Assembly (NCBI GenBank): GCA_019359445.1
Contig: JAHHHJ010000028.1
Coordinates: forward strand, 1 to 64,000
From: Kastovskya adunca ATA6-11-RM4
GTDB lineage: Bacteria; Cyanobacteriota; Cyanobacteriia; Cyanobacteriales; Coleofasciculaceae
Length of the DNA: 64,000 nucleotides
Reading direction: 5' to 3'
This document shows positions 1 to 64,000 of this stretch, piece after piece. Positions within the stretch are counted from its first letter, which is position 1, and each line of letters begins with the position of its first letter. The notes below the pieces were generated by a model. That model made no database searches. It was not told where the DNA came from and worked only from the letters and a program-made list of their open reading frames with translations. A program made the position numbers and the translations under genes.

Positions 1-101
1 GGTGGACCCACTCCGACCCATCCCGAACTCGGTGGTGAAACGCTGCAGCGGCGAAGATACTCTGGGGGTAACCCTACGGGAAAATAGCTCAATGCCAGGT
101 C
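1..101 (+). rRNA. rrf: 5S ribosomal RNA, 3' part (5' end outside window)
   Basis: The first ~100 bases match the bacterial 5S core: the segment cccatcccgaactc followed by ggtgaaac (loop B/C region), and a 3' end gggaaaatagctc..gccaggt as in cyanobacterial 5S genes. About 15-20 bases of the 5' strand of helix I are missing because the window begins inside the gene. A strong hairpin with a T tract follows, so this is the distal end of an rRNA operon read on the plus strand. Confidence 0.93.
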
Positions 102-120
102 TATATTCTTTAAACAAAAG

Positions 121-167
121 CACAAGCCTCTTTTCCCATCTACGGAAAGAGGCTTGTTCTGTTTTTT
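121..167 (+). terminator. Intrinsic terminator after 5S rRNA
   Basis: Perfect 12-bp stem acaagcctcttt / aaagaggcttgt (122-133 and 146-157) with a 12-base loop, followed by a T-rich run (gttttttag) at 160-168. It lies 20 bases after the 5S end and fits the rRNA operon terminator. Confidence 0.9.
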
Positions 168-180
168 AGTTTTATAGTAG

Positions 181-1566
181 TTGAAATCTGAAGTTTTTGA
201 AATTAGAGATTCTGCTGTGGATGCAAGATTAGAAAGGGCACGCCAACTCAAGCAATCATTAATAGAGTTTGTTATTGAAGCAGAAGGAGACCTAGCAGAA
301 TCTTTAGAATCTTATGTGGCGACAAACTCTCGTAAAGAAGCTAAAAATAATCGTTACGACCCAACATACGAACAGAATCTCTTGATTGATTCTTTTTTGA
401 CTGAGGGTGAAGTCAGGGGTAAGACACCTATAGATGTGTTTATTAAAGAACAATTAGAGCTTTCAAATAGCGATCGCACGTTACTAAAAAGCTGGCATCG
501 TAGTTTCATTGGCTTGTTTGCAGTCATCAAAATTCTCCCTGATGGTTTTGAACTAATGAACTGGCTAAGCGCTAAACACTACTGTGTTAAACCTAACGAT
601 ACTAAAACTCTCAAAGAAATGGAGCGCTTCAAAGAGGGAGAAATTTTGCTCGTTCGCATTGCACCAGTAACTGATGATTACTGGATGTTTTCTGGCCCCT
701 GTATTCCAATGGGTCGTTTGGGTAAACCTAAACTAGCTGTTGCAATCGGTAACTTTAAAGACGATCATAAAGGAGCTCTTTATAGTGATGCTCCTAAACT
801 TCTAGAGGAGGCATGGAAATCGGTTGCAAAATATCATCAGGAATTTCTTGACTTTTTCGGCAGTGATGAGGTGACCCTACCGGGGCGTGAACTGAATGAA
901 AAAATTGCCGAATTACAAGAGATCATAACTAAGCAGCAGTTAGCCGCAGCAGGGGTGGATGAATCAAAGTCTCTCTCTGAGCTAGCAAATGAAGCTGGTC
1001 TGACAGAGGAAGAAATGAAAGCGGCGGCGGTTGAGGCAGGTGCTGACTCTGATGAGATCTCTCAACTATTTGAGCGCAGCCAAGGAGTAACTAAAATGGT
1101 GATGCCAAAGGCTGAGTTACCACCAGAGTTGAAGAGAGCAGAACAGGTAACTGTTTTAACTCATCCGCGTTGGGGACAGATGTTTTTGCCTGATTACAGC
1201 CAATTCCAAACTATTTTGGCATCAGAAGATTGGCAAATCAACAACACCGCTGAAAAATTAGTTCGTAAATACCTCCAAGAGCCGAGAATTAACGCCTTCA
1301 TTTGGCAACGACTGGCCGAGGGACACCCAACTCAACTAGAAAAATTGTTGCAAACCGTCTTAACACGTCCAGATTTTAAGCTGAAGCGCGACTTAGAAAG
1401 CTTACTGCAAGAGCACAACAAACCTTTAGAGCCGGATTTGCCAGAAATAGCCAGCGTGCCACTACATCTGCATAACCTGTTTCAAGAAGCCCTGGTAGAG
1501 GTCAACAAATCGAAGTCAAAGAATAAGGGGAAAAAGAAAAAGAAGGCAGTAGGAGGATTTAAATAA
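181..1566 (+). CDS. Hypothetical protein with Lys-rich C-terminus
   Basis: I do not recognise the family. The product is a soluble acidic protein of about 461 residues with no signal peptide or membrane segment. The middle (residues ~70-235) looks globular (motifs SWHRSFIGLFAV and LVRIAPV). Residues ~238-300 are predicted helical and Glu/Ala-rich. The C-terminal ~100 residues begin at a THPRWGQMFLPDY segment, and the last 20 are a Lys/Gly-rich basic tail that could bind nucleic acid (inference). The first in-frame start after a stop at 178-180 is TTG at 181. It sits just behind the rRNA terminator with no clear ribosome-binding site, so the start is uncertain; GTG at 217 is an alternative. 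Confidence 0.75.
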   Translation: MKSEVFEIRDSAVDARLERARQLKQSLIEFVIEAEGDLAESLESYVATNSRKEAKNNRYDPTYEQNLLIDSFLTEGEVRGKTPIDVFIKEQLELSNSDRTLLKSWHRSFIGLFAVIKILPDGFELMNWLSAKHYCVKPNDTKTLKEMERFKEGEILLVRIAPVTDDYWMFSGPCIPMGRLGKPKLAVAIGNFKDDHKGALYSDAPKLLEEAWKSVAKYHQEFLDFFGSDEVTLPGRELNEKIAELQEIITKQQLAAAGVDESKSLSELANEAGLTEEEMKAAAVEAGADSDEISQLFERSQGVTKMVMPKAELPPELKRAEQVTVLTHPRWGQMFLPDYSQFQTILASEDWQINNTAEKLVRKYLQEPRINAFIWQRLAEGHPTQLEKLLQTVLTRPDFKLKRDLESLLQEHNKPLEPDLPEIASVPLHLHNLFQEALVEVNKSKSKNKGKKKKKAVGGFK

Positions 1567-1808
1567 ATTTAATGGAGCTCAGCTGTTGAGAGATCGCACT
1601 CTTAAACAAGCATCATTACCTGAGTACCTTTAAACCCTGTCAGTAAAATGGTGTGAGGCTGGCTTACTTTTTCCTTAAAGTTATGAGACATACTAAACCA
1701 GAAAGAAGGCTCATTTTTGCTTTTGCGACTAGAAGAGAGGGCAACCAGTAATACAGTGACTTACTCTGATAAAATCTAGCTTCCCTAGTTTACTGATCGC
1801 TCATCCTT

Positions 1809-3167
1809 ATGCCAGCCACCGTTGTTTCACTGAAAGCTATTGAAGATCAGCACCACCTAAGTATCCAAAGTCCCGCATCAGGAATATCCTTGCAAGGACG
1901 CCTCAAAGTCCCAGGGGATAAGTCTATCTCTCACCGTGCCTTAATGTTGGGAGCGATCGCGCAAGGAGAAACCCAGATTCAGGGATTACTTTTGGGAGAA
2001 GACCCCCGCAGCACGGCAAGCTGTTTTCGGGCGATGGGAGCTGAGATCTCCGAACTGAATACAGAGTTGGTGCGAGTGCAGGGAATTGGGCTAGGACAAT
2101 TGCTCGAACCAACAAACGTTCTAGATGCAGGGAACTCCGGCACTACTCTACGTCTAATGCTAGGAATTCTTGCCTCTCATCCAGAACGATTCTTTAGCGT
2201 GACGGGCGATGAGTCATTGCGATCGCGTCCTATGTCTCGTGTCGTCCAACCTCTACAGCAGATGGGAGCAGCCATTTGGGGACGCAAGAAAGGCTCTCTA
2301 GCTCCTTTAGCTATCCAAGGAAAAACCCTCAAACCGATTCATTACTACTCCCCCATTGCCTCAGCTCAGGTCAAATCCTGCATTCTTTTGGCGGGTTTAA
2401 TGACCGAGGGGCAAACTACTGTTACCGAACCGGCTCTTTCCCGCGACCATAGCGAAAGGATGCTCAAAGCCTTTGGGGCACAACTAACTATTGATCCAGA
2501 AACGCACAGCGTTACGGTTACAGGTTCCGCTAAACTCCAGGGACAAAACATTGTTGTTCCGGGAGACATTAGCTCTGCTGCCTTTTGGCTCGTTGCAGCA
2601 GCGATTGTACCGGATTCGGAACTCCTAATTGAAAATGTCGGTGTTAACCCCACCCGCACAGGTATTTTAGAAGCCCTGGAAATGATGGGGGCGGATGTAA
2701 CGTTAGAAAACCAACAAGAAATTGCTGGGGAACCCGTTGCCGACCTGAGAGTGCGTTATGGACGGCTAAAAGGTTGCACGATCGCGGGTGATTTAATTCC
2801 CCGACTCATTGATGAGATTCCAATTCTGGCAGTTGCAGCCGTTTTTGCCGAAGGTACAACTGTGATTCGAGATGCAGCAGAACTGCGTGTTAAAGAAAGC
2901 GATCGCCTTGCCGCCATGGCATCCCAACTTAATCGTATGGGGGCACGCGTCACCGAACTCCCAGATGGGTTAGAGATCGTAGGCGGCACCCCCCTTACGG
3001 GTACAAATGTTGATAGCTATACCGATCACCGCATAGCTATGAGTCTAGCGATCGCTGCTCTCAATGCCACGGGTACCACCACAATCTACCGAGCAGAAGC
3101 TGCGGCTATCTCTTATCCAGACTTTGTTACCAACCTACAGCAACTCTGTGGTGATGTTCACCCCTGA
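1809..3167 (+). CDS. aroA: 3-phosphoshikimate 1-carboxyvinyltransferase (EPSP synthase)
   Basis: Transfers the enolpyruvyl group of PEP to shikimate-3-phosphate, the sixth step of the shikimate pathway. The 452-residue product has the family landmarks in order: PGDKSISHR (~36-44), DAGNSGTT (~107), RSRPM (~140), SAQVKS (~185), RDHSERM (~213), [29 protein letters not shown] and DHRIAMS near the C-terminus. GDKS, SAQxK, RxHSE and NxTR together are the signature of class II (glyphosate-insensitive) enzymes. The N-terminal ~25 residues extend beyond the usual start. ATG has no obvious Shine-Dalgarno. Its 3' end overlaps the convergent gene on the other strand by 33 bases. Confidence 0.97.
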
Positions 3168-4160
3168 GCGTTCTAGAGTTCCCACCCCTGCCTTAGTATT
3201 GAGCAGATGGCGATTGTGGGATTCTTCAAAGTTAATAATTGGCCCTTTGGGTACAATTCCCATCGGATTAACATGAGGGTGGCTCTTATAATAGTGCTGC
3301 TTAATCTGATCAAGATTGCAGGTTTCCTTGACTCCCGGCTGCTGATAGAGGTCTTTCAAGTATTTCCAGAGATGGGGATAATCAACGATCCGCTTGAGGT
3401 TGCACTTGAAATGAACGTAGTAGACGGAGTCGAAGCGAAACAGTGTGGTGAACATACAGAAATCGGCTTCTGTAATCGCATCACCACACATGTAACGCTG
3501 CTTGCTGAGAACATCTTCCCAATAGTCCAGTGCCTCAAATAGCTCTGTAACTGCCTCTTCGTAGGCATATTGCTTCGTAGCAAATCCTGCCCGATAGACC
3601 CCATTGTTGATGGGTTGGTAAATTGCATCAATGGCTTGTTCGATCTCCTCACGCCGAGGCTGGGGATAGAAGCTGGTAGAGTTTTTGGCAATCCCCTCAA
3701 ACTCCGTGTCAAACATCCGGATAATCTCGCGGGACTCGTTATTGACAATTGTGCCCTTCTCCTTATCCCACAGAACAGGTACTGTCACCCGCCCTGTACA
3801 ATTAGGGTCAGCTTTAACATAGATTTCCCGCAGATAACGAGCACCATTCACCGTATCAGGAATACAACCAGGAGCATCAGAAAACTCCCAGCCATCTTTA
3901 TCCATAAAGGGGTCAACAATCGAAAGCGAAATCGCCTCTTCTAGACCCTTCAGTTGCCGCATAATTAGGGTGCGGTGAGCCCAAGGGCAGGCAAGAGAGA
4001 CGTAGAGATGGTAGCGCGCCACCTCCGCTTTAAAACCAGTCGAGCCATCAGCGCTGACGCGATCGCGGAATTTTGTCGGATTCCGCTTAAATCTGCCCTG
4101 GTCATCTTGCTCGTAGGCTTCGTTTGTCCATTGCCCATCAACGAGCATTCCAGTTGCCAT
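3135..4160 (-). CDS. Glutathione S-transferase family, glutathionyl-hydroquinone reductase (YqjG/ECM4 type)
   Basis: Family members reduce glutathionyl-hydroquinones to hydroquinones with release of glutathione disulfide. The product is 341 residues. The N-terminal thioredoxin-like domain carries the catalytic CPWAHR motif (~residues 58-63), then VPVLWDK and [11 protein letters not shown] (the Glu-Ser pair that binds glutathione). The C-terminal half is the helical GST domain, containing [10 protein letters not shown] and the [17 protein letters not shown] segment typical of the Xi class. A strong GGAGGAAACT precedes the ATG. The 3' end overlaps the end of aroA. Quinone detoxification would suit a phototroph (inference). 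Confidence 0.9.
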
Positions 4161-4193
4161 AGTTTCCTCCGAGTAACCTTGTAATGAGGTTTG

Positions 4194-4487
4194 TTACTCT
4201 TCTATGCTAAGAATTTTCGGCACTTTGAAATAATCATCATCTCGATCGGGCGCTTGTTGAAGCATTGCTTCCCGATCCAGATAGGGTTTTAACTCATCTG
4301 CTCGAGTAATATTGCTAACGTCAATTGCCCGCGTAGTCGGGGAGACATTCTCAGTATCCAGCTCGCTTAACTGCTGAAAATATTCCAGAATACTGCTTAT
4401 TTGCGCCGCCATTTGTTCTTCTTCGGCGTCATTAATTTCCAAACGTGCAAGCTTGGCAACTTTACGAACTTGTTCGCGATCAATCAT
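4194..4487 (-). CDS. gatC: Asp-tRNA(Asn)/Glu-tRNA(Gln) amidotransferase subunit C
   Basis: Small subunit of the GatCAB amidotransferase that converts mischarged Glu-tRNA(Gln)/Asp-tRNA(Asn) to the amide forms. The protein starts [18 protein letters not shown], continues with the [22 protein letters not shown] core, and ends with the R[11 protein letters not shown]..DD-YFKVPKI tail, all standard for GatC. The reading frame stays open 20 codons upstream, but the conserved family start is the ATG at 4487, giving 97 residues. gatA and gatB are not in this window, as is common in cyanobacteria. Confidence 0.95.
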
Positions 4488-4703
4488 CAGGTTTGGGTAA
4501 TGGGGAGAAATTTCAAAGGGCAGGTTTAGTAAGTTTACTAATAACAATAAAGTTGTTTGTAAAACCCGCTTCTATATCAAAACAACTGACTTCGGGCGAT
4601 AGACAATCTAGCAAGCTGTCAATTTGATTTGAGGGTTGTACAAGCAAGCCACATTATGCCTTGCCTGTACGAGCCACTTATCCCTCAGATGAATCCTGAC
4701 TCA

Positions 4704-5225
4704 CTAGAAATAAACGTCCATTTCCGAGCGGCCTGTGATCTTCAGCCAGTTTTGAGCTTCGATGTAGTTGTTGGGGGCAAGACGAATCGCTTGTTTCCAA
4801 CATTCAGCCGCTTCAGTATATAAAGCTTCTGCCGTGTCTTCATCTCCAGCTTCTTTTGCCCTGTCCCCTTTGTAGTGATAAATCACAGCAACATTATTCA
4901 AGGCTTGAGGCAGACGCGCATTTAGCTCGATTGCCTGATGATATAGTTCCAATGCTTTCTCATGCTCGCCATTACTAGCATGAATCAGCCCCATATTGTA
5001 AAGAATATAGCTGCGGTCGTAGGGGTCATCCTCTAGAGTCAGCGCTTCTTTGTAGTTATCTAAGGCTTCGGCATATTCTCCATCAGCTTGAGCAGACATC
5101 CCGTCTCGGTAGTAGACAAATGCTTCTTTGGCTTTTTTATTAGCAGGCAGAACTTTGAGGATCATGTCTGCCATCACTGTGAAGCTTTTGTCGATGAAAT
5201 TGTCGTTACGTTGGGTTCTTGGCAT
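4704..5225 (-). CDS. ycf3: Photosystem I assembly protein Ycf3
   Basis: Chaperone-like TPR protein required for assembly of the photosystem I core at the thylakoid membrane. The 173-residue length matches cyanobacterial and plastid Ycf3. It begins [20 protein letters not shown], the conserved N-terminus, and carries three TPR units: [20 protein letters not shown].., [21 protein letters not shown].. and [16 protein letters not shown]... It ends in the conserved [15 protein letters not shown] segment. GAGG lies 6 bases before the ATG. A single gene with its own promoter region upstream. Confidence 0.98.
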
Positions 5226-5454
5226 AGATGCCTCTATAAAGTTACGACCAGTTGTTTAGAAGAGCTTGTTAGTTGAGGATTGCGATCGCTCACTTGTCAA
5301 TTTAACGCACCAGACAGCCAACACAAATTGCGTTTCATGAAGAAGCCAGTCGCTGGGATAATTGAGCCTCTTACCCGGTTAGCTGTCACTGGCTTAAATT
5401 TGACGTTATGCGATCGCCAACGGCTGTGGAACGACCACTCCCGGAGCTGGGAAG

Positions 5455-7044
5455 CTAAACCGTCGTAGCGATCGCTTCTTTGTTTTCTGGCACTTTCCCT
5501 TGAAGAGGAAGCTGTTGCGCTTTAAATTCCCGTATCTGCTCTTCAATCTCATCCCGAACAATTTGTCGGTACTCCAGAAAATGCTCGTTGTGGGCGCAAA
5601 CAGCGAGGTAATGCTCCCACACCCCAGGATTGTTCTTCATGATGCTAAAGAGATGATGCCAAAACTTCCAGCGGGTGTGGCGCTTAATGCCCTGCCGCCA
5701 GCAGACGATCGCTAGTGCCTTCAAATCCACCAGTGCCGGGAACTTAAAGGGCGCTTTGTGCCGAGGAGCACCCAGGATTTGGAAGCAGCGATAGGTGCGG
5801 TCTAAGTAACCTTCTGGATCGTACAGCGTCCAGAATGCCTCAACATACTCTGTGGCAATCTCCTCCACAGGGCGAGTGGGGACAAAGTTCATCAATGTGG
5901 TTTGGTTGATGTTGCCATCTTTCCCTCGCAGGCGTCCTTCCTTATTTAATCGGTGCCAGAGGGCGGTATTTGGCAAAGCTTGCAGCATTGCAAAGGTAGT
6001 GGTGGGGATGGCAGTTTGTTCGGCAAAGCGAACAATGCGATCGCCGGAGCCTGATTTTTCCCCGTCAAAGCCAATAATGAACCCAGCAATGGGACGCAGC
6101 CCCGCTTTGGTAATCGTTTGTACCGCCTCCCCTAGGGAGCTGCGGGTGTTTTGAAACTTCTTCGTGAGCGTCAAGCTTTCTTCATCCGGAGTTTCAATCC
6201 CCAGAAACACGGCATCAAAGTTGCAGTCCACCATCAAATCAAGCATTTCTTGATCCTGAGCCAAATCCACGGAAGCTTCCGTATTGAACTTAAAGGGATA
6301 CTGGTGTTCTGCCTGCCAGACCTTTAGCTCTTCAAGCAAAAGCTTGACGTTGCGCTTGTTGCCGATAAAGTTGTCATCGACCATAAAGACGCCCCGCCGC
6401 CAGCCCAGTTCATAAAGGTGATCCAACTCAGCCAGTAACTGAGCTGGCGTTTTCGTTCTCGGCTTGCGTCCGTATAGCACGATAATGTCGCAAAATTCGC
6501 ACTGAAAGGGGCACCCCCGCGAGAACTGCACCGACATTGAGTCGTAAGCATCTAGTTCTAAAAGCTCAAAACGGGGAATTGGTGTTGTTGTGACATCTGG
6601 TCTATTGCCATCCGACCGAAATGTGCCGCCGGACTCACCACGCTGCACCGCCTCAACAAACATCGGCAGCGTAATTTCCCCTTCATCCAAAATTAGGTAA
6701 TCGGCACCCACCGCCTGAACTTCCTCCGGTAATGCCGTGGGATAGGGACCTCCTACTGCCACTGACTTACCCCGCCGCTTTGCTTCTTGAATTTGTTCTA
6801 GTAAATCTTTTTTCTGGACAATCATTGCCGAGAGAATTACCAGATCTGCCCATGCCCACTCTTCCTCAGTCACAGCACGGATGTTGCGGTCTACCAGTTT
6901 AAATTCCCACTCTTGAGGCAAAATCGCCGCAACGGTAACTAACCCTAATGGCGGTAGCAAGACTTTGCGATTGACTAATTCCAGAATTTTTTCGTAAGAC
7001 CAAAAAGTTTTTGGGAATAACGGATAAAGTAGTAAAACTTTCAT
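5455..7044 (-). CDS. B12-binding radical SAM protein (DUF4070/HpnP-like), copy 1
   Basis: 529 residues. Residues 1-~135 form a cobalamin-binding-like Rossmann domain (VLLLYPLFP, VGGPYPTALPEE, LDEGE). The radical SAM core follows with RGCPFQCEFC (~186-195), whose three cysteines in C-x3-C-x2-C ligate the 4Fe-4S cluster. MVDDNFIGNKRN and FLGIETPDEESL are further core motifs. The C-terminal ~150 residues resemble DUF4070, as in the hopanoid C-2 methylase HpnP and relatives. The substrate cannot be read from sequence. The next gene upstream on the same strand (7347-8942) is a close paralogue. GAGGT precedes the ATG by 9 bases. Confidence 0.9.
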   Translation of the reverse strand: MKVLLLYPLFPKTFWSYEKILELVNRKVLLPPLGLVTVAAILPQEWEFKLVDRNIRAVTEEEWAWADLVILSAMIVQKKDLLEQIQEAKRRGKSVAVGGPYPTALPEEVQAVGADYLILDEGEITLPMFVEAVQRGESGGTFRSDGNRPDVTTTPIPRFELLELDAYDSMSVQFSRGCPFQCEFCDIIVLYGRKPRTKTPAQLLAELDHLYELGWRRGVFMVDDNFIGNKRNVKLLLEELKVWQAEHQYPFKFNTEASVDLAQDQEMLDLMVDCNFDAVFLGIETPDEESLTLTKKFQNTRSSLGEAVQTITKAGLRPIAGFIIGFDGEKSGSGDRIVRFAEQTAIPTTTFAMLQALPNTALWHRLNKEGRLRGKDGNINQTTLMNFVPTRPVEEIATEYVEAFWTLYDPEGYLDRTYRCFQILGAPRHKAPFKFPALVDLKALAIVCWRQGIKRHTRWKFWHHLFSIMKNNPGVWEHYLAVCAHNEHFLEYRQIVRDEIEEQIREFKAQQLPLQGKVPENKEAIATTV

Positions 7045-7346
7045 ATAATTTTTACCTCATACCAAAAGTATTAATACGTTCGTAATCAATTTAAGGATAG
7101 CTCACTCTCAAATTCTCCCGCTTAGAACTTGTATCCTGATCAAACGCGATCATATTCATCAGAACTGGTTACTGTTTACGGCGACAATTTGATCAATCAG
7201 TAGGAATTTGTCAAATCCTACTTACTCAACACCTGAGATTTTTTGTTGAGAGTGCCTATACCTCGCCATGAGCTATGCACCTAGATAACAGGCGAATCCG
7301 GCTTAGTAATTGTTCCTAAGCCGGAATTTTCAATCCTGATAAATTT
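7045..7346. other. 302-bp spacer between the two radical SAM paralogues
   Basis: No gene seen. It holds a 10-bp perfect inverted repeat tccggcttag / ctaagccgga (7297-7306 and 7316-7325) just after the stop of the upstream paralogue. On the minus strand there is no T tract behind it, so it may be an attenuator or mRNA-end hairpin rather than a standard terminator. The rest (7045-7290) presumably carries a separate promoter for copy 1. Confidence 0.5.
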
Positions 7347-8942
7347 TTAGCTGTTCAGGGCAATTGATTCTTTTATTTGAGGAATTGAAGATTGTTCATT
7401 AGCTTCGGATGCTGAGTACTGAGCCAGTTGGGCTTCGATTTCGTCGCGCACAATTTGGCGGTACTGGATGAAGTGTTCGATGAGGGCGCAATTGCTCAAG
7501 TAAGGCACAAACACATTCGGATTGCGCCGCATAATTGAGAAGAGTTGACGCCAGAACTGGAAGCGGGTGCTGCGCTTGATTCCCTGTCGCCAGAAGATAG
7601 TTAGCACGGCCTTCATTTCGATTGGCTCCAGCATCCGAAACGGTACTTTGTGAGGAGCTGGCGTCATGGTCATGAAGTGCCGATAGACGCGGGAGAGGTA
7701 GCGGCTCGGCTCATAGAGTTCCCAAAAGCAGTTGGCATACTCACGAGCCAGTTCTTCTAGCGGTCGGGTTGGTGTAAAGTTCATTAGAGCCATCTGATGA
7801 CCCTGCGTCTCCTGGTTCTCCTCCAGCAGACGACCTTCGTTTTGTAGCCGCTTCCATAGAGCCGTATTAGGCAGAGCTTGGAGCATACCAAACATGGCTT
7901 TGGGGATTGCCGTTGCTTCCACAAAGTCAATGATCCGCTGACCTGCTCCTGTCTTCTCACCATCAAAGCCCAGGATAAAACCAGCCATCACACTCAAGCC
8001 TGCCCGATTGATAATCTCAACCGATTCCATGAGAGAGTTGCGGGTATTCTGAAACTTCTGCGTCAGCGACAAACTATCGGTGTCTGGTGTCTCAATGCCC
8101 AAGAACACCGCACCGAAGTTAGCCTGGATCATCAGATCTAGCAGTTCCTGATCCTGAGCTAAATCCACTGAGGCTTCGGTTGCAAGGCGGAAGGGGTATT
8201 GATTAGCTGCCATCCAGGAACCGAGTTCGCGCAGTAAGAGTTTAACGTTGCGCTTGTTACCAATGAAGTTGTCATCTACTAAGAACACCGAGCGCCGCCA
8301 CCCTAGGTCATAGAGACTTTGCAACTCAGCCACCATTTGCGCGGGCGTTTTGGTGCGCGGCTTCCGTCCATAGAGAACGATAATGTCGCAGAACTCGCAC
8401 TGGAACGGACATCCCCGCGAGAACTGCACCGACATTTCGTTGTAGGCGTCCAAATCCAGCAGGTCAAATCGAGGAACGGGTGTGGTAGTGACATCAGGCT
8501 TTTCGCCCCAAGCGCTGAATGTACCTGAGGTTTCCCCCGCTAAGAGAGCTTCAACCAAAAGCGGTAAGGTAATCTCGCCCTCATCCAAAACCAAAAAGTC
8601 TACCCCGGCTTCCTGAGCGGCTTCAGGAACGGAGGTAACGTAGGGCCCTCCCGCCGCTACTAGTTTGCCACGCCGCTTCGCTTCGCGAATTAGGTGCAAC
8701 AAATCGGGTTTCTGGACAATCATGCCGGAGACAATCACTAAATCGGCCCAATCCCAGTCGGCTTCGGTTTCCAGGCGAACATTACGGTCTACCAGGCGAA
8801 ACTCCCAGGTTTGGGGCAGGATAGCCGCAACGGTGATCATCCCCAAAGGGGGAAGAGAAACCTTCCGCCCGATTAGTTCTAAGGCTTTATCAAAAGACCA
8901 GAATGATTTAGGAAAGAGGGGATATAGGAGTAAAACTCGCAT
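7347..8942 (-). CDS. B12-binding radical SAM protein (DUF4070/HpnP-like), copy 2
   Basis: 531 residues, collinear with the neighbouring copy from end to end. It has the same VLLLYPLFPKSFWS start, AAGGPYVTSVPEAAQ in the cobalamin-binding half, an identical stretch around RGCPFQCEFCDIIVLYG, then VDDNFIGNKRN, FLGIETPDTDSLSLTQKF and the DUF4070-like C-terminus. All three cluster cysteines are kept. The copies differ mostly in the surface parts of the N-terminal domain and in the tail, so this is an established duplication with both copies apparently functional. AAGG lies 8 bases before the ATG. Specific chemistry is unknown; methylation is plausible from the HpnP relationship. Confidence 0.9.
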   Translation of the reverse strand: MRVLLLYPLFPKSFWSFDKALELIGRKVSLPPLGMITVAAILPQTWEFRLVDRNVRLETEADWDWADLVIVSGMIVQKPDLLHLIREAKRRGKLVAAGGPYVTSVPEAAQEAGVDFLVLDEGEITLPLLVEALLAGETSGTFSAWGEKPDVTTTPVPRFDLLDLDAYNEMSVQFSRGCPFQCEFCDIIVLYGRKPRTKTPAQMVAELQSLYDLGWRRSVFLVDDNFIGNKRNVKLLLRELGSWMAANQYPFRLATEASVDLAQDQELLDLMIQANFGAVFLGIETPDTDSLSLTQKFQNTRNSLMESVEIINRAGLSVMAGFILGFDGEKTGAGQRIIDFVEATAIPKAMFGMLQALPNTALWKRLQNEGRLLEENQETQGHQMALMNFTPTRPLEELAREYANCFWELYEPSRYLSRVYRHFMTMTPAPHKVPFRMLEPIEMKAVLTIFWRQGIKRSTRFQFWRQLFSIMRRNPNVFVPYLSNCALIEHFIQYRQIVRDEIEAQLAQYSASEANEQSSIPQIKESIALNS

Positions 8943-9012
8943 TTGTCAAACCTTACACTACAAAGGGTTGAAGGTTAAAAGAGTGAAGAACGTTGGGAGT
9001 TTCTTCCGGCTT

Positions 9013-10422
9013 TTAATCAACCTTGGTATTCAAACTCGTTGCAGAAACTACGCTGTTAGAAGGTAGGGATTGACGTAGGCGATCGCCATACAATGCTAGT
9101 GCATTACCTCCTAGCAAAAGTCCCAGATGCTCCCGGTCATAATCAGCAACGGTTGCGGCATCTTTAACACAGTTATGAAGGACGCCATCCCAGTGACCAT
9201 AGTCGCCAGAGAAGCAAGCGAGTTGCTTACCTACTTCCCCCATGGCGGTGTGCAGATAAGACGGGCCAGGATCGTCGGATTCAAAGGAGGTAAAGATTTG
9301 ACCGCGTTCAAAATACTCTAGGGGGTCGCGGTGGCGGAGGTCGTAGTGCTCATAAAGGCTCTCATCCTCAATAGAGGCTGGGTCATGTTGAGCATTCCAC
9401 AACAGATCAAAAAGGTTTTTCGCCTGACTAATCAGGTTGATATTGTTGTGGGTGCCTCTTTCCTGAATCATCAATTTAGTGAATTCCATCAGGGAAGGGC
9501 GATAAGGATGCTTAGGGTCAAAGTCTCGGATGCGTTTTTCCCAATGCTCGTGAAAGGCATGGGCGAGGTCAGGTAGCCAGCCACAACCGCCTTCTAAAAA
9601 GCCAACCCGGAGAGTGGGGAATTGCTCAAACGCCCCGTCAAAGACCATCCGCGCTAAAGCTAGTTGTTGCTGGTTTCGCTGGACAAAAATATGGTTAAGG
9701 ACAAAGGTTTCCATGTGGTCGGCAATACCACCCACCATGGAAGAACCAGGGCCTCCATGAATGCCGAGGGCAATGTCGAGGTCTACAGCTGCTTGGAGGA
9801 TAGGGCGGAAGTCAGGATGGCTAATCGCCTTACAGGTGCGGATGTCTGGGAACGCATCCGGTGCTTTGGGGTGAGGAATGGGTAGGTTTGGGGCAACGGC
9901 TACGCCAATCATTCCTAGCTCATTGACACAACGATACATTTCCGCAACGGCGGCATCTACATCCTGTAGCGGTAATACTCCAATCGGTTTAAGGCGGTTA
10001 TCGTATCCTCGACAGTCATCGGCAATGTAAGTGTTATAGGCACGGCAGAGAGCGATCGCTAAATCCTTATCTAAAAGGCTAGAAAAGATTAAGTTGAGTG
10101 TGCCGTAAATAACCTGGACTTCAATTCCCTCTTGATCCATATGTTCAATCCGGACTCGATTGAACATCGCACCTAGGGTTGTATCTGGATGCAGATTCCG
10201 AAAGCCACCTTTACCTAGTCCCTGAGGTTGCGGGAACATCCGCATAAAGTCGTTTTTACCGGTCGCTGGATTGAAGTCTACAACTCGCGCTCGTTGGTCA
10301 CCTAGACTATCAATCACTAAACCGATGCGATCGCGATACTCTGGTTCTATATAATCCCGCAAGAGCAGGGGATTTTCTAGTTTATGGGCATCGGCATCAA
10401 TGACTAGTAAACCTTCGTACAT
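9013..10422 (-). CDS. Amidohydrolase family protein (Amidohydro_2 type)
   Basis: Metal-dependent TIM-barrel hydrolase/decarboxylase superfamily member of 469 residues. The metal-binding DADAH replaces the usual DxH start (~9-13). GIHGGPGSS carries the strand-5 histidine (~residues 220-228), EGGCGWLPD (~285) the following strand, and FSGDYGHWD (~415) the catalytic Asp region; GGNALALYG is the classic ending. Relatives include aminocarboxymuconate-semialdehyde decarboxylase and many uncharacterised enzymes; the substrate is unknown. AAGGAG sits 6 bases before the ATG. It lies upstream of the radical SAM pair on the same strand with a 70-bp gap, so cotranscription is possible. Confidence 0.88.
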   Translation of the reverse strand: MYEGLLVIDADAHKLENPLLLRDYIEPEYRDRIGLVIDSLGDQRARVVDFNPATGKNDFMRMFPQPQGLGKGGFRNLHPDTTLGAMFNRVRIEHMDQEGIEVQVIYGTLNLIFSSLLDKDLAIALCRAYNTYIADDCRGYDNRLKPIGVLPLQDVDAAVAEMYRCVNELGMIGVAVAPNLPIPHPKAPDAFPDIRTCKAISHPDFRPILQAAVDLDIALGIHGGPGSSMVGGIADHMETFVLNHIFVQRNQQQLALARMVFDGAFEQFPTLRVGFLEGGCGWLPDLAHAFHEHWEKRIRDFDPKHPYRPSLMEFTKLMIQERGTHNNINLISQAKNLFDLLWNAQHDPASIEDESLYEHYDLRHRDPLEYFERGQIFTSFESDDPGPSYLHTAMGEVGKQLACFSGDYGHWDGVLHNCVKDAATVADYDREHLGLLLGGNALALYGDRLRQSLPSNSVVSATSLNTKVD

Positions 10423-10545
10423 GAATGCTCCTTAATTAATTCACTGGTAAAGATCGGCGGTAGAAAAGTTAGAATTTCTAACCTTTCTTTTCATATAAAT
10501 TGGGTTTTAAGTTGGCTTTTAAGGGAGATTTGTCAGCTGGAAACC

Positions 10546-10869
10546 TTAATTCAATGCACTCTGTTTGCGACTAATATAAGTCCAGACTTGTCGTAAGCCA
10601 AACCAGTTTTCAAATGACCATGATAGGGAGGCAAGAATAGTGATGCCAGGATACTTCCTAAAAGCGGGTTCATTTTTTTCAAAAAAAGCGTGTCCCCCTA
10701 AGGCAAAGACTTGGGTAAACACCAAGCAGACAAGGGTCAAACGCCAATCGTAAAACAGTAGAATGACCGCCGCGATCGCCAGTAGGTTAGTAATGTGGTG
10801 CAGAATTTTGTTAACCGGATGCTGGTGACTGGCAATAAAGTGGGCTTTTGCCTCATGGAAGTAGTTCAA
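10546..10869 (-). CDS. DUF962 / Mpo1-like membrane protein
   Basis: Small membrane protein with the DUF962 (Mpo1-like) pattern: HQHPVNKILHHITN at the N-terminus, two hydrophobic helices, then GGHAFFEKNEPAFRKYP. Yeast Mpo1 is an iron-dependent dioxygenase that alpha-oxidises 2-hydroxy fatty acids; bacterial members are largely unstudied. I choose the TTG at 10869 because AGGAGA lies 6 bases before it, giving MNYFHEAKAHF and 107 residues. The longer frame to 10908 adds 13 unconserved residues and also starts with TTG. The nearest upstream gene on this strand is a fatty-acid-hydroxylase-family enzyme. Confidence 0.8.
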   Translation of the reverse strand: MNYFHEAKAHFIASHQHPVNKILHHITNLLAIAAVILLFYDWRLTLVCLVFTQVFALGGHAFFEKNEPAFRKYPGITILASLSWSFENWFGLRQVWTYISRKQSALN

Positions 10870-11062
10870 AGAAATTCTCCTACAGTGATACCTATCGGAA
10901 AAACTCAAAGCGTTGTAGGAACCATATCACGCTTACCTGAAGAAAGGGGACAGAAACTAGAATTTTTTTAGATTATCCATTGGTTATATTGCCATTAGTT
11001 GATGATAATTTGCCTTTTACCCGGCTATGCAAATAGGCGTCCTTGTTAATCATCAGAAGGAC

Positions 11063-11566
11063 TTACCACCAACGCAGTTCCCCATATCCCCTTGGTGGTT
11101 GCTGTAGTTCTTCCTCAGTGAGCCATTCCACAGCCTTATAGGTACCAAAAACATGATCCCACCAATCCACAGCAAGTCCGAAGTTGTGATGCCACATACC
11201 ATACTTGTGATGGACATAGTGAACAGGCATTTTCATCCAAAAGCACTTCCTGGGGTTTTCGTGCTGCAATTGATGGGCATAGGCGGAGAAAGCAGCATAA
11301 ACCAATCCTCCCAATAACCAACCGATTCCTGCTTCCCAGGAGTAGAAAAACATTAAGCCCATGACTATCAGGCTGCCTCTAACGTAGTCACGAAACTCCC
11401 ATAGCACCCCCTGTCCTTCATTGCGACGGTGATGATCGCGGTGGCGATCGCCAATTCGCTGATTGACGTGCATTAAGCGGTGTAGCCAGTACTCAACCAA
11501 ACTCGCCAACACAAAAGCTACGACAAAACAGGTGAATCCAACAACAGCGTCTTCTAAAACGGTCAT
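11063..11566 (-). CDS. Fatty acid hydroxylase / sterol desaturase family protein
   Basis: Integral-membrane diiron oxygenase family, 167 residues. The His clusters are all present: HRLMH (~30), HRDHHRR (~41), HQLQHENP (~105) and HYVHHKYGMWHHNFG (~120-134). The two hydrophobic stretches (FTCFVVAFVLASLVEYWL and the region of GLMFFYSWEAGIGWLLGGLVYAAF) would span the membrane. Possible substrates are fatty acyl chains or carotenoids (CrtR/CrtZ belong to the same superfamily), so the exact reaction is open. ATG at 11566 has GAGAGG just upstream; the longer frame starts only with TTG at 11590. Confidence 0.85.
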   Translation of the reverse strand: MTVLEDAVVGFTCFVVAFVLASLVEYWLHRLMHVNQRIGDRHRDHHRRNEGQGVLWEFRDYVRGSLIVMGLMFFYSWEAGIGWLLGGLVYAAFSAYAHQLQHENPRKCFWMKMPVHYVHHKYGMWHHNFGLAVDWWDHVFGTYKAVEWLTEEELQQPPRGYGELRWW

Positions 11567-11917
11567 CGCCTCTCTTTTCCTCAACACCAAGTTGTAATTT
11601 AAATATTAAGGGAGTCTAGCGTCTTCAGTCTGAAGTTAGGGGTGCTGAACGTTAAGCTGTAGATCTCCCTCTCCTCTGTTTCCTTGACTCTGCGCCTAGT
11701 GCGGTGTTTTACAACGGGTTTAATTAATGCCGTACCCAATGGATAATTTGAAACGCATAGTTATGGCGCGAGGAGTCGGTATAAGCTGCTCTAGACGGGT
11801 TTTGTCCCTCCTTGAAAGCGAGGAACATCCGATCGCCAGTCCTGATCAATTGGTGCTATCTGAACAAATCTGCTTTAATCGACAGCTATTGCTGAGTTGT
11901 GAGGGTGAGAGGCTTTA

Positions 11918-13597
11918 ATGGCAAATTTTTTGCTACCAGTTTTGACAGCGATCGCACTTGCTGCCAAGGTAAATTTTGTAAGAAAAACGCATCAAACGGC
12001 GGCGGTGCAAGAGCGGTTTTTGCTCGACTTGTTGCGAGTGCAGCAAGATACGGAACTGGGGCAAAAGTATGGACTGAGGGAAATTAAAACCGTCGATCAA
12101 TTTCGCGATCGCGTCCCTGTCCTCCCCTACAGTAGCTACGAACCCCTAACTGAGCAAATTTTCCAGGGCGAACCGAACGTTCTTACCGCTGATCCGGTGG
12201 TCTTCATCAACCTCACTAGCGGTTCAACGGGAGTGCGAAAGCTGATTCCCGTCACCAAACGCTTTCAGAACTCCTTAAAACGAGCCAACCTCACCAGTGT
12301 CGGCTTTCTAGCCTCAGCTTTAAAAGCGAGAAACCTCAAGTTTGGCAAATTGCTCGTCACCAACTCCGTGCAGTTGGTGGGACGCACTAAGAACGGGATT
12401 AATTACGGTCAAGCAAGTGTCGGCGTTCTCCGCATGGGTAAGTTCCTCTACCAGCAAGTGTTTGCCAATCCCTTTGAGACACTACTACCTAGTAATAGCC
12501 TCACACGTCACTACGTTTGCCTACTGTTTGCCTTGCGCGATCGCTCTACGCGGGGAATGACTGCCAACTTTCCTATGCTCCTGTTGCGAACTTGCAACTA
12601 TTTAGAACATTACGCCGAAGATCTAATCCAGGATATCGACAAAGGCACAATCGCTAGTTGGCTAGAATTAGAACCGGAAGTCCGCACCCAGCTAGAAAAA
12701 CAGTGGTCAGCTGACCCCAAGCGCGCTCACGAACTCCGCGAGATTGTTCAGTCCCATGGACGCCTCACCCCCAAACTTGCTTGGCAAGACTTATCTTTCG
12801 TTGCTGCTGCACGGGGAGGAACGTCTGACTTTTACTTCGAGCGCTTTCCCCTCTATTTTGGCGATACACCGATCTTTGGTGCTGTTTACTCCTCTGCCGA
12901 AGCCACCTTTAGTATTTACCCGGATGTCGATACCGATGGTAGCGTTTTGGCGGTTGAAAGTGGCTTCTTTGAATTTGTCCCCTGTGATCAATGGGATGCA
13001 GAACAGCCCAAAACCCTTCTGGCAACAGAAGTGAAGGTTGGGGAACGCTACCGATTGTTGACGACGAACTACAGCGGCTTCTACCGCTACGATATTGGCG
13101 ATGTTGTGGAAGTTGTTGGGTTTTACAACACCGCACCCTTAATTGTTTTCCGCTATCGTTCGGGAGGGACGCTATCCGCTACGACGGAAAAGACAACGGA
13201 ATACCACGCCACGCAAGTAATGCAATCCTTGCAGCAAGAATATGGGGGGCTGCTGGAGGATTTCTGTATCACCCTTTCTGAAAGTATTACTTCACCTTGC
13301 TACTTAATCAATATTGAGTTACTTCCAGGGAAAACATTGGAGAATCCCCAGGTATTTTTGGAGAGTTGCGATCGCCAACTCTGCCAAGCCAACGCCTCCT
13401 ATGCCTTGAAGCGACCCAGCAAGTACGTTCCCGACCCCCGCCTCCGCATTCTTGCTCCCGGTAGCTTTGCCGTTCTCCGCCAACGCTATCTAGAAAAGGG
13501 AATTCCCGATTCTCAGCTAAAATTTCCTCATATCAGCCAAGATCGAGAGTTTTTAGCGGGTTTAAAAGTAGAGCAAGAAATTCACTTTCCTGATTGA
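11918..13597 (+). CDS. GH3 auxin-responsive promoter family protein (acyl-adenylate-forming)
   Basis: 559-residue relative of plant GH3 acyl-acid amido synthetases, which adenylate a carboxylic acid and transfer it to an amino acid. Seen in order: LTSGSTGVRKLIPVT (~98-112, ATP-binding motif 1), FGAVYSSAEATFSIYP (~325, motif 2 region) and YRLLTTNYSGFYRYDIGDVVEV (~395, motif 3 region with the adenylate-binding Tyr/Asp). An N-terminal hydrophobic stretch (FLLPVLTAIALAA) may be a helix of the fold. The acyl and amino substrates are unknown for cyanobacterial members. The ATG overlaps the stop of a short, poorly supported upstream frame (TAATG). Confidence 0.9.
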   Translation: MANFLLPVLTAIALAAKVNFVRKTHQTAAVQERFLLDLLRVQQDTELGQKYGLREIKTVDQFRDRVPVLPYSSYEPLTEQIFQGEPNVLTADPVVFINLTSGSTGVRKLIPVTKRFQNSLKRANLTSVGFLASALKARNLKFGKLLVTNSVQLVGRTKNGINYGQASVGVLRMGKFLYQQVFANPFETLLPSNSLTRHYVCLLFALRDRSTRGMTANFPMLLLRTCNYLEHYAEDLIQDIDKGTIASWLELEPEVRTQLEKQWSADPKRAHELREIVQSHGRLTPKLAWQDLSFVAAARGGTSDFYFERFPLYFGDTPIFGAVYSSAEATFSIYPDVDTDGSVLAVESGFFEFVPCDQWDAEQPKTLLATEVKVGERYRLLTTNYSGFYRYDIGDVVEVVGFYNTAPLIVFRYRSGGTLSATTEKTTEYHATQVMQSLQQEYGGLLEDFCITLSESITSPCYLINIELLPGKTLENPQVFLESCDRQLCQANASYALKRPSKYVPDPRLRILAPGSFAVLRQRYLEKGIPDSQLKFPHISQDREFLAGLKVEQEIHFPD

Positions 13598-13773
13598 AGT
13601 GTATCCTCCAATAGAGTGCGATCGCCTTCTGGCATAAGTAGTAACATCAAAATTTCCGAGTAGGTGGGGTTGAACAGCGTGAACCCAACACAGATAACAG
13701 GTATGGTGGGGTGTGAGATTTAGCGATCGCCAAATTCCACTCCTCGATCAATCAAGCGGATGTAGGACTTTTG

Positions 13774-14187
13774 TCAGTCAGTCGGAGGTTTATCCTTTAT
13801 CTTCTGATCAACTGGATCAGGGGATAAAAACGCTGTCAAAACTTCGCAAGGTTCATCCTCTATCTCTTCGTAAGTTGAAGCGATAGTTGGCTGAGGCACG
13901 TTTCCATGCTCTTCTGTGCTGGCTTCTGTTCCAAGAGGTGCAAGTGAAGGAGCCGCAGCAATCAGTGTCTCAACCTGCCGACTCAGCCCCCTCACTTTCT
14001 CCTCTAGTAGTTTAAACTGCCATAACGGTACGCACTCTAATTCACCGTCAGTCTGAAAATACTCTCGCAGAATTGCTTCTACCGCCGTTGAAGTTGATTT
14101 AATCTCGTGTCCGTCTTGGTACTGCTGCAAATTATCTCGAATCTCCTGCGGAATGCAGACACTCACAAACAATTTTTCTGTTTCCAT
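13774..14187 (-). CDS. Small protein with possible ribbon-helix-helix N-terminus
   Basis: 137 residues, family not recognised. The first ~45 residues (LFVSVCIPQEIRDNLQQY, then STAVEAILREYF) have the beta-strand/helix/helix spacing of CopG/Arc-type DNA-binding proteins. Residues ~55-80 (FKLLEEKVRGLSRQVETLI) look like a short coiled coil. The remainder is acidic, low-complexity and probably disordered. AGGAG lies 5 bases before the ATG, so it is likely expressed. A regulator is one reading, but the domain call is weak. Confidence 0.65.
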   Translation of the reverse strand: METEKLFVSVCIPQEIRDNLQQYQDGHEIKSTSTAVEAILREYFQTDGELECVPLWQFKLLEEKVRGLSRQVETLIAAAPSLAPLGTEASTEEHGNVPQPTIASTYEEIEDEPCEVLTAFLSPDPVDQKIKDKPPTD

Positions 14188-14399
14188 GATTCTCCTACTG
14201 CCATGATTTGTGGAGGTAGAGCCGATGAGGATGACCTAAGTAAGTAGGCGGGAATAAATCAAACTTTGTTTTACAAGGTAATATTTCTTTAAATGTTTCT
14301 TAGTCAGGGCTTAAGCGCCATTGTGAGGAATTTAACCCTCACGACAAACCTCTAATTACTTACATGTCCTACTTATTCAGATTCAAGTTGTTGAACTAC

Positions 14400-15314
14400 C
14401 TAGTCCCTAATTCCCGGATTGTAGGGTGAGTAGTCAATAAAATCCCAACGCAAAGATGTTGCACTTGAAACTTCTAAAACTTGATGGACATCAAACCGGA
14501 CAACACGCTCTGCTCCTACAAATCCTTTCCTTGCTTCTGCATCCCAAAGAATCTGCGCCTCCCCGGTTAATTGCAAGGTTTTACCCTGTTTAAAGTCAAG
14601 AAAAAGTATTCCTGTGCGCGGGTTGAGATGAATATTGCCCAGCGTATTAAACATATTGTTGCCCGCATAGTCTGGAAAAATCAGAGTCTGAGAATCTAAT
14701 ACCTGAACGAATCCTGGAAAACCACCCCGATGAGAGGCATCGGCACAAGCTGATTCAGGATGAAGACTGGTAATAAAGAAGGTGTCAGCTTGATTAATCC
14801 ATTGAATCTGCACGGAGGTGAGGGCTTCAGCGGCTGTTGTTACAGGTGCTTGTGGTTTAGCCCCAGAAGTTTTGATGGAGCGTCTCTGAATATACTGAGG
14901 ACAATTAAAATACACTTGCCGCAGGTCTAACACGATGCTGTTGTCAGGTGTCTGAACTGCATTCCCATTCAGCCGCAAACGGACACGAGAGGCTAAATCA
15001 ATGACTATCACACCGCAGGGAGTTCCTTCCTTTAATGCGGCACTCAGGGGCGAATCTGGAATCGGGGTGGCATTGATCTGAACTCGCCGCTCTGTCGATG
15101 CTTGCAAAAAACCAGGGGAACCTGTGAGTAGTGAAGCCCAAACCTGACCAATTCCATCGACGGTACCCACCACTGCTAAACTTTGGGATTCCAGAAAACG
15201 TTTAGGAGCAAGCGTGAGCGTCGGGCGAACCATCCCATTGAGTTGCTCAGCTTCAAACTGCCTTCTGGCACGTAACTGAACAGCCTTCTCTCCGTCATGA
15301 TATCCAGATGACAT
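14400..15314 (-). CDS. Pyridoxamine 5'-phosphate oxidase-like FMN split-barrel protein
   Basis: 304 residues with two split-barrel-like halves. In the N-terminal half: SLAVVGTVDGIGQVWASLLTG and, further on, VIVIDLASRVRLRLNG. In the C-terminal half: QADTFFITSLHPE.., HRGGFPGFVQVLD, FPDYAGNNMFNTLGNIHLNPRTGILFLDF, the last being the typical flavin-phosphate-binding signature of PNPOx-like proteins. Such proteins usually bind FMN, F420 or haem and act as oxidoreductases; the substrate is unknown. It follows the diiron-protein gene on the same strand after 40 bases, so the two probably form an operon facing a divergent TetR gene. Confidence 0.85.
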   Translation of the reverse strand: MSSGYHDGEKAVQLRARRQFEAEQLNGMVRPTLTLAPKRFLESQSLAVVGTVDGIGQVWASLLTGSPGFLQASTERRVQINATPIPDSPLSAALKEGTPCGVIVIDLASRVRLRLNGNAVQTPDNSIVLDLRQVYFNCPQYIQRRSIKTSGAKPQAPVTTAAEALTSVQIQWINQADTFFITSLHPESACADASHRGGFPGFVQVLDSQTLIFPDYAGNNMFNTLGNIHLNPRTGILFLDFKQGKTLQLTGEAQILWDAEARKGFVGAERVVRFDVHQVLEVSSATSLRWDFIDYSPYNPGIRD

Positions 15315-15354
15315 ATTAATTTAACCGATGATGGTCTATCCCTCCAGTGCCTTG

Positions 15355-16215
15355 TTAGGCGATGACTGCCTCACCTTCTACTCGCTGCTCCTGAGTCAAC
15401 AGCATTTGAGCATCCCAAAAAGCCATCCACAAATCACAGTAGCGATCGCAAAGAGCTGTTACTCTTTCATATTCAGTGGGCAAAAGAGACTGCATGAGAA
15501 CATACCAAAGATCATCTTCATGGGTATCATCATCTGCTTTTGCTTGCATGTCGTCACTCGCGCCGTGATTGAGGTAATAGCCCTCTCCAGTTTCTACTCC
15601 AACAGCTTTAGCATTTTCTCGCAATGGAGCGCTAAAGAGAACAACTACCCGCTCACCAACAGCAAGCAACGCAACAACTGAATTAAAATCGCCGTAGGCA
15701 TCTTCCAAGAACGTTCGGACACTATCCGCCTGCGGGCTTGGAGTATAAGCTGCTCGTTGATTAATACTGACCCCCAGACTATCGAGAACCCTTTCATATA
15801 AAGGATAATGGGCTTCTAGAGGATTGCCTCGATAGTAACCGCTTTGGTCTGTTCCAGGTTTAAATCCCACCTCATCTAGAGTGTTGAGGGTGAGCAGAAA
15901 TCGAGCATACATCTTAGTTCCTGATGCTAATCTCTGTTCTACTTGCCGACTCTGTACTTGCGCCATCAGCAGGGCATCTGTAAAAATTTGCACAATGGCG
16001 TGGCGATAATCTAAGTGGATCTTCCGCATGGCATCTAGCCCAAAGGAAGCTTGATTTAATGCTTGAATCGCGGGGTGGTGAGTAATGGGATGTTGCTGTA
16101 AGCGATCGCGAAAGCGGACAACGAACTGTTGATTGTCTCTCCATAAATCGCTGGATACAGAGTCTTTGAGTAGATCTCTGGCAATTTGACGAGGATTGTT
16201 CAATTGAATCGCCAT
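15355..16215 (-). CDS. Haem-oxygenase-like diiron protein (HDO / iron-containing redox enzyme family)
   Basis: 286-residue helical protein. The pattern of the family is visible: LDEVGF (Glu115), EAHYPLYERVLDSLG (His136), a mid-helix Glu in AVGER (Glu188), YYLNHG (His217) and DDDTHEDDLW (Asp/His232). These fit the two-histidine, carboxylate-rich ligand set of HDO enzymes (relatives: UndA, SznF central domain, CADD), which activate O2 on substrates such as fatty acids or amino acids. Unusually, an acidic insertion of ~8 residues separates His217 from the DxxH pair compared with the typical HxxxDxxH. AGGAGA precedes the ATG by 5 bases. First gene of a two-gene unit with the FMN split-barrel protein. 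Confidence 0.75.
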   Translation of the reverse strand: MAIQLNNPRQIARDLLKDSVSSDLWRDNQQFVVRFRDRLQQHPITHHPAIQALNQASFGLDAMRKIHLDYRHAIVQIFTDALLMAQVQSRQVEQRLASGTKMYARFLLTLNTLDEVGFKPGTDQSGYYRGNPLEAHYPLYERVLDSLGVSINQRAAYTPSPQADSVRTFLEDAYGDFNSVVALLAVGERVVVLFSAPLRENAKAVGVETGEGYYLNHGASDDMQAKADDDTHEDDLWYVLMQSLLPTEYERVTALCDRYCDLWMAFWDAQMLLTQEQRVEGEAVIA

Positions 16216-16391
16216 AACTTCTCCTAAAGATTCAAAAATCGGATTTCAACAATTTTCAAATTATTAAGTGGCTAATGAGGACGCTAAGATGCTGAATATT
16301 TGGAGCCAATTCAGCAATGGGTTCTATAGCGTAATCAATTGACTTAAAGATTGCTGTAATCCCAATGAACTGTGAAGTAGATTGCACAAGT

Positions 16392-16401
16392 ACAGATCTG
16401 T
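16392..16401. promoter_or_regulatory. Candidate TetR operator 1 (ACAGATCTGT)
   Basis: Perfect 10-bp palindrome ACAGATCTGT, the copy closest to the diiron/FMN operon (177 bases from its ATG). The same 10-mer recurs at 16559. Binding is inferred from repetition and position only. Confidence 0.5.
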
Positions 16402-16558
16402 CTTCTATCCGTCTTAACTGAGAAAGTCGCCTTGCAACATGGACGCAAACGATACCCAGACGTTAACGTAATTGAAATTACCAGCCAGTATGCAGGGCAA
16501 GGAATAACCTCAGGCTAAGAATCAATCTCTCTTTTGCGGACAGCACAAACATAATAGG

Positions 16559-16568
16559 ACAGATCTGT
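16559..16568. promoter_or_regulatory. Candidate TetR operator 2 (ACAGATCTGT)
   Basis: Second exact copy of the palindrome, with flanks gg..attgtc. It lies 147 bases before the TetR start codon. Confidence 0.55.
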
Positions 16569-16638
16569 ATTGTCGTCAACTGATTAGAATCAGAGGTATA
16601 AATCAGACTTTCCCCGACAAAAACAATAATTTGTTAGA

Positions 16639-16648
16639 ACAGAGCTGT
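16639..16648. promoter_or_regulatory. Candidate TetR operator 3 (ACAGAGCTGT)
   Basis: Third copy, ACAGAGCTGT, one base different but again followed by a tatt-like flank (ACAGNNCTGTATT shared with copy 2). At 66 bases before the TetR start it is placed for autoregulation. Confidence 0.55.
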
Positions 16649-16714
16649 ATTTCAACTAACTCTTGTTGAGTCCACAAGTAGTATTAACATTCCCCTAGAA
16701 TTTAGAGAATTGAT

Positions 16715-17281
16715 ATGGCAAAGCAGTCTCGTGAACATCTTGTCAATGTATCGCTCCAGCTATTTCACCAGTATGGTTTTCACGCTACGGGCATTGACAA
16801 AATCTTAGCTGAATCGGGTGTCGCTAAAAATACTCTTTACAGGCATTTCAGGTCAAAAGATGAACTTATTCTTGCGGGTCTGCGAAAGCATGATGAGAAC
16901 TTTCGTAACTGGCTCATGCGGGAAGTCGATCGCTATGAGAGTCCTATTGAGCGTCTATTTGCCGTATTTGATATGTATGAGCAATGGTCTAGAAGTCCTG
17001 TTTTTTTTGGCTGTATTTTTATTAATGCTTCGGCTGAGTTTTCCGATCCCTACTCACCAATTCATGCTTTGTGTGCGGAACATAAACGCTTAGTAAAAAT
17101 ATATCTCCGGGACTTGGCAATAGCTGCGGATGTTGTAGATCCAGATAACCTAGCTGTCCAATGGATGATTCTCCTCGATGGTGCAACGACTTCTACTCAA
17201 GTGACGAATAACTCCTTAGCATTTCAACAAGCGAAGGCAGTGGCAAAGAATCTATTAGAGCCAATCAATGTTATTGCCTAA
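16715..17281 (+). CDS. TetR/AcrR family transcriptional regulator
   Basis: 188 residues. The N-terminal helix-turn-helix is typical: LQLFHQYGFHATGIDKILAESGVAKNTLYRHF across residues ~13-45, then SKDELI. The C-terminal part (residues ~60-188) is a TetR_C-like ligand/dimerisation domain with FFGCIFINASAEF, as found in the AcrR/YxaF-like group. It is divergent from the diiron/FMN operon and has palindromic repeats in front of it, so local repression and autoregulation are the simplest model. The inducer is unknown. Confidence 0.93.
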   Translation: MAKQSREHLVNVSLQLFHQYGFHATGIDKILAESGVAKNTLYRHFRSKDELILAGLRKHDENFRNWLMREVDRYESPIERLFAVFDMYEQWSRSPVFFGCIFINASAEFSDPYSPIHALCAEHKRLVKIYLRDLAIAADVVDPDNLAVQWMILLDGATTSTQVTNNSLAFQQAKAVAKNLLEPINVIA

Positions 17282-17294
17282 AAAAAGCTGCGGA

Positions 17295-17347
17295 TACAGC
17301 GGTTTAGGAGGTTTTAAGTACTACCAAAAAATCACGGAACCGCTGTA
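17295..17347. terminator. Inverted repeat between convergent genes
   Basis: Perfect 10-bp arms tacagcggtt (17295-17304) and aaccgctgta (17338-17347) with a 33-base loop, placed between the TetR stop and the stop of the convergent peptidase gene. It could end transcription from both sides. There is no clear T tract, so the terminator role is tentative. Confidence 0.4.
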
Positions 17348-17354
17348 CAGCAGA

Positions 17355-18566
17355 CTAACGGCAAAACTTCTCTACACAACGCACAAACATCTCTACCCCC
17401 ATTCCCAACGCCGTTTCATCAAAATCAAAACGTGGATGGTGATGAGGATACGCCAAATCCTTCTGGGGATTAGCCGAACCCAAAAAGAAATAACACCCTG
17501 GTATTGCTTGCAGGAAAAATGCCATATCTTCTCCACCCATCGTTTGACATTCTGGCACCACTCCGGCAGGCGTTTCTACCACATCTACCGCTACCGAACG
17601 GACTAACTCCGCCATATTCCCATCATTAATGACAGGTGGATAAAGCCGCCAATAATCCAACTCATAACTAGCCCCTTGACTTTGACAAACACCAGCAATA
17701 ATTTGCTCAATCCGCTTGCCAAAATAGCCTTCAAAATCGGGATTAAAATAGCGCACCGTGCCACTCATCCGGGCAGTATCGGCAATCACATTCAAAGCAG
17801 TTCCTGCTTGCAATTCCCCTACCGTGACTACCGCTGACTGAATCGGGTCAACATTGCGCCCAACAATGGTTTGCAAAGCATTGATCACCTGAGCACTGAC
17901 AACAATCGAATCAACCGTTTGATGAGGCATTGCACCGTGTCCGCCTTTCCCTAAGATGGTGCAGCGGAAACACTCAACCGCGGCCATCAATGCCCCACTA
18001 CGAACGCCGACAGTGCCAAGGGGGAGATTATTCCACAAGTGCAACCCAATGATTGCATCCACGTCCGGGTTTTTCAGTACCTCCTCGTCAATCATCGGCT
18101 GGGCACCCCCTGGCCCTTCTTCTGCCGGTTGGAAGATAATCTTTACTGTGCCAGCAAAGTCGCTGCGGTGTTGGTTGAGGTAGTAGGTCGTAGCAAGGGC
18201 GATCGCCGTATGCCCGTCATGACCACAAGCGTGCATCATCCCGTCATGCTGGGAACGATAAGGGACATCATTTTCTTCTTGAATCGGCAGGGCGTCCATA
18301 TCGGCACGAATCGCTAATACAGGGCCAACGGTGTCGCCTTTAATCGTGGCAACAATCCCCGTCTTAGCAATTCCCGTTTGATGTTCGATGCCCCACTGAG
18401 TTAACTTTTGGGCAACAAACTCAGACGTTAGCAGTTCCTTAAATCCTAGTTCCGGGTGTTGATGGAGATGCCTGCGCCATTCGATAATTTGAGGCTGCAA
18501 GGTGCGAATTTCTGCTCTAATCTGTGTTAGGTCAACAGAAGATTGGTTGGGGACGGTAGAAACCAT
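17355..18566 (-). CDS. M20 family amidohydrolase (N-acyl-amino-acid / hippurate hydrolase type)
   Basis: Zinc-type metallo-amidohydrolase of subfamily M20D, 403 residues. Metal ligands and catalytic residues are visible: RADMDALPI (~86-94), MHACGHDGH (~111-119), FQPAEEGPGG (~145-154, catalytic Glu pair) and GLHLWNNLP, with the dimerisation lid region GKGGHGAMPHQTVDSI (~208). The terminal metal ligand is at SANPQKDLAYPHHHPRFDFDE. Members cleave N-acylated amino acids, IAA conjugates or hippurate; the substrate here is unknown. A single gene. Confidence 0.92.
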   Translation of the reverse strand: MVSTVPNQSSVDLTQIRAEIRTLQPQIIEWRRHLHQHPELGFKELLTSEFVAQKLTQWGIEHQTGIAKTGIVATIKGDTVGPVLAIRADMDALPIQEENDVPYRSQHDGMMHACGHDGHTAIALATTYYLNQHRSDFAGTVKIIFQPAEEGPGGAQPMIDEEVLKNPDVDAIIGLHLWNNLPLGTVGVRSGALMAAVECFRCTILGKGGHGAMPHQTVDSIVVSAQVINALQTIVGRNVDPIQSAVVTVGELQAGTALNVIADTARMSGTVRYFNPDFEGYFGKRIEQIIAGVCQSQGASYELDYWRLYPPVINDGNMAELVRSVAVDVVETPAGVVPECQTMGGEDMAFFLQAIPGCYFFLGSANPQKDLAYPHHHPRFDFDETALGMGVEMFVRCVEKFCR

Positions 18567-18621
18567 TTTTTTCTTTAATGGGGAATGAATATATGGGGGC
18601 AGATTTTATTGAAAAATTCGT

Positions 18622-19323
18622 CTACTGAAATTGAGCGGCTAAACCCATCCCTACTAGTCCTTCGAGATCTAAATCGGATGCAACTTGCGCGAGTTTAGCC
18701 ACATCAGTCGGGTCGATCAGATGAGGGATAACCCCTAAAACCGGAACATGGGTTAATGATTGAATCAACTCAATCGGTGCCCAATTGGCAATGTCCTGAT
18801 CCGGACAAGCATTAACGCAATTGAGGACAATCCCTTTTAGGTTAACTTTAGACTGGCGTGCCAGGGCAACATTCGCCACAGCTTGCCCGATCGCTCCTAA
18901 CTTTACCGCCACCACCAAGACTGTTGGCAACTGCCAATCTCTAGCTAAATCTGCCACCGTTAGCTCTTGCGTTATAGGCGAACCCAAACCCCCCAAGGCT
19001 TCTACTAAAACAAAGTCTCGTTGCTGTTGTAAGGTATTGTAGGCTTGCCAGATTTTGGCTAAATCTACAACACGCCCCTCTTGTTGAGCCGCCAAAGGTG
19101 GTGCTAGCGGTGCGGCAAAGTAGAGTGGGGTGATCTCCTCTGGAGATTGATCAAGGGAAAATAGCTGCCCGTACAATTCGCGATCGCCAACTCCTGACTG
19201 AATCGGTTTCATCATCCCCAAACTTTGGCGGGAACGGTAAGTTTGCCAATAGGCGGCTAGAGCAGAGGTTAAAACCGTTTTGCCCGTTTCTGTATCGGTG
19301 CCAGTAATGAGTAGTACGTTCAC
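18622..19323 (-). CDS. bioD: Dethiobiotin synthase
   Basis: ATP-dependent carboxylation of 7,8-diaminopelargonate to dethiobiotin, the penultimate step of biotin synthesis. 233 residues with the P-loop GTDTETGKT (~8-16), the MMKPIQSG motif (~38, substrate/ATP contact), and VEALGGLGSPI (~110), which corresponds to the usual EGAGG with E-A-L replacing E-G-A. The start codon overlaps the stop of the upstream Ser/Thr kinase gene by 4 bases (ATGA), so the two are likely translationally coupled. Other bio genes are not in the window. Confidence 0.92.
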   Translation of the reverse strand: MNVLLITGTDTETGKTVLTSALAAYWQTYRSRQSLGMMKPIQSGVGDRELYGQLFSLDQSPEEITPLYFAAPLAPPLAAQQEGRVVDLAKIWQAYNTLQQQRDFVLVEALGGLGSPITQELTVADLARDWQLPTVLVVAVKLGAIGQAVANVALARQSKVNLKGIVLNCVNACPDQDIANWAPIELIQSLTHVPVLGVIPHLIDPTDVAKLAQVASDLDLEGLVGMGLAAQFQ

Positions 19324-21209
19324 TGGTTTGGTGGAATGGTATTGGTTGGACTTTGGACGCTAATAGCCATCGTAAAGTTTGTGCGGTCTTTGGCGATCAC
19401 ATCAATAAAATACTGACCGCTATCTAAGGGCAAGGGGCCTACAGAGGTAAGACCAGAAAGATCTTGCACAATCTGACCATTACCGGAGCGAAGATCGAAG
19501 GTGACATCCCCCTGTTGTACCGTAGCCATTAATTGCTCTCCCTCCCGAATATTCACAACGTAGCGCTTGATCCGCTGAGGGCCTGTTGCCCCCCTCGCTA
19601 CCACCTGCCCACCAGCGGCTGACAATCTCAGCACTTCTGTATCAAAGGTTTGTGCTGGAGTTTCATCCGGTGTCGGTTCTGGTGTTGGTTCTGGTGGGTC
19701 AGTTAGGGTAAGATTCAGCCGATAGTCGCTCTCCGGTAATCCTCGGACAGTACGTAACTGAACGGTATAGTCCCCGCTAAAGGGAAGTGTACCTTCCCAG
19801 CGTTGCGCTCGTACCGCCTGTTCATCAACGGGATTTTGATCCGGCCCTAAGACAGTCATCAAGACGCCTTCTCCCCTCAATCCAGCACTGAGTCGTTGAC
19901 CTTGTTCGCCACTAATGATGTAGTTGGCGGTGGTGTTGGCTCTCAGATTGCCCTCTTCCGTAACGGTAGTGCCAGGAAAGAGATTCAGTTGGCGACTGAA
20001 AGTCTGGGGCTGGGGACTGGGGGTGACTGTGGGGGTGGCGCTAGGAGTAATGGTAGGAGTTGTAGGAGTAGGAGAAGAGATGGGCGACGGTACAGCTTGC
20101 TGTCGAGCATTCATGATCGCACTGACCACTGCCCAAGAGCAAAGCCCTGCTAAGAGTGTCAAAACCAAACCCGCTCCGATTACTGCCCAGGGACTGTCCC
20201 AAATTGATGCAGTAGATGGTTCGCGAATCACGGGATCAGCTCGATTGGGGCTTCTAGAACCCGCAGCGACAGGTTCTGGGCGGTGTCCCACGGCTAGCGT
20301 TGGTAAGCTGGAGTTGGTGTCTGCTGGTCGTTGAACCGAGTCCGGCTTGGGAGTATTAGGAGTATTAGTATTAACCAGCGATTCAATGGCTTGAGTCGCT
20401 GCCCTTGCCGATTGGAAGCGATCGCCTGGTCGGTAGCTCAACATCTGATTTAAGATCCTGGCAAAGCGATCGCTGACATTTGCATAGTTGCGCCATTGCC
20501 AGAGCAACTGGGTATCATCAAATAAATCTTTCGGCTCTTGACCTGTCAGCAACACTAAAGCCGTCACGGCTAGGGCATACAAGTCACTACTGGCATAAGC
20601 CCGACCGCTTTGGATTTGTTCGCTCGGCGCATACCCCGGCTTTCCCACCGTCGTGACAGGAGTTACCGCATCCGGCTGCTGAAACCGAGTGGCTAATTCC
20701 TTCACCACCCCAAAATCGATCAGCACGGGCAAGCCATCTTTCTCTCGGACAATAATATTGTCCGGGGAAATATCGCGGTGAATAATGCCCTGAGTGTGAA
20801 TGTGATCGAGTACGGGCAAAAGCTGCAACAAAAACTGTCGAACTTCGATTTCTGAGAAGAACTGACCTTGGAGTTTGCGCTGGTTGAGGATGTCCCGCAG
20901 AGTCTTTCCCTCCACATAGTCCTGCACCAAAAACAGCCGCCCATTTTCCTCAAAGGTCGCTCGAAACTGCGGCACTTGCGGATGCTGAATCTGATATAGG
21001 GTCGTTGCCTCGCGTTGAAACAGCTCCCTAGACTTCTCCACGGCGTAAGGAGTATTTTGTGCCGGAATTAGTTCCTTAAGCGCACAAAGCTCGTTAAAAC
21101 GCCCCTGGTCTTCTGCCAGATAAGTACGAGCAAACCCGCCTTGACCTAAAATATTCAGCAAGCGGTAGCGATTCTGCAAAATAGTTCCAGAGGCGATCGG
21201 TGGTTGCAT
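19320..21209 (-). CDS. Transmembrane Ser/Thr protein kinase
   Basis: Hanks-type kinase of about 629 residues. The kinase domain (~15-285) has GQGGFARTYLAED (glycine loop), ALKEL (Lys), HRDISPDNI (catalytic loop), DFGVVKE (Mg2+) and GKPGYAPSEQIQSG (activation segment). A proline/threonine-rich linker flanks a single membrane helix (~343-368). The outer part has two beta-rich segments resembling pre-peptidase C-terminal (PPC) domains, likely sensing outside the membrane. The ATG at 21209 is preferred over the upstream TTG at 21224. Its last 4 bases overlap bioD. Confidence 0.92.
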   Translation of the reverse strand: MQPPIASGTILQNRYRLLNILGQGGFARTYLAEDQGRFNELCALKELIPAQNTPYAVEKSRELFQREATTLYQIQHPQVPQFRATFEENGRLFLVQDYVEGKTLRDILNQRKLQGQFFSEIEVRQFLLQLLPVLDHIHTQGIIHRDISPDNIIVREKDGLPVLIDFGVVKELATRFQQPDAVTPVTTVGKPGYAPSEQIQSGRAYASSDLYALAVTALVLLTGQEPKDLFDDTQLLWQWRNYANVSDRFARILNQMLSYRPGDRFQSARAATQAIESLVNTNTPNTPKPDSVQRPADTNSSLPTLAVGHRPEPVAAGSRSPNRADPVIREPSTASIWDSPWAVIGAGLVLTLLAGLCSWAVVSAIMNARQQAVPSPISSPTPTTPTITPSATPTVTPSPQPQTFSRQLNLFPGTTVTEEGNLRANTTANYIISGEQGQRLSAGLRGEGVLMTVLGPDQNPVDEQAVRAQRWEGTLPFSGDYTVQLRTVRGLPESDYRLNLTLTDPPEPTPEPTPDETPAQTFDTEVLRLSAAGGQVVARGATGPQRIKRYVVNIREGEQLMATVQQGDVTFDLRSGNGQIVQDLSGLTSVGPLPLDSGQYFIDVIAKDRTNFTMAISVQSPTNTIPPNQ

Positions 21210-22341
21210 AGACTTGAGAAGCAACGTTGAGGAAAACGATAAAAAACGCCTTACCTAAATTTGATTCCTAGGGAATCCGTGGAAGACGCTGTTACTTCCT
21301 AAGCCTATCGTGAATGAAACAAAGCCGCCAACTCTCTACGTTTGGGGCAGTTAAGACGATTTATTTTTCGGAAAATGTGCAGGGTTTGCCATCCCGGAAA
21401 CTTATCTTGTTGTTTTTTAACAGCAATATTTAGTTGCGCTCAGATAGATTTACTTCCTTAGATAGGGGAATTTTTTATTAAATATTATAGCAATATTATG
21501 GAGCAGGAGAGAGTTATTAATCCTCAATAATTCTCAGCAAAATCAGTGATATTGAGGATATCTCAGAGCTGTGCTAGCTATTCTTAGTTAGGCAGATGGA
21601 TTAGATAGTTATTGCCTGATGTCTGATGAATACTAAGACAAAAGGCGGGGATTTTTCAAGAAAAGAAAAATTCTCTATTTCCTGTCTGCTGCAAGTCTGG
21701 CAGACCAGTGACAACAAGAACTCAGGCTTCTTGTTGTGCGGCGTTCTGGTTTGATGAGAGAAAGAGAAAGTGGCGATCGCCTCTCAAACAAAATTTACCG
21801 TTCCCAGGAAATTTACAGGGTTTCAATGGAGACACGGATAATGCACCTAATCCACCTCAATCGGCATAGAAAATCTTAATAAGCAGGGGGATACTGTCTG
21901 ATGTTGTTGCTTTGGAATGACTTCCGCTGTTACCCTACCCCCGGCATAACTAACTCTCTGCTGAGAGCTACTCAGCAATATTACTTAGGCATTTCTTCCT
22001 TGTTAATTATGAAAATATTAAATTTAGGGTCGAGCGCCCACATCGACAACGCCGTTTTTTCAGCATCAGAACAATGAAATTGGTTTTGTCTCAGCCATTG
22101 TTTTCGTCAAAATGACAACCGCTGAAACTCACCTATAGCTATGACTATCAGTTTTATTCGTTCTCGCCGCTTAGTAAAAATACTGAGGTCGAAGTAGCAA
22201 GTTGATTTCATCAGTCAATGAATTCCCTGCTATCAGCACCAGCAATTGATAGACATATTGGCACTGCTTCAGAAGAGATTTCAAGCAACTTTATAACTAC
22301 TAATGGTAAGATTGCGGTGAAACCAGCTTCGAGGGTCTGCC
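21210..22341. other. 1.13-kb intergenic region between divergent kinase and prs genes
   Basis: No convincing gene in either strand. It holds a perfect 10-bp stem acaacaagaa / ttcttgttgt with a 7-base loop (21711-21737), preceded by a smaller gtctg..cagac hairpin (~21684-21705). There is also an AT-rich block at 21460-21560. A tiny frame at 22141-22197 (MTISFIRSRRLVKILRSK) lies in the prs leader. This is the longest gap in the window and could contain a small RNA or long 5' leaders. Confidence 0.5.
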
Positions 22342-23334
22342 GTGATCCGTTCTGCAACGTTAACGCTTCAGCCAATACTGCCGCCAATTGCGGATAATAA
22401 TCGTCTCCGACTATTTTCGGGTTCTGCTAACATTCCCCTTGCTCAAGAAGTAGCTCGCTACCTGGGCATGGACTTGGGACCAATGGTTCGCAAGCGGTTT
22501 GCCGATGGAGAACTTTATATCCAAATCCAAGAATCGATTCGGGGTTGTGATGTTTACCTCATTCAACCAACGTGTCAGCCCGTAAACGATCATTTGATGG
22601 AATTACTCATCATGATTGATGCCTGTCATCGGGCCTCCGCTCGTCAAATTACGGCAGTAATTCCATACTATGGCTATGCCAGAGCAGACCGGAAAACTGC
22701 TGGACGAGAGTCAATTACAGCCAAATTGGTTGCTAATTTAGTCACGGGAGCAGGGGCAAATCGTGTCATTGCAATGGATTTGCACTCCGCTCAAATTCAG
22801 GGATACTTTGATATCCCCTTTGACCATGTTTATGGTTCTCCTGTCTTACTAGACTACCTAGCAAGTAAGCAACTTTCTGACGTGGTGGTGGTTTCACCAG
22901 ATGTGGGTGGAGTTGCCAGAGCCAGAGCCTTTGCCAAAAAGCTAGATGATGCGCCTTTGGCAATCATTGACAAACGTCGGCAAGCTCACAACGTCGCCGA
23001 AGTCATGAACGTTATTGGCGATGTCGCTGGTAAAACAGCGGTGTTAGTCGATGACATGATTGATACGGCGGGTACGATTGTAGAAGCCGCCAGAATTTTG
23101 CGGGAAGAAGGCGCACGGCAAGTTTACGCCTGCGCTACCCATGCGGTTTTCTCACCCCCAGCAATTGAGCGCTTATCCAGTGGATTATTTGAAGAAGTGA
23201 TTGTCACCAACTCAATTCCCGTTCCCAAGGATGGCCACTTCCAGCAATTGACTGTGCTATCGGTGGCGAATTTATTGGGTGAAACAATCTGGCGTGTTCA
23301 CGAAGATAGTTCTGTGAGCAGTATGTTCCGTTAG
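22342..23334 (+). CDS. prs: Ribose-phosphate pyrophosphokinase
   Basis: Makes PRPP from ribose-5-phosphate and ATP for nucleotide, His and Trp synthesis. 330 residues, with the family motifs RFADGELYIQI (~52), PYYGYARADRKT (~112-123), AMDLHSAQIQGYF (~146), VVVSPDVGGVARARAF (~183-198), DKRRQ, and the PRPP-binding loop AVLVDDMIDTAGTI (~234-247). The start is GTG at 22342 with GAGG 7-10 bases upstream. An intrinsic terminator follows. The N-terminal ~20 residues precede the conserved LRLFSGSAN start. Confidence 0.97.
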   Translation: MIRSATLTLQPILPPIADNNRLRLFSGSANIPLAQEVARYLGMDLGPMVRKRFADGELYIQIQESIRGCDVYLIQPTCQPVNDHLMELLIMIDACHRASARQITAVIPYYGYARADRKTAGRESITAKLVANLVTGAGANRVIAMDLHSAQIQGYFDIPFDHVYGSPVLLDYLASKQLSDVVVVSPDVGGVARARAFAKKLDDAPLAIIDKRRQAHNVAEVMNVIGDVAGKTAVLVDDMIDTAGTIVEAARILREEGARQVYACATHAVFSPPAIERLSSGLFEEVIVTNSIPVPKDGHFQQLTVLSVANLLGETIWRVHEDSSVSSMFR

Positions 23335-23357
23335 AACTGAATTTACTCAGGATCGAG

Positions 23358-23386
23358 GGGTACGCAAAGATGCGTGCCCTTTTTTT
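23358..23386 (+). terminator. Intrinsic terminator after prs
   Basis: Hairpin gggtacgca-aaga-tgcgtgccc (23358-23379, one G-T pair) directly followed by seven T residues. Confidence 0.93.
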
Positions 23387-23416
23387 GTGGCTACCCTCCA
23401 ACGACTAAACCTTGTG

Positions 23417-24139
23417 TTAAGGCTTTGCTTTGTCACTGAAATTAATTTGCAGGTTCACTTCTGGGGCTAGGGAACTGATGTAGTACAACAAGCCATAGAT
23501 AAAGACAACAATACCTAGCATTTCTAACGCTTCTTCTACTGTGGTTGAAAGCGCATAGGCTAAACTCAGCCTGCCATAAGTTTCCCACACATACCCACCG
23601 ATCATTTCCATTCCCAACGCCCCACCCAAGTAAAAGAGTGTTGCCATCAAAAATAGTCTTTGTACCTTTTTGGGGAGGTGCCAGAAAAATTTTAGGTAAG
23701 AATACAAGAAAATCAAGACAAGAATTCCTCCTACAATTACCCAGGTCTGATAAAAAATAGAAGGAATATTTAAAGACTCTCTTAGCGAGGGAATAATCAA
23801 GAGTTCATGAAGGCTAAAAGCTTCATCTAACGCTAGAAAAAAGAAGATATTGGCAAGAATTTTCCAGTAAGATGCGTAGCGATCGCGTGCAGTTTTCTTG
23901 ATCTGTGTAATGGCTCGTAAAATTAGAGAGCAAAACAACAAGGTAAACGACGAGTACCAAGCCGGAAGATTTAATTCAGCATCCAAGTCAAATAATTCAA
24001 CAAACCACTCTGAGGAGCCAAATGGATAGTTAAGGAAAATAAAGATTTCGGCAATAATTCCTGTAGTAGTGAAAAATAAGAGCAAAAAACTTAAAAATTT
24101 AGCCACTTTATACGGAGAGGCAGAAATTATAATCCTCAT
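23417..24139 (-). CDS. Multi-pass membrane protein, function unknown
   Basis: 240 residues with about six hydrophobic helices (first at ~12-35 FLSFLLLFFTTTGIIAEIFIFL, last at ~208-228). Polar residues inside helices stand out: FFLALDEAFSLHELL, GGALGMEMIGGYVWE and TTVEEALEMLGIVVFIYGL. The two acidic/His helix motifs might bind metal or a cofactor (inference only). I do not recognise the family. The base composition is AT-richer than that of the neighbours. There is no clear ribosome-binding site. Confidence 0.75.
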   Translation of the reverse strand: MRIIISASPYKVAKFLSFLLLFFTTTGIIAEIFIFLNYPFGSSEWFVELFDLDAELNLPAWYSSFTLLFCSLILRAITQIKKTARDRYASYWKILANIFFFLALDEAFSLHELLIIPSLRESLNIPSIFYQTWVIVGGILVLIFLYSYLKFFWHLPKKVQRLFLMATLFYLGGALGMEMIGGYVWETYGRLSLAYALSTTVEEALEMLGIVVFIYGLLYYISSLAPEVNLQINFSDKAKP

Positions 24140-24201
24140 ATTTTTATTTTTTAAAGTAGCAAATTAATTTCAAGGATATAATAACTTCCCTTCAAAAGGT
24201 A

Positions 24202-24630
24202 CTAAATAAATGTGAGAAATGTTTCTGGAACAACTCTTAGCTCTCCCGATTTACAGCGAGGGATATCTACCCAAAGCGCGGGTTTTTCACGATCGCCTTC
24301 AATAAAGATCAATTCATCAAGCTGATAAAAATTTTGGTCGGCAAAGTCACATTGATAGAGCTGAATAATCTCATGATAAGGTTTGCCGTTGAAGGTAAAT
24401 ATACTCTCTAGGCAACTGAGATATTTGATATTAGTGAGTTCTGCTTGTATTTCTTCTTGAAACTCCCGCTTAAGGGCGTCGTAGCTGGTTTCTCCAAAGT
24501 CAACTCCGCCCCCCATGGCGCGATAAAAGGTTTGTTGTTTAACGAGGTCGTATCCTTGAGAAAGAAAGAGGCGATCGCCATCTGCGATCAGCCCTAGTGC
24601 TAGTATGCGGATTCGATTGGCTTTACCCAT
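24202..24630 (-). CDS. Nudix hydrolase
   Basis: 142 residues. The Nudix box runs GGVDFGETSYDALKREFQEE (~41-60), matching G-x5-E-x7-REUxEE, with Gln where the second conserved Gly usually stands. It hydrolyses a nucleoside-diphosphate-linked substrate that cannot be inferred. The FYRAMGGGVDFGE segment is typical of the group acting on modified nucleotides or sugars. It sits alone between two unrelated genes. Confidence 0.9.
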   Translation of the reverse strand: MGKANRIRILALGLIADGDRLFLSQGYDLVKQQTFYRAMGGGVDFGETSYDALKREFQEEIQAELTNIKYLSCLESIFTFNGKPYHEIIQLYQCDFADQNFYQLDELIFIEGDREKPALWVDIPRCKSGELRVVPETFLTFI

Positions 24631-24693
24631 CTATGTATATGCGATCGCCTGATTTGAGCAAAAATTAACTCGGTTCAAAAAAGCGACTAAAAA

Positions 24694-25143
24694 TCACTCA
24701 GCATCATAGAAGAGATACCGATTCTCATCGCCAACGGGCCAGTCTTCGTTTTCACCACCAATAACCAATTGCTCAATGTTCACATACTCTTTGGAGAGTT
24801 GCCTAAGAGCATTAATTAAAACATCAAGAGCGATCGCGTCGCTAGTTCCCAAGTCAAACCAACAACGTCCCCAAGTCCCTTCATACTCAAACTCGTGCTT
24901 GTTGTGCATCAACGCCATCAGGCTGTTTTCGGCAACTCTCTCGTCATAATCCATATAGTTGATATCTAACCCAATCTCTTGCACCTGGAGGTTTTCGGCA
25001 TCAAATCCTCCCAACTTGCCCAAGAAAAACCAGGAGTTGAAAACTTCCTCAACGTATTCCTTCTCCATCACAGAAGGGACAGTGTTGAACTCTAGCCAAA
25101 TCCATAAATCAAAAGGGTTGAACTCACGGAATACTACGCGCAT
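24694..25143 (-). CDS. DUF3531-like conserved protein
   Basis: 149-residue acidic soluble protein. The start VVFREFNPFDLWIWLEF and the following NSWFFLGKLGGFDAENLQVQE segment match my memory of the DUF3531 family, found in cyanobacteria and plastid-bearing plants, whose function is unknown to me. The tail (VIGGENEDWPVGDENRYLFYDAE) is also conserved-looking. No cofactor motif is visible. Divergent from cynS with 186 bases between. Confidence 0.75.
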   Translation of the reverse strand: MRVVFREFNPFDLWIWLEFNTVPSVMEKEYVEEVFNSWFFLGKLGGFDAENLQVQEIGLDINYMDYDERVAENSLMALMHNKHEFEYEGTWGRCWFDLGTSDAIALDVLINALRQLSKEYVNIEQLVIGGENEDWPVGDENRYLFYDAE

Positions 25144-25260
25144 TGCTGAATCGGTTCTCCAAGGGTCGCAATTATTTTATCGAAAACAGGAAAGTCCTGG
25201 CGTGCTTTTAGGACTGTCGATGCCGTGGTAAGGCAAGCTGATTGTACTCCCCGCTTGCTT

Positions 25261-25302
25261 GTATATCAGACTACAGATCCGCTAAGAAACAAAAGTTCTA
25301 AT
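25261..25302 (+). promoter_or_regulatory. NtcA-activated promoter of cynS
   Basis: GTAtatcagacTAC (25261-25274) is a perfect GTA-N8-TAC NtcA box. A -10-like TCTAAT lies at 25297-25302, exactly 22 bases after the box, which is the canonical class II spacing. The gene start is at 25330. Confidence 0.8.
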
Positions 25303-25329
25303 TAAGCGAGATTTGAGAAGGAGTTTTTA

Positions 25330-25773
25330 ATGGCGATCGCCGCGATTACTGAGAAGCTTTTGGCTGCCAAAAAACAAAAGGGCATCACCTTTGCTGACTT
25401 AGAACAAACTGTCGGACGGGATGAGGTATGGATTGCTTCCGTGATTTACCGTCAAGCAAGTGCTTCCCCAGATGAGGCAAGTAAAATTGTCTCAGCCTTG
25501 GGGTTAGGGGAGGAATTTGCTGAACTTTTGACAGAATGCCCGCTAAAAGGTTCTTTAGACCCTGTAATTCCAACCGATCCCTTGATTTATCGGTTTTATG
25601 AAATCATGCAGGTTTACGGAATGCCAATGAAAGCGGTGATTCATGACAAATTTGGCGACGGGATTATGAGTGCAATTGACTTCACCCTAGATGTAGAGAA
25701 GGAAGAAGACCCCAAAGGCGATCGCGTTAAGGTCATTATGTGTGGTAAGTTCTTGCCCTATAAGAAATGGTAA
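25330..25773 (+). CDS. cynS: Cyanate hydratase (cyanase)
   Basis: Converts cyanate and bicarbonate to carbamate (then ammonia) and CO2, so it detoxifies cyanate and supplies nitrogen. The 147-residue length is standard. The catalytic triad is visible in IYRFYEI (Arg, Glu; ~95-101) and DGIMSAIDF (Ser; ~118). An N-terminal helix-turn-helix-like region is present, as in the family. GAGAAGGAG lies 6 bases before the ATG. Control by NtcA is supported by the promoter above. No cynABD transporter genes are adjacent. Confidence 0.97.
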
Positions 25774-25775
25774 AT

Positions 25776-25880
25776 GAAGGATGAAGTGTGAAGTATGAAG
25801 GGTGAAGTATGTTCGGCGAAGCCGTTGCCGGAGGCGCTTGGTGAAGTATGAAGGGTGAAGTATGAAGTATGAAGGGTAAG
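25776..25880. repeat. STRR-like tract (tgaagtatgaaggg units) with embedded palindrome
   Basis: Degenerate tandem heptamers (gaaggat, gaagtat, gaagggt) run from just after the cynS stop and are interrupted at ~25809-25841 by a GC-rich palindromic insert beginning gttcggcgaagccg. This resembles the short tandemly repeated repetitive (STRR) tracts of filamentous cyanobacteria. A short ctcccctg tract follows at 25887-25917. Confidence 0.75.
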
Positions 25881-25935
25881 AGGTTCTCCCCTGCTCCCCT
25901 GCTCCTCCGCTTCCCCACTGGCTGCTGCAAACTGA

Positions 25936-27486
25936 TCAATCCTGCGACTCAGCCGAACGACGCTGATAGTCAGCGATCGCGCTGAATTCTTCTACTAAGT
26001 TGGCGTACAGACGTTTGTAAATGGGGAATAAATCGCCATAAGTCTTGCAGAGGCTGGCATCCGGTTGATGGCGTTGGGTGATGTGAATCATGTCCTCGAC
26101 CTCCGTTAATTCTTTTATCGCCCCCACCGCATACATTGCCAGTATTGCTGCCCCAAAACTACTGGCTTCGTAGACTTCTGGAAGCAAAACTTCCTGTTCA
26201 AACACATCTGCCATCATTTGCCGCCACAACTCAGAACGGGCAAATCCGCCAGAAACTAAAATAGATTCGGTTTCGCCTGCTAGCTCTCGGAGGGCAGCAT
26301 AAATGTTGTACATGCTGAAGACGATACCTTCTAAGACAGCGCGAATAAAATGCGATCGCGTGTGATGTTGCCCGATGCCAAAAAACACTCCTCGCGCATT
26401 CGCATCCCAATAGGGTGCCCGTTCGCCTGACAAAAACGGCAGACAAATCAAGCCTTCCGCTCCTGCTGACACCTGTGATGCCTCTCGAATCATCACCTCA
26501 TAAGGGTCTAACCCCTCAAGTTTTGCTTGCTCAATTTCGCGATCGCTAAATCTATCGCGAAACCACCGCAGGACAATCCCACCATTATTACTCGCTCCCC
26601 CAATTGCCCAATACTTCTCTGTTAGAGGGTAGCAAAACGTCCGTCCTTGCGGATCAGTTAAGGGTGCATCAACAAGGCTGCGAATTGCTCCACTTGTCCC
26701 CACTGTGACAGCCACCTGATGGGGTTTTATTGCCCCGACACCCAAATTAGCAAGCACACCATCACTAGCACCAATTACAATCGGCGTGTCTGCGTTCAGT
26801 CCCATTGCTGCGGCATATTCAGACTTCATCCCCCGCAGAATATGGGTAGTTGGGACTAATTCGCTAAGTTGCTCGCGGCGAATTCCCGCCGTCGCTAGTG
26901 CTTTGGCATCCCAGTTGAGCTGTCTTAAATTAAACAGCCCTGTCACTGAGGCCATGGAATAGTCTACGACGTAGCGCTCAAACAACTGATAGAAAATGTA
27001 TTCTTTAATCGAAATTAACTTTGCCGCTTTGTTCAGCATTTCCGGCTCATGTTCCCGTAACCACATCAGTTTGGTCAAAGGAGACATCGGATGGATGGGA
27101 GTCCCCGAACGTTGGTAAAGCTCCTGTCCGGTATTATCTTTTTTGAGCTGCTGGGCTTGCTCAATACTGCGATTGTCTGCCCAGATGATGGCATTCGTCA
27201 GCGCCTCTCCTTTCCCATCAACCGCTAGCAAGCTGTGCATGGCAGCACTAAAACCCACCGCCGCAATTTCCTGACTGGATACCCCGGCTTTTTCAATAGC
27301 ATCACATACGGCAGCCAGAACAGCACCAAAGATTTTTTTGGGGTCTTGTTCTGCCCAAGAGGGCTTAGGCGAAATAATGTCATAGCCTTTATTTCCAATT
27401 CCCTTGGCTTCACCCTCTACGGAGAAAACGATCGCTTTAGTAGTAGTGGTGCCAACATCGACACCCATAAAGTAAGTTTTATTCAT
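25936..27486 (-). CDS. gntK: FGGY-family carbohydrate kinase, gluconokinase type
   Basis: Phosphorylates gluconate to 6-phosphogluconate, feeding the pentose phosphate pathway. 516 residues with the FGGY layout: MGVDVGTTTTKAIV (~8-21, phosphate loop 1), SAAMHSL (~85), IIWADNRS (~103), the PIHPMSPLTKL motif characteristic of GntK rather than xylulokinase, GASDGVLANLGVGA (~243), TVGTSGAIR (~264) and SGGFARSELWRQMMADV (~415). It is long by FGGY standards but complete. Neighbours are unrelated. The exact sugar is inferred from motif likeness. Confidence 0.85.
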   Translation of the reverse strand: MNKTYFMGVDVGTTTTKAIVFSVEGEAKGIGNKGYDIISPKPSWAEQDPKKIFGAVLAAVCDAIEKAGVSSQEIAAVGFSAAMHSLLAVDGKGEALTNAIIWADNRSIEQAQQLKKDNTGQELYQRSGTPIHPMSPLTKLMWLREHEPEMLNKAAKLISIKEYIFYQLFERYVVDYSMASVTGLFNLRQLNWDAKALATAGIRREQLSELVPTTHILRGMKSEYAAAMGLNADTPIVIGASDGVLANLGVGAIKPHQVAVTVGTSGAIRSLVDAPLTDPQGRTFCYPLTEKYWAIGGASNNGGIVLRWFRDRFSDREIEQAKLEGLDPYEVMIREASQVSAGAEGLICLPFLSGERAPYWDANARGVFFGIGQHHTRSHFIRAVLEGIVFSMYNIYAALRELAGETESILVSGGFARSELWRQMMADVFEQEVLLPEVYEASSFGAAILAMYAVGAIKELTEVEDMIHITQRHQPDASLCKTYGDLFPIYKRLYANLVEEFSAIADYQRRSAESQD

Positions 27487-27716
27487 AGTTCATAATTCGT
27501 AACTAATCGTCTCTCCCTATCCCCCATCTCCTCAAATAGTACAAAGTGCGACGCCTAAAATCGCCATTATAATTAAGGCAATTTCGAGAGCGATCGCCTC
27601 AAAAGATTTTTCTCAGGTTCATAAATACTGGTCAAAAGCCATCTGCCCCCAATTCCTAACTGAACTGGAGGTAATGTATTTGAGCAAAAACCGCTCTAAC
27701 GACTAATAACTCACCA

Positions 27717-28424
27717 CTAAGGAGAATTCTCCCACTCGGAACTCAATTCACGATAATTAAACTGCACTGCACCAGGGTGACAACTTACACAGCTACCAAC
27801 CTTTGTTGTTTGTGGGACGTCAACGCGGGGATGCAGAGCTTTGAAAAAGCGAGATTCACTCATTCGATAAGGAACAGATTCATTTTCCTTACCGGGACGA
27901 GAGAATGTTCGTAAGTAGTCCCACATCACTAAAAGAGATGGGCCAGTTAGAGGCTTAAGCTGCTTACCGTAGTGCTGATTTTGCTCTTGCAGTAACCGAC
28001 GCCAAGTCTCAGTGGGAAACACTTCCGGTGGGATAGCAACGTGACAGCTTGCACAATTTTCCAGATAAAGTTCTTTACCAAGTTGGTAGCGACTGGGAAC
28101 CACATCAATTGTGCCAATCGTTGTTGACGGAACTTGAGCAAATAGTCCTGAGTCAGATTCAGGAGATAAATTTTGGTTTAAGTAAGTCTGGTTTTTCTTG
28201 GGTTCTATTTCCAAGGACTCAGCAGCACTAAAAGCCCCCTCAGCAAAACTGTCTTCCCACTCAGAACTCAAAACTGGTAACTCCGGACTTCCTTTGGGTG
28301 CATCTAGGCTCAATGCCAAACCACATCCCAAGCAAAGACTCCACAGCAAAATGAATAGCAGCAAAACCATAGGGGATTTCCCGCGTTTTTGCCGCCGAAC
28401 TCTTGACCTCACACGCTTTGACAT
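27717..28424 (-). CDS. Membrane-anchored dihaem c-type cytochrome
   Basis: 235 residues. An N-terminal basic segment and one hydrophobic helix (~19-40, MVLLLFILLWSLCLGCGLAL) act as signal/anchor. Two CxxCH haem sites follow, CASCH (~128) and CVSCH (~214). The section GKELYLENCASCHVAIPPEVFPTETWRRLL with a following HYG matches the DHC dihaem cytochrome family, implying periplasmic or lumenal electron transfer. The partner is unknown. It lies 15 bases after moxR, so it is probably the last gene of a ribF-moxR-cytochrome operon. Confidence 0.88.
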   Translation of the reverse strand: MSKRVRSRVRRQKRGKSPMVLLLFILLWSLCLGCGLALSLDAPKGSPELPVLSSEWEDSFAEGAFSAAESLEIEPKKNQTYLNQNLSPESDSGLFAQVPSTTIGTIDVVPSRYQLGKELYLENCASCHVAIPPEVFPTETWRRLLQEQNQHYGKQLKPLTGPSLLVMWDYLRTFSRPGKENESVPYRMSESRFFKALHPRVDVPQTTKVGSCVSCHPGAVQFNYRELSSEWENSP

Positions 28425-28439
28425 ACTTAACTGAAAACT

Positions 28440-29348
28440 CTAAGGAATTGGCACCGAGCGTAGTAGTCGCTCAACAATTGTTTTGGCACGACGCCCGCCT
28501 GTGGGAATTAGACGATGGCAAAGGACATGAGGTGCCAGAAACTTGACATCATCAGGAATTGTATACTCACGACCCTCCAAAAAGGCTAGTGCTTGAGCAC
28601 TCCGTTGCAAAGCAACGGCACCGCGAGGGCTGACTCCTAACGTTACTTCTTCATCAGCACGAGAAGCTCGCACTAAGTTGAGGATGTATTGTTGCAAAGC
28701 CGTTTCTACCTTGACCTGAGCGCAAAGACGGCGCAGTTCCAATACGTCTTCTAAAGATATACAAGGACTCAACTCCTCAAACATCATGCCACTTTGATGT
28801 CGTTGCAGCATCTGGAGTTCTTCTGTTTCTGTGGGATAACCCAAACTCAAGGACAGCATGAATCTATCCATCTGCGCTTCCGGCAAGGGAAATGTCCCCT
28901 GATACTCGATGGGGTTTTGCGTGGCAATGACAAAAAATGGGAAGGGTACGCGGCGAGGGGTGCCATCTACCGTTACCTGATGTTCCTCCATCACTTCCAG
29001 CAAGGCAGACTGAGTGCGGGGAGTGGCACGGTTGATTTCGTCTGTCAGCAGGATATTAGCAAAGACGGGGCCAGGGAGAAATTCAAACTCGCGGCTGTTG
29101 GGATTCCAAATGTTGGTACCTGTGATATCTGAAGGTAACAAATCCGGGGTGCATTGGATGCGCTGATATCGCCCATCAATCGAGCGCGCCAAGGATTTTG
29201 CCAAAAGGGTTTTACCAACGCCAGGGACATCTTCTAATAAGGCGTGTCCACCGGATAGCAGTGCCACAATCACTAGGCGGATAGCATCAGCTTTACCGAC
29301 AATCGCCTGACCTAAATTTTCGGTCAGTTGCTCAATTCGTTGTCTCAT
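28440..29348 (-). CDS. MoxR-family AAA+ ATPase
   Basis: 302-residue AAA_3 ATPase. Walker A is GVGKTLLAKSLA (~43-54), Walker B LLTDEINRA (~100-108), sensor 1 region FVIATQNPIEYQGTFPLPEAQMDRFMLSL (~138-166), and a C-terminal lid with VSPRGAVALQRSAQALA and DVKFLAPHVLCHRL. MoxR proteins act as chaperones for metalloenzyme or complex maturation and usually sit next to DUF58/von Willebrand genes, which are absent here. Spacing of 6 bases from ribF and 15 to the dihaem cytochrome suggests one operon and possibly a role in maturing that cytochrome's partner (inference). Confidence 0.93.
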   Translation of the reverse strand: MRQRIEQLTENLGQAIVGKADAIRLVIVALLSGGHALLEDVPGVGKTLLAKSLARSIDGRYQRIQCTPDLLPSDITGTNIWNPNSREFEFLPGPVFANILLTDEINRATPRTQSALLEVMEEHQVTVDGTPRRVPFPFFVIATQNPIEYQGTFPLPEAQMDRFMLSLSLGYPTETEELQMLQRHQSGMMFEELSPCISLEDVLELRRLCAQVKVETALQQYILNLVRASRADEEVTLGVSPRGAVALQRSAQALAFLEGREYTIPDDVKFLAPHVLCHRLIPTGGRRAKTIVERLLRSVPIP

Positions 29349-29354
29349 TTTAGA

Positions 29355-30374
29355 TTAGCCCCCAGTCTCTAAAATAACTCTTGCCGTGTCGCAATCTGCC
29401 TGAATTTGGGCTTTAAGTTCGTCTAGGGAAGCAAATTTTTGTTCCGGTCGCAAAAACTTTTCCAAGCTCACTGTTAAGGTCTGTCCATATAGATCGCCTG
29501 ACCAATCTAACAAGTGAACCTCTATCGTGTAACCGACTCCATTGATGGTTGGACGTTGTCCAATGTTCATCACAGCCGGATGAGCGGCAGATAAGGTCAA
29601 GCTAGAAGAGGCTTCCACGGCGTAAACGCCTTGTCTGGGAAGAAATTTTTCTGGAGGTAGTTGTAAGTTAGCCGTGGGAAATCCAATCGTTCTACCTAGT
29701 TGCTGTCCGGAACTAACAGTTCCCGTTAGGGTGTAGGGGCGACCCAGCAAGCGATTGGCATCCTCTACTTTGCCTTCTTGGAGGGCGGTGCGAATATCGG
29801 AACTGCTGATGCGATCGCCTTGACAGGTTTCCAGCCCCACAATCGTTACATCAATACCATAAGCCGCCGCGATCGCCTGCAAATCTTCTGACGTTCCGGC
29901 TCGTCTTCGCCCAAAGCAAAAATCCTTCCCGACGCTCACCCGCGTTGCCCGTAGCTGCTCTACTAAAATATTCACTACAAACTGCTGGGGACTCAACTCT
30001 GCTAATTCCCGGTCAAAGGGCAACAACACTAACTGCTCGACCCCTAAAACTTCTAGCTGCTTTACCTTCTCTGCCAAAGGCGTCAGGACTAACTGCCGTT
30101 GACCAGAAAAGAACTCACGGGGATGAGGATTAAACGTGACAACTGTTGAATAACTAGATTCTGTTTCCCCAGCCGTTGTCTTGACAAAATCTGGCGATTT
30201 GTTGGGCAACCCTAACTCTGGGGAGGGTGAAGGTGTAGCGATCGTCTGCGAAACTCCACGGCTCTTTAAGATAGGCTGAATTACCTGTTGATGCCCGCGA
30301 TGAATACCATCAAAATTTCCTAGGGCAACAGCAGTTGGAGTTAAAGCAGTGGCTGGAGAAGAAGTAACCCACAC
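29355..30374 (-). CDS. ribF: Bifunctional riboflavin kinase / FAD synthetase
   Basis: Makes FMN and FAD from riboflavin. 339 residues. The N-terminal FMN adenylyltransferase domain has GNFDGIHRGHQ (~18-28), VTFNPHPREFF (~75), GKDFCFGRRRAGT and ISSSDIRTAL (~170). The C-terminal flavokinase domain has GRTIGFPTANL (~208-218), GVYAV and the EVHLLDWSGDLYGQ segment (~276). A Ser/Pro/Thr-rich insert of ~30 residues sits after the first motif (residues ~42-70), longer than usual. The start is GTG at 30374. First gene of an apparent three-gene operon. Confidence 0.96.
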   Translation of the reverse strand: MWVTSSPATALTPTAVALGNFDGIHRGHQQVIQPILKSRGVSQTIATPSPSPELGLPNKSPDFVKTTAGETESSYSTVVTFNPHPREFFSGQRQLVLTPLAEKVKQLEVLGVEQLVLLPFDRELAELSPQQFVVNILVEQLRATRVSVGKDFCFGRRRAGTSEDLQAIAAAYGIDVTIVGLETCQGDRISSSDIRTALQEGKVEDANRLLGRPYTLTGTVSSGQQLGRTIGFPTANLQLPPEKFLPRQGVYAVEASSSLTLSAAHPAVMNIGQRPTINGVGYTIEVHLLDWSGDLYGQTLTVSLEKFLRPEQKFASLDELKAQIQADCDTARVILETGG

Positions 30375-30467
30375 GCTTTACATTTTTACATAATTTGGCA
30401 ATTTGTCATGGGTCAGTTGTTAGGGATTCCTGGCTAATGGTTAAGCTCATCAATCCCCAAGTCACCT

Positions 30468-31367
30468 TTACGCAAACGCCTCGGCAATGGTGGCGGCTTC
30501 AGATGTAGCGACTGAAGCGGGTACTAACTGAATTGATAAACCTTCCCGCGCCATGATCGTGTCAGTAAACTCCTGTGCGGCTTGTTCTCCAATGTGATCT
30601 AGAAAGTCATCATTATGGAGTGGGTCGTGATGGAAAATCACCAATTTTTTCACCTTGGCAGCTTTTGCCACCTTAACGGCTTCTTGCCAGGTGGAATGAC
30701 CCCAACCCTTCTTACTTGATGCGGGAGAGTGGTACTCCTCATCGGTGTAGGTAGCATCGTAAATCAGCACATCTGCTCTATCAGCTAAACGCAGGACATT
30801 TTCATCTAGCCTATCTGAGAAATGTTCTGTATCGGTAATGTAGGCGGCAGCAGCGTCTTGCCAGCTCACCCGGTAACCTACAGCTTCACCGGGATGGTTT
30901 AGCAAGGCGTTTTCAATCGTTACATCGCCAAATTGGACTTTTTCTCCGATTTCTAGGTCGTTAAACTGCAAATCTGCTCCCATAACTTGTAGCGGCACAG
31001 GAAAATTTGGATGCAGCATTTGGTCATTTAATCGTTGCTTGACCGTGGCACCATTAGGAGCAACAGTGCCATAGATATGAAAACAATTCCCTTTTATAAA
31101 GGCAGGGACAAAGAACGGAAAGCCTTGAATGTGGTCCCAATGAGAGTGGGTGAAAAACATATAAGCTTCTACTGGCATTTGTGACAGTAGAGATTGCCCT
31201 AAGACTCTCAAACCTGTTCCACCATCAAAGATGAGGCGTTTGCCACCAACTCGCATTTCTACACAAGGTGTATTTCCTCCGTAGCGGACAGTTTCTGGCC
31301 CCGGACAGGCGATACTACCTCGAACGCCCCAAAAATGAATTGTGAATAGGTTTTGCTTGCTAGACAT
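30468..31367 (-). CDS. MBL-fold metallohydrolase
   Basis: 299 residues of the beta-lactamase-fold superfamily. Metal-binding motifs: FFTHSHWDHIQG (~72-83), NHPGEAVGYRV (~155), YITDTEH (~175) and IFHHDPLHNDDF (~245). The start WGVRGSIACPGPETVRYGGNTPCVEM is typical of the group near phosphodiesterases and PhnP-like enzymes. The substrate is unknown; cyclic nucleotide or phosphodiester hydrolysis is plausible. GGGGAA lies a few bases before the ATG. The Ala-rich tail (~285-299) is not part of the fold. Confidence 0.88.
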   Translation of the reverse strand: MSSKQNLFTIHFWGVRGSIACPGPETVRYGGNTPCVEMRVGGKRLIFDGGTGLRVLGQSLLSQMPVEAYMFFTHSHWDHIQGFPFFVPAFIKGNCFHIYGTVAPNGATVKQRLNDQMLHPNFPVPLQVMGADLQFNDLEIGEKVQFGDVTIENALLNHPGEAVGYRVSWQDAAAAYITDTEHFSDRLDENVLRLADRADVLIYDATYTDEEYHSPASSKKGWGHSTWQEAVKVAKAAKVKKLVIFHHDPLHNDDFLDHIGEQAAQEFTDTIMAREGLSIQLVPASVATSEAATIAEAFA

Positions 31368-31997
31368 GAGTCTTCCCCGCAGACTTTCTTGAATAGTCCA
31401 TCAGTAAAGTTTTCGGTGGGCGTTGATGTCGGCTTTATTTTCTGCGCTCAAGAAAAAATTCATCAGTAGTAATTCGGTAGATGAAGCGGCAGTTAGAACC
31501 ACCGTCTTGAGCTTTTTACCCACTGTAGACGAAAGTTGAACAAACTGACTAACTCCCCAGAAAAAATGATAGAAAAGATAACCAGCCGCTCCTAACTGCA
31601 CATTACCCATATTTACAGATTTATTAACTTTCAGCAGATAGTAAAAAGGAAGCAGCACTTCTTTTAGGAATGCCTTCCTTAATCAAAATTACTTCCTCTA
31701 GCCTGCATTTGGCGACAAGGACTTTTGGGGAAGCCGATTGGCTAAAAATATCAGTAAAGCTCTTTAAAATCAGTTACTTGGCACAACATAAGAGTGTGAT
31801 TTCGCTCACAGCTAAGTGGATAAGCCGATGAAGGGGAAGTAGAGAAGCACAATCGAGATCAGCAGTGTGGGGGTGATCGGGAGTTGGGAAGAGAAAAATC
31901 ACCCGTACAAACTTGCTATTAGTAGATAACAACTGATCCGTAACTAATTACGTTGACGTTCTAAAATCAAAGAAACATTACTTAATAATTTTGACCT
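31368..31997. other. 630-bp intergenic region before grx
   Basis: No supported gene. An 85-codon frame at 31401-31658 (minus) lacks a ribosome-binding site and family resemblance. A weak inverted repeat gggtgat..atcaccc occurs near 31872-31905. The region presumably contains divergent promoters for the MBL-fold gene and grx-gshB. Confidence 0.5.
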
Positions 31998-32270
31998 ATG
32001 CAACCTAATGTTGAGATATATACCTGGAGTCGCTGCCCTTTCTGTGTCCGTGCAAAGGCGCTACTGAAGCAAAAGCAGGTGGAATTTACCGAATACTGTA
32101 TTGACGGCGATGAGACAGCACGAGCTGAAATGGCCCAACGGGCACATGGAGGTCGCTCACTACCGCAAATCTTTATTGATGACTATCATGTCGGCGGATG
32201 CGATGACCTTCATGACTTGGAGGCGAGGGGGAAGTTAGACAACCTGCTGCAAGGTGAAGCTGCCCATTAA
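31998..32270 (+). CDS. grxC: Glutaredoxin 3
   Basis: Glutathione-dependent thiol-disulfide oxidoreductase of 90 residues. The dithiol active site CPFC (~14-17) follows YTWSR, RSLPQIFIDD carries the cis-Pro (~53-62), and VGGCDDLHDLEARG is the glutathione-binding GG-x-D motif (~66). Directly upstream of gshB on the same strand with 148 bases between, an arrangement common in cyanobacteria, so both serve glutathione metabolism. Confidence 0.95.
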   Translation: MQPNVEIYTWSRCPFCVRAKALLKQKQVEFTEYCIDGDETARAEMAQRAHGGRSLPQIFIDDYHVGGCDDLHDLEARGKLDNLLQGEAAH

Positions 32271-32418
32271 TACTGTTAATATTCAGGTGCTGGTATGCTG
32301 AACGACGGCAAGAAAGAATTTCTCTTTCCAAGCGCGATCGCTACTCCCGTCTGAAACCGTTCAATTCAGCGAAACTTTCTTCTTGCGTTCAATTGCGTGA
32401 CTTATAAGGAATTCCAGC

Positions 32419-33387
32419 GTGAAATTTGCTTTTATTATTGACCCAATATCAAAGCTCGATCCTGGTCACGATACAAGTGTAGCGTTGATGGAAGCTGCCC
32501 AAGCACTGGGTCATGAAGTTTGGACGACTCAAGTTGAGGAGTTAAGTGTTGTCAACAGTCAAGCCTGGGCGCTTCTAGAGCCAGTGCAGTTGCAGCCAGC
32601 AGAATTGGTAGACGGACGTTGGGTGGTATCCCAGCAGTGGTATAGCATCTCTCAAGCTGCCTTTCGTCCCTTAGAAGACATGGACGCCGTCTTCATGCGG
32701 ACTGACCCGCCCGTGACGATTCCTTACCTCTACGCCACCTACATCCTGGACTACATCAACCCGGAAAAGACACTGGTAGTTAACACTCCTTCCGGGTTAC
32801 GGATGGCGAATGAGAAGATGTACGCCCTGCAATTTCAGGACGTGATTCCGGAAACGATCGTTAGCCGGGATAAGGCAGTCATCAAAAAATTCGTAGAAAA
32901 GCAGGGAGCCGCCGTTCTCAAGCCCTTGGGAGGGAAAGCGGGAGAGGGAATTTTGTTTTTAGAAGCAGGCGATCGCAACTTTAATTCTCTCATCGAAGTT
33001 AGCACCCAACGTGGTCGCGAACCTGTAATGATTCAGACCTACCTCCCCGCTGCCAAAGAAGGTGATAAGCGCATCATCCTGCTCAATGGAGAAGCAATTG
33101 GAGCCGTCAATCGCATTCCCACAGGCAGCGAGTTTCGCGGCAACATGGCAGTAGGTGGCAGAGTCGCCCCAACCGAAATTACCGAACAAGACCGGAAAAT
33201 ATGCGATCGCCTCGCCTCCCAACTCAGAAAAGATGGCTTGTACTTCGTCGGCATTGATGTCATCGGCGGCTACCTGACAGAAGTAAATGTCACTAGTCCT
33301 ACAGGCATCCGTGAAATTGACCGTCTGAGTAACATCCGCGTGGGTAAGCAGGTCATTGAATGGGTGGAGAGGAAGGAGGAAGTATGA
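32419..33387 (+). CDS. gshB: Glutathione synthetase
   Basis: Ligates glycine to gamma-glutamylcysteine with ATP. 322 residues, prokaryotic type. It starts MKFAFIIDPISKLDPGHDTSVALM, the typical N-terminus, then FMRTDPPVTIPYLYATYIL (~95), the ATP-grasp elements AAVLKPLGGKAGEGI (~164-178) and MIQTYLPAAKEGDKRIILLNGE (~204-225), and VGIDVIGGYLTEVNVTSPTGIREI (~276-299, metal-binding Glu/Asn). The start is GTG at 32419 with AAGGA 8 bases upstream. Follows grxC. Confidence 0.97.
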   Translation: MKFAFIIDPISKLDPGHDTSVALMEAAQALGHEVWTTQVEELSVVNSQAWALLEPVQLQPAELVDGRWVVSQQWYSISQAAFRPLEDMDAVFMRTDPPVTIPYLYATYILDYINPEKTLVVNTPSGLRMANEKMYALQFQDVIPETIVSRDKAVIKKFVEKQGAAVLKPLGGKAGEGILFLEAGDRNFNSLIEVSTQRGREPVMIQTYLPAAKEGDKRIILLNGEAIGAVNRIPTGSEFRGNMAVGGRVAPTEITEQDRKICDRLASQLRKDGLYFVGIDVIGGYLTEVNVTSPTGIREIDRLSNIRVGKQVIEWVERKEEV

Positions 33388-33455
33388 AGGGTGAAGTATG
33401 AAGGCTTCGGCCGTGAGCTCAGCCGAACGGGTGAAGTATGAAGGGTGAAGTTATC
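33383..33455. repeat. STRR-like tract with palindromic insert after gshB
   Basis: Same gaagtatgaagggtgaagtatg units as at 25.8 kb, interrupted by a palindrome-like ttcggccgtgagctcagccgaa (33403-33424 region). It starts within the last codons of gshB. Confidence 0.75.
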
Positions 33456-33482
33456 CGCTGCTTTCCTGCTCCTCTGCTCCTC

Positions 33483-33546
33483 TGCTCCCCTGCTCCCCTG
33501 CTCCCCTGCTCCCCTGCTCCCCTGCTCCCCTGCTCCCCTGCTCCCC
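33483..33546. repeat. (TGCTCCCC)8 octamer tandem repeat
   Basis: Eight exact tandem copies of TGCTCCCC, flanked on both sides by imperfect copies (tgctcctc, tgctctcc), ~33467-33572 overall. A 63-codon frame across it is a by-product of the repeat. The strand asymmetry (C/T only on plus) is strong. Confidence 0.95.
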
Positions 33547-33674
33547 TGCTCTCCCTGCTCTCCCTGCTTCCAATCTCCTGCGCCCGCATCTCCTCACCTC
33601 TCCTACTCAGGACTTAGGACTTTCTTAAAACGATAGAATAGGGAAGTTAACGTTACTTAACATTGACCGTAACT

Positions 33675-34586
33675 ATGCAGGTAACTTCAACTGCCGCGAC
33701 TGCCCCTATCCCCGGTACTTATTGGCAGTGGCGGGGTCAATCTATTTATTACGTAAAAGCAGGCGATCGCACCCCGGAACGCCCACCCTTGTTATTGATT
33801 CACGGCTTTGGCGCATCCACAGACCACTGGCGTAAAAACATCGCCGAACTTCAGAATGAGTTTGAAGTATGGGCAATTGACTTATTGGGATTTGGGCGTT
33901 CTGCTAAACCCGACTGGCAGTATGGCGGTGACCTATGGCGCGACCAGTTGTACGACTTCATCACGGAAGTAATTGGTCAGCCGACTGTGCTAGCGGGCAA
34001 CTCCCTAGGAGGTTACTCCGCCTTATGCGTAGCTGCCCAGCGTCCTGATGCGGTGGCTGGCTTAGTCTTGCTCAACAGTGCGGGACCCTTTACCGATGCA
34101 AAGGTGCCAAATCAACAGCCCAATCCTCTACAAAAACTTGTCAGTGACCTCAGCCGTTCAATTTTGCTGCAACCTTGGGCAAGCTTTTTGTTGTTTCAGT
34201 ATCTGCGGCAACGCTGGGTGATTCGGAATACCCTTGAGAAGGTTTATTTCGACCAACGCGCCATCACTGACCAACTAGTAGAAGAAATCTATCTTCCTTC
34301 TTGTGATGCGGGTGCTGCAACAGTATTTGCCTCCGTTTTCAAAACGCCTCAAGGTGAAAAAATTGATGTCTTGCTAAAGAAACTGACTTGTCCCCTACTG
34401 CTACTTTGGGGAGAAGCTGACCCTTGGATGAATGCCAAAGAACGCGGGGCAAAGTTTCGTCAGTACTATCCTCAACTAACAGAACATTATCTCCAGGCGG
34501 GTCATTGTCCTCACGATGAGGTGCCAGAACAGGTAAATGCTGCTCTCCGGGAGTGGGTGTTAAAGGAAGTGCTGAGTCCTAATTAA
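33675..34586 (+). CDS. Alpha/beta hydrolase
   Basis: 303 residues from the ATG at 33675; a TTG at 33663 would add 4. The fold's landmarks are visible: LLLIHGFGASTDHWRKNI (oxyanion loop, ~40-57), DLLGFGRSAKPDW, VLAGNSLGGYSAL (nucleophile Ser elbow, ~105-117), LLLWGEADPWM (acid, ~247) and QAGHCPHDEVPEQV (catalytic His, ~279). Similar proteins in plants and cyanobacteria include pheophytinase-like and generic esterases. The substrate is unknown. Confidence 0.9.
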   Translation: MQVTSTAATAPIPGTYWQWRGQSIYYVKAGDRTPERPPLLLIHGFGASTDHWRKNIAELQNEFEVWAIDLLGFGRSAKPDWQYGGDLWRDQLYDFITEVIGQPTVLAGNSLGGYSALCVAAQRPDAVAGLVLLNSAGPFTDAKVPNQQPNPLQKLVSDLSRSILLQPWASFLLFQYLRQRWVIRNTLEKVYFDQRAITDQLVEEIYLPSCDAGAATVFASVFKTPQGEKIDVLLKKLTCPLLLLWGEADPWMNAKERGAKFRQYYPQLTEHYLQAGHCPHDEVPEQVNAALREWVLKEVLSPN

Positions 34587-34882
34587 GGGTACTGAGGTTA
34601 GGGAAATGGGGAGAACCAATAACCTCTTCATGCTTATTCTCATCAGAATGTCCTATGGGCTTGAAAAGAAATTCGGAATAATTTAAAGAGTGAGCTGAGT
34701 TGAAGGTAAATCTTCAACGAACGCAGTGATGGGGGGTACAGGCTTTTATTTGTCCTCTATTAGTCATTGCCTGAGCTTTAAACTCTAACCTAAGGCACAG
34801 AAGGTAAGAGCTAACGAGTGATTGCTCAGAACCGAATCTTCTGTTAAAAAGAGTTAAGAAAGTTCGGTGGATTTACAACTTT

Positions 34883-35677
34883 ATGTTAGGTGGCTTTACA
34901 AGTTTGAAAGAAAATCCCGGTACGGATTGGGGCGAACGGATGCTCAATACCGTTGCCAGCCAAACCATTCGCCACCTGTTCACCCGGAGCGATTCAGTGG
35001 ATGTGGTTGTTCGCTGCTACCCTTCTAGCAAGTTGTTGCAAGGCAGTATCGACAGCTTCAAAGTCAGTGGCACTGGCTTGGTGATTCGTCGGGAGTTCAG
35101 GGCGGAGGAAATGTCCTTTGAAACTGATGCTGTCTCCATCGATTTTAGTTCTGTTTTGAAGGGTAAGATTCGTCTCAAGCAGCCAACTCAGGCGATCGCG
35201 CAAGTCACCCTTACAGAAAATGATATCAACGACGCCTTCAAAGCAGAGTTGGTGAGAAAACGCCTAGAAAATCTCTCCAATCCTGAGTTAACTGAACTTT
35301 CTGGCGGGGAGCCGATTTCCTTTACAGACGTGCATGTCAACCTGCTACCCAACAACCAGGTTAAGATGCAAGCCAAAGCCGAGCTTCCCGAACAGGGTTT
35401 GGTGCCCCTGAGTATGACTTGCACTCTAGACGTTGAGCGTCGGCGGCGGATACGGTTTAACAACCCCCAGTTTCAGCCTGAGGAAATTCCCGAATCTGTG
35501 CAAGCCGTTTCTCGAACTTTGACGACGGCGCTAGCTGAAATTTTGGATAATATGGTCGATCTGGATCGCTTTAATCTAGATGGTGTCACCCTACGGATTA
35601 ATCGCCTGGAAACCCAAGGAGAAAAGTTAATCTTTAGTGGTTATGCCCAGATTGAACGCATTCCAGAAAATCCATAA
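34883..35677 (+). CDS. DUF2993 (LmeA-like) lipid-binding protein
   Basis: 264 residues matching the DUF2993 pattern: N-terminal helix, then VRCYPSSKLLQGSIDSFKVSGTGLVIRREFRAEEMSFETDAVSIDF in the first half, the VTLTENDINDAF motif (~108), LPNNQVKMQAKAEL and a final LDGVTLRINRLETQGEKLIFSGYAQIERIP. Family members are thought to bind phospholipids at the membrane. No signal peptide is seen, unlike many actinobacterial members. Fifteen bases upstream of a TolQ/ExbB-like gene, probably cotranscribed. Confidence 0.85.
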   Translation: MLGGFTSLKENPGTDWGERMLNTVASQTIRHLFTRSDSVDVVVRCYPSSKLLQGSIDSFKVSGTGLVIRREFRAEEMSFETDAVSIDFSSVLKGKIRLKQPTQAIAQVTLTENDINDAFKAELVRKRLENLSNPELTELSGGEPISFTDVHVNLLPNNQVKMQAKAELPEQGLVPLSMTCTLDVERRRRIRFNNPQFQPEEIPESVQAVSRTLTTALAEILDNMVDLDRFNLDGVTLRINRLETQGEKLIFSGYAQIERIPENP

Positions 35678-35692
35678 GCCAACTTTCCCCTT

Positions 35693-36349
35693 ATGTCACT
35701 CAGGGAATTCCTGTCTTTGGGTGGAGTGGTCATGTGGCCACTGTTCGGGTTTTCACTAATCGCGATCGCCCTAATTTTAGAGCGCAGCTTCTTTTGGCTG
35801 CAACTCATCCGCCGCCAAGACCCTATGGTGCGAGAAACCCTCGCCCTCTATCGCCACGACCCCAATGCTGCCTTTGTGAAACTTGAGCAGAACGCTGACT
35901 TACCAATGGCACGGATTTTTCTTGCCGCCCTAGAGCAGCCGAAGGCAACACCAGAGGATTTTCGTCTTGCCTTAGAAAGTGCCGCTCAATCCGAGCTACC
36001 TTTTTTGCGGCGCTTCAACACAATATTTGAAACTATCATCAGCACTTCCCCCCTATTAGGACTTTTAGGAACAATTTTGGGATTAATTAACACCTTTGCT
36101 GCCCTGAGACTGGGAGATATCGGCGGTACCAACACCGTAGGTGTCACGGGCGGCATTAGTGAAGCCTTAATCTCCACTGCCGCAGGCTTATGCGTTGCGA
36201 TCGCCACCCTGCTCTTTGCCAACACCTTTCGGGGACTATATCGGCATCAACTGGCACTCATTCAAAGGTATGGCGGTCAGTTAGAACTCCTCTATCGCTA
36301 TCACTACGAGCGAGGCGGACTGCCTCTATGGGATCAAGCACAAGGTTAA
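35693..36349 (+). CDS. MotA/TolQ/ExbB proton channel family protein
   Basis: 218 residues with three membrane segments: ~8-30 (SLGGVVMWPLFGFSLIAIALIL), ~110-135 (ISTSPLLGLLGTILGLINTF) and ~150-180 (GISEALISTAAGLCVAIATLLFANTF). The LLGLLGTILGLINTF and EALISTAAGLCVAI motifs are the ExbB/TolQ channel signature. It would couple proton motive force to a TolR/ExbD partner, but no such partner gene is adjacent. Follows the DUF2993 gene closely. Confidence 0.93.
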   Translation: MSLREFLSLGGVVMWPLFGFSLIAIALILERSFFWLQLIRRQDPMVRETLALYRHDPNAAFVKLEQNADLPMARIFLAALEQPKATPEDFRLALESAAQSELPFLRRFNTIFETIISTSPLLGLLGTILGLINTFAALRLGDIGGTNTVGVTGGISEALISTAAGLCVAIATLLFANTFRGLYRHQLALIQRYGGQLELLYRYHYERGGLPLWDQAQG

Positions 36350-36466
36350 ACAAAGTTTATTAGTGCAGCGGAGCGAAGCCCAGGGTGAAGGGTGAAATTA
36401 ACAAAGGGGATGAGAGAAATAGCGAGTCCTCCTCATCTCTCCTACTCCCCTGTTCCTAACACCCGA

Positions 36467-37807
36467 TCAAGGACGCCGAATAGTGGCAGAAACACCTTGT
36501 TGTTTCAGTTGGTTCACTAATGTTTGAGCTTCCGACTCCCTGAGGAACGCACCCATCTGAATTTTGGTTCCTCCGGAGAAGTTCCGCACGTAGGCATCAG
36601 GAACAACTGTCCTTGCCTGCTGCAACGAAGGAACACCGCTATAGTTGACTAGCACGTAATAGAGTTTGTCTCCTGGCTCTGGAGGGCTTTCTGGCACAAT
36701 TGACGATTCAGGAGGGGGAGCTGGAGCAGTTTGTTGTGGCTGTACAGGAGAGGGATTTATAGCTTGACGTGGTGGAGCGGCACCAGGGTTTGGGACTGGG
36801 ATAACGCTGGGTACAGCAACTGGCGGAGCAAGTTGTGGCTGTAGGGACGGTGGTAACAGTGCTGAAGTTAGGCTATCCAAGGGCCCGGTAGTCGCCGCTC
36901 CAGGAGCTTGAGAAGGAGCAAGGGAGGTGGCGGGAGGGCTGGTAAGCGTGGAATTGTTCTGTAATGGTGGTGTACTAGGGCTAGCTTCCAGACTGCTGAG
37001 GTTATTCAAATTCAAATCTACAAATTCCTCAGACGCCAAATTTGGCCCTTCTATGGGGACACTACTCCCCGTAGCTTCACTGGCGGTTTCTGAGTTAGAG
37101 CCTCGATTGAAACCCAAGTAACTGAGATTGGACGGATCGAGCAAGATGTAGCCGAGGGTAGCACTAGATAAGAGCAATAGCAGCATTGAGCCAACCCCCA
37201 AAGGAGTCAGCAGATTGTCAATAAAGCTACTTTGGGGGCGGGAAGCCGCTTCTTCTTCTGCCAGACTGCGTAGGAGTTCTTCTGATGACTCCAGGTAGTC
37301 CTCTGGCTGCTCCGGGGTAGCACTAGGATAAACTAACTCGCCACCCAGGTTTTCTTGCTCTGGAGGTGATGTGAGTGGTTCTGTGCTTTCGGTCTTGACG
37401 ACGGTGTTGTCCAGTTCAGGCAGATTTAAGGATGAGTGAGAGTGAGCCTGATTAGAGGGAAGGCTTGGTTCTATAGTCCTGGGAGAAGTTTCTGTCTCTG
37501 GTGTTTGATTCACCCTTGCTTGCGCTGAAGCCAGTAACTCCTCAGCCTCTGCTCTCCCCAAAGGTATTGGTGGGGGAGCTGCCTTTTCTCCCTGATTTAG
37601 CGCCATCAGTTCAATTGAGTGACGAGCTGGCTGACGCCCGAAGTCGCGATTAGCCATGGTTGGGCGTCCGGCTCGTTGCCGTCGGTATCGCACTAGCTCG
37701 TCTTCCAAGTTCACATCTAGACTGCTGAGAGCAGCCTGTAAGGTGGGGTGAATTGATGGAGTTTCCAAGGAGCGAGTTAAAGACTCACCAGAGGCACTTT
37801 TAGTCAT
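36467..37807 (-). CDS. Membrane-anchored Pro-rich protein with C-terminal SPOR-like domain
   Basis: 446 residues. The cytoplasmic N-terminal ~195 residues are polar with Arg-rich and Glu/Pro-rich parts. One membrane helix follows (~202-226, LGVGSMLLLLLSSATLGYILL), then a long Pro/Ser/Thr-rich linker. The last ~70 residues (KLYYVLVNYSGVPSLQQARTVVPDAYVRNFSGGTKIQMGAF..AQTLVNQLKQQGVSATI, partly quoted) have the SPOR peptidoglycan-binding layout. A cell-envelope or division role is likely. ATG at 37807 is chosen over the TTG at 37819. Confidence 0.82.
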   Translation of the reverse strand: MTKSASGESLTRSLETPSIHPTLQAALSSLDVNLEDELVRYRRQRAGRPTMANRDFGRQPARHSIELMALNQGEKAAPPPIPLGRAEAEELLASAQARVNQTPETETSPRTIEPSLPSNQAHSHSSLNLPELDNTVVKTESTEPLTSPPEQENLGGELVYPSATPEQPEDYLESSEELLRSLAEEEAASRPQSSFIDNLLTPLGVGSMLLLLLSSATLGYILLDPSNLSYLGFNRGSNSETASEATGSSVPIEGPNLASEEFVDLNLNNLSSLEASPSTPPLQNNSTLTSPPATSLAPSQAPGAATTGPLDSLTSALLPPSLQPQLAPPVAVPSVIPVPNPGAAPPRQAINPSPVQPQQTAPAPPPESSIVPESPPEPGDKLYYVLVNYSGVPSLQQARTVVPDAYVRNFSGGTKIQMGAFLRESEAQTLVNQLKQQGVSATIRRP

Positions 37808-37916
37808 GACTGGACTCAATATGTGAGTTTTTCGATTCTAATGCTATAGGAGAAATTTAACTAGCTGTTTTACAGAGAGTTTAGCAGTATGGATAGGGAT
37901 AGATGTTGGTTGTTGT

Positions 37917-38483
37917 ATGTCTTTTAATTCTCTCAATCATGTTTTAGGTGCGATTGAAAATCAGGCTGGGTGGGAGCAAACTCGACAGTTTCGACATCTA
38001 CAACAATGTTGGGCTGATGTAGTTGGACTACCCGTGGCACAACATACTCGCGTGCAATCAATGTCGCGCGGCGTGTTATGGGTGGCGACTTCAAGCTCAG
38101 TCTGGGTTAGCAATCTGACGTTACAACGTCATTTGATTTTGAAGAAGTTGAATGCCCGATTAACTACTCCGCTGACTGATGTTCGCTTTTCTACGGCTCA
38201 GTGGCATAAGGACACTGGCAAAACGGCTGCTTTTATGTCGCCGCTTGCAGGGGTGGGGCAAGATCATCCCAGCTATGTGGTAACGCCATCTTCTGGGGCT
38301 TCAACCCCACCCATATCAAAGCTAAAAGATCCAGGAGCGGCTTTTCGGCATTGGGCGGAAGAACTCCAGAAGCGATCGCATTCCTTACCCCTTTGTCCGC
38401 AGTGTCAATGCCCAACTCCTTCAGGAGAACTAGCTCGCTGGGATGTGTGCGCCCTCTGTGCAACTAAACGCTGGAAAAACTAA
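37917..38483 (+). CDS. DUF721 / DciA-like protein with C-terminal zinc ribbon
   Basis: 188 residues. The N-terminal half (LRHLQQCWADVVGLPVAQHTRVQSMSRGVLWVATSSSVW.. LILKKLN; part of residues ~25-80) is the DciA/DUF721 domain, the replicative-helicase operator in bacteria lacking DnaC/DnaI. A ~50-residue linker leads to a Cys cluster CPQCQCP..CALC (~157-181) that looks like a zinc ribbon; the usual DciA ends before this. Divergent from the SPOR-like gene. Confidence 0.82.
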   Translation: MSFNSLNHVLGAIENQAGWEQTRQFRHLQQCWADVVGLPVAQHTRVQSMSRGVLWVATSSSVWVSNLTLQRHLILKKLNARLTTPLTDVRFSTAQWHKDTGKTAAFMSPLAGVGQDHPSYVVTPSSGASTPPISKLKDPGAAFRHWAEELQKRSHSLPLCPQCQCPTPSGELARWDVCALCATKRWKN

Positions 38484-38846
38484 AAATGATTTTTTCAACT
38501 AACTTGATTTTTTTTAACTAAAGCGAGAGTTAGCACTTTCATCTCCATTAAGTAGACAAAATTTTGTATCTAGCGCTACAAGTTGGCTTAGCGTTTCTCT
38601 TGATCCCCGTTCAGTTTGACCAAAAAGCCGCTTATTTCCTGAGAAGGGCAGATGTTATGTATTTTTTCTTTACACAAAATGTATCTGTGCATAACGCAAA
38701 AATAAAGACAATCTAAAGAATGCTTTGTGCCGGGGATCGCTATAACCTATACAGGCTATTTGATTGCTAGCTTTAAGGGCCAGAAATGGTAGGGAGGAGA
38801 ATTAGAAGGAAGATTAAAAAACAAATTGTTCCTGAATAAAACTCCG
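38484..38846. other. 363-bp leader region of the Cys-motif gene
   Basis: No gene seen. AT-rich, with two T-rich runs just after the DciA-like stop (38490-38515) that could assist termination. A GTA-N8-TAC sequence occurs at 38566-38579 but lacks a matching -10 element. Confidence 0.45.
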
Positions 38847-39158
38847 ATGAAAACATCAAATTTTCTCACCTCTGCCTGCCGCTTGTGCCGTTATTACAAG
38901 CCAGAGGGACGACGTGGAGGTATGTGCCAACAACTTGGTGCGCCAGTTCGGGGCAGTTGGAATGCTTGTAAGTTGGCGCTCCCAGCCTTTGCACCGTCTT
39001 GGGAAACAATTGAAGAAGTTTTGGTTTGGCAAAATGAAAAGTTGAAGTTAAGCAAAACATTTACGACAACCGATTTAGATAGATCCCATGTAGAGCGTGT
39101 AGTTAGAAAGAATTCTTTGACCACTGAAAATCAGTCGGCTGATGCAATATTGGTGTAA
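38847..39158 (+). CDS. Small conserved protein with four-Cys putative zinc site
   Basis: 103 residues from the ATG at 38847 (a TTG at 38826 would add 7). Near the N-terminus CRLCRYY (two Cys), MCQQLG and WNACKLALPAF supply four cysteines in the pattern CxxC-x13-C-x13-C, a likely zinc-binding knuckle. I recall close relatives with the segment PEGRRGG..CQQLG in other cyanobacteria but no established function. The C-terminal half is polar and unremarkable. Confidence 0.75.
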   Translation: MKTSNFLTSACRLCRYYKPEGRRGGMCQQLGAPVRGSWNACKLALPAFAPSWETIEEVLVWQNEKLKLSKTFTTTDLDRSHVERVVRKNSLTTENQSADAILV

Positions 39159-39389
39159 ATTTCTAGCTAATGACTGGCTCGTTGGACTTTCAGGTTTCAT
39201 CCTGGTCTACCTGACTAAATGTATGAAGTCATCCCGTGAGTGAATAGATCTCCGCTTCCAGTCAAGTTTGGCGATCGCCAGCAAGAGAAATTAGTGTCTA
39301 TAGCACTTTGGTTTTTATTCAGTAAGGTCTGAGCTTTAAGAAAAGAACGATTCCCCAGACTGTTGGATTAATGACCTAATATAATTGCC

Positions 39390-39421
39390 AATCGCATCTT
39401 TCTTAGGAAGATGCGATTTTT
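39390..39421 (+). terminator. Intrinsic terminator-like hairpin
   Basis: Perfect 11-bp stem aatcgcatctt / aagatgcgatt with a 7-base loop, followed by ttttaaa on the plus strand. It would end transcripts from the Cys-motif gene (230 bases upstream) before the convergent menB. Confidence 0.8.
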
Positions 39422-39449
39422 AAATGGGGACTATTTAGGAGGCATAGCG

Positions 39450-40283
39450 TTAAGGGAGCCAGGGGTACTGACGAAAATCAGGCGATCGCTTTTCTAAAAA
39501 CGCCTGCTTCCCTTCCGCGCCTTCCTCCGTCATGTAGTAAAGCAACGTGGCATTTCCAGCTAGTTCCTGCAAACCCGCTTGTCCGTCACAATCAGCATTA
39601 AAGGCAGCTTTTAAGCAACGAATGGCGATCGGGCTTTTTTCCAGGATTTCCCTTGCCCATTGAACGCCCTCGGCTTCTAGCTGTTCGACAGGGACAACAC
39701 AGTTCACTAGCCCCATCGCCTCTGCTTGCGCTGCCGTGTATTGGCGGCAGAGGAACCAGATTTCCCGCGCCTTTTTTTGACCGACAACCCGCGCCAAGTA
39801 GCTAGCACCAAAACCACCATCGAAGCTGCCCACTTTCGGCCCCGTCTGACCGAAGATAGCATTGTCAGCCGCGATCGTTAGGTCACACAGCAGGTGCAGA
39901 ACATGTCCTCCACCAATCGCGTATCCAGCAACGAGGGCAATCACCACCTTTGGCATTGAGCGAATCAGGCGCTGTAAGTCCAAGACATTCAATCGAGGAA
40001 CGCCATCATCTCCGACGTATCCTGCCTTACCGCGCACACTTTGGTCGCCACCTGAACAAAATGCGTATTTCCCATCTGTATGAGGGCCAACCCCTGTAAA
40101 TAGGATGACGCCGATGCTTTGGTCTTCGCGAGCATCGCAGAAGGCATCGTAGAGTTCAAAAACCGTTTTAGGGCGGAAGGCATTGCGCTTATGGGGGCGG
40201 TTGATAGCAATCTTCGCGATGCCGTCGTTTTTGTGATACAGGATGTCTTCGTAGGTCTTGGCAGTTTGCCATTCAACTTCCAT
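39450..40283 (-). CDS. menB: 1,4-dihydroxy-2-naphthoyl-CoA synthase
   Basis: Ring closure of o-succinylbenzoyl-CoA in phylloquinone (vitamin K1) synthesis; phylloquinone is the photosystem I A1 acceptor. 277 residues of the crotonase fold, with [13 protein letters not shown] (~29), the MenB-specific [11 protein letters not shown] (~75-85), [23 protein letters not shown] (~115-137), [16 protein letters not shown] and the C-terminal [10 protein letters not shown]. The usual length and all crotonase oxyanion-hole Gly residues are present. Other men genes are not in the window. Confidence 0.97.
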
Positions 40284-40671
40284 GAGGGTAACGAGTCCGA
40301 ATTATGCTTTGTACATTGGTCTTTAGCCTTAAAAATCCTAACCTTTTGTCTGTGGTTCCTGGTTCCTATTCCCTAGCTATAACGAATCACTATCTTGGGA
40401 AGCGGGAAGAGAGTTCAAAGCTCGAAGTAATAAACCTCTGGAGAGGCGAACCGCTGTTTTCCCCTAAATAGATGTATAGCAGTCGCCATACAAGTTATGA
40501 CACTCCTGATTGCCCAAAGGTAAGTGAGTGCTGAATCTTCAACTCACCGACTCAGCACTTTGCTATACCTTCCTCAATTGAATCCGGCTCCCCTGCCCCC
40601 ACCTTCACTAATCCCCAATCCCAACTGATACGCTGAAAACATCAACAAGATTATTTGGTTAAGTAAGAAGC
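40284..40671. other. 388-bp intergenic region, divergent menB / glycosyltransferase
   Basis: No gene. It contains an 8-bp inverted repeat agtgctga / tcagcact (40527-40534, 40552-40559) with a nested gtgag/ctcac pair, followed by cccctgcccccac-type C-rich sequence. Function not evident. Confidence 0.45.
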
Positions 40672-41610
40672 GTGTTTTTCAGCGTTGTCATTCCGACTTA
40701 CAATCGCCTGCCGATTCTGCAAAAGTGTCTAAGAGCCTTAGAACGCCAGCACCTCACTGATGACAAAGTGAGTGGCTACGAAGTTGTCTTAGTGGATGAT
40801 GGCTCTACCGATGGCACTTTGGAATGGCTAGAGTCCCACAAAAGCGAGTTTCCCCATGTGCGATCGCATTCTCAAGACCACAAAGGGCCAGCCGCTGCCC
40901 GGAATCTTGGTGTTGAACGGGCACAGGGCGACACAATTATTTTTATCGATAGCGATCTGATTGTCACCGAGCAGTTTCTCCAGTCCCATGGGGATGTGTT
41001 GGTGAAGGGAGAAAAGGAACTCTCTTGCGATCGCCTCTTTACCTATGGGCGCGTCATCAATACCTGCAACTTCGATCACCCAACCACTGAACCCTACAAA
41101 GTAACAGACTTTTCCGCTGCCTACTTTGCGACCGGGAATGTAGCGATCGCGCGAAAATGGCTCCTAAAAGCCGGACTCTTCGACACCCGCTTTCAACTCT
41201 ACGGCTGGGAAGACTTAGAACTTGGCGTCCGCCTCAAACAACTAGGCTTAACCTTGATAAAATGCCCGGATGCTGTCGGCTACCATTGGCATCCACCCTT
41301 TACCTTAGAGCAGATCCCCAAGCTCATTGATCAAGAAATTCAACGGGGACGTATGGGCGTCTTGTTCTATCAAAAACATCCCACCTTCGACGTGCGGATG
41401 ATGATTCAGATGACCTTACTGCACCGCCTCCTCTGGGGTATCCTGTCCGGTGGCGGACGCCTCAACGAGCGCACTATGGCTCCCCTCTTACAGTGGCTGA
41501 TTAATCAAGGTAAGCCTCAGCTAGCGTTAGAAATTGCCCGCATCTTCCTCAACTGGTACAACGTCCAAGGCGTTTATGCGGCCTATGCTGAAGCCAAACA
41601 GAAAATCTAG
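40672..41610 (+). CDS. Family 2 glycosyltransferase
   Basis: 312 residues, GT-A fold. SVVIPTYNRLPILQKCLRAL (~3-22), VVLVDDGSTDGT (~39-50), AAARNLGVERAQGDTIIFIDSDLIV (the last D-S-D is the metal-binding DxD, ~94-96), FATGNVAIARKWLLKAGLFD (~150) and YGWEDLELGVRLKQLG (~175-190, catalytic ED). The donor and acceptor sugars are unknown; likely polysaccharide or glycan synthesis. GTG start at 40672. It ends 3 bases from the stop of the convergent histidine kinase gene. Confidence 0.92.
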   Translation: MFFSVVIPTYNRLPILQKCLRALERQHLTDDKVSGYEVVLVDDGSTDGTLEWLESHKSEFPHVRSHSQDHKGPAAARNLGVERAQGDTIIFIDSDLIVTEQFLQSHGDVLVKGEKELSCDRLFTYGRVINTCNFDHPTTEPYKVTDFSAAYFATGNVAIARKWLLKAGLFDTRFQLYGWEDLELGVRLKQLGLTLIKCPDAVGYHWHPPFTLEQIPKLIDQEIQRGRMGVLFYQKHPTFDVRMMIQMTLLHRLLWGILSGGGRLNERTMAPLLQWLINQGKPQLALEIARIFLNWYNVQGVYAAYAEAKQKI

Positions 41611-41613
41611 AAT

Positions 41614-43068
41614 TTAGTCAGGGGAACTATCAATAGCAATTGGAATTTCAATGTGAAACTCTGTTCCTTTTCCGGGTTCTGACAGACAGCGGAGAATTCC
41701 GCCGTGCTTTTCTACTACAATTTGGTGGCTGATAGAGAGTCCCAAACCTGTTCCTTTACCAATGGACTTGGTTGTAAAGAATGGGTCAAATACCTGATTA
41801 TAGATAGCCTCTGGAATACCATCCCCGTTATCGACAATTTTTATACAGACATGAGGGGAATCAGGGGTGTCTGTTTGAACAACATCCGTTTGAATCCGAA
41901 TCATCAATTTTTTATCTGTCGTTTTTCCAGCAACGGCTAAATCTTCTAACGCATCAATGCCGTTGCTCAAAATATTCATAAAAACTTGATTAAGTTGTCC
42001 AGGGAAGCATTCGACAGTAGGGATATCGCCATAGTCTTTGATCAGCTCTATCTCTACTGGGCGCTCGTTGGTTGCCTTAAGCCGATGCTGCAAAATGAGG
42101 ATGGTGCTATCGATGCCTTTGTGGATATCGACAGGTTTCTTTTCCGCTTCATCTAATCGGGAAAAGTTCCGCAGTGAGAGGACAATTTGATGGATGCGGT
42201 CAGTTCCCACTTTCATGGAATTAAGGATTTTGGGCAAGTCTTTAATGAGGAAATCTAGTTCGATAGCTTCGGCTTGCCGTTGGATGGGAATAGCAGGTGG
42301 GGAGTAATGTTGTTGATATAAAGAGAGGACGCTGAGTAATTCTTCAACATAGCGGCTGATGTAGGGAAGGTTGCCGTGGATAAAGTTGACAGGGTTGTTG
42401 ATTTCATGGGCAACTCCTGCGACTAGTTGCCCTAAACCAGACATTTTTTCAGTTTGGACGAGTTGGGCTTGAGTTTGCTGCAACTCCTTTAGAGTCTGGC
42501 GAAGCTGCTCATTTTTCTGGTGTAGTGTCTGTTGGATCTTCCGACGTACGTTAGCAGTGCTTTGTAACTTTGCCACATATAGGCGGAGTTCTAGCTGGCT
42601 GACCACCTGGCGGCTGAGAGCCTCTAGGGCTTTGATCTGGTCGGGTCTAAGTTGGCGAGGAATATGGTCAATCGTGCAGAGAGTTCCCAGCGCTAGACCA
42701 TCCGGCGTTACCAGGGGCGCACCAGCATAAAAGCGGATGCTGGGGTTAGCCGTTACTAAGGGATTTTTGGCAAAGCGCTCGTCTTCTAGAGTATTGGGGA
42801 CAACTAGAGGTGTATCGGGTTGCAAAATTGCATGGGCGCAAAACGCTAAATCTCTGGGAGTTTCTGAAGCATCTAAGCCAATTTTTGACTTAAACCACTG
42901 GCGATGATCATCCACCAGGCTGATTAAAGCAATAGGAGTGCCACAGATGTGCGCTGCCAGGGCGGTTAAGTCGTCGAAGGCTTTTTCAGCCTCAGTATCG
43001 AGGATTTGGTACTGTTCTAGGGCTTTCAGCCTGTCTGCCTCATTAGGCGGCAAGGGTGGGATTTTCAA
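41614..43068 (-). CDS. GAF-domain sensor histidine kinase
   Basis: 484 residues. A GAF domain occupies ~25-165 ([59 protein letters not shown]). A coiled-coil linker (~175-210) precedes the HisKA H-box [17 protein letters not shown] (~217-233, His at ~222). The HATPase domain has an N-box-like [20 protein letters not shown] (G1), [16 protein letters not shown] (G2) and a final [12 protein letters not shown]. Cytoplasmic, with no membrane helix. The output regulator is not adjacent. The start is TTG; no in-frame ATG exists nearby. Confidence 0.93.
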
Positions 43069-43390
43069 GGCATTTGTCTACGTAACTTTAATCATTATCG
43101 CTCTAGCATGGGCTGAGCTGAGGGCAGGGTCAATGTTTTATAGCTATGTTTTATAGCTATTTATATATTTAGGAGCAAATTGCAGTTCAGGCGTCGGTGA
43201 GTGCTTACCTATACTCTTAAGAATTGGGGAGGAGAGTAGTGCATGATTCGTTTTGAGGCTGGATTGGTCTACCTCAAAAAAGCTAATTAGGTGAAACTAA
43301 AAGTAAGCATAGCTAACAGGACTCACCAACTCAGTACTAGTAGACTTTCAAAACAGTTGTGCAGCAGTTAATCATAAGCGAGGCAAGATA
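43069..43390. other. 322-bp intergenic region with a 13-bp tandem repeat
   Basis: No gene. Two perfect tandem copies of atgttttatagct at 43133-43158, then AT-rich sequence. It separates divergent genes (histidine kinase and HEAT-repeat protein), so both promoters should lie here. Confidence 0.6.
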
Positions 43391-44674
43391 TTGAAAGTTT
43401 TAGAACAAGCTACTGTTGCGGCACGACAAGGAAATTGGTCATTGCTCAATCAGTGCCTGCAACAATTACCTTTAGGGAATGCGGCGGTCTCACCTCTAAC
43501 GGACAGCGATCTAGAGCAGGCGCTAAATTTGGCGTTGAGCGTGCTGGATGCTGGGGATTTTCAGGAGCGTTGGGATGTGGCGAAGGTGTTTCCCAAGCTG
43601 GGAAAGGTAGCGATCGCTCCCTTGATCGAATTGTTGGAAGATGAAGAGGCAGAGTTGGAAGCTCGCTGGTTTGCGGGTCGTATCTTAGGCAATTTTGACG
43701 ATGCTAGCGTTGTGACGCGGTTGGTGAATGTACTGCATACCTCAACAGATAGCGAATTAACCGCTATGGCAGCTACAGCCCTAGCTAACTTTGGCACCCG
43801 TGCGATTGAGGGATTAACGCCGCTTTTGGAAAAACCAGAATCCAGAGTGTTAGCGGTGCGATCGCTTTCTCAAATTCGCCACTCCCAAACCATCCCCCCC
43901 TTACTGGGTGTCGTGGATGATCCAGATATTACCGTGCGGCTAACGGCGATTGAATCCTTGAGCAGCTTCCATGACTCCCGGATTCCCCCCTTACTTCTCA
44001 AGGCTCTCAAAGACTCCTCCGCCGCCGTGCGAAAGGAAGCTGTAACAGGGTTGGGATTACGCGCCGATTTGCAAGAGGAACTAGACTTGCTCAACGGCAT
44101 CAAACCACTGCTGTACGACTTCAATGCTGAAGTTTGTGCCGCCGCTGCGATCGCCTTGGGACGTCTAGGCACATCAGAAGCGACAGCGGCGCTGTTTGCC
44201 GTGCTGAAGTCCCCCGCCACACCGATGCCCTTACAGATCGCCTTTATTCGCGCCTTAGCCTGGGTAGAAACTGCCCAAACATTAGAGTATCTGCAACAAG
44301 TCCTCTCCTGGTCATTGGAAGAACCTGCTTTAGAAATTATTGGGGTTTTGGGACGCCTAGACTCACCTACCCTCAAGCCCAAAGCAGCTCAAATTCTCAT
44401 CGACTTTTTTAACTCCCAACACCCTATTGCCAAACTCACAGCGGTTAAACAAGCCTTGGCGCTGGCGTGGGGAGAACTGGGAGAATTAGAGGCGACTAAT
44501 GCCTTGATTACACAGTTGGCAGAACCAACCACTAGTGTAAGACTGCACGCGATCGCTGCCTTGAAAAAGTTAGACGCCTATCCAAAACTCCAGCAACTTG
44601 CCTCCGACAACAACCTAGCACCGGAACTCAAACAAGGTGTAGCGATCGCCCTGGCTGAATGGTCAGTCAAATGA
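43391..44674 (+). CDS. HEAT-repeat (PBS lyase-like) protein
   Basis: 427 residues built of ~30-residue helical repeats from ~70 onward (e.g. APLIELLEDEEAELEARWFAGRILGNF, ELTAMAATALANFGTRAIEGL, VRLTAIESLSSFHDSRIPPLLLKAL, VRKEAVTGLGLRADL). Such HEAT/E-Z repeats occur in phycobilin lyases (CpcE/F) and general scaffold proteins; no lyase-specific feature is visible. The start is TTG with GAGG 7 bases upstream. Alone on the plus strand between two histidine kinase genes. Confidence 0.87.
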   Translation: MKVLEQATVAARQGNWSLLNQCLQQLPLGNAAVSPLTDSDLEQALNLALSVLDAGDFQERWDVAKVFPKLGKVAIAPLIELLEDEEAELEARWFAGRILGNFDDASVVTRLVNVLHTSTDSELTAMAATALANFGTRAIEGLTPLLEKPESRVLAVRSLSQIRHSQTIPPLLGVVDDPDITVRLTAIESLSSFHDSRIPPLLLKALKDSSAAVRKEAVTGLGLRADLQEELDLLNGIKPLLYDFNAEVCAAAAIALGRLGTSEATAALFAVLKSPATPMPLQIAFIRALAWVETAQTLEYLQQVLSWSLEEPALEIIGVLGRLDSPTLKPKAAQILIDFFNSQHPIAKLTAVKQALALAWGELGELEATNALITQLAEPTTSVRLHAIAALKKLDAYPKLQQLASDNNLAPELKQGVAIALAEWSVK

Positions 44675-44714
44675 GTATTCAGCTAACCCCAAAGCTAAGT
44701 ATAAATCTGTAAGA

Positions 44715-46313
44715 TTATTTATTTAAAAGCTGATCATTTAGAGATTGCAACGGTAGCGTTACCGTAAATGTTGTACCGACTCCTAGCTCGCTTTCTACAG
44801 TAATATTGCCACCGTGGAGTTCTACTGACTGTTTAACAACCGCTAACCCTAATCCTGTTCCCTGGATATTCTTGGCATTGCTAGCGCGATAGAAGGCTTC
44901 AAACAGTGATGCTTGAGCTTCTAGGGGGATACCTATACCGCGATCGCGAATTTGAAAGACAGCATTGGCATCCTGATAGCTCACTTCAAAATCAATGGTA
45001 CTAGATTGCGGAGAATATTTGACCGCATTGGATAATAGATTGGTGATAATGTGCCGCAGTATCTTTTTATCTAATTGAGGCAGTTTATCTGGCTCACCGG
45101 GAATCATATATTCACAGTGATTGACAAAGGTAAACTTGTGCTTTTCTCCCATACTCAGTTGTATTTCTGCTACTAATTCTTTACAAAAGCTAGCAATATC
45201 AATAGGGACAGGATTAAGACCAACTTTGCCAAACTCTGCCTTACCAATGAGCAGCACATCATTTAATAACTCTGTCATTTTTCTCACCGCTTCTTTGATG
45301 CGAGAGTAAAATTCAGCTCTTTTCTGATTTGACCATTGATCACTGTAACGCTCAAGGATTTGCGTGGATGCTAAAATCACATTCAACGGCGTCCTAATCT
45401 CATGGGAAACCATGGAAACAAAACGAGATTTGAGTTCAATCAGTTCTCTTTCTTTTTTGAGATTAGTGATAACTTCTACTTCAGCTTGTTTGCGCTTGTT
45501 GATATCTCGTAAGTTAACAACAACTTCGCTAAATCCGTGATCGACAAAGTTACTCTTGGACTCTAGGTAAAGCCAATTTCCATCTTTGTGACGAAACCGA
45601 TACTCTGAAATTTGCGTATTTCCGGGTTCAGTAAAGCCTATTTGAAACGCATTCAAAGCAGCTTCTAGGTCGCTCGGATGTACAAAATCAAAGTGATTTT
45701 TTCCTTTTATGTCTTCAGGATTAAAGCCTAAAATTTGTTGAACTGAGGGGCTGGTGTAGCGAATCTTTCCATCTTTTTCTAAGAGTGCAATGATGTCAGA
45801 AGAGTTTTGGATTAGCGAAGTTAATCGAGCTTCGCTTTTAGTCAGTGCTGATTCAGTTCGCTGGCGTTCAGCAATTTCGCTTTGTAGTTGTCCATTGGTG
45901 GCTTGGAGTTGGAGAGATAACTGACGCGATCGCAACAAAATTTCCACCCGCGCCTGCAACTCCACTTTCTCAATCGGAGTGGTAATCAACTCATCAATGC
46001 TTTGCCACAAGTGCCGAGATACCATCCCCACCTCCTGGCTAGAAGTCACCAGCAGAAACGGCAGCAGCACGGGTTGTTCCGCCTGCTTTCTACTTTGCAC
46101 CCACTGCCACAGTCGGTCAAGGGTAGGGCCATCCAAAATGCACAAATCAAAACCTTTGTCAAATTGTTGCTGAATTTTTCCGGTAAAGATTTTCTCCACT
46201 GGCTCTACAGCCGTGCCAGACTGCGGGAAAAATACCTCATAGTGAATGGACAACCATTCCGACAGCAAACGGCAGTTCTCTCTGTGAGATAGCAAAATTA
46301 AGATGCGTTTCAT
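44715..46313 (-). CDS. Hybrid sensor kinase: degenerate receiver - PAS - histidine kinase
   Basis: 532 residues. The N-terminal ~130 residues resemble a receiver (ILILLSH.., DLCILDGPTL with one Asp, LLVTSS) but lack the acidic pair, and the usual Lys is replaced by Thr (TTPIEKVEL). A coiled coil follows, then a PAS domain (~160-275, SSDIIALLEKDGKIRYTSPSVQQILGF), HisKA with FVSMVSHEIRTPLNVI (~297, His at ~303), and HATPase with NLLSNAVKYSP, DRGIGIPLEAQ and GTGLGLAVVKQ. Its ATG overlaps the stop of the KaiC-like gene by 4 bases, so the two are coupled and probably act together. Confidence 0.92.
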   Translation of the reverse strand: MKRILILLSHRENCRLLSEWLSIHYEVFFPQSGTAVEPVEKIFTGKIQQQFDKGFDLCILDGPTLDRLWQWVQSRKQAEQPVLLPFLLVTSSQEVGMVSRHLWQSIDELITTPIEKVELQARVEILLRSRQLSLQLQATNGQLQSEIAERQRTESALTKSEARLTSLIQNSSDIIALLEKDGKIRYTSPSVQQILGFNPEDIKGKNHFDFVHPSDLEAALNAFQIGFTEPGNTQISEYRFRHKDGNWLYLESKSNFVDHGFSEVVVNLRDINKRKQAEVEVITNLKKERELIELKSRFVSMVSHEIRTPLNVILASTQILERYSDQWSNQKRAEFYSRIKEAVRKMTELLNDVLLIGKAEFGKVGLNPVPIDIASFCKELVAEIQLSMGEKHKFTFVNHCEYMIPGEPDKLPQLDKKILRHIITNLLSNAVKYSPQSSTIDFEVSYQDANAVFQIRDRGIGIPLEAQASLFEAFYRASNAKNIQGTGLGLAVVKQSVELHGGNITVESELGVGTTFTVTLPLQSLNDQLLNK

Positions 46314-47770
46314 CCTTGCTCATCGTCTTTCCGAGAGGTATCTATCCACTCTGGAGTACCCTTGAGAATACCTCGCAACCTTGTCAGTGGCTGACCTACT
46401 TTCACTCCATAGCGGGTAATATCCATTTCTCGCAGAGTCTTTTCAAAGCTAGACAGACGCTTTTTTAGGACTCCAATCGCCTTTCGCAGCTCTCCTTTGA
46501 TTTCTAAGTAGCGGAGGAAAATGATATTGTCTGCCATGTAGCTAATGCCAATTTCGGTCGCTTGGAAATCTCCCGTGATGTGTCCCATCTCGTTGACCAA
46601 AATAACTGTAACTCCCATATTTTGCAGGTACTTGCAGAGGGCGTGTAAGTGAGTAACAACATCTTCGCCCCGCAGTGAGAGTTGGTAACCAGAAATGCTG
46701 TCAATCATCACGATCTTTGCCGCGTTTTCCTCTACCTCTTGACGGACTAGGCTGGCAAACTCATCGGGGGTGAAGTGCAAAGGCTCGACTGGTATAACTG
46801 CCAAAGTGCCACGCTCAATCATTACCGAGACGGGGATATTAACTGATTCACTGCGGTGCAAAAGCGTATCTTCTGACTCTTCAAAGGCATAAATAACAGA
46901 GCGTTCGCCTCTACCCGCCGCTTCTTTCATGAACTGGGTACCTAAGGTTGTCTTACCCACCCCAGTTGGGCCGGTGAGAATCGTAACGGTTCCTCGCTCT
47001 AACCCACCATGAAGCAGTTCATCCAATTCAGGAACACCGGAGGAGAGGGACTTAACGGTGAACTGCTGCTTGTGGACTTCCGGTTGCAGACGGGGAAATA
47101 TCTTCATCCCCTTATCCGTCAGGCGCATTGAGTGGCATCCCTTCCGAAAATCTGAACCCCGAAACTTAGAAACGCTAATCGATCTCCCTATAGGGGCGTA
47201 TTCTAAAGTAATTACGCCATCGCTCATAAACTGCAAATCGTCATCAGGAGAGGTTTCGCTACATTCGGAGGTAAACAGAACAGTTGCCCCCGATTCTAAA
47301 AGAAAGCGCAAAAACGACAGTACTTGCTTGCGAAACTGGAAGGAGTCGCTAGAGAGGTAGCGAAACTGCGTCATGGCATCGAGGAAGACTCGTTGGGGTT
47401 TGAGGGCTTCTACCTGCTGAATAATTTGCTGTGTTGTCGGCTCTCGTTCTACTTCTGCCGGAGAAAAAATATCATAGGTCTGGACTTCCGTAAAAAACAC
47501 GGAGGTGGGACTCAAATCAAGAAAGGTAATACTGTTGCCATCAAGACCAAGGGCTTCGGCATTGGTGCTAATTTGTTCGGCGGGTTCTCCTAGGGTAATG
47601 TAGAGCAACTTTTCGCCTATTTTTGCACCAGCGTCGAGAAAATGTAGTCCCAGGGTTGTTTTACCCGTACCAGGCTGACCTCGCACTAAATAAGTTCTTT
47701 GTGGGACAAGACCCCCATGAAGAATTTCGTCTAACCCTTTGATCCCCGTCGAGAGACGGTATTGAGACAT
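46310..47770 (-). CDS. KaiC-like double RecA-domain ATPase
   Basis: 486 residues, two RecA/KaiC domains. The CI-type domain has GQPGTGKTT (~31-39) and FLDAMTQFRYL; the CII-type domain has GPTGVGKTT (~267-275), AFEESEDTL (the two catalytic Glu) and MIDSISGYQLSLRGE. In CI the usual EE is reduced to a single Glu (TLGEPAEQ). Aligned to clock KaiC, the CII phosphosite pair Ser431-Thr432 reads Ser410-Tyr411 here (TEIGISYMAD). No kaiA/kaiB is nearby, so it is a KaiC paralogue, not the core clock gene. ATG at 47770 has AAGGA upstream; 47797 is an alternative. Confidence 0.9.
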   Translation of the reverse strand: MSQYRLSTGIKGLDEILHGGLVPQRTYLVRGQPGTGKTTLGLHFLDAGAKIGEKLLYITLGEPAEQISTNAEALGLDGNSITFLDLSPTSVFFTEVQTYDIFSPAEVEREPTTQQIIQQVEALKPQRVFLDAMTQFRYLSSDSFQFRKQVLSFLRFLLESGATVLFTSECSETSPDDDLQFMSDGVITLEYAPIGRSISVSKFRGSDFRKGCHSMRLTDKGMKIFPRLQPEVHKQQFTVKSLSSGVPELDELLHGGLERGTVTILTGPTGVGKTTLGTQFMKEAAGRGERSVIYAFEESEDTLLHRSESVNIPVSVMIERGTLAVIPVEPLHFTPDEFASLVRQEVEENAAKIVMIDSISGYQLSLRGEDVVTHLHALCKYLQNMGVTVILVNEMGHITGDFQATEIGISYMADNIIFLRYLEIKGELRKAIGVLKKRLSSFEKTLREMDITRYGVKVGQPLTRLRGILKGTPEWIDTSRKDDEQG

Positions 47771-47888
47771 TGTCTGTTTTCCTTTCTTATCAAGCATTCT
47801 TAAAACGGTATCTCACTTTGATCCAGGATGAAATCGCTGATTCGCCTAAGTCTCTCTACTCAGCACTCAGGAGCGATAGAGAAATGCT

Positions 47889-47930
47889 GTATCAAGTTCT
47901 ACCAAATTTTCAACGCAGATCCGTTATGGT
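47889..47930 (+). promoter_or_regulatory. NtcA-activated promoter of the LysR (ntcB-like) gene
   Basis: GTAtcaagttcTAC (47889-47902) fits GTA-N8-TAC exactly. A -10 element TATGGT (TAN3T) lies at 47925-47930 after 22 bases, the textbook spacing. Expected transcription start ~47937, gene start 47971. Confidence 0.85.
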
Positions 47931-47950
47931 CAAAGGCATTAGATGAAAAT

Positions 47951-47966
47951 GTAATGTAATTTACAT
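47951..47966. promoter_or_regulatory. Second GTA-N8-TAC box with palindrome in the ntcB-like leader
   Basis: GTAatgtaattTAC (47951-47964) is a second NtcA-like box and overlaps the perfect palindrome ATGTAA-T-TTACAT (47954-47966). It lies downstream of the inferred start site and 5 bases before the ATG, a position suited to repression or to LysR self-binding. Confidence 0.5.
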
Positions 47967-47970
47967 AACC

Positions 47971-48954
47971 ATGCGGATTGAGCAGTTGCAAGCATTTCTG
48001 GCGATCGCCCAAACGGGTAGCTTTGGACAGGCGGCGCAAAAATGTCAGGTAACTCAGTCCACGATTAGCCGTCAAATTCAGTCTTTAGAAGCGGATTTGG
48101 GTGTGTCTCTGCTGCACCGTGCTGGGGTTGCCAAGCTGACGTTGGGGGGAGAACGCTTGTTACCTCATGCCCTGAAGATTTGCCAGGAGTGGACAAATGC
48201 TACCCAAGAGTTAGCAGATTTACTCGCAGGTAAGCAACCAGAACTGTGTGTGGCGGCGATTCACTCCGTCTGCGCTTACTATTTACCCCCGATGTTACAG
48301 GAGTTTTGCCGCCAGCACCCCGATTTGCAGTTACGGGTGACGGCATTGGGTAGCGATCGCGCTTTGAAGGTGTTGAAAGACGGTTTAGTCGATGTAGCGA
48401 TTGTGATGAATAATCGCCTGCTCACCATTAGCTCAGAAATGGTAGTGGATGTCCTCTACGACGAACCGGTTGAAGTATTAATGGCGGCAAACCATCCCCT
48501 GGCTCAGTACAAACAGGTGCCGTGGTCAGAACTGGTGAAATATCCGCAAGTTGTGTTTAAAGATGGCTACGGGATGCAACGTCTGGTACAAGAGCACTTC
48601 GCCCGTCAGGGAGCCGCCTTAAAAATTGCGATGGAATTGAACACCCTTGATGCCTTCCGGGGGGTTGTGCGCCAAGGGGAATTAGTTGCCCTCTTACCTC
48701 AATCGGCTTTAATTGAGGCGCTAAGTGACTCGACTCTAGCCATAAGAGCGATCGCCTCCACCCCAGATACTGATTTCGACCTAACGCGCCAGGTTGTCCT
48801 CGTCACTACCCAAGACCGCCTGCAAATTCCTCCGATTCGGCATTTTTGTCAATTAGTCAAGGCGCTTAAAATCCCCACGGCTAGCTCTTTGCAGGAGCAG
48901 TCATTCGTTGATCAGGGTTCCTTGTTAATAGCACCAATCACCAGTTCCTGTTAA
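47971..48954 (+). CDS. ntcB: LysR family regulator, NtcB-like
   Basis: 327 residues. The N-terminal helix-turn-helix is IEQLQAFLAIAQTGSFGQAAQKCQVTQSTISRQIQ (part, ~3-37) and the co-inducer domain starts ~90 (ELCVAAIHSVCAYYLPPMLQEF). The body (SDRALKVLKDGLVDVAIVMNN, EPVEVLMAANHPLA) resembles the NtcB activators of nitrate-assimilation genes as I remember them; the NtcA promoter in front supports this name. The nitrate genes themselves are not in the window. The last codons are part of an 80-bp duplication. The TrpD2-like gene follows. Confidence 0.8.
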   Translation: MRIEQLQAFLAIAQTGSFGQAAQKCQVTQSTISRQIQSLEADLGVSLLHRAGVAKLTLGGERLLPHALKICQEWTNATQELADLLAGKQPELCVAAIHSVCAYYLPPMLQEFCRQHPDLQLRVTALGSDRALKVLKDGLVDVAIVMNNRLLTISSEMVVDVLYDEPVEVLMAANHPLAQYKQVPWSELVKYPQVVFKDGYGMQRLVQEHFARQGAALKIAMELNTLDAFRGVVRQGELVALLPQSALIEALSDSTLAIRAIASTPDTDFDLTRQVVLVTTQDRLQIPPIRHFCQLVKALKIPTASSLQEQSFVDQGSLLIAPITSSC

Positions 48955-49073
48955 CTTAATTTCATCCTTCATCCTTCACACTTCATCCTTAACATCGCTA
49001 ATGGTTAATAGCACCAATCACCAGTTCCTGTTAATTTAATTTCATCCTTCATCCTTCACACTTCATCCTTAAC
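48924..49073. repeat. 80-bp tandem duplication covering the ntcB-like 3' end
   Basis: Two 70-base copies (48924-48993 and 49004-49073), offset 80, differing at one base (48955 C / 49035 T). Each begins within the last ten codons and stop of the LysR gene and ends with ttcatccttc repeats. The second copy reaches the ATG of the next gene. Confidence 0.95.
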
Positions 49074-49074
49074 T

Positions 49075-50130
49075 ATGAGCGTTGCCTTCAGGGAATTACT
49101 AAAAAAAGTGGGTAGTGGTGTCCACACGGGCAAAAATTTGACTCGTGAAGAAGCAGCCGCCGCAACTCGGATGATGTTGCGACAAGAAGCCACTCCGGCG
49201 CAAATTGGTGCTTTTATGATTGCCCATCGCATTAAGCGTCCGACACCTGAAGAGTTAGCGGGAATGTTGGATGCTTACGATCAGTTGGGGCCAAAATTGC
49301 CAGTGAAGGATGAAAATAGCCTGCCTGTAACAGTTTTTGGGATACCCTATGATGGGCGATCGCGAACAGCTCCGATCATCCCTATTACGGCGTTGATCTT
49401 GGCAACGGTTGGCGTCCTCGTCGTGATGCACGGTGGCGATCGTATGCCTACCAAGTACGGCATCCCCCTGATTGAGATTTGGCAGGGATTGGGCGTTGAC
49501 TTTTCTGCTCTTTCCCTTGCCCAAACCCAGCAATTGTTTGAGAAAACTGGCGTAGGTTTTGTCTATATTCCCCAACACTTTCCGTTAGCTAACGATTTAG
49601 TTCCTTACCGCGACCAAATTGGCAAACGCCCTCCTACCGCCACCTTGGAGTTAGTCTGGTCGCCTTGTGCAGGAAATGTTCATCTAGTCGCGGGCTACGT
49701 CCATCCGCCCACAGAAACCCGGTTTAGAGAAACTTTGGAGTTGCGCGGGGCGAGTAATTTTACTTTGGTGAAGGGGTTAGAGGGGAGTTGCGACTTGCCA
49801 CGAGAACGAACAGCAATTATTACCGTGAGCCAATTTGAGACGAATGCAGGTTTTGAACGCCTGCTATTGCATCCCCGCGATTATGGTTTTGATGGCAAGG
49901 ATGTACCATTTGAGTCGGCTAACGAACTCATTGCCGGGATGCAGGAGGTATTGCAAGGCAAACCCTCAGAGTTGATGAGCAGTGCCATCTGGAATGGGGG
50001 GTTTTACCTCTGGCGGTGTGGGGTTTGTCCAGATTTTCCCACCGGTTTAGCCAAAGCGGAAGCGCTGTTAACGGCTGGTGATGTTGCCCGAAAACTACAG
50101 GAGATTGTTGACATTCAGCACTATAAATAG
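49075..50130 (+). CDS. Anthranilate phosphoribosyltransferase-family protein (TrpD2-like)
   Basis: 351 residues of the nucleoside phosphorylase/AnPRT fold. N-terminal helical domain (LTREEAAAATRMMLRQEATPAQIGAFMIAHRIK, part, ~22-54), then the alpha/beta domain with PYDGRSRTAPIIPITALILATVGVLVVMHGGDRMPTKYG (part) in place of the AnPRT GTGGD..NVST motif. The absent GTGGD glycine loop and the MHGGDRMP element mark it as TrpD2/YbiB-like rather than true TrpD; related proteins bind nucleic acid. Likely cotranscribed with the LysR gene. No Shine-Dalgarno, since the repeat fills the leader. Confidence 0.85.
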   Translation: MSVAFRELLKKVGSGVHTGKNLTREEAAAATRMMLRQEATPAQIGAFMIAHRIKRPTPEELAGMLDAYDQLGPKLPVKDENSLPVTVFGIPYDGRSRTAPIIPITALILATVGVLVVMHGGDRMPTKYGIPLIEIWQGLGVDFSALSLAQTQQLFEKTGVGFVYIPQHFPLANDLVPYRDQIGKRPPTATLELVWSPCAGNVHLVAGYVHPPTETRFRETLELRGASNFTLVKGLEGSCDLPRERTAIITVSQFETNAGFERLLLHPRDYGFDGKDVPFESANELIAGMQEVLQGKPSELMSSAIWNGGFYLWRCGVCPDFPTGLAKAEALLTAGDVARKLQEIVDIQHYK

Positions 50131-50548
50131 AAATAGATCAGGTTCTGAAGTATTAAATCAAACGATAGTAATAAGAAGAAACCGTGAGACAACAGTGTCC
50201 CACGGCATCGGTGTAGTGTGAGGAGTTTTAACTCTATTCCTATTTAAAGAGACTTGAGCCTCGAAGCGATCGCTGGTAACAATTTTTGTAACCTAATTTT
50301 CTGAAAGAGTCGTGCGATCGCCAAGCCGACTTATCCAGCAGATCGCTCCCTTTTTAAACTAGGTTTGTATCACTTGAACTTAAGCCCCATGGCACTGATT
50401 TAAGAAAATTCATCACAAGCGATCAAACCTTGTGCAGGGGGTCTGGGGGAGGCACTCATCCCAATCGTGGGGGGATTAGGGGGAAGCCCCCCCAAGCTGG
50501 GTTTTTCTCAAGAACAACTATTTGCCGCTTAAGTCAGTGCCATTCAAC
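50131..50548. other. 418-bp intergenic region containing the MITE candidate
   Basis: No gene. The right part is the MITE candidate (50377-50552). The left part (50131-50376) holds HIP1 sites and a short ccgtg..cacgg inverted repeat (~50183-50205) after the TrpD2-like stop, without a T tract. Confidence 0.5.
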
Positions 50549-50552
50549 TTAA
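50377..50552. mobile_element. Candidate MITE with 16-bp inverted ends and 7-bp flanking repeats
   Basis: Inverted ends atggcactgatttaag (50389-50404) and cttaagtcagtgccat (50528-50543) pair over 16 bases with one mismatch. Direct repeats aacttaa (50377-50383 and 50546-50552) flank the unit like a target duplication. The interior is 124 bases, non-coding, with a gggggaagccccc stem. The right flank covers the stop codon of the phosphatase gene. Confidence 0.65.
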
Positions 50553-51316
50553 ACCTGTAAGCCTTGGGCTAACTCACAAAACCCTTCCCCTGCCGCTGCT
50601 GTGGTGAGATAGGCAGGCTGATACCTCAGTTCCTCGGCATATTCTAAGACATTGGCAACACCGACAGAATTGGGAAACAGTTGCGGGTTGAAGAGACTAG
50701 CATCGTTGGGACTGTCGCCAACAGTGAGGACTTGCGCTGGCGCGTATTGCGGAAAGTAATCGTGCAGGACTTGTAGTAGTCCTGAGGCTTTATCCTGAAG
50801 GGCGGGTTTGATGTGGCACTGGACAGAACTGTAGGTAAATCCCCAACCTAACTGCTGACACAATTTGTCTAAATGTTGCAGTTGGGCAAGAGTGAGATAG
50901 CGATTATCAAACGTCCAATCTGTAAGGCGAAAGCGGTTATCTGCCGACTCTTGAATATGAGGAAATTCTGACTGGAGATGCCCAAAGGCGGCGGCGAGGG
51001 CTTGCCGATGTTTAAGGAAGTCGGGAACAGCGCTTAAGAGGATGGGTTCCTCACAATTAATAGGATAGAAAAGACCGCCGTTTTCAGCGATCGCCCCAGC
51101 AACGGGTAAATAACTCACCAGTCCACTCACCCAACCTGCCGAACGACCTGTAACAATTAGCACAGGCAGTACCCTTTGCAACGCTTCTAGGGATTGGAGT
51201 AAAGTTGCTGTAAACTTTCCCTGGGTGGTCAGGGTACCATCCATATCAGTAGCAATTAAACGAATATTTTTAAATCTCTTGTCAGCGATCGCCTGATGAA
51301 GAGGTAAGAAAGCCAT
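50549..51316 (-). CDS. HAD-IIB family phosphatase
   Basis: 255 residues of the HAD superfamily with a type IIB cap. ATDMDGTLT (~22-30, nucleophile Asp), LIVTGRSAG (~53, motif II Thr-Gly), a cap from ~85-185, QCHIKPALQDKASGL (motif III Lys) and VGDSPNDASLFN (~206-217, motif IV). Relatives include sucrose- and mannosyl-3-phosphoglycerate phosphatases; the substrate is unknown. Its stop codon lies inside a 7-bp repeat flanking the MITE candidate. Divergent from the M15 gene with only 35 bases between the start codons. Confidence 0.9.
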   Translation of the reverse strand: MAFLPLHQAIADKRFKNIRLIATDMDGTLTTQGKFTATLLQSLEALQRVLPVLIVTGRSAGWVSGLVSYLPVAGAIAENGGLFYPINCEEPILLSAVPDFLKHRQALAAAFGHLQSEFPHIQESADNRFRLTDWTFDNRYLTLAQLQHLDKLCQQLGWGFTYSSVQCHIKPALQDKASGLLQVLHDYFPQYAPAQVLTVGDSPNDASLFNPQLFPNSVGVANVLEYAEELRYQPAYLTTAAAGEGFCELAQGLQV

Positions 51317-51351
51317 AAATTGGTGTTTATTGGGTTATCAAAACGCAGCAT

Positions 51352-53013
51352 ATGTCTTCTATGGCACCAGATCAGCGGAACTACTACTACCTTTTGGAAG
51401 CCGAACGGACTGGTCTTCATAAGCCAGTTCTGGCAGCCCTTTACCAAGCCCACTCTTCCCCCCCTCTCAAGGATGGGGAAACGGGTTTAGGAGTTGTGCC
51501 TGCCAATCGAGTTATGAGAGAGCAGCTGGATACTTTTCCTGAGCAAGTTCAGTATGCAGCCAATGCCATTCGCAGTTTAGCGGACAATCTCATCGCTCAG
51601 GGATGGACATCTGAGGATTTGTGGAATGCTCAGCAGGGTCGCTACGCGGACAAGTTTCTTCAACGCATTGCGGAGGGATATAATCCTCCAGCCAGCGAAC
51701 CCATGACCGCCCGTTTAGAGCCAACAAACTTTGATACGCTGAGGCAAGCTTATTTAGTAGACCTGGAAACTGATTTTGCCGCGTCAGCCTTACCGCAAAA
51801 TCTGGGTTATTTAGACCGAGCGCTACTGACTTTGGCGGAGCGCATCCCTACTTACTATACGGGGCTAGCACATCAACGGGATGCGGTACTTGAAGCGGTG
51901 CGGATTTGGCGTCAGCTTGATACCCGCTCATCGGCGATCGGCTCATTGATCCCCACCGCCAATTTGCCTACCACCCTCACCGATGAGTCTCAGTTGGATA
52001 TCCCCTTAAAGCAGTTTGTCCAGAGAGTTTCAATTAACTATTCAGGCTCTCCTTATCAGCGGGAGGGACTGCTGCGCCTGGCGCAGTTGTGGCGTCAACT
52101 AGAGACACGAGAAGAGGCGATCGCCAGCCTGGAAACGAATACCTCTCCGGCTGAAAACCTCTCAATCATTGACCCGGCTCTCATTGCCTTTATCCAACGT
52201 ATTCCTGAGTATTACAAAGGAGAAGGCAACCAACGCAATGCCCTAACTGAAGGATTTCGACTCTGGCGGCAGCTAGACTCTCGCGCCACTGCCCTCTCTA
52301 CCCTGGGTATTAATCCTGAACTTCTGACAAGTAGTACCACTAATCCCACAACCCTGGCAAATCTTGCCGCCCAGCTCGATCGAGAATTACTCTCTTTCGT
52401 TCGGCGTCTCCCAGGAGCCTATCAAGAAACCGATCTGCAACGGGAAGCCTTGATCCGTCTCGTTCAAATTTGGCGCAACTTACCGACGAGAAACCAGGCA
52501 ATTCAAACGTTAATAGAAGACCGCAAACGCCTCGATCAATCCGGACGTAATACGATTGATGTTGCCCCAAGACCAGAGCCGATTGTCATTCCCAAACGTC
52601 CAGCTCGTTGGACACCCAACAACATTCAGCTTTCGCTCTCCATCATCCCTAATGGTAGCTTTACCTGGGCAGAAGCGACCTATGGTGGCACCCGGATGCC
52701 CCGAAGTCAAGCCACGGTAGATGCGATGATTCGGATTGCCACAATGGCACAACAGGCGCGCGATCGCATTGGTCGTCCGTTTATCGTTACCAGTTGGTAT
52801 CGCCCACCCGCCATTAACCGTTCCGTCGGTGGAGCCATAAATAGCCGTCACATCGTTGGCGATGCCATTGATTTTATTGTCGAAGGTCTAACGGGCAACC
52901 AACTTTACTGGTCTCTTGACCCCTGGTGGCCCGGTGGTTTAGGTCGTTATATTAAATTTCCCAACTTGTGTCACATTGACAGCCGTAACTACCGGGCACG
53001 GTGGCGCAATTAG
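51352..53013 (+). CDS. M15A-like peptidase with four internal helical repeats
   Basis: 553 residues. The C-terminal ~120 residues are a D-Ala-D-Ala-type peptidase M15A domain: FIVTSWYRPPAINRSVGGAINSRHIVGDAIDF (part; zinc His and Asp in SRHIVGDAID), then a final CHIDSR His. Residues ~154-389 hold four repeats of ~45 residues with the shared core Q-R-x-A-L...R-x-W-R-x-L-x-x-R. The N-terminus (YYLLEAERTGLHKPVLAALYQAH, ~11-34) is also conserved-looking. No signal peptide is seen. Likely acts on peptidoglycan or binds it; repeats may be protein- or wall-binding. Confidence 0.85.
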   Translation: MSSMAPDQRNYYYLLEAERTGLHKPVLAALYQAHSSPPLKDGETGLGVVPANRVMREQLDTFPEQVQYAANAIRSLADNLIAQGWTSEDLWNAQQGRYADKFLQRIAEGYNPPASEPMTARLEPTNFDTLRQAYLVDLETDFAASALPQNLGYLDRALLTLAERIPTYYTGLAHQRDAVLEAVRIWRQLDTRSSAIGSLIPTANLPTTLTDESQLDIPLKQFVQRVSINYSGSPYQREGLLRLAQLWRQLETREEAIASLETNTSPAENLSIIDPALIAFIQRIPEYYKGEGNQRNALTEGFRLWRQLDSRATALSTLGINPELLTSSTTNPTTLANLAAQLDRELLSFVRRLPGAYQETDLQREALIRLVQIWRNLPTRNQAIQTLIEDRKRLDQSGRNTIDVAPRPEPIVIPKRPARWTPNNIQLSLSIIPNGSFTWAEATYGGTRMPRSQATVDAMIRIATMAQQARDRIGRPFIVTSWYRPPAINRSVGGAINSRHIVGDAIDFIVEGLTGNQLYWSLDPWWPGGLGRYIKFPNLCHIDSRNYRARWRN

Positions 53014-53302
53014 AATTTATTCAGCGATCGCCTAGTGACCGTGCTTTGTCTGCGAGCGGTAGATCCCCCCAAACCCCAACCCGGTCAGTAGTTGTCTGTT
53101 GTTTCTAAAAACTGGGAATTGGCGTTAGCTACGTTAGAAGCGTCTTGGCGACTGGGGATGGGGGATAAACTATTGCTCATCAGCGATGAACAACAGTCAC
53201 AGGCTACTGACTAATAACTTAAGTTGCCGGGATAATAATTCAATTATTTCCCTAATCAAGGGCATTCTAAAAATAGTTATGTAGTTCCAGCCAGTAGTAA
53301 CC

Positions 53303-54103
53303 ATGTCTACTTTTTCCTTTCCCAGAGAACCAATATTGGCTCAAGCCCCTGCAAAGTCGCCTACCGTTGCTCCGGCACAGCCGTCACCCTCGCCTGTCAC
53401 TGTTGCCGGGTCTGGATCTCAGCCCGCTGGAATATGGATGTTGACTTCAGTCGGGCTGCTTTTACTGCTAGTGGGTTTAGCCGCGTACGGCAAGTTACAA
53501 CTAGACAAACAGACGAAAGCCCTCAAGTTTGAGCAGTTTAAAACCAAAGACCTCCAGAAAAAGCTGAAGCTGGCGCTAGAGACGATCAAGAAAATGGAGC
53601 GAAATCCAGACTTGGTTCACTCCCGCGAGTTCAACTTGGATTACCTCAGAATGCGAATGGATGAAGAGGTGTTTCACTTTGCGATCGTCAACCAAATTAA
53701 GATCAGGGTTAAGCAACTCATTAGTGTGGCGCTTCGTCCAAATCAAGCTGCTCAAGCCGCAATTGGTATTGCTTCGACAGCGGGGCGTCAAGTTGATGAA
53801 ATATTTGACGTCATATATGAAACGGAAAGTGGTGGTAAGCGCATCAAACGGGTACTTTTCCGGATTCAGATCAGATTAATGAAACTGCCTACCCAATCAA
53901 CTTCCGCTACTATTAGCCAAATTATTGATTGTATTGAAACTTTCCTCAGTCCCGCTGAAGACCATGATAGCTGGCAACCGACAATTCAAGGTCGTATTGT
54001 CGTTATCAACTGGGATCAAAAAGCGAAGCCGACTCCTTTGCTAGTGCTGGAACAATCCAGTGAAGGTGTCAACGTAACGTTGAAAACAAAGCGAGCAGTT
54101 TAA
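53303..54103 (+). CDS. Membrane-anchored protein with coiled coil, function unknown
   Basis: 266 residues. A Pro/Ala-rich N-terminus (~1-42) is followed by one membrane helix (~43-65, GIWMLTSVGLLLLLVGLAAYG), a coiled coil (~70-100, KALKFEQFKTKDLQKKLKL) and a globular domain (~110-266) with DYLRMRMDEEVFHFAI and KRVLFRIQIRLMK. It looks like a conserved cyanobacterial protein but I cannot name the family. No cofactor motif. Single gene. Confidence 0.75.
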   Translation: MSTFSFPREPILAQAPAKSPTVAPAQPSPSPVTVAGSGSQPAGIWMLTSVGLLLLLVGLAAYGKLQLDKQTKALKFEQFKTKDLQKKLKLALETIKKMERNPDLVHSREFNLDYLRMRMDEEVFHFAIVNQIKIRVKQLISVALRPNQAAQAAIGIASTAGRQVDEIFDVIYETESGGKRIKRVLFRIQIRLMKLPTQSTSATISQIIDCIETFLSPAEDHDSWQPTIQGRIVVINWDQKAKPTPLLVLEQSSEGVNVTLKTKRAV

Positions 54104-54401
54104 CGGCAGGAAAGTACAACTACTCAGGGTGCAACTATTAAACTTTATCAACTCCTCTGTGAATACTTTTCCTCATCTTTGTAGGGGCAAAAGAGATAGA
54201 GAAACTGTTCTTTGATCGGCAGTTCTCATCTAGTTAAGCGCTTATATCTACTATCTGCTCAAATTAGGAGTGGTCAATAAAGCTGTTACTCTGTTTGGGC
54301 TTGACGTTAACTACGATTTTTGTTAATGAGTGCAGTCTTTAAGTAAAGTTGACTCTCAGGGAATGGTTGAAGCGCGATCGCCCTTAAAAAGAGTATGGTT
54401 T

Positions 54402-55328
54402 TTAGCGCTCTTGGCTATCCAACCAGCTCTCCAAATCTGCCACCGCCGAAAAATCCAACAGCGCCTCCGCTAAATTCTCCATCTGAGTCAGCGATAACTG
54501 AGAAATACGCTCCTGCAACTCCGGCTCAACTGCACCAACTTGCCGCGTCAGTTGCCGCCTAATCAGCGCTAACTGTCCCTCTTGTCTTCCCTCCTGTCTT
54601 CCCCGTTGTAGCCCTTGCTCCATCCAACTTGTGACAATTTCCATAACCACCTCCTGTTCCTGTGGTTCTATGCTACTGATTTCCACTTGGAAACGTTGCT
54701 CCTCCTCTGCATTGAGACGCAAATATGTATCGATGAACCCAGAAATTAACTGCATCCGTGCCGGATTGAGGCGCAAGGTTGCTAGTAGCCGCAGACATTC
54801 CAGCTTCACTCTAGGACGTTCTTCGGTGGCAATGTTCATCTTTGCCATCAGTGCACTGGCGACGGGATTCGGCTGACGTAGATAATCTCGCCAATTCAGG
54901 CGATTGAGCTGAATCACCTGATAGTGGAACTCCAGAACCACTTGGTCAGGAAATTCCACTCGGTGAACGTCGGGTTCTGGGCGTCGAGGAGTATCAAAAG
55001 AAAATAGAGCGATGGGATATACGGGTAGGGCAAATTTTTCGTAGAGACGTGCAAAGTAGCGAAACATCCGCCATCCGAAGTCAGATTGAGGACTCGCTTG
55101 GTTTTCGACGTGAATCAGAAAGAAGGAGTCTTGTGCTCTAAATCTAGCTTTCACGAGCAAATCGGCTTCATACTGCTCACCCGCCGTCACATCAGTAAAG
55201 AGTTCTTTATCAATAAATTCCAGAGAGTCTGCTTGGAGATAAGTAAGAACTTCGGGAAAAAAGAGTTCTAAAAATTCCACAAAAAAGGTAGTGATTAGCT
55301 CTTTAAATAGGCGATCGTGGTCTGTCAT
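54402..55328 (-). CDS. Rpn-family recombination-promoting nuclease / DUF4351 protein
   Basis: 308 residues. The N-terminal PD-(D/E)xK-like nuclease has MTDHDRLFKEL.., FTDVTAGEQYEADLLVKA and FFLIHVENQASPQSDFGWRMFRYF (part), in which D and E-x-N replace the canonical catalytic Lys triad. The C-terminal tail (~240-308, QEGQLALIRRQLTRQVG..LSLTQMENLAEALLDFSAVADLESWL, part) is DUF4351. These genes are common multi-copy elements in cyanobacteria, classed formerly as transposase-like, and promote DNA breakage in E. coli relatives. No IS ends are visible around it. Confidence 0.88.
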   Translation of the reverse strand: MTDHDRLFKELITTFFVEFLELFFPEVLTYLQADSLEFIDKELFTDVTAGEQYEADLLVKARFRAQDSFFLIHVENQASPQSDFGWRMFRYFARLYEKFALPVYPIALFSFDTPRRPEPDVHRVEFPDQVVLEFHYQVIQLNRLNWRDYLRQPNPVASALMAKMNIATEERPRVKLECLRLLATLRLNPARMQLISGFIDTYLRLNAEEEQRFQVEISSIEPQEQEVVMEIVTSWMEQGLQRGRQEGRQEGQLALIRRQLTRQVGAVEPELQERISQLSLTQMENLAEALLDFSAVADLESWLDSQER

Positions 55329-55579
55329 GTTAATTTTATATTTCCATAAATTTTCTGATATCTAAAACACAAATACTGCTTTTACTTATAAGCAACATAG
55401 CTAATCTATTAATAAATAATTACAACCTATCTAACGCGGAATTTAGGGAAAACAAAACTACGTTAAAACAGTTATTAACCCCTTTTGATCTCACGACTCA
55501 ATCTTTTATTTCAATTTTTTAATTACTAATCACAGAGGTTACTAGAATGCGATCGCTCGTTAATGTTACAACGACGAGA

Positions 55580-56587
55580 TTACTCCTTCTTGTCAGAACG
55601 AGCATCGAAAACGGCTAGATGCAAAATTCCATCTCCCTGGTTCACTAAAGGATTTTGCGTGTAACCGATAACTACACCATTACAGGGAGCATAGGTGTTG
55701 AAGGTGCTTTCACCAAAGGCATCAGAAATAACGCCTAAGAGCTGTTTTTTTTCTACTTGTTGACCTAAAGTAACCTTCAGATGAAAAATGCCACTGCGCC
55801 GCGCCCGTATCCACTTACTTTCTTTGACTTCCATCGGTGGCGCAGCAGGGGGCGTTAACCCCAACTGCACCATTCCCAGGTGATTCATCACTTGCAATAT
55901 GCCTTTTACACCGATGGCGATCGCATAATCATCAAACCTCAGTGCTTCTCCCCCTTCATACAACAGTACAGGGATGCCTCGCTGAGTTGCGGCTTGCCGT
56001 AGGGAACCATCGCGGGTGGTGGCATGAATCAGCATCGGCGCACCGAACGCCTTAGCACAGCGATAGGTTTCTGCATCTTGTAAATTTGCACGCACTTGCG
56101 GCAGATTCGTGCGGTGATGGGAAGCCGTATGCAGATCAATGCCGTGGGTGCAACGGCTGACGACTTCTCGCATAAATAAGTGCGCCAAGCGGGATGCCAA
56201 GGAACCACGGGGAGAACCAGGAAACGAGCGGTTGAGATCCCGTCTATCCGGCAAGTAGCGGGACTGCTCGATAAAGCCGAAAACATTGACAATGGGGACA
56301 GCGATCAAGCTACCGTACAATTGCTCCGGCTTAACTTGTTCTAAAACTTGGCGAATAATCTCCACACCATTGATTTCATCACCGTGGATGGCAGCACTAA
56401 GCCACAGCTTGGGCCCCGTTTGCAAGCCATTAATGATAGTGACAGGTAACGAGAGCATCGTTTGTGTCGGCAGACGCCCTACGGGAAGTTCTAAGCACTT
56501 GCGTTCCCCTGGTGCGATCGCCACACCCGCCATCCGAATCACTGCTGGTATCTCAACACCATCGAGATTTAATTCCTGACTACTCAA
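55580..56587 (-). CDS. Succinylglutamate desuccinylase / aspartoacylase family protein
   Basis: 335-residue M14-like metallo-deacylase. LWLSAAIHGDEINGVEIIRQ (zinc His and Glu, ~62-81), RDLNRSFPGSPRGS (~116-129) and GIDLHTASHHRTN (~150-162, zinc His) are the family motifs; the C-terminal ~90 residues form the beta domain. The partner arrangement with rimK and the DTGA protease is a known cluster type; its substrate in that cluster is unclear. Start TTG with AGAAGAA upstream. Third of three genes on this strand, 75 bases after rimK. Confidence 0.9.
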   Translation of the reverse strand: MSSQELNLDGVEIPAVIRMAGVAIAPGERKCLELPVGRLPTQTMLSLPVTIINGLQTGPKLWLSAAIHGDEINGVEIIRQVLEQVKPEQLYGSLIAVPIVNVFGFIEQSRYLPDRRDLNRSFPGSPRGSLASRLAHLFMREVVSRCTHGIDLHTASHHRTNLPQVRANLQDAETYRCAKAFGAPMLIHATTRDGSLRQAATQRGIPVLLYEGGEALRFDDYAIAIGVKGILQVMNHLGMVQLGLTPPAAPPMEVKESKWIRARRSGIFHLKVTLGQQVEKKQLLGVISDAFGESTFNTYAPCNGVVIGYTQNPLVNQGDGILHLAVFDARSDKKE

Positions 56588-56662
56588 TTTCTTCTATTAG
56601 CAACCGTTGAGTAAGTATAGATATCCTAATTTTTAAACGGTTTTCCCTGACGACTCACAAAA

Positions 56663-57568
56663 TTAATACTGAATGCGATCGCGCGTTTTTCCTAAAGTGG
56701 CGTTTTTTTCTAAAAATTCAATAATTCTTGCTGCCACATCTACCCCCGCTGCCTTTTCAATCCCCTCTAGTCCCGGTGAAGAATTTACCTCCATCACCAC
56801 CGAACCATGATTTGAGCGTAGCAAATCTACCCCAGCTACTCTCAGCCCCATTGCTTTTGCTGCCCGTATCGCTGTACTTCGCTCCTCTGGCGTCAACTTG
56901 ATTTTCTCCGCTGTTCCGCCTCGGTGCAGGTTTGAGCGGAATTCTCCTGGTGCGCTTTGCCGTTTCATTGATGCCACAACCTTATCACCAATCACAAAGC
57001 AGCGAATATCCATACCTGCGGCTTCTTTGATATATTCCTGCACCAAAATATTTGCATCCAAACCGCGAAAGGCTTCAATTACCGACTTCGCTGCTTGGTG
57101 AGTTTCTGCCAGCACCACCCCAATTCCTTGGGTTCCCTCCAGCAGCTTAATCACTAACGGCGCACCGCCAACCAGTTCGATTAAGCCGTCAATATCTTGT
57201 GTTGAATGGGCAAAGCCCGTCACAGGTAAACCAATGCCTTCACGGGAGAGGATTTGCAAGCAGCGCAACTTATCGCGAGAGCGAGAAATTGCCTGCGATT
57301 CGTTAGCACTGAAGACTCCCATGACCTCAAACTGTCGTACCACTGCCGTTCCGTAGAACGTTTTTGACGCCCCAATCCGAGGAATGACCGCATCAAAATT
57401 TTCCAACGGTTTTCCCTGATACATCACCATTGGCTTATGAGAGGTGATGTTCATATAACAGCGCACATAATCAACCACCCGAATCTGGTGTCCTCGTTCT
57501 TCTCCAGCCTCTTTTAGACGACGAGTGGAGTACAGTGATGCATCCTGGGATAAAATTGCGATTTTCAT
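56663..57568 (-). CDS. rimK: ATP-grasp ligase RimK (glutamate ligase family)
   Basis: 301 residues. E. coli RimK adds glutamates to ribosomal protein S6 C-terminally and makes poly-alpha-glutamate. Visible: N-terminal [42 protein letters not shown] (part, ~59), the ATP-grasp core [17 protein letters not shown] (~139-155), [26 protein letters not shown] (part) and [28 protein letters not shown] (part; metal-binding residues). The ATG follows the protease stop after 2 bases, so the two are an operon. Confidence 0.96.
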
Positions 57569-57570
57569 CG

Positions 57571-58041
57571 TTATTTGTGACTTATCTGCTTAATTTTAGG
57601 GTTCTCAGCCGAACCATACAAAAAGGAGCAACCTGCATCTACTAAAAAGCGACGACGTACCGCCTGCCGTCCCAGCAACATCCGAAAGCCCATGACATCG
57701 CGATTTGTTAAAGTCAATTCAATGGGAAACACGTACTCTCCTAGGGTTACAGGAGTCTGAATAACGGGTCGCACTGTGGCTTGTCCGCCGGAATTCCGAA
57801 CGGATCGTTGATCGAGAAGTTCGGCTTCCGCCAGAACAGTGTGGTAGGTGTCCTGTTGGTAGGGATGAACTTTGAAGCGTACCATCATCTTCCCCTCACG
57901 CTCAAACCTTTCCACATCGAAAGCATGTAAAGCAGAAGAACGTGCCCCCGTGTCAATTTTTGCCTTAACGTTTATAATTCCCAACTCCGGCAAAGAAAGC
58001 CGTTCTCGCCAGCCGATTAAAGGCAATTCCTGCTGTTTCAT
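57571..58041 (-). CDS. DTGA aspartyl-protease-like protein (RimB/ATP-dependent zinc protease family)
   Basis: 156 residues from the ATG at 58041 (TTG at 58080 would add 13). The motif [15 protein letters not shown] (~25-39) is the retropepsin-like active site (DTGA) of the family annotated as ATP-dependent zinc protease. A second family motif, [16 protein letters not shown], is near the C-terminus. RLARE of the cluster, i.e. rimK and the deacylase, follow downstream; the trio is a recurring gene neighbourhood, suggesting processing of RimK products (inference). Confidence 0.88.
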
Positions 58042-58181
58042 AAAACGGTTAGAGAGTGGTTTGCCGTTCTCTTCACTCAAAGCAAGGGTAGGTGAGCCTG
58101 TTTTTTACTGGCAACCTATCCCCATTCATGGAATAGGGGCACAGCATACCATGCCCCTACAAGTCCTATGCTTATAGCTGA

Positions 58182-59378
58182 TTACGATACAGGTAACTTG
58201 TACTGTCCGACAATCCGCTTGGCGTACTCTGGAACATGCGCCTCCAACTTCTCTGGATGGTGGCGCTTCATGTATAAATAGTTGCGAGTGAAGTGCGAGT
58301 CAATCGAGAAGCGGGCATACTCCAATCCTTTGGGGCCAATCTGTTCAATCACCACACCCATCATCTTCGCCGCCCACATTGGCAGAGTGACGCCTTTGTC
58401 GTAAGCGGGAATGCTTTGCTGCACAGCATTGCGTCTGTCTCCCTTCGACATTACAGGCTGCGTTTCTAGCTGTTCTTGCACCAAGTCCAGCATTTCTTGC
58501 CCCGTGTCGTTGCGAACTACAATCCATTGCCAGCCAAAGGGTGCGCCCATATAACCCACCACTAAGTCTGCCAAGGAATTTACATAGTCAAAACAACTCA
58601 TGCAGGAAGGCGCAAAGACATCCTTAAGTTGATTCGTCTTCAATCCAAAAAACGGTACCATTTCAATCGAGCCATCTTCATGCTTGAAGTGAACCCGGAA
58701 GTCTTGCATAAACTCGTAATGCACCACTGTTTCTGGGGAACGGCTGGTGGTTTCCAAAAACTTCTGCAATCCCGCACGGGTAACGTTATCTACGCAGGGC
58801 GTGCCTAAAACATAAAGCTTTTCTAAGCCCAGTTCCTTCTCGACTGCGCGCAATGCCTGAATCTGGCAACCAACGCCGATAACCAGTAGCCGCTTCATCC
58901 CAGATTTCTCGATTTCCTCCAACACCGATAAATTAGGCGAAAGCGTTGGTTTATTCACCCGTGCTGCCAGAATCTCCTCTGGTGTCCGCGCAATAATCGG
59001 CATCGGTTGAAATCGGTCTTCCTTGGTGTTTTGAACGCAGACAACGCCTTCCACCAAGCCTCGATTGAGCATTTCAATGGCAATGCTGCTGACAATCCCC
59101 GTCCACTGCGCCCCCTCAATCGGCTGAGTTTTTCGCGCCGCCATCATATCTTGATGAACGCCAAAGTACCAATCATCTTGGTTATCTAAATCGCGGCTGC
59201 GTCCGTGGGCTTCTTCTTCCAATTCGGCAATCTGCTGGTTTAAGAAAGCACACGCTTCCTTGACATAATGGATGTAGTATGTATCACACAAGCCGCACTC
59301 GCTGCATAGTTCCTTAGCAGGGCGACGGCTACCTGTTTTCAGGGCTTTGGCTTTTTGATGAGGGAAAACCGAGGTCAT
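58182..59378 (-). CDS. bciB: Divinyl (proto)chlorophyllide 8-vinyl reductase, ferredoxin type
   Basis: Reduces the 8-vinyl group of divinyl chlorophyllide with ferredoxin in chlorophyll synthesis. 398 residues of the F420 hydrogenase beta-subunit family. Cluster ligands: ELCSECGLCDTYY (~23-35), GTPCVDN (~193-199) and PSCMSCFDY (~255-263); the ligand-bearing segment LLVIGVGCQIQALRA is at ~163. Length and motifs match cyanobacterial Slr1923-type proteins. Single gene; the terminal Tyr/Lys-rich helix is kept. Confidence 0.95.
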   Translation of the reverse strand: MTSVFPHQKAKALKTGSRRPAKELCSECGLCDTYYIHYVKEACAFLNQQIAELEEEAHGRSRDLDNQDDWYFGVHQDMMAARKTQPIEGAQWTGIVSSIAIEMLNRGLVEGVVCVQNTKEDRFQPMPIIARTPEEILAARVNKPTLSPNLSVLEEIEKSGMKRLLVIGVGCQIQALRAVEKELGLEKLYVLGTPCVDNVTRAGLQKFLETTSRSPETVVHYEFMQDFRVHFKHEDGSIEMVPFFGLKTNQLKDVFAPSCMSCFDYVNSLADLVVGYMGAPFGWQWIVVRNDTGQEMLDLVQEQLETQPVMSKGDRRNAVQQSIPAYDKGVTLPMWAAKMMGVVIEQIGPKGLEYARFSIDSHFTRNYLYMKRHHPEKLEAHVPEYAKRIVGQYKLPVS

Positions 59379-59481
59379 GTAAAGGGATGTTTATTAATGG
59401 ATGAAGCAATAACTGTCAGAGTAAAGCAGGAGTGAGGCTTTAAGCTACCAAACATTAAGCGATTGTAACTGACGGAAGCTG

Positions 59482-59514
59482 AGATCCCCGACTTCTCTAA
59501 GAAGTCGGGGATCT
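59482..59514. repeat. Dispersed palindromic repeat (agatccccgacttc / gaagtcggggatct)
   Basis: Perfect 14-bp stem with a 5-base loop. I recall the same gatccccgacttctt palindrome as a dispersed repeat in several filamentous cyanobacterial genomes. It sits between bciB and the GerMN gene and has no T tract. Confidence 0.85.
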
Positions 59515-59598
59515 GAACCGTGGTTTGAATAAGCTCCATGTATCAGTCGCCCATTGCTTCAGATTAAGATGCGATCGCGCTTATCCCTCATTTAACCA

Positions 59599-60813
59599 TT
59601 ACGCTTCAGGACGGACATCCAAACAACCTTCGATGTAATTCACCTCCGGCAGTTTACCCGCCAACATGGCATTCACTCGCTCTCCTTTAGTAACAAACTT
59701 GAGACGTAAGTTTTTGTCTCTATTGCTTTTCGGGATAAACGTCAGGAAATGACCATCTTCTGAATACGGAAGTCTGCTTACTTGTAGGTTGCCGCCATAC
59801 AGTGACTGAACTGACTCTTCAGTATCTGGAATCTTTGCCCCGCTGACCGTGGTAATATCGTCTGTCTCAATCTCCACCCTAGCGATTCGACCGTTCGTCA
59901 CCATGAAAACAACGCCCTCTGGTTCTCCAGCTAGTTTGTAGTAGTCGCAGATGCGATTGGGATTGGGATTGGACGACACGAGTTTAATTCCCGCCGCCTG
60001 TGATGCTTGCTCAACCGTCATTCCGATATTCACAGGACCAATACCATTAATAGCAAGTTGCGAGTTTCTGTTGAGTTTCGGCTGAGTGCTGACTGAACCC
60101 AAACATCTGTTGTCACCGCTTGCATCTGCCAAACAGTTGCCATTTTTGTTCAAAAGAACTACAGATTTAATGGTGGAAAACTGCTTGAGGGTTGTTTCGA
60201 TAGCGCTTTGGGCGCGAGCATCATCACCAATGCCCGCAGATAGCACATCCCGACAAAATTGCAGTCTAGCGACACCCTGATTGATCGAGAGAGTAAAGTC
60301 TTTGCCACAGTTAGAATTTCCCCTTAACTGAAGCGCTGTAGTTACACCATTTTGTTTCTCTCTACTCGTGGGGCCAGCAATCAGTTGTTCAATGGCAAAG
60401 CTGGCAACACCTTCGCTTGAGGTGGTTCGCCATACGGGTTTGACAGCGGTGAAATCTTCTGCACTCTCAGGACTTTTCGGAAAGAATACCTTCACGTTTT
60501 TGAGAGTTGCTTTAGCGGGGGCTGAGGGTTTTTGAGCGACCTGTCTTGTTGGACGACTGGCGGAGTTTGAGGAATTTTGCGCCACTCTTGCGGGACGCTC
60601 TTCTAGCGAATCGGTTTGCTGGGAGTCATAAGGGAGTTCTCTGTCTTCAAACTCTGTGGAGGAATCTGTTGTGTCTGCTGATTGTTCTATTTCTTCCTGA
60701 GAGAAATCTGAGGAGTTGGGCGTGTCTGCCACTGATCCCACGCAAGCACTGAGTCCCAAAATGCTCAGTAGTAGGAAGCCAGATAGTAAAGCCGAGCGAT
60801 GGTTCTTCTGCAT
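59599..60813 (-). CDS. GerMN-domain lipoprotein
   Basis: 404 residues. A lipoprotein signal LLSILGLSAC (Cys ~24) starts a Ser/Thr/acidic linker to ~100. The GerMN domain (~105-225) reads VKVFFPKSPES.., AIEQLIAGPTSREKQNG and DFTLSINQGVARLQFC. A second, unnamed domain (~245-400) has INGIGPVNIGMTVEQASQAAGIKL, a pattern seen in other cyanobacterial extracellular proteins. Envelope-located, function unknown. Confidence 0.88.
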   Translation of the reverse strand: MQKNHRSALLSGFLLLSILGLSACVGSVADTPNSSDFSQEEIEQSADTTDSSTEFEDRELPYDSQQTDSLEERPARVAQNSSNSASRPTRQVAQKPSAPAKATLKNVKVFFPKSPESAEDFTAVKPVWRTTSSEGVASFAIEQLIAGPTSREKQNGVTTALQLRGNSNCGKDFTLSINQGVARLQFCRDVLSAGIGDDARAQSAIETTLKQFSTIKSVVLLNKNGNCLADASGDNRCLGSVSTQPKLNRNSQLAINGIGPVNIGMTVEQASQAAGIKLVSSNPNPNRICDYYKLAGEPEGVVFMVTNGRIARVEIETDDITTVSGAKIPDTEESVQSLYGGNLQVSRLPYSEDGHFLTFIPKSNRDKNLRLKFVTKGERVNAMLAGKLPEVNYIEGCLDVRPEA

Positions 60814-60879
60814 GTTTCTTTGATGATTAGATAACCCACATCTCCATGCTTAGCTGGAAGGGAACACATATGTGGGCGT

Positions 60880-61695
60880 GTGTCAATGCTGCTATCAACA
60901 TCAACAGGAGCAGATGGTTTTCCTGACGGGTTGAACAAAAGATTCAATGGTTTAGCATCCCTCTTAGAAACCCTAGTGCTTTACCAAGGGTTGGGCAAAA
61001 GCAGGGGCGACATCAGGAAAGCTACCATAGCAAAGGCAAAGGCACTTATTGCTTCGCTAGTCTCCTCACCTAATTTCAATCTCCTGAGCGCCTTGAACTA
61101 CTATTCTCAACACCCCAACGCCTTCTCAAGTAATTACCTCAACGACCTGCGAGGAGAGATTCTGGCGTGTTCTTATCTGGCAATCAACAACCTCAACCGT
61201 GACTTCGTTGGCACTAAAGGGTTTTCTGTGGTGTTTCAACGTTCAGAACTTGGGGAAGTAGAACGGCGGTTTCCCTTCTTCAAGCCCTATTTAGACCAAG
61301 CGTTACAACCCACCTGTAATGCTTTCTACCTCAACCCCCTGCTACTCAAAGAAGGCTCCCGCGTCGATCCTCATATCGATCGCTCTTTGCGGTCTTACTG
61401 CAAAACGGTTGAGCCTCCCGTGGTAGTTAGCGTTCTTTATGTGCAGGTACCGTCCAATCTGCAAGGGGGAGAGTTGGTGCTGCGCCGGAACAAACGGCAA
61501 GTTGGGCAGATTAAGCCACAAGCCAATACACTGCTGTATTTTCAGGGCGACCTCACCCATGCGGTTAATGCGGTTAAGACCACTGGGACTCGTTTAAGTT
61601 TGGTTTGCGAACAATACAGCCTGAGCGAAGCAGAACTGCAAGATATTCCAGCGTTCACAATAGAGTCTAGGGCAGTGAAGGCTCACCGGAAGTAA
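60880..61695 (+). CDS. 2OG-Fe(II) dioxygenase family protein
   Basis: 271 residues with a double-stranded beta-helix oxygenase domain at ~110-260. Iron ligands are visible: the HxD of RVDPHIDRSL (~164-167) and the distal His in GDLTHAVNAV (~229), with R-L-S-L in TGTRLSLVCEQYS supplying the 2-oxoglutarate-binding Arg (~240). The N-terminal ~70 residues are helical and unassigned. Start GTG at 60880 with ATG two codons later. Substrate unknown; prolyl hydroxylase-like is one possibility. Confidence 0.85.
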   Translation: MSMLLSTSTGADGFPDGLNKRFNGLASLLETLVLYQGLGKSRGDIRKATIAKAKALIASLVSSPNFNLLSALNYYSQHPNAFSSNYLNDLRGEILACSYLAINNLNRDFVGTKGFSVVFQRSELGEVERRFPFFKPYLDQALQPTCNAFYLNPLLLKEGSRVDPHIDRSLRSYCKTVEPPVVVSVLYVQVPSNLQGGELVLRRNKRQVGQIKPQANTLLYFQGDLTHAVNAVKTTGTRLSLVCEQYSLSEAELQDIPAFTIESRAVKAHRK

Positions 61696-61710
61696 CAAAG
61701 GCGATCGCTC

Positions 61711-62262
61711 TTACTGCGCCCCAATCAGGTCTTTGAGATGAAGCTGGATCTTGATATCCACTAACTGATTCTCGATTGGCAAGCGATCGCCTGAAATCCA
61801 CGCTTCTGTCGGTCGGAACTGATAAATTCTGCGAGGTGAGTCCAACAGATAGTCCTCAACGGTTCTGTGCAGTTGCTTCCCAGCCCGATTAAACAGCAGT
61901 TTCATTATCGACGCTACTTGCTCTGGCTTTACCTCTGATGCCGTTCCGTAAAAATAGAGTCCTTTCCCTGTCCCCTCTTTAACATGGGAATTGAAAATGG
62001 CGATCGCGACTCGTCCATTGTTGTGATCAATGTTTTGTGAATGTTTAGCTGCTACTGCTGATGACCAATAGAGGTTCCAGTTGTGATCGGGGACGAAAAA
62101 AACGGGGGATACCCAAGGAAAACCTTCTGACGAGCAGGTGGATAATGTGCAGTAGAGGGTATTTTCAATAATTTGACGGGCGTTTTCGATGACTTCTGGG
62201 TTGTTTGAGTCGATTGTGTTGACCCATCCATTTTCAGCAGCGGCTGGTTCCATCGGCTCCAA
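61711..62262 (-). CDS. Pyridoxamine 5'-phosphate oxidase-family protein
   Basis: 183-residue split-barrel FMN-type protein. ARQIIENTLYCTLSTCSSEGFPWVSPVFF (part, ~28-56) and NLYWSSAVAAKHSQNIDHNNGRVAIAIF (part, ~63-90) are the typical strands and loop; IYQFRPTEAWISGD closes the barrel. The family includes flavin reductases and F420 or haem binders; the actual activity is unknown. Convergent with the 2OG oxygenase gene (15 bases apart). GGAG is 3 bases before the ATG. Confidence 0.87.
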   Translation of the reverse strand: MEPMEPAAAENGWVNTIDSNNPEVIENARQIIENTLYCTLSTCSSEGFPWVSPVFFVPDHNWNLYWSSAVAAKHSQNIDHNNGRVAIAIFNSHVKEGTGKGLYFYGTASEVKPEQVASIMKLLFNRAGKQLHRTVEDYLLDSPRRIYQFRPTEAWISGDRLPIENQLVDIKIQLHLKDLIGAQ

Positions 62263-62581
62263 CTTCTAGGCTAATTTGCCATTATTCTACCTAGACGGCA
62301 AATCTTAATACTCTTCAATTTGGCAGTGTAGTGAAAGCGCACCGCCACGACACGCAGCAAGGTTGAGCATAGGTTGGGTTGGCTTCTGGGAAGCAGGCGA
62401 CGTGTAGTGCGATCGCGCCCCTCACCCTAATCAATTAGACATCTTTAAGCACAGGGCATAGGCTCTAGTTGATAGTAATGTTTCCCTGCTCTCTTGATGC
62501 TCTGCACTTGATCGGCAAGATCTTTTCGCGCGACCTTTCAAATGCAGAGCAAAGACCTAATTTAGAACTGTTGTGCTCGTT
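62263..62581. other. 319-bp intergenic region
   Basis: No gene, repeat or terminator that I can support. One HIP1-like octamer at 62409-62417. Confidence 0.5.
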
Positions 62582-63022
62582 CTATTGTTGACTTGCTCCC
62601 TCAGATTGTTGCTGACGGCGTTGACGCCATTGCTGGCGAGATTCCTGAAGTTGTTGCTGTTGCTCAGGAGTCAGCACTGCTTGCATCTGAGTCTTGGCGT
62701 TCTGCCAAATCTCTTGCATCCTTGACTGTTGCTCTGGGGTTAGATTCAGGTTTGGTCTTTGCCGTTGCTCTTTAGCAAGGCGCATTTGTTCCTGTTGCTC
62801 CGGGGTGAGAATGGAATTCATTTGCTGACGCGTAGACTCCTGAATTTGCCGCATTTGCGCCTGTTGAGCATCCGTCAAATTTAGTTGACCGAATTTCATT
62901 CTCGCTCCACCGACGCCGCTAGGATTAGCAACAGCCGCTTGGTTCAAAACGGGAATCATTGGGGAAGCAGCAAGCATCAATGCGATCGCCCCTGGCAATA
63001 AGAACAAAGATTTCTTCTTCAT
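62582..63022 (-). CDS. LTxxQ-motif (Spy/CpxP-like) periplasmic protein
   Basis: 146 residues with a cleavable signal peptide (~1-32, KKKSLFLLPGAIALMLAASP). Four LTxxQ motifs: LTDAQ (~49), LTPEQ (~72), LTPEQ (~94), LTPEQ (~117), with Gln/Arg-rich helices between. This is the Spy/CpxP layout of envelope-stress chaperones, but the C-terminus is shorter and very Gln-rich. Function in cyanobacteria is uncharacterised. Confidence 0.87.
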   Translation of the reverse strand: MKKKSLFLLPGAIALMLAASPMIPVLNQAAVANPSGVGGARMKFGQLNLTDAQQAQMRQIQESTRQQMNSILTPEQQEQMRLAKEQRQRPNLNLTPEQQSRMQEIWQNAKTQMQAVLTPEQQQQLQESRQQWRQRRQQQSEGASQQ

Positions 63023-63552
63023 AACTGTGAAAGTTTCAGGTTGTGAGTGTGCAGCAACAACGCATTTGAATTGTTGTACTACCTTAGACTAGGCAGGGAT
63101 GAGGATGGTTCAGTCTTGATTCAAACCGATCGTGTTGATTGACTGGAAAAACTCCTACACCCCTTGATTTATAGGTTGGTATATCGAGATATGCGAAATA
63201 TGTAAAATCGTTGAAAGTATTGTCTGCGTTGGGCTTCACGATTTTCAGCCCCGCCGACCCGCAAAGATTTATCAGTCAACCGACACGACCTGTGTCCTGC
63301 TTAGTTTTTATTTCTGCTTTACCCAAGTGCGAGTAAATCCCAGGCGATCGTCCCACGTCCTAAGTTGAGTTAGCACAAACAACCTAATCTCGCCATTCCA
63401 AAATGTGGAGCTGATGATTCTGTCTAAGGATGGACGGAAGTGAAAATGTGATTTGTTTATGGTTATATGAGCTGAAGTACACAATTTTTAAGATTGTCCT
63501 TATTTTCAGCGTTCACTCAAGCAAATTTAGAAAAGATTTAAGGCATCGCAAT
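63023..63552. other. 530-bp intergenic region
   Basis: No supported gene. The downstream frame stays open from 63430 but the family-like start is at 63553. Otherwise AT-rich sequence with no hairpin-plus-T-tract. Confidence 0.5.
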
Positions 63553-63924
63553 ATGACCGCAGCTTTGAGTCCCGATCGTGAGATCAAAGGGATATCAAAA
63601 AAATTGTCGTCTGTTTTTCCCTTGACTAATTTCCTCAAAGTAGAACAACAACTCATTCAACGGCTAGCTCGTGAAGATTTAGAGCGGCAGGTAAATCCTT
63701 CCTCTGAGTTAGCAAGCAGTCTTGAAGTGACGAGCGCTAATGCTCTGAGGAGAGCTTACACAGCAGATGATGTAGATGCGGCTCACTTATTTTTGCAACG
63801 CATTCTTTACCTGATTAATCGGCTCAACCTGTTCCGGTACGAAGGGTTGCGCCATCATACAAACGAGCGATCCTCTTATTTGCAGTGGGTACGCGATCGC
63901 CTTAAATCTGTTTGGCAAGAGTGA
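63553..63924 (+). CDS. Small unknown protein
   Basis: 123 residues from the ATG at 63553, which has AAGG about 9 bases upstream. Starting at 63430 would add 41 unconserved hydrophobic residues. The protein is mostly helical: KVEQQLIQRLAREDLERQV (~38), DDVDAAHLFLQRILYLINRLNLFRYEGL (part, ~75-102). No motif or family is recognised. Confidence 0.65.
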   Translation: MTAALSPDREIKGISKKLSSVFPLTNFLKVEQQLIQRLAREDLERQVNPSSELASSLEVTSANALRRAYTADDVDAAHLFLQRILYLINRLNLFRYEGLRHHTNERSSYLQWVRDRLKSVWQE

Positions 63925-64000
63925 GAACTAATACTGGGTTGCAACCAGGAAAAACGGGTAGGCGATCGTGCCGATGCAGCCATCATTCGCGCCCTCAAAT

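Follow-up and report, generated by a model that had tools for sequence, protein, structure and literature searches.

A conserved second NtcA-type box in the transcribed leader of cyanobacterial ntcB, a candidate brake on an NtcA-activated promoter

NtcA and NtcB jointly set nitrate use in many cyanobacteria. In Kastovskya adunca ATA6-11-RM4, the gene for an NtcB-like regulator is preceded by two boxes with the half sites and spacing of NtcA sites, the first in front of the predicted transcription start and the second between this start and the start codon, which raises the question of whether the second box is a regulatory element and, if so, which protein reads it. The locus lies in a 64,000-nt stretch of DNA (the window, which belongs to contig 12 of a genome of 5.08 Mb), on the forward strand. 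The original prediction, made from the letters of this stretch, had offered two readings of the pair: dual NtcA sites, or an NtcA site together with a site for self-binding by the LysR protein.

The gene itself (47971-48954, with its ATG read from the sequence at 47971) encodes a LysR-family regulator of 327 aa with the Pfam domains HTH_1 and LysR_substrate. Of 195 genomes of the same order, 184 encode a match to its product at E <= 1e-75. No NCBIfam model exceeded its cut-off among the matches listed (25 of 53), and a nirA start was detected in 29 of the 80 named ntcB loci, which together with 30 loci fetched as nirA loci made a set of 59; LysR domains, orthology and a link with nitrate genes are all present. 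Because the promoter in relatives is nearly that published for Anabaena sp. PCC 7120 ntcB (all0602), from which the close relatives L208 and L252 differ at few positions (compared with the available text of PMC3898017), and because nirA starts lie nearby, we take the gene to be NtcB. An 80-bp unit repeated 1.9 times with 98% matching (48924-49073) lies across the 3' end of ntcB and the intergenic stretch that precedes a trpD-like gene. Two cyanobacterial ntcB genes in the wider collection lie on contigs titled Tatlockia sp. and Candidatus Gracilibacteria (L227 and L251), titles that probably reflect binning contamination.

The host genome encodes NtcA (TIGR03697, 389.5 bits against a cut-off of 244.95) and holds a nitrate cluster with two nitrite reductases. 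At L138 (G000 contig 16, 7121-18586), nitrate ABC transporter genes, nirA, a gene for a NarK-family transporter and a second nirA stand in a row, the first gene of which (7121-8437) had no match at 1e-100 and was named nrtA by position; NtcA-type boxes precede nrtA, nirA, nrtP and the second nirA. An extended NtcA-type site, TGTATCAATCTGTACA, is also found upstream of ntcA itself (L373, G000 contig 11, 911-926).

The first box, GTATCAAGTTCTAC (box 1, 47889-47902), has the form GTA-N8-TAC and is followed 22 nt further on by the -10 box TATGGT (TAN3T, 47925-47930). With the start placed by the rule that NtcA centres at -41.5, and by the mapped transcription start of Anabaena ntcB (Table 2 of PMC3898017, in the available text), box 1 is centred at about -41.5 and the predicted leader is 34 nt long (47937-47970). 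The leader sample comprised 190 ntcB loci (80 named ones, 109 others from the order and the window itself), one of which was dropped for containing N; 174 leaders were distinct, and GTA-N8-TAC was present in the zone from -110 to -41 in 140 of them, against a shuffle mean of 2.9. Across 239 distinct ntcB upstream regions (one further locus, short or holding N, was excluded), 170 had a confident box 1 and 69 did not, and TAN3T stood exactly 22 nt past the box in 159 of the 170. Box 1 therefore has the arrangement of a class II NtcA promoter, GTA-N8-TAC with TAN3T 22 nt downstream. The canonical NtcA-activated promoter has been described, also for Anabaena ntcB, which shares the box, the 22-nt spacing and the -10 box (PMC3898017, available text). 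That box 1 is a canonical NtcA-activator site, as originally predicted, is well supported by this sequence comparison and is already known biology for Anabaena.

The second box (box 2) contains the core GTAATGTAATTTAC (47951-47964), which fits GTA-N8-TAC and does lie past the predicted start and before the ATG, as had been claimed. It had also been described as overlapping a perfect palindrome, the 13-nt inverted repeat ATGTAATTTACAT (47954-47966), in which two 6-nt arms flank an unpaired T. The repeat is there, but it is not what is conserved. A perfect match to ATGTAANTTACAT is found once in the whole genome of 5.08 Mb, and allowing up to one mismatch gives 10 places, against 8 for the reversed control, so that the palindrome as such is at about chance level; the nearest relatives by path (L057, L065 and L184) carry box 2 at the same place with other interiors and without ATGTAATTTACAT, so that the palindrome is not the conserved element and its exact form is incidental. 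What is conserved is an 18-bp dyad, ATGTA-N8-TACAT (47949-47966, centred at about +21.5), a form present at 8 places in the genome of the window, compared with 2 for the reversed control.

A single GTA-N8-TAC box is weak evidence. The pattern is cheap, with 5.9 matches expected in the window, where 14 were found (none of 100 shuffles had as many), and the weight is carried by conservation. Of the 174 distinct leaders, 77 have a perfect GTA-N8-TAC in the 40 nt that precede the start codon (shuffles: mean 1.0, maximum 4), compared with 2 of 174 in a control stretch at -190 to -150 and none of 174 in the coding region. When half-site spacers from 2 to 13 were compared, a spacer of 8 was found in these 77 leaders and each other spacer in 0-3. 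Of the 174 leaders, 50 carry the whole dyad ATGTA-N8-TACAT, that of the window included. Across 195 genomes, TGTRATTYAGGCTACA has 21 matches free of mismatches, of which 20 are at ntcB; most matches with one mismatch lie away from ntcB, and the reversed control matches in many genomes too. The looser pattern GT-N10-AC also peaks at offsets of 155-161 from box 1, within the coding sequence, a warning against counting this pattern alone.

These data bear on the simplest alternative, that box 2 is a chance match or reflects functionless shared ancestry, a concern given that many of the sampled genomes are related. Among 105 representatives less than 70% identical to one another, the perfect box was still found in 29 (shuffles: mean 0.5, maximum 3), its spacer is strictly 8 nt, and it recurs outside the order. 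For the last comparison a box 2 matrix was used, whose threshold was reached by 43 of 8500 shuffled sequences; since leaders of the order, including that of the window, served to train it, only the 20 promoters with a confident box 1 among the 63 loci read outside the order are independent of it, and 9 of these 20 had an accepted box 2, including three near copies (L315-L317). We therefore consider chance or inert ancestry very improbable. The distribution is patchy all the same: an accepted box 2 is absent from 58 of the 170 promoters whose box 1 is confident, among which are members of the family of the window, and on a tree of 139 NtcB proteins its presence changes 21 times (gains and losses pooled; shuffled mean 33.6), with at least 8 of these changes forced by well supported branches. 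The conservation of box 2 is strongly supported; the lack of conservation that would have spoken against the original prediction did not appear, and because it is conserved, box 2 is very probably a real regulatory element.

The position of box 2 was considered relative to both the transcription start, set in each leader by the -41.5 rule, and the start codon. Of the 112 accepted sites, 96 have their centre between +17.5 and +21.5 (+21.5 in the window), and 70 lie 6 nt before the start codon. Being close to the start codon as well, box 2 in most leaders does not reveal which of the two anchors fixes it. In the six cases in which the gap to the start codon is 10 nt or more (one of them, L318, below the matrix threshold), five boxes lie 58-62 nt from box 1 and that of L086 lies 53 nt from it; box 2 of L320, L323 and L318 is separated from the start codon by 103, 13 and 26 nt, respectively, and keeps a distance of 59-62 nt to box 1. 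Conversely, in L311 and L314-L317 box 2 is 5-7 nt from the start codon and 49-52 nt from box 1. One accepted site, in L223, lies off the general pattern at 88 nt from box 1.

The proximity to the start codon would suit a role in the mRNA, in which box 2 would form a small hairpin, or a start-stop pair (ATG followed by TAA or TGA), that tunes translation. Box 2 lies within the leader, frequently 6 nt ahead of the start codon, 43 of 61 distinct sites contain the start-stop pair, and L311 and L314-L317 preserve the start-codon distance at the expense of that to box 1. However, covariation of the two arms did not exceed that in shuffles, on which ground an RNA hairpin was rejected, the bases GT and AC are both retained in more of the 61 distinct sites (50) than is the start-stop pair, and L320, L323 and L318 hold to box 1 with the start codon farther off. 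Taken together, these observations make an mRNA-level role improbable. A second activator promoter driven from box 2 was ruled out in either direction, as TAN3T was absent at 21-23 nt from box 2 on both strands at all 112 sites; lacking a -10 box on either strand in these 112 cases, box 2 is not a canonical activator site.

As for the protein that reads box 2, LysR proteins often regulate their own genes, and the half site ATGTA is one variant of the ATGYA type seen in nirA promoters, both of which would fit binding by NtcB itself. A matrix for the NtcB-type site (threshold 13.4) was built from 35 dereplicated nirA promoters (from L260-L289 and named loci). In 24 of the 35, the motif ATGYAAAAAAYGCAT is conserved 36 nt before the NtcA box; this motif agrees with TGCA-N5-TGCA, which we take to be the NtcB site of Synechococcus. 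Box 2 shares with it an inverted repeat of ATGYA-type half sites near an NtcA box. The nirA motif, ATGYA-N5-YGCAT, differs in having a spacer of 5 rather than 8, with its symmetry axis on a base instead of between bases, in lying upstream of the NtcA box, and in being nearly absent at ntcB: only 4 of 238 ntcB upstream regions held it above threshold, compared with 1 in one shuffling round, and the best scores at the ntcB of the window were 1.9 and 0.1. Box 2 does not have the form of the NtcB site of nirA, and since that motif is nearly absent at ntcB, the proposal of an NtcA site combined with LysR self-binding finds no support here. NtcB self-binding was accordingly rejected as the leading idea, and NtcB is an unlikely binder of box 2.

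The other half of the original prediction, dual NtcA sites, is the best available reading, with a qualification. Box 2 is conserved with the geometry of an NtcA site, the GTA-N8-TAC or GT-N10-AC core with its fixed 8-nt spacer; its interior is not that of strong NtcA sites. In most lineages the interior is conserved as AATYYAGGC, which scores about as random interiors do under two NtcA matrices. The median score under NtcA matrices was -0.7 at box 2, whereas box 1 reached 6.7 and random interiors -2.6; ranked among random interiors, the window stood at percentile 0.31 and the consensus at 0.81. An NtcA-like interior is not strictly defining, because only GTN10AC is highly conserved in the ChIP consensus over 508 sites (PMC3898017, available text). 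The retention of GT and AC in 50 of the 61 distinct box 2 sites agrees with this consensus and speaks for NtcA.

Because this conserved interior is not NtcA-like, box 2 could instead be the operator of some other member of the CRP family (PtrA or a further NtcA paralogue) that recognises a TGT-N10-ACA geometry with AATYYAGGC as its own interior preference. Candidates exist, as the genome has ten HTH_Crp_2 matches, seven of them over the cut-off; of four HTH fragments scanned, L378 best fits PtrA, a fragment that itself falls far below the cut-off. Against this, box 2 has the core of an NtcA site, the window and its nearest relatives do not share the conserved interior, which varies there between retained half sites, and the variant of L315 has a good NtcA-like interior (percentile 0.94). 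We regard such an operator as unlikely. The published ChIP peak at ntcB would span both boxes if the leader of Anabaena 7120 resembles those of L208 and L252, and is too broad to separate them; its midpoint offset of 26.5 nt, examined for signs of double occupancy and compared with a median of 29.2 (sd 24.4) over 20 table rows chosen as promoter-type, is as in single-site promoters. Overall, NtcA is somewhat more likely than not to be the binder of box 2.

From the observed boxes, their spacing and their conservation we infer a lower-affinity NtcA site at box 2 that acts as a brake. At box 1, NtcA with 2-oxoglutarate would recruit RNA polymerase; when active NtcA is abundant it would also fill box 2, the weaker site judging by its interior. 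A dimer covering roughly +10 to +33 would extend into the downstream portion of the footprint of the polymerase, so that NtcA at box 2 (centred at about +17 to +22) would lie across the downstream edge of the enzyme, and hindered initiation or early elongation would be the simplest effect, capping the NtcB level in deep nitrogen starvation. Blocked elongation has been named as a possible mode for internal NtcA sites (PMC3898017, available text). We give this overall reading, a canonical box 1 promoter with a second, probably weaker NtcA-type leader site through which very active NtcA hinders transcription, a probability of roughly 0.5.

The reading has parallels in known systems. The NtcA-repressed genes rbcL, gor, gifA and gifB have in common an NtcA site placed to hinder RNA polymerase (available text of PMC3898017 and PMC6316151); by contrast, box 2 of ntcB lies past the start, in a promoter that also has an activating site. 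The closest comparison is Anabaena gifA, with two NtcA sites, one thought to activate and one to repress, which are centred at -77.5 and -28.5, whereas the ntcB boxes are at about -41.5 and in the transcribed leader (PMC6316151, available text). For Anabaena ntcB, the available text of PMC3898017 does not mention a second leader site; box 2 is present in relatives. Neither an NtcA site in the leader nor ntcB autoregulation was found in the literature covered, the primary promoter paper (Frias 2000), which may hold it, being outside that coverage.

Simultaneous activation and repression by NtcA has been called not understood for gifA (PMC6316151, available text), and box 2 touches the same puzzle, its defined 18 bp lending themselves to a simple test by mutation. 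We also entertain, tentatively and at clearly lower confidence, a broader reading of the leader site: an old, class-wide operator in the transcribed ntcB leader, read by a CRP-family protein through ATGTRATYYAGGCTACAT, unlike known NtcA sites, and limiting ntcB on top of NtcA activation. If true, nitrate control would contain a second input, or a mode of NtcA, that has gone unrecognised. For NtcB, a co-activator of nitrate use, a conserved second site in the leader of its gene would imply capping or timing and not a simple switching on.
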